A stretch of 7,432 bases of DNA from Myxococcota bacterium (GTDB taxonomy: Bacteria; Myxococcota_C; UBA6777): positions 1-7,432 of the forward strand of contig JAKLKB010000196.1 in assembly GCA_023150835.1 (NCBI GenBank), in the 5' to 3' direction. Below, piece by piece: positions 1 through 7,432 of the stretch. Each line of letters starts with the position of its first letter. Position 1 is the first letter of the stretch. The position numbers were made by a program, and so were the translations under genes. Under the pieces are notes generated by a model. It did not search any database. It was not told the origin of the DNA and worked only from the letters and a program-made list of their open reading frames with translations.

Positions 1-300
1 TCACCGCAAGTCACCCCCCCCAAAAAGCAAACCCCTTGTGCGAACAACGAAGTCTTCTTGATCACCGTCCCGCGCCTCTCTCTCAGAAGGAGAGAGATCT
101 CACCAAGCAACGCTTGCCGCGCCGAAGCCAACGGCTACTGCATTCGATCAAACACCAAAGAAGTCGCTCTCGAACGAGAAGGTTATCTCACCTGCATCTT
201 CGCCCTCCCCAAGCGCCAAACACGCCTACGCGCTGTTTTAAAAGAAGATGAAGGCGGCACCCCACCCAACCAAGATTATTGCTTGCAAAAACGAAAATAG
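1..300 (+). CDS. C-terminal part of an unrecognised cysteine-containing protein (5' end outside window)
   Basis: The frame starting at base 1 is open for 99 codons and ends at TAG (298-300); the true start lies upstream of the window. I do not recognise the protein. The visible part has five cysteines (fragment residues 13, 39, 47, 65 and 94) in a basic, otherwise hydrophilic chain with no membrane segment. This would suit a secreted disulphide-bonded protein like the cysteine-rich products further right, but I see no shared motif such as the C-x5-CC found there. An eight-C run (14-21) lies in the coding strand, and the stretch around fragment residues 29-32 uses AGA/AGG codons, which may mark a less conserved part. 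The gene converges on the 343-residue gene, with 25 bp between the two stops and no clear terminator between them. A chance open frame cannot be excluded without the upstream sequence. Confidence 0.5.
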   Translation, partial: SPQVTPPKKQTPCANNEVFLITVPRLSLRRREISPSNACRAEANGYCIRSNTKEVALEREGYLTCIFALPKRQTRLRAVLKEDEGGTPPNQDYCLQKRK

Positions 301-325
301 CCCGACGCACGATCAGAATAACTCG

Positions 326-1357
326 TTAAAACGAAGGCGCTGTGTACAGGCGTTGCGCAGGCAAAGCGTTTGAGGAAGCCAACGGAAACGGCGAAGAGAC
401 CGGCCCTTGTGATGCTGTCTTGTTGGGCGATTCCGCTTTCTTTTGGGGCGCGGCCAAGCGAAACCACAAGATCCCCCCTCCGATCATCACCGCCCCCAAA
501 GCCAACCCGATCACTCCCGCATTGAAAGAAAGGTTCGCGTCTCGCTTGAGATCCGCAAACAGCGTTGCTCTCGCAGCGTTCACCGAAAAACGATCTGCAA
601 ACAGCCCATCCAGATCCTTTTCGATGTTTTTTGATACGAACACAAACGTGACCCCCCCGCCCAACACCGCGATCCCTAGGCCAATTACGACGGCTCCCCC
701 GATCTGCCCTCCTGTCAAGCCTTGCTTGTACGGGCCTTTTCCCATCGTTGCCGCCTCAAACAACCGCGTTTCTCGCTCACCCAACGTCACTTCCGCATAC
801 TGCGTTGCTTGCTTTGGATACGTCACTCGCACCTGATACACCCCGGGACGAAGTCGGAGATTCTCTTGCCCTGACAGCGACACTTCGCGCTCGAACTGGT
901 AGCCTTTGATCTCCACACGCGCCGTCTCTGCGAGGCTGTTGGTCAACGTCAACGTCCCATAACCGATCTTTGTGTCCAGATCGAACAACATCCCCTTGAT
1001 CGCTTGGCAGCGATACGCTTTGACACAAAGGCGTTCTTGTAGATAAACGCGCAAGGGCCCAGCGGCTTTTTCGTAGTAATAACGCTGCTCTTGCGCCTCT
1101 TTTTGCGCAGCCGCGTATCTTTGGTAGGCTTTCGCGGCGTTTTCGAGAAAAAGTCCTTTGCGCTTCTTTTGCAGATCGTCCAGCTTGTCGGGAGTCGCCA
1201 TCTTCGCAGCGATCTGCGTATAACACTCTGCAGCAAGCTTGTGCTGTTCTTGGCGAAAAAGCTGCGCACACGTCGACGAAGGATCGTTGGCATACCCAAC
1301 CAACGGAACCATCAGGGAAAAAAAGCTCCAAACGCAGACAAAACAGGCATAACGCAT
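326..1357 (-). CDS. Secreted protein with helical N-terminal part, PEGA-like beta domain and two membrane segments (paralogue of 2592-3716)
   Basis: The 343-residue protein starts at ATG 1357, with GAGGAG (1366-1371) eight bases upstream. Residues 1-23 form a signal peptide with likely cleavage after GYA. Residues 27-105 are helical and Ala/Lys/Gln-rich, resembling a degenerate TPR or coiled segment around LFLENAAKAY (69-78). Residues 110-195 contain LCVKAYRC, then a beta-rich part with VEIKGYQFE and LRPGVYQVRVTY, resembling PEGA surface-layer-type domains. Glycine-rich hydrophobic segments at about 219-241 and 278-299 are probable membrane helices around a short polar loop. A Ser/Pro/Ala-rich tail follows. 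After signal cleavage both ends would lie outside the inner membrane. Residues 110-192 align without gaps to residues 139-221 of the 374-residue protein, with 36 of 83 positions identical by my hand count. Cysteines 30, 45, 111 and 117 are shared and could form two disulphides. The function is unknown. I see no convincing promoter in the repeat-rich upstream spacer. Confidence 0.88.
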   Translation of the reverse strand: MRYACFVCVWSFFSLMVPLVGYANDPSSTCAQLFRQEQHKLAAECYTQIAAKMATPDKLDDLQKKRKGLFLENAAKAYQRYAAAQKEAQEQRYYYEKAAGPLRVYLQERLCVKAYRCQAIKGMLFDLDTKIGYGTLTLTNSLAETARVEIKGYQFEREVSLSGQENLRLRPGVYQVRVTYPKQATQYAEVTLGERETRLFEAATMGKGPYKQGLTGGQIGGAVVIGLGIAVLGGGVTFVFVSKNIEKDLDGLFADRFSVNAARATLFADLKRDANLSFNAGVIGLALGAVMIGGGILWFRLAAPQKKAESPNKTASQGPVSSPFPLASSNALPAQRLYTAPSF

Positions 1358-1365
1358 CGCAAAAA

Positions 1366-1371
1366 CTCCTC
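1366..1371 (-). promoter_or_regulatory. Shine-Dalgarno site of the 343-residue gene
   Basis: The minus strand reads GAGGAG eight bases before the ATG at 1357. It is a near-perfect match at good spacing and supports this start. Confidence 0.75.
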
Positions 1372-1416
1372 AGAAAAAACAACTCCGCACAGGAGTGACG
1401 CAGTTCGGTTTGTTTG

Positions 1417-1431
1417 TGGGGCGCTGCCCCA
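1417..1431. repeat. GC-rich palindrome, copy 1
   Basis: TGGGGCGCTGCCCCA forms a 6-bp stem around GCT. The same 15 bases recur at 1667-1681. Palindromes of this kind are familiar as dispersed intergenic repeats in many proteobacterial and myxobacterial genomes. No T-run follows on either strand, so it is not an obvious terminator. Confidence 0.6.
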
Positions 1432-1502
1432 TACGCGCCTTGTTAAGGTGGAAACCTCGTAGAGTCGGTCTTGATCGCCTTTTTTTTCTCCCCCCCCTCA
1501 AT

Positions 1503-1520
1503 CCCCCCGTGAACGGGGGG
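1503..1520. repeat. C6/G6 hairpin, orientation A
   Basis: CCCCCC-GTGAAC-GGGGGG can fold into a 7-bp stem with a TGAA tetraloop. It is preceded by an eight-T run (1480-1487) and an eight-C run (1490-1497). Its reverse complement shares the GTTCACGGGGG core with the hairpin at 1605-1628, so the two are inverted copies of one repeat type. Confidence 0.55.
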
Positions 1521-1604
1521 AAGTTGGAACGGGCAGCGTCTGCGTCTCGTGCATACAGCGTGCGTCATGAAAAAACAAAATCCCCGATGCTTCCGACTTT
1601 CGCT

Positions 1605-1628
1605 CCCTCCCCTGTTCACGGGGGAGGG
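1605..1628. repeat. CCCTCCCC/GGGGAGGG hairpin, orientation B
   Basis: CCCTCCCCTG pairs with CGGGGGAGGG (one T-G wobble) around a TTCA loop. It is followed by a G-rich tail to 1640. It is the inverted counterpart of the 1503-1520 hairpin, and such elements commonly occur in multiple copies between genes. Confidence 0.55.
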
Positions 1629-1666
1629 CGGGGTGGGGGGCTTTCCTCCGCTTCACCTAACGCCTA

Positions 1667-1709
1667 TGGGGCGCTGCCCCATGCCCCGCAAGGGAGCTTT
1701 GCCCCCTTG
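1667..1709. repeat. GC-rich palindrome copy 2 with adjoining hairpin
   Basis: The first part (1667-1681) repeats the 15-bp palindrome of 1417-1431. A second hairpin follows at 1689-1709: CAAGGGAGC pairs with GCCCCCTTG around TTT, with one A/C mismatch. The composite is typical of a dispersed intergenic repeat rather than a gene. Confidence 0.55.
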
Positions 1710-1807
1710 ACCCCGTGTCGGCGGAACGAGCAGACGTTTTTCAAACCAACGACTCCATCGCGAGGAGGGACGCGAACACGGGGGGTTTTGCCGAGCGCGT
1801 CACTCCT

Positions 1808-1837
1808 ATCCAAAAAAGCAAAATCCAAAAAAGCAAA
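1808..1837. repeat. 15-bp tandem duplication
   Basis: ATCCAAAAAAGCAAA occurs twice in direct succession (1808-1822 and 1823-1837), perfectly conserved. It immediately adjoins the right arm of the 11-bp inverted repeat. Slippage is the likely origin. Confidence 0.8.
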
Positions 1838-1844
1838 AAATGCT
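1827..1844 (-). terminator. Weak candidate terminator of the three-gene minus-strand operon
   Basis: About 50 bases after the TGA at 1893, the minus strand can fold AGCA-TTTTT-TGCT (1844-1832) and then continues with a T-run (1831-1827). The stem is only 4 bp and AT-rich, so efficiency is doubtful. It is the only T-tailed hairpin I see downstream of the operon. Confidence 0.25.
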
Positions 1845-1892
1845 CGCGCAAACGCTGGCAAGAAATTTTTCTCGCTACAGCGCAACTTCCGT

Positions 1893-2573
1893 TCAAGGAG
1901 ATCGATCGCAAGAAAGAAGTGTGTAATCTCTTTCGAGGCATCTCTTTTGGCCGCCCAACTTCGAACCGCAACAATACCAAGAGCTGGGGCACTCCGAACT
2001 CGTGGTGCATAATTTCAATCCACCGCAAGCAAGAAAATTTGCCGAATCAGAGCATGCACCATCACAACAAAACTCTGTGGTGCGACACGACGGAGCGCAG
2101 ACTTTCACCTCTGGGGCTGGCTCGGGTAGGTTCTCTGGCCCCGAAGTCTCCTCGGCCCCGTCGGGCGGAGAGATATTTTCGGGTTGTGCGGGTTCTTCGG
2201 AGGAAGTGGGTTCGTTGGATGGTTCGGGAGTTCCTTCGGTTTGGGACTCGCCGGAGGAACCGCATTGGCTAGAAGGGCGGCAATAACGCACCGCAGGATC
2301 GGCGTTGGGGGGGGGATTTGGAACGCAACAGACATCTCCCCCCGAGCATTGGGCGTTCTCCACACAAGCCCCGCAACGACCGCCCCGACAAGGCTTCCCA
2401 CCACACTCTTGGGATGTTTCAGTCTCTTTGGAGCAACGAAACCCGATCAAACCCTCGTATTCTTTGATACAATTTTGCTGAAACAAAAGAATCGAGGCCA
2501 TCGCAAGAAACAAAGGAAAAAAGCGAAGATACGTTTTCATGCTGTGCCGATCTAAGTGAAGAAAAGGTGCCAT
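1893..2573 (-). CDS. Cysteine-rich envelope protein with two cysteine clusters joined by an acidic Ser/Pro/Glu linker
   Basis: The 226-residue protein starts at ATG 2573, with GAGG (2581-2584) seven bases upstream. A second ATG at 2540 gives a neater signal sequence but has no visible ribosome binding site. Residues 13-34 form an export or anchor segment ending before C35. The box FQQNC is not a canonical lipobox, so lipidation is uncertain. Residues 47-104 and 159-222 are cysteine clusters, each with a C-x5-CC motif (C76/C82-C83 and C195/C201-C202) also found in the 410-residue product. Residues 105-157 are a Ser/Pro/Glu/Thr-rich, cysteine-free linker, probably extended. There are 23 cysteines from C35 onwards. 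The gene lies 18 bp after the 374-residue gene and is probably translationally coupled to it. The coding strand has a nine-C run (2307-2315) encoding PPP. The function is unknown; a surface or periplasmic structural or binding role is inferred. Confidence 0.85.
   Translation of the reverse strand: MAPFLHLDRHSMKTYLRFFPLFLAMASILLFQQNCIKEYEGLIGFRCSKETETSQECGGKPCRGGRCGACVENAQCSGGDVCCVPNPPPNADPAVRYCRPSSQCGSSGESQTEGTPEPSNEPTSSEEPAQPENISPPDGAEETSGPENLPEPAPEVKVCAPSCRTTEFCCDGACSDSANFLACGGLKLCTTSSECPSSWYCCGSKLGGQKRCLERDYTLLSCDRSP
2307..2315 (-). repeat. C9 homopolymer tract inside a coding region
   Basis: Nine G on the plus strand read as nine C in the coding strand of the 226-residue gene, spelling three proline codons (residues 87-89). 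A single-base slip would shift frame before the second cysteine cluster. It could be a phase-variation tract or a sequencing-error hot spot. Confidence 0.85.
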
Positions 2574-2580
2574 TTCAAAG

Positions 2581-2584
2581 CCTC
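2581..2584 (-). promoter_or_regulatory. Shine-Dalgarno core that decides the start of the 226-residue gene
   Basis: The minus strand reads GAGGCGAGG with its proximal GAGG seven bases before the ATG at 2573. It falls between the stop of the previous gene (2592) and this start. The internal ATG at 2540 has no such site, so I chose the longer form. Confidence 0.65.
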
Positions 2585-2591
2585 GCCTCGG

Positions 2592-3716
2592 TCAATCGCC
2601 GATCTGGAGCAAGGTATGTCCTTGCAAAGAAGGTGTTGCTGCGAACAGATGCGGTGGTGCGGCAGGTGGTGTGTTTGCGATGCTTTGTCCTGCTGCGGGT
2701 TTGCGCGGAAGAAACATCCAGACCAAACCACCGATCACAGCGGCCCCACCGATGCCCACCGCGATCCAACCGATCACACGGAGAGGTTGGGTGGTGTCCA
2801 AGATATCGTTGGCGCGTCGCAATCCCTCGACAGCAGCGACATAATTCGCATCCGTTAAGTTTCCATCGCGTGCGTCTTTGGCGTAGGTTTCGAGCCTTGC
2901 GTAATTAGCCCGATCAATTGCAGCGATACGGATCGCCAAAGACGTCGCACCAATCGCTACAAACGCAGCCCCCGCCCCTGTCAACAACCAAGCTCCCGTA
3001 GGGATCGGAACGCCCACAGGAGCCGTGTAGACGAGCTGATCTTTTCGTGGCTCCAAGGTCATCTGGATCGTGCGCGAAGCTTGGCCCGCATACGTCGCAC
3101 GAAAAGCATACACCCCGGGTCGCAACGCTCCCGCCCATCGTTCGGCGATCTGGAGTTTGTTTTCATACTGATAACCACGAATCTCGACTTCCACAGGCTC
3201 TTTTCGCGGGTTAAGCAGCGTGACGTTGTTGTAGCCGGTTTCCTGCTGGACTTGGTAGAGCAAGCCTTGGATGCTTTTGCAGCGGTAGACTTTGACACAG
3301 AGTTTTTCTGAAAGAATTTGTCGCAGATAATTACCAGAAAGCTCAAACAAATAAGCGCGCTCTTCGAGCTTGGTGGAGCGACTGGCGGCTTGTTCGTAAG
3401 ACTTGGCAGCATTTTCGAGCAGGAGTGCCTTTTGCTTTCGATCGATGGGGCTGGACTGTGGCATCAGTTTGATCTGCTCGGCCACGCGGACATAACAATC
3501 GGCAGCGAGGCGAGGAGCTTGCTTGAGCAAAGCATGACAGGCTTTGGCATCAAGCGACTGGGCCGAAGCATCCGCCCAAAAGCCGATGACGCCTCCCACA
3601 AAAGCCAAAACCGTCCAGACAACACGAGAAAGCCGATGCGAACAAAGATGACGCCAAGACAGGGATGGCCGATATCTGGATTTGTTGTGTGGCGTCAAGC
3701 AGCGGCGGATGGGCAT
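2592..3716 (-). CDS. Secreted protein with helical N-terminal part, PEGA-like beta domain and two membrane segments (paralogue of 326-1357)
   Basis: The 374-residue protein starts at ATG 3716, with AAAGGG (3726-3731) nine bases upstream, 36 bp after the 410-residue gene. A long basic n-region (1-31) precedes a hydrophobic core (32-48) and likely cleavage after ASA (50-52). Residues 55-130 are helical and contain AADCY and LLLENAAKSY (98-107). Residues 139-221 carry LCVKVYRC, VEIRGYQYE and LRPGVYAFRATY, the region that matches the 343-residue paralogue without gaps. Membrane segments lie at about 242-264 and 314-336, around a roughly 50-residue polar loop (about 265-313). The tail is Pro/Ala-rich. 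Cysteines 60, 74, 140 and 146 correspond to C30, C45, C111 and C117 of the paralogue. TPR-like plus PEGA-like plus transmembrane architecture is common in myxobacterial-type envelope proteins, but no reaction or partner can be assigned. A role with the neighbouring cysteine-rich proteins is inferred from the operon. Confidence 0.88.
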   Translation of the reverse strand: MPIRRCLTPHNKSRYRPSLSWRHLCSHRLSRVVWTVLAFVGGVIGFWADASAQSLDAKACHALLKQAPRLAADCYVRVAEQIKLMPQSSPIDRKQKALLLENAAKSYEQAASRSTKLEERAYLFELSGNYLRQILSEKLCVKVYRCKSIQGLLYQVQQETGYNNVTLLNPRKEPVEVEIRGYQYENKLQIAERWAGALRPGVYAFRATYAGQASRTIQMTLEPRKDQLVYTAPVGVPIPTGAWLLTGAGAAFVAIGATSLAIRIAAIDRANYARLETYAKDARDGNLTDANYVAAVEGLRRANDILDTTQPLRVIGWIAVGIGGAAVIGGLVWMFLPRKPAAGQSIANTPPAAPPHLFAATPSLQGHTLLQIGD

Positions 3717-3752
3717 GGTGGACGACCCTTTCTGAGAAGAGAAAGACAGACC

Positions 3753-4985
3753 TCAAGGACAAGTATCAGCACAAAACAGATAGATCCCTTTTCGACAACA
3801 ACGCAGTCCTTGTGGGCAATCTGGATCGGCTTTACAAGAGCAACGAAATTCCTCTTTGCCTTGGGTTTCGATATTGATGCAGGCTTCGTTGATTTTTCCG
3901 CAACAATAGAAGTTCCCGGGGATCGAGCAATCAAGGTTGGTGGTGGGCTTGGAACAAGAACCTGCGCAGTCTTTGGAGTCCTTGACATCGGCGCTACAGA
4001 ATTTATTTCCAAGAGAGCTTGGACAACAAAAGGTATTTTGTGGGCAATCGGTATCTTGATCACACGAACAACGCTTGATCTGTTTGCCGAAAAAGAAGTT
4101 AAAGGCACGAAATTCATTGCACGAGCCTCGACCTGTGGGCGTGCAGCAATATGGGTTGGCGGTGCAATCTTGGCGGGTTTTGTCGGCAAGCGTGCAGAAG
4201 TTGCGGGCGTTGGCGCATTTGCCTTGTTCGTCAGGGATGGCGCAAAAATAGCGGGAGTTGGCGAGTTTTTGAGGATCGGTGGGACAACAAACCATGCCAT
4301 TCGGGCAATCGCTTGACAACACACAAGAACAGCGTTTGCGGGGTTTTCCTTCGATGCTGAATTCTTGGCAGCTTCCGTTGGTTTGGTAGATCGAGCAGCA
4401 ATAATTGTTTGCGGGATCGTGGCAATCGAGTTTGGTATCAGGATCGTCGCCTGTTTTGATCTCAGGGGCTTTGCAAGTTGCGGTCGGAGCGGGGCATTGG
4501 TTGTCTGCGGTGGGCAGCGTACAAGTGAGGAAGCCTTTGTCGGGAGACTTTGGGTTGAGTTCGCAACACTTCATCGGTTTGGGGCAATCGAGATCACTTT
4601 TGCAAAGGCACCGTCCTTCGGGGGGAGAGAGATCATAGCGAACAGCATAACATCCGCGAGTGGGAAAATCGGCGGACTGAAAGACGCAACAGTAGTTGTT
4701 TTTGTGGAGGAAACAATTTTGGCTTTCAGAGGCTTTGGGAGCCGCACAGATCTGAGCCAAGCCAAAGGGGGTTTGGGGTTCGTTGGGTCGGCTACATTGT
4801 CGATTGAGACACTTGAGTCCGCCCCCACAGTCCTTGTCGATCTCGCACAAAAGCCCGAGATGAGGGGGAGTATCGCAAGCGAGAACCAAACAGCCGAGCA
4901 GCGCGACACTCAACATCAACAAGATTGCGGATGTTCGGGAGAGACGAACGCGAGAAGAAGTCGGAAACACAACACCACAAGCCAT
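3753..4985 (-). CDS. Lipoprotein with four tandem 12-cysteine modules
   Basis: The 410-residue protein starts at ATG 4985, with AAAGGA (4993-4998) seven bases upstream. Residues 18-36 are the hydrophobic core of a lipoprotein signal. C37 (box VLAC) is the likelier lipidated residue and C32 (LLGC) an alternative. After C37 comes Asp, which in enterobacteria favours inner-membrane retention. A short cluster (C47, C53, C59, C64) is followed by four modules at about 80-164, 171-257, 264-340 and 344-409. Each module has twelve cysteines in the same order: C, C, YCC, C, C-x-C, DC, CC, C, C. The core of each repeat is CxC-x4-DCP-x4-CC (CLCKSDLDCP, CSCVLSSDCP, CSCDQDTDCP, CSCKADPDCP). This core resembles the second half of eukaryotic WAP four-disulphide domains, but that link is unproven. 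It is the first gene of a probable three-gene operon. No catalytic motif is seen; a rigid extracytoplasmic binding or structural protein is the best guess. Confidence 0.9.
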   Translation of the reverse strand: MACGVVFPTSSRVRLSRTSAILLMLSVALLGCLVLACDTPPHLGLLCEIDKDCGGGLKCLNRQCSRPNEPQTPFGLAQICAAPKASESQNCFLHKNNYCCVFQSADFPTRGCYAVRYDLSPPEGRCLCKSDLDCPKPMKCCELNPKSPDKGFLTCTLPTADNQCPAPTATCKAPEIKTGDDPDTKLDCHDPANNYCCSIYQTNGSCQEFSIEGKPRKRCSCVLSSDCPNGMVCCPTDPQKLANSRYFCAIPDEQGKCANARNFCTLADKTRQDCTANPYCCTPTGRGSCNEFRAFNFFFGKQIKRCSCDQDTDCPQNTFCCPSSLGNKFCSADVKDSKDCAGSCSKPTTNLDCSIPGNFYCCGKINEACINIETQGKEEFRCSCKADPDCPQGLRCCRKGIYLFCADTCP

Positions 4986-5013
4986 CTTCGCATCCTTTGA
5001 ATCAAATCAACAC

Positions 5014-5041
5014 ATCATACACCACAAAAAAAGCCTTCCAA
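5014..5041 (-). promoter_or_regulatory. Candidate sigma70-type promoter of the cysteine-rich operon
   Basis: The minus strand reads TTGGAA (5041-5036), a 16-base spacer, then TATGAT (5019-5014). That matches the -35 at four of six and the -10 at five of six positions. The predicted start near 5007 would give a leader of about 22 bases that contains the AAAGGA ribosome binding site. Confidence 0.45.
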
Positions 5042-5077
5042 CCGCAAACAGAGAAACCGATGTCGCGTGGGGTAGCG

Positions 5078-5106
5078 TTGCGGCAACAGAGATTTCGCAG
5101 TATAGA
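5078..5106 (+). promoter_or_regulatory. Candidate promoter of the DUF3604 gene
   Basis: TTGCGG (5078-5083), a 17-base spacer, then TATAGA (5101-5106). The match to the sigma70 consensus is modest (3/6 and 4/6), but the spacing is right. The predicted leader would be about 70-75 bases. Confidence 0.33.
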
Positions 5107-5171
5107 GAGAGTTCGCAAAGAAAAGCAAGTATGTACCGGCTTTTCTGAAAAAGGACGATGGGCAGGAAGAA

Positions 5172-5180
5172 GGAAAGGAG
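5172..5180 (+). promoter_or_regulatory. Strong Shine-Dalgarno site that fixes a TTG start
   Basis: GGAAAGGAG ends six bases before TTG 5187. No in-frame ATG or GTG lies between the upstream stop (TAG 5103) and this TTG. The next in-frame ATG (5202) is 21 bases from the site and would remove the KRWW part of the signal sequence. Confidence 0.75.
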
Positions 5181-5186
5181 CGAGCC

Positions 5187-7145
5187 TTGAAGCGATGGTG
5201 GATGATCGGCGCGGTGGTGTCGTGGTGGACGGTGGGATGTTGGAGCGGCTGCCAGCAAGTGGAAACGCCCAAGACACGGGTATATTCGGAGCAACGAGAG
5301 CCTTGTGCGGAGTATAGCAGCGAGCGCAAAGCGTATTATGGCGATCTGCATGTACACACGGGATATTCGTTTGATTCGTGGGCGTATGCTTCGCAACTCA
5401 CATCGCTGGATGCGTACCGTTTTGCGAGCGGAGAACAAGTCTCGTTGCCGCCGCTTGGAGCGGATGGAAAAGGCACACGTCCTGTCAAGCTCAAGCAGCC
5501 GTTGGACTTTGTTGCGATCACCGAACACTCGGAATATCTCGGAGAGATCGCGCTTTGTACGACGCCGGGTTCCAAAAGCTACGAGTCTACGCCTTGTCAA
5601 AGCTACCGTAAACGCAACGAACAAAGCACCTTTCAGTTTGGGATCGGGCTGATCTATGACAATCCTGTCCGAAGCAAGGAGATCTGCGGCGAAGATCTTT
5701 CGTGGTGCAGAGAGGCTGCGCTTGAGCGATGGCGCAAGATGCAAGAAGCAGCAGAGTTGACCTACGATCGCAAGTCGACTTGTCGGTTTGTCGCGTTTGT
5801 GGGCTACGAATACACCGCAACACCCGCCGTAAGCAACATGCACCGCAATGTGATCTTTCGCAATGAACACGTCACGCCGCTGCCGATCACGTATTACGAA
5901 CAGCCGAATCCTTGGGGGTTATGGAAAGCTTTGAAAGAAGAGTGTATCGATAAAGGCGGTGGCTGCGATGTATTCTCGATCGGCCACAACTCGAACCTCA
6001 GCAATGGACATTATTTTGCGACCAAATACCCCAAAGCCAACAGCCTCGAAGAGCAAGCCAAGATGGCGGCTCTACGGGCGCAGATGGAGCCTCTTGTCGA
6101 GATGTTCCAGCACAAGGGCGATATGGAGTGCCGCAACGGGATGTTTGGTGTGTTCGGAGATCCCGATCCGTTCTGCGATTTTGAAAAGCTGCGCCCTGCG
6201 GAAACCAAAGATTGCAAAGGCACCTTTACAGAAGCGAACGCAGGCGGGATGCGTGTACAAGGGTGTGTTTCGCATCTTGACTTTGTGCGCAACGCGCTGA
6301 AGGCAGGGCTCCAAGAACACCAGCGGCTGGGCGTCAATCCCTATACCTTCGGACTGATCGGATCGACCGACACACACAACGGAACGGCAGGTCTCGTACA
6401 AGAAGTCGACTTTCCCGGTCACGTCGGAACGGTGGACGACGAGCCGATCAAGCGCCTTGGTTCGGGGAATATCACCCACGACGGGATCATCAACAACCCG
6501 GGAGGACTCGCCGCAGTTTGGGCCGAAGAACGCTCTCGGGATTCGATCTTCGACGCTTTGCGCCGCCGCGAAACCTTTGCAACGAGCGGCCCACGGATCC
6601 AAGTTCGTTTCTTCGGTGGGTGGGGCTTTTCGGATGGGATGTGCAAAGAAGAAGGTTGGATCAAAAAAGCCTACGCAACAGGGGTTTCGATGGGCGGGAT
6701 CTTGCCCAAAGCACCGACCGACGCAAAAGCACCGCGTTTTGTGGTGATGGCGACAGCAGACAAAGGAAGTCCCGAAGCACCCGGGATGATGCTGCAACGT
6801 GTACAGATCATCAAGGGATGGGTGGGGGCGGATGGAAAGCCATACGAAAAAGTCTATGAAGCCGCAGGCGACCCAAACAACGGCGCGAGTGTGGACGTGA
6901 AGACGTGTAAAAGCAGCGGAGACGGCAAGGAGAGCTTGTGCGCGGTATGGAGTGATCCTGCGTTTGAACCGACACAGCGGGCTTTTTATTACGCTCGTGC
7001 GCTCGAAAACCCAAGCTGTCGGTGGAGTACTCGACAATGTATCGCTCTTGCCCCCGACAAGCGGCCCGCCTCTTGCGAGACCTCACACGTCCAAAAGATC
7101 ATCCAAGAACGCGCATGGACCTCGCCGATCTGGTATCAACCTTAA
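5187..7145 (+). CDS. DUF3604 family protein, PHP-like metal site, probable lipoprotein
   Basis: The 652-residue protein starts at TTG 5187 and ends at TAA 7143-7145. That length is about what I recall for the DUF3604 family (PF12228), which has no established reaction. Residues 1-22 form a lipoprotein-type signal with basic KRWW, a hydrophobic core, and C22 (SGC) or C18 (VGC) as candidate lipidation sites. Family hallmarks are GDLHVHTGYSFD (52-63), DFVAITEHSEY (107-117), the IGHNSNLSNG stretch (266-274), FQHKGDME (307-314), GSTDTHNG (392-399), RRETFATSGPRI (460-471) and the terminal ERAWTSPIWY (641-650). H55, H57, E113, H114, H267, H309, D395 and H397 are plausible metal ligands, as in PHP-type hydrolases, by inference. 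Twenty cysteines are unusual for a hydrolase of this size and suit an oxidising compartment. It is divergent from the cysteine-rich operon; a shared role is possible but unproven. The frame is intact and looks functional. Confidence 0.93.
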   Translation: MKRWWMIGAVVSWWTVGCWSGCQQVETPKTRVYSEQREPCAEYSSERKAYYGDLHVHTGYSFDSWAYASQLTSLDAYRFASGEQVSLPPLGADGKGTRPVKLKQPLDFVAITEHSEYLGEIALCTTPGSKSYESTPCQSYRKRNEQSTFQFGIGLIYDNPVRSKEICGEDLSWCREAALERWRKMQEAAELTYDRKSTCRFVAFVGYEYTATPAVSNMHRNVIFRNEHVTPLPITYYEQPNPWGLWKALKEECIDKGGGCDVFSIGHNSNLSNGHYFATKYPKANSLEEQAKMAALRAQMEPLVEMFQHKGDMECRNGMFGVFGDPDPFCDFEKLRPAETKDCKGTFTEANAGGMRVQGCVSHLDFVRNALKAGLQEHQRLGVNPYTFGLIGSTDTHNGTAGLVQEVDFPGHVGTVDDEPIKRLGSGNITHDGIINNPGGLAAVWAEERSRDSIFDALRRRETFATSGPRIQVRFFGGWGFSDGMCKEEGWIKKAYATGVSMGGILPKAPTDAKAPRFVVMATADKGSPEAPGMMLQRVQIIKGWVGADGKPYEKVYEAAGDPNNGASVDVKTCKSSGDGKESLCAVWSDPAFEPTQRAFYYARALENPSCRWSTRQCIALAPDKRPASCETSHVQKIIQERAWTSPIWYQP

Positions 7146-7148
7146 ACC

Positions 7149-7432
7149 GTAAACGCCCGATGGTCGGGCAGCCACAGGGGGCTGCCCCTACATGGCCCGA
7201 TCACATAACGGGCGGATCTCGGATTAGTTTGTGTAAACGCCCGATGGTCGGGCAGCCACAGGGGGCTGCCCCTACATGGTTCGACCACATAACGGACGGA
7301 TCTCGGATTAGTTTGTGTAAACGCCTGATGGTCGGGCAGCCACAGGGGGCTGCCCCTACATGGTTCGACCACATAACGGGCGGATCTCGGATTAGTTTGT
7401 GTAAACGCCCGATGGTCGGGCAGCCACAGGGG
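7149..7432. repeat. 84-bp tandem repeat, about 3.4 copies, continuing past the window
   Basis: Units start at 7149, 7233, 7317 and 7401, each with GTAAACGCC, giving an exact 84-base period; the last unit is cut at 32 bases. Copies differ at only a few positions: CCCGAT versus TTCGAC after CATGG, one G/A in ACGGGCGG, and CCC/CCT near the start of unit 3. Each unit holds two overlapping hairpins, GCCCGA-TGG-TCGGGC and GGGCAGCC-ACAGGG-GGCTGCCC, which compete for the same GGGC. The array starts four bases after the DUF3604 stop. There are no unique spacers, so it is not CRISPR. The minus strand is open through it only because 84 is a multiple of three. Confidence 0.92.
7154..7188. other. Overlapping hairpins of the first 84-bp unit, possible transcript-end structure for the DUF3604 gene
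   Basis: The first hairpin begins about ten bases after the TAA at 7143-7145. It could protect or end the mRNA, but no T-run follows, so a classical intrinsic terminator is not supported. Confidence 0.3.

Follow-up and report, generated by a model that had tools for sequence, protein, structure and literature searches.

Do four alternating envelope genes on a short Myxococcota contig represent a duplicated two-gene cassette, or are they parts of a different kind of system? The window analysed here is an entire contig of 7432 bp, and the gene cluster therefore continues beyond its end. On its minus strand, genes for cysteine-rich proteins alternate with genes for proteins carrying two transmembrane segments (2-TM proteins), as described in the initial annotation, which read them as an old duplication of a pair. 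We suggest that the locus probably encodes the accessory, or co-receptor, parts of a membrane kinase-signalling cassette, because genes of the 2-TM family usually adjoin a kinase, a cysteine-rich lipoprotein, or both.

Gene content and arrangement of the locus

All four genes were recovered as open reading frames (Table 1). A block of cysteine-rich, 2-TM and cysteine-rich genes is followed by a second, detached 2-TM gene and by a convergent kinase gene. The alternation of gene types is unevenly spaced, since the intergenic gaps measure 36 bp (P0004/P0003), 18 bp (P0003/P0002) and 535 bp (P0002/P0001).

Table 1. Features of the window, in transcription order for the four complete genes.
Feature	Coordinates	Strand	Remarks
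Cys-rich lipoprotein 1 (P0004)	3753..4985	-	410 aa, 55 Cys
2-TM protein A (P0003)	2592..3716	-	374 aa; start 36 bp past P0004
Cys-rich protein 2 (P0002)	1893..2573	-	226 aa, 23 Cys; start 18 bp past P0003
2-TM protein B (P0001)	326..1357	-	343 aa; P0003 paralogue
Transmembrane Ser/Thr kinase C-terminus	1..300	+	99 aa; kinase-family HMM and ectodomain profile
Dispersed GC-rich repeat	1393..1781		between P0002 and P0001
Terminator-like hairpin with T-run, weak	1382..1396	-	between repeat and P0001

The widest gap contains a repeat found in at least 40 places in its own genome, together with an IS-like end and the terminator-like hairpin. Such hairpin sites are no more numerous than expected by chance, and the stem is also present in the sister locus (L110). 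P0001 is likely to form a separate transcription unit. Two duplicated pairs are a doubtful reading of the locus: the 226-aa gene is spaced as the downstream partner of the 374-aa gene, and the 343-aa gene is preceded by the long gap with its repeat and weak hairpin. Further, a shared origin of the cysteine-rich proteins could not be demonstrated. In the family tree, the only clade uniting the 343- and 374-aa proteins is weakly supported (83/60), and members from other cassettes fall within it. The genome-wide repeat, the contig ending and the kinase C-terminus had all been missed in the initial annotation.

By comparison with the sister genome, all four genes are real and under purifying selection (dN/dS of 0.05 for P0004, 0.16 for P0003, 0.30 for P0002 and 0.16 for P0001). 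P0004 and P0002 are 97% and 81% identical to their sister proteins, which retain 54 of 55 and 23 of 23 cysteines, respectively. The sister genome also carries a complete kinase gene and a third cysteine-rich/2-TM pair.

A lineage-expanded family of 2-TM proteins

The proposed paralogy of the two 2-TM proteins is confirmed by alignment (33% identity over 289 residues, E=1e-43), and each has two strong hydrophobic segments at its C-terminal side. Judged by sequence, they belong to a lineage-expanded family, whose full-length members number at least 60 across the five genomes available for the lineage. Members share a signal peptide, putative TPR-like helices, a PEGA/transthyretin-like sandwich and a transmembrane hairpin. 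The paralogues are highly divergent. The deep alignment offered no stretch of sufficient conservation for finding related loci; a search with a narrower alignment returned the sister MAG only, and a plasmid search gave no match.

In P0003, the TPR-like helices carry the invariant C60 and C74, a cysteine pair conserved in the family. This N-terminal part is modelled as five helices (pLDDT ~80) and resembles TPR-type chains, among them one from the PpiD-YfgM complex and the LapB TPR domain, at VIA Z 10-12, values easily reached by helical folds. The middle domain has a near-invariant RPGxY motif and six predicted strands, those of P0003 spanning E163-E221 (pLDDT ~75), and its profile matches a carboxypeptidase N chain (E=2.4e-4). 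It is predicted to be a PEGA/transthyretin-like beta sandwich, likening it to PEGA (PF08308) and CarboxypepD_reg (PF13620). The earlier suggestion of a PEGA-like domain consequently holds at the level of fold, although the Pfam PEGA model itself did not match P0001 or P0003 at E<=1. Within the family, CarboxypepD_reg matched 12 of 38 members and PEGA three of 38, weakly (best E=0.0045). A further difference from both Pfam families lies in the N-terminal Cys-pair helical domain and the hairpin, neither of which corresponds to any Pfam family.

Structure predictions used shallow alignments of the window and related-locus sequences, and the transmembrane region was modelled with low confidence (pLDDT <50). 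The hairpin could lie in either orientation, since the positive-inside charge bias (loop -1.6, flanks ~+2) fits poorly with the arrangement that a signal peptide would impose. Foldseek returned only sub-threshold matches for P0003; one candidate, a chain of the RtkS-PpkA complex (E=0.46), was not counted as evidence. Searches of Pfam, NCBIfam, PADLOC, Rfam and the PDB gave no name for the 2-TM proteins or the cysteine-rich proteins of the window, in keeping with the earlier remark that the system was unrecognised: the 2-TM protein falls into no named, curated family.

The cysteine-rich proteins

P0004 has a lipobox at C37 (LVLAC followed by DTPP, or by DTPS in the sister), a pattern that marks it as a predicted bacterial lipoprotein. 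An N-terminal 4-Cys module precedes four tandem repeats of ~70-90 aa with the pattern C...YCC...C...CxCx5DCPx5CC...C (repeat model, pLDDT 70). Their resemblance to WAP domains is weak (nawaprin, E=0.1) and the pattern only suggestive; the Pfam search of P0004 gave no WAP (PF00095) match, and Foldseek found nothing for the repeat at E<=0.001. The lipobox of P0002 is poor (FQQNC in the window, LQQNC in the sister). Alignment of P0004 with P0002 pairs scattered cysteines only (single-comparison E=0.002), and the two are not demonstrably homologous. Among rejected candidates, a PADLOC Cas11 match on P0002 (E=5e-4) was read as an artefact of cysteine composition, a Pfam PARP match on the same protein as low complexity, and PADLOC kinase matches as generic kinase domains.

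Lipoproteins of other cassettes contain MopE (PF11617) and Stig1 (PF04885) modules, whereas P0004 and P0002 have no significant match to MopE, Stig1 or WAP. MopE-type modules occur both as fusions to cassette kinases (~10) and in separate lipoproteins next to 2-TM genes (L084, L106, L061), which provides a gene-fusion argument.

Association with transmembrane kinases

The fragment at the left edge of the window is the end of a transmembrane Hanks-type Ser/Thr kinase. It matches the kinase-family HMM and the ectodomain profile (E=2.8e-18), and represents the 4-Cys PEGA-like ectodomain of a gene cut by the contig end, 25 bp from P0001. Its intact sister orthologue (L110:1209-3215, minus strand) matches Pkinase at E=1.5e-42, with a single predicted transmembrane segment before the ectodomain.

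Neighbours were counted at 53 non-redundant 2-TM loci, using all open reading frames with a lipobox rule because a gene caller based on codon usage overlooked the short cysteine-rich gene P0002. A transmembrane Ser/Thr kinase adjoins 29 of the 53 members, in 22 cases directly upstream on the same strand, and a cysteine-rich lipoprotein adjoins 22, against ~4 expected. Both adjacencies exceed background. If 3.5% of genes are kinases, at least 20 members directly downstream of one would arise with a probability of ~5e-16; background regions contained 6 kinases in the 400 kb examined. The same regions yielded 14 cysteine-rich lipoprotein hits, about half of them apparently spurious frames, making the background estimate conservative. 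At L053 and L063, an apparent cysteine-rich upstream frame was in each case discarded as a false, overlapping one. Neither partner adjoins 14 of the 53 members.

The commonest neighbour is therefore the kinase, and not the cysteine-rich gene as first expected. Indeed, 31 of the 53 homologues lack an adjacent cysteine-rich gene, which by numbers is the outcome that the initial annotation named as refuting its reading, yet the lipoprotein stands as a recurring neighbour well above background. Conversely, the 4-Cys ectodomain was found in 56 open reading frames in five genomes, each with at least 139 kinase domains, and 44 of these have a 2-TM gene no more than 3.5 kb away. On this evidence, 2-TM genes are strongly linked both to kinases with 4-Cys PEGA-like ectodomains and to cysteine-rich lipoproteins. 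The orders seen include kinase, 2-TM, lipoprotein; lipoprotein, kinase, 2-TM; and lipoprotein, 2-TM. In a second phylum, the PEGA and hairpin half occurs in 87 of 187 genomes, and a kinase lies directly upstream at 16 of 40 loci and adjacent at 23.

A candidate co-receptor system and its alternatives

We propose that the 2-TM protein lies next to the kinase in the inner membrane, and that its periplasmic TPR and PEGA part would dock, as a co-receptor, on the PEGA-like ectodomain. The lipid-anchored, disulfide-rich protein could act as an exchangeable sensor or binder of something in the envelope. Binding would then shift the dimerisation or activity of the kinase, and hence cytoplasmic phosphorylation. 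Several tandem cassettes would supply one kinase with alternative inputs. More tentatively, and as a possibility that falls somewhat short of probable, this may be a cross-phylum receptor design, in which an expanded set of Ser/Thr kinases is paired one-to-one with dedicated TPR-PEGA-TM-hairpin co-receptors and with interchangeable ligand-binding lipoproteins, some fused into the ectodomain. Such a design would be previously undescribed; literature searches on PEGA with kinases or in Myxococcota yielded no description of it.

The closest parallel is PpkA with its periplasmic activators, TagQRST in Pseudomonas and RtkS in Serratia (PMC6082577). There, proteins from separate genes, either periplasmic or membrane-associated, control the periplasmic domain of a Ser/Thr kinase that spans the membrane; here, gene linkage points to partners of that kind. 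TagQ is a lipoprotein, extending the likeness to TagQRST. PpkA differs in its type VI secretion setting, and the window contains no TagR, TagQ, RtkS or type VI secretion genes; the present partners are a TPR-PEGA-hairpin protein and cysteine-rich lipoproteins in many paralogous cassettes. Both kinase and 2-TM protein carry PEGA-like domains. The kinase numbers of this lineage recall the myxobacterial expansion of eukaryotic-like kinases, with 99 in M. xanthus and 317 in S. cellulosum (PMC2887360, whose text makes no mention of PEGA or cysteine); the pairing of 4-Cys ectodomain and 2-TM protein is added here. Myxobacteria-like genomes encode from ~100 to several hundred Ser/Thr kinases. A partner gene, a dedicated 4-Cys ectodomain and a recurring lipoprotein provide concrete candidate input modules for a subset of them, and the linkage predicts which kinase matches which membrane and surface protein.

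Could the kinases be incidental neighbours in a kinase-rich genome, with the lipoprotein and 2-TM protein forming a two-component envelope system of their own? The tightest spacing in the window is that of the cysteine-rich/2-TM/cysteine-rich block, the genes of the third pair in the sister are 7 bp apart, and ~10 members have a cysteine-rich neighbour but no kinase. We nevertheless consider this unlikely, given that 22 members lie directly downstream of a kinase when no more than a few genes in a hundred encode one, and that the link recurs in a second phylum and involves a dedicated ectodomain. Single members adjoin penicillin amidase, amidohydrolase or PNGase F-like genes, and the 2-TM protein may accordingly have a broader adaptor role in the envelope. 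By extension, hairpin-anchored TPR and PEGA-like domains might tether the cell wall or various exported proteins, such as kinase ectodomains, lipoproteins and hydrolases, with signalling as only one use, and the PpiD-YfgM and LapB resemblances would suit such a scaffold. This seems quite improbable as the main role, for kinases and lipoproteins recur many times independently and the hydrolases do not.

It is very improbable that these are loose clusters of fast-evolving surface genes, brought together by tandem duplication and repeat-driven rearrangement without joint function. The repeat and IS-like end between P0002 and P0001 and the divergence of the paralogues are what such clusters would show, but ordered same-strand cassettes with gaps of ~0-130 bp turn up repeatedly, both across divergent genomes and in the second phylum, and purifying selection is strong. 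The co-receptor reading remains the one we prefer. The kinase gene of the window itself counts against it, being convergent with P0001 and not co-operonic.

Genes of the cluster

Four minus-strand reading frames, two encoding Cys-rich proteins (P0004, P0002) and two encoding 2-TM proteins (P0003, P0001), were found in the window as the initial annotation described, and the kinship it saw between the 2-TM proteins holds at 33% identity across 289 aa. Cysteines are nearly all kept between the window proteins and their orthologues in the sister genome used for comparison, Myxococcota bacterium isolate KLAP109 (G001). To judge from this conservation and from the identities and dN/dS values tabulated below, P0001–P0004 are genuine genes under constraint. 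Comparison of P0002 with P0004 revealed no demonstrable homology.

Gaps of 36 bp (P0004/P0003) and 18 bp (P0003/P0002) contrast with 535 bp between P0002 and P0001, where a dispersed repeat and a weak terminator-like hairpin lie. The repeat also occurs in KLAP109, with no match in the sampled loci of three more distant genomes. In the two species, different mobile sequences seem to have affected the gap after P0002. Because of the gap sizes, the repeat, the hairpin and the transposase-like end in KLAP109, P0004, P0003 and P0002 appear to form a single operon, with P0001 a separate unit, instead of the two alternating pairs originally proposed.

The window spans its whole contig; how the contigs join up is inferred, not assembled. 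In KLAP109 (L058), a long minus-strand ORF occupies the position of the DUF3604 gene.

Features of the cluster and of related loci (L-numbers)
Feature	Location	Strand	Remarks
Ser/Thr kinase C-terminus	window 1-300	+	matches profile of kinases adjoining other 2-TM family members; dedicated ectodomain profile E=2.8e-18
P0001, 2-TM	window 326-1357	-	92% identity to G001; dN/dS 0.16
Dispersed GC-rich repeat, ~390 bp	window 1393-1781		40 or more sites in window's genome; contains strong hairpins
P0002, Cys-rich	window 1893-2573	-	81%; 0.30
P0003, 2-TM	window 2592-3716	-	93%; 0.16
P0004, Cys-rich lipoprotein	window 3753-4985	-	97%; 0.05
DUF3604 protein, 652 aa	window 5187-7145	+	E=1e-169; divergently upstream of cassette
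84-bp tandem array	window 7149-7432		contig end; 3.4 copies, 96% match; includes GGGCAGCCACAGGGGGCTGCCC-type inverted repeats
Intact orthologue of window kinase	L110:1209-3215 (KLAP109)	-	Pkinase E=1.5e-42; convergent with P0001 orthologue
Third Cys-rich gene	L110:3450-4328 (KLAP109)		divergent from kinase
Third 2-TM gene	L110:4336-5343 (KLAP109)		7 bp after third Cys-rich gene
Same third pair, window's own genome	L049:250-1227 and 1274-2305		start of contig C216
Transposase-like gene end	L109:11816-11955 (KLAP109)	-	directly after P0002 orthologue; by reading of sequence
1384-aa lipoprotein-like protein	L051:7176-11330		171 cysteines, 20 Stig1 repeats; adjoins 2-TM gene

The 2-TM family

An iterative profile search of 61 sequences (60 loci and the window) yielded 64 members, of which 60 cover the whole N-terminal domain; C60, C74, G181, RPG(199-201) and G249 are conserved. 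AlphaFold, given five sequences, predicted five N-terminal helices (pLDDT ~80) and a six-strand sandwich (~75), and modelled the TM hairpin poorly. The N-terminal region is similar to TPR domains (VIA Z 10-12, under the specificity level for helical matches), and a profile of the sandwich picked up a carboxypeptidase N chain (E=2.4e-4). Among 381 genomes outside the family there was no full-length match; the PEGA and hairpin half was matched in 87 of 187 genomes of one phylum (that of G251).

The signal peptide and cysteine pairs argue for a periplasmic N-domain. In the family alignment, hairpin loops have a mean charge of -1.6 and both flanks about +2, the reverse of the positive-inside rule under the topology that the signal peptide implies.

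Kinase and lipoprotein neighbours

Neighbours were counted for 53 members, after seven G001 orthologues were dropped. A kinase gene is adjacent in 29, and in 22 of these it immediately precedes the member on the same strand; a Cys-rich lipoprotein (CysLP)-like gene lies beside the member or its adjacent kinase in 22. Twelve have both and 14 neither. Background regions from G000, G003 and G004 (20 of 20 kb, 400 kb in total) held 6 kinases; Cys-rich lipoprotein-like ORFs numbered 14, ~4% of genes. The Cys-rich neighbour foreseen in the initial annotation is thus enriched (22 of 53 against ~4 expected), yet absent from most members. Gene order is kinase-2TM-CysLP in L052, L061, L070, L073, L085 and L087, CysLP-kinase-2TM in L080 and L082, and CysLP-2TM in the window, L049/L059, L078, L084, L089 and L106. 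Among 40 loci of the second phylum, that of G251, which are best matches and not a random sample, 23 have an adjacent kinase; in 16 a same-strand kinase sits immediately upstream.

The adjoining kinases have in common an extracytoplasmic C-terminal domain that contains invariant cysteines. Its profile found 56 ORFs in G000-G004, the five genomes by which their phylum was represented, all of one family, with at least 139 Ser/Thr kinase domains each. Of the 56, 44 have a 2-TM gene within 3.5 kb. Since the profile was built from 2-TM-adjacent kinases, this tests coverage, not discovery; the scarcity of the ectodomain outside cassettes is nonetheless informative.

Architecture is conserved, the genes are linked and both partners carry PEGA-like domains. 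The 2-TM protein may be a kinase co-receptor or stabiliser, and the lipoprotein the variable sensing part. Among characterised systems the closest analogy is PpkA, controlled via its periplasmic domain by TagQRST or RtkS (PMC6082577), a likeness in working, not membership. Each component (PEGA domain, transmembrane kinase, Cys-rich lipoprotein) is known individually; no description of their combination appeared in the literature searched, which left most subscription journals outside.

Cys-rich partners

Within P0004 are four internal repeats, seen among sampled loci only in its orthologue and, as a weak match, in L089. The partner slot looks exchangeable, because other cassettes have different Cys-rich types (MopE, Stig1, NHL+MopE). 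About ten ectodomain kinases carry an extra MopE-like Cys-rich module, also present in stand-alone lipoproteins adjoining 2-TM genes (L084, L106, L061). Many partners show a short N-terminal pattern following the lipid cysteine, C-x4-5-[DH]C-...-C, which was rejected as a cassette marker because Cys-rich lipoproteins distant from any 2-TM gene share it.
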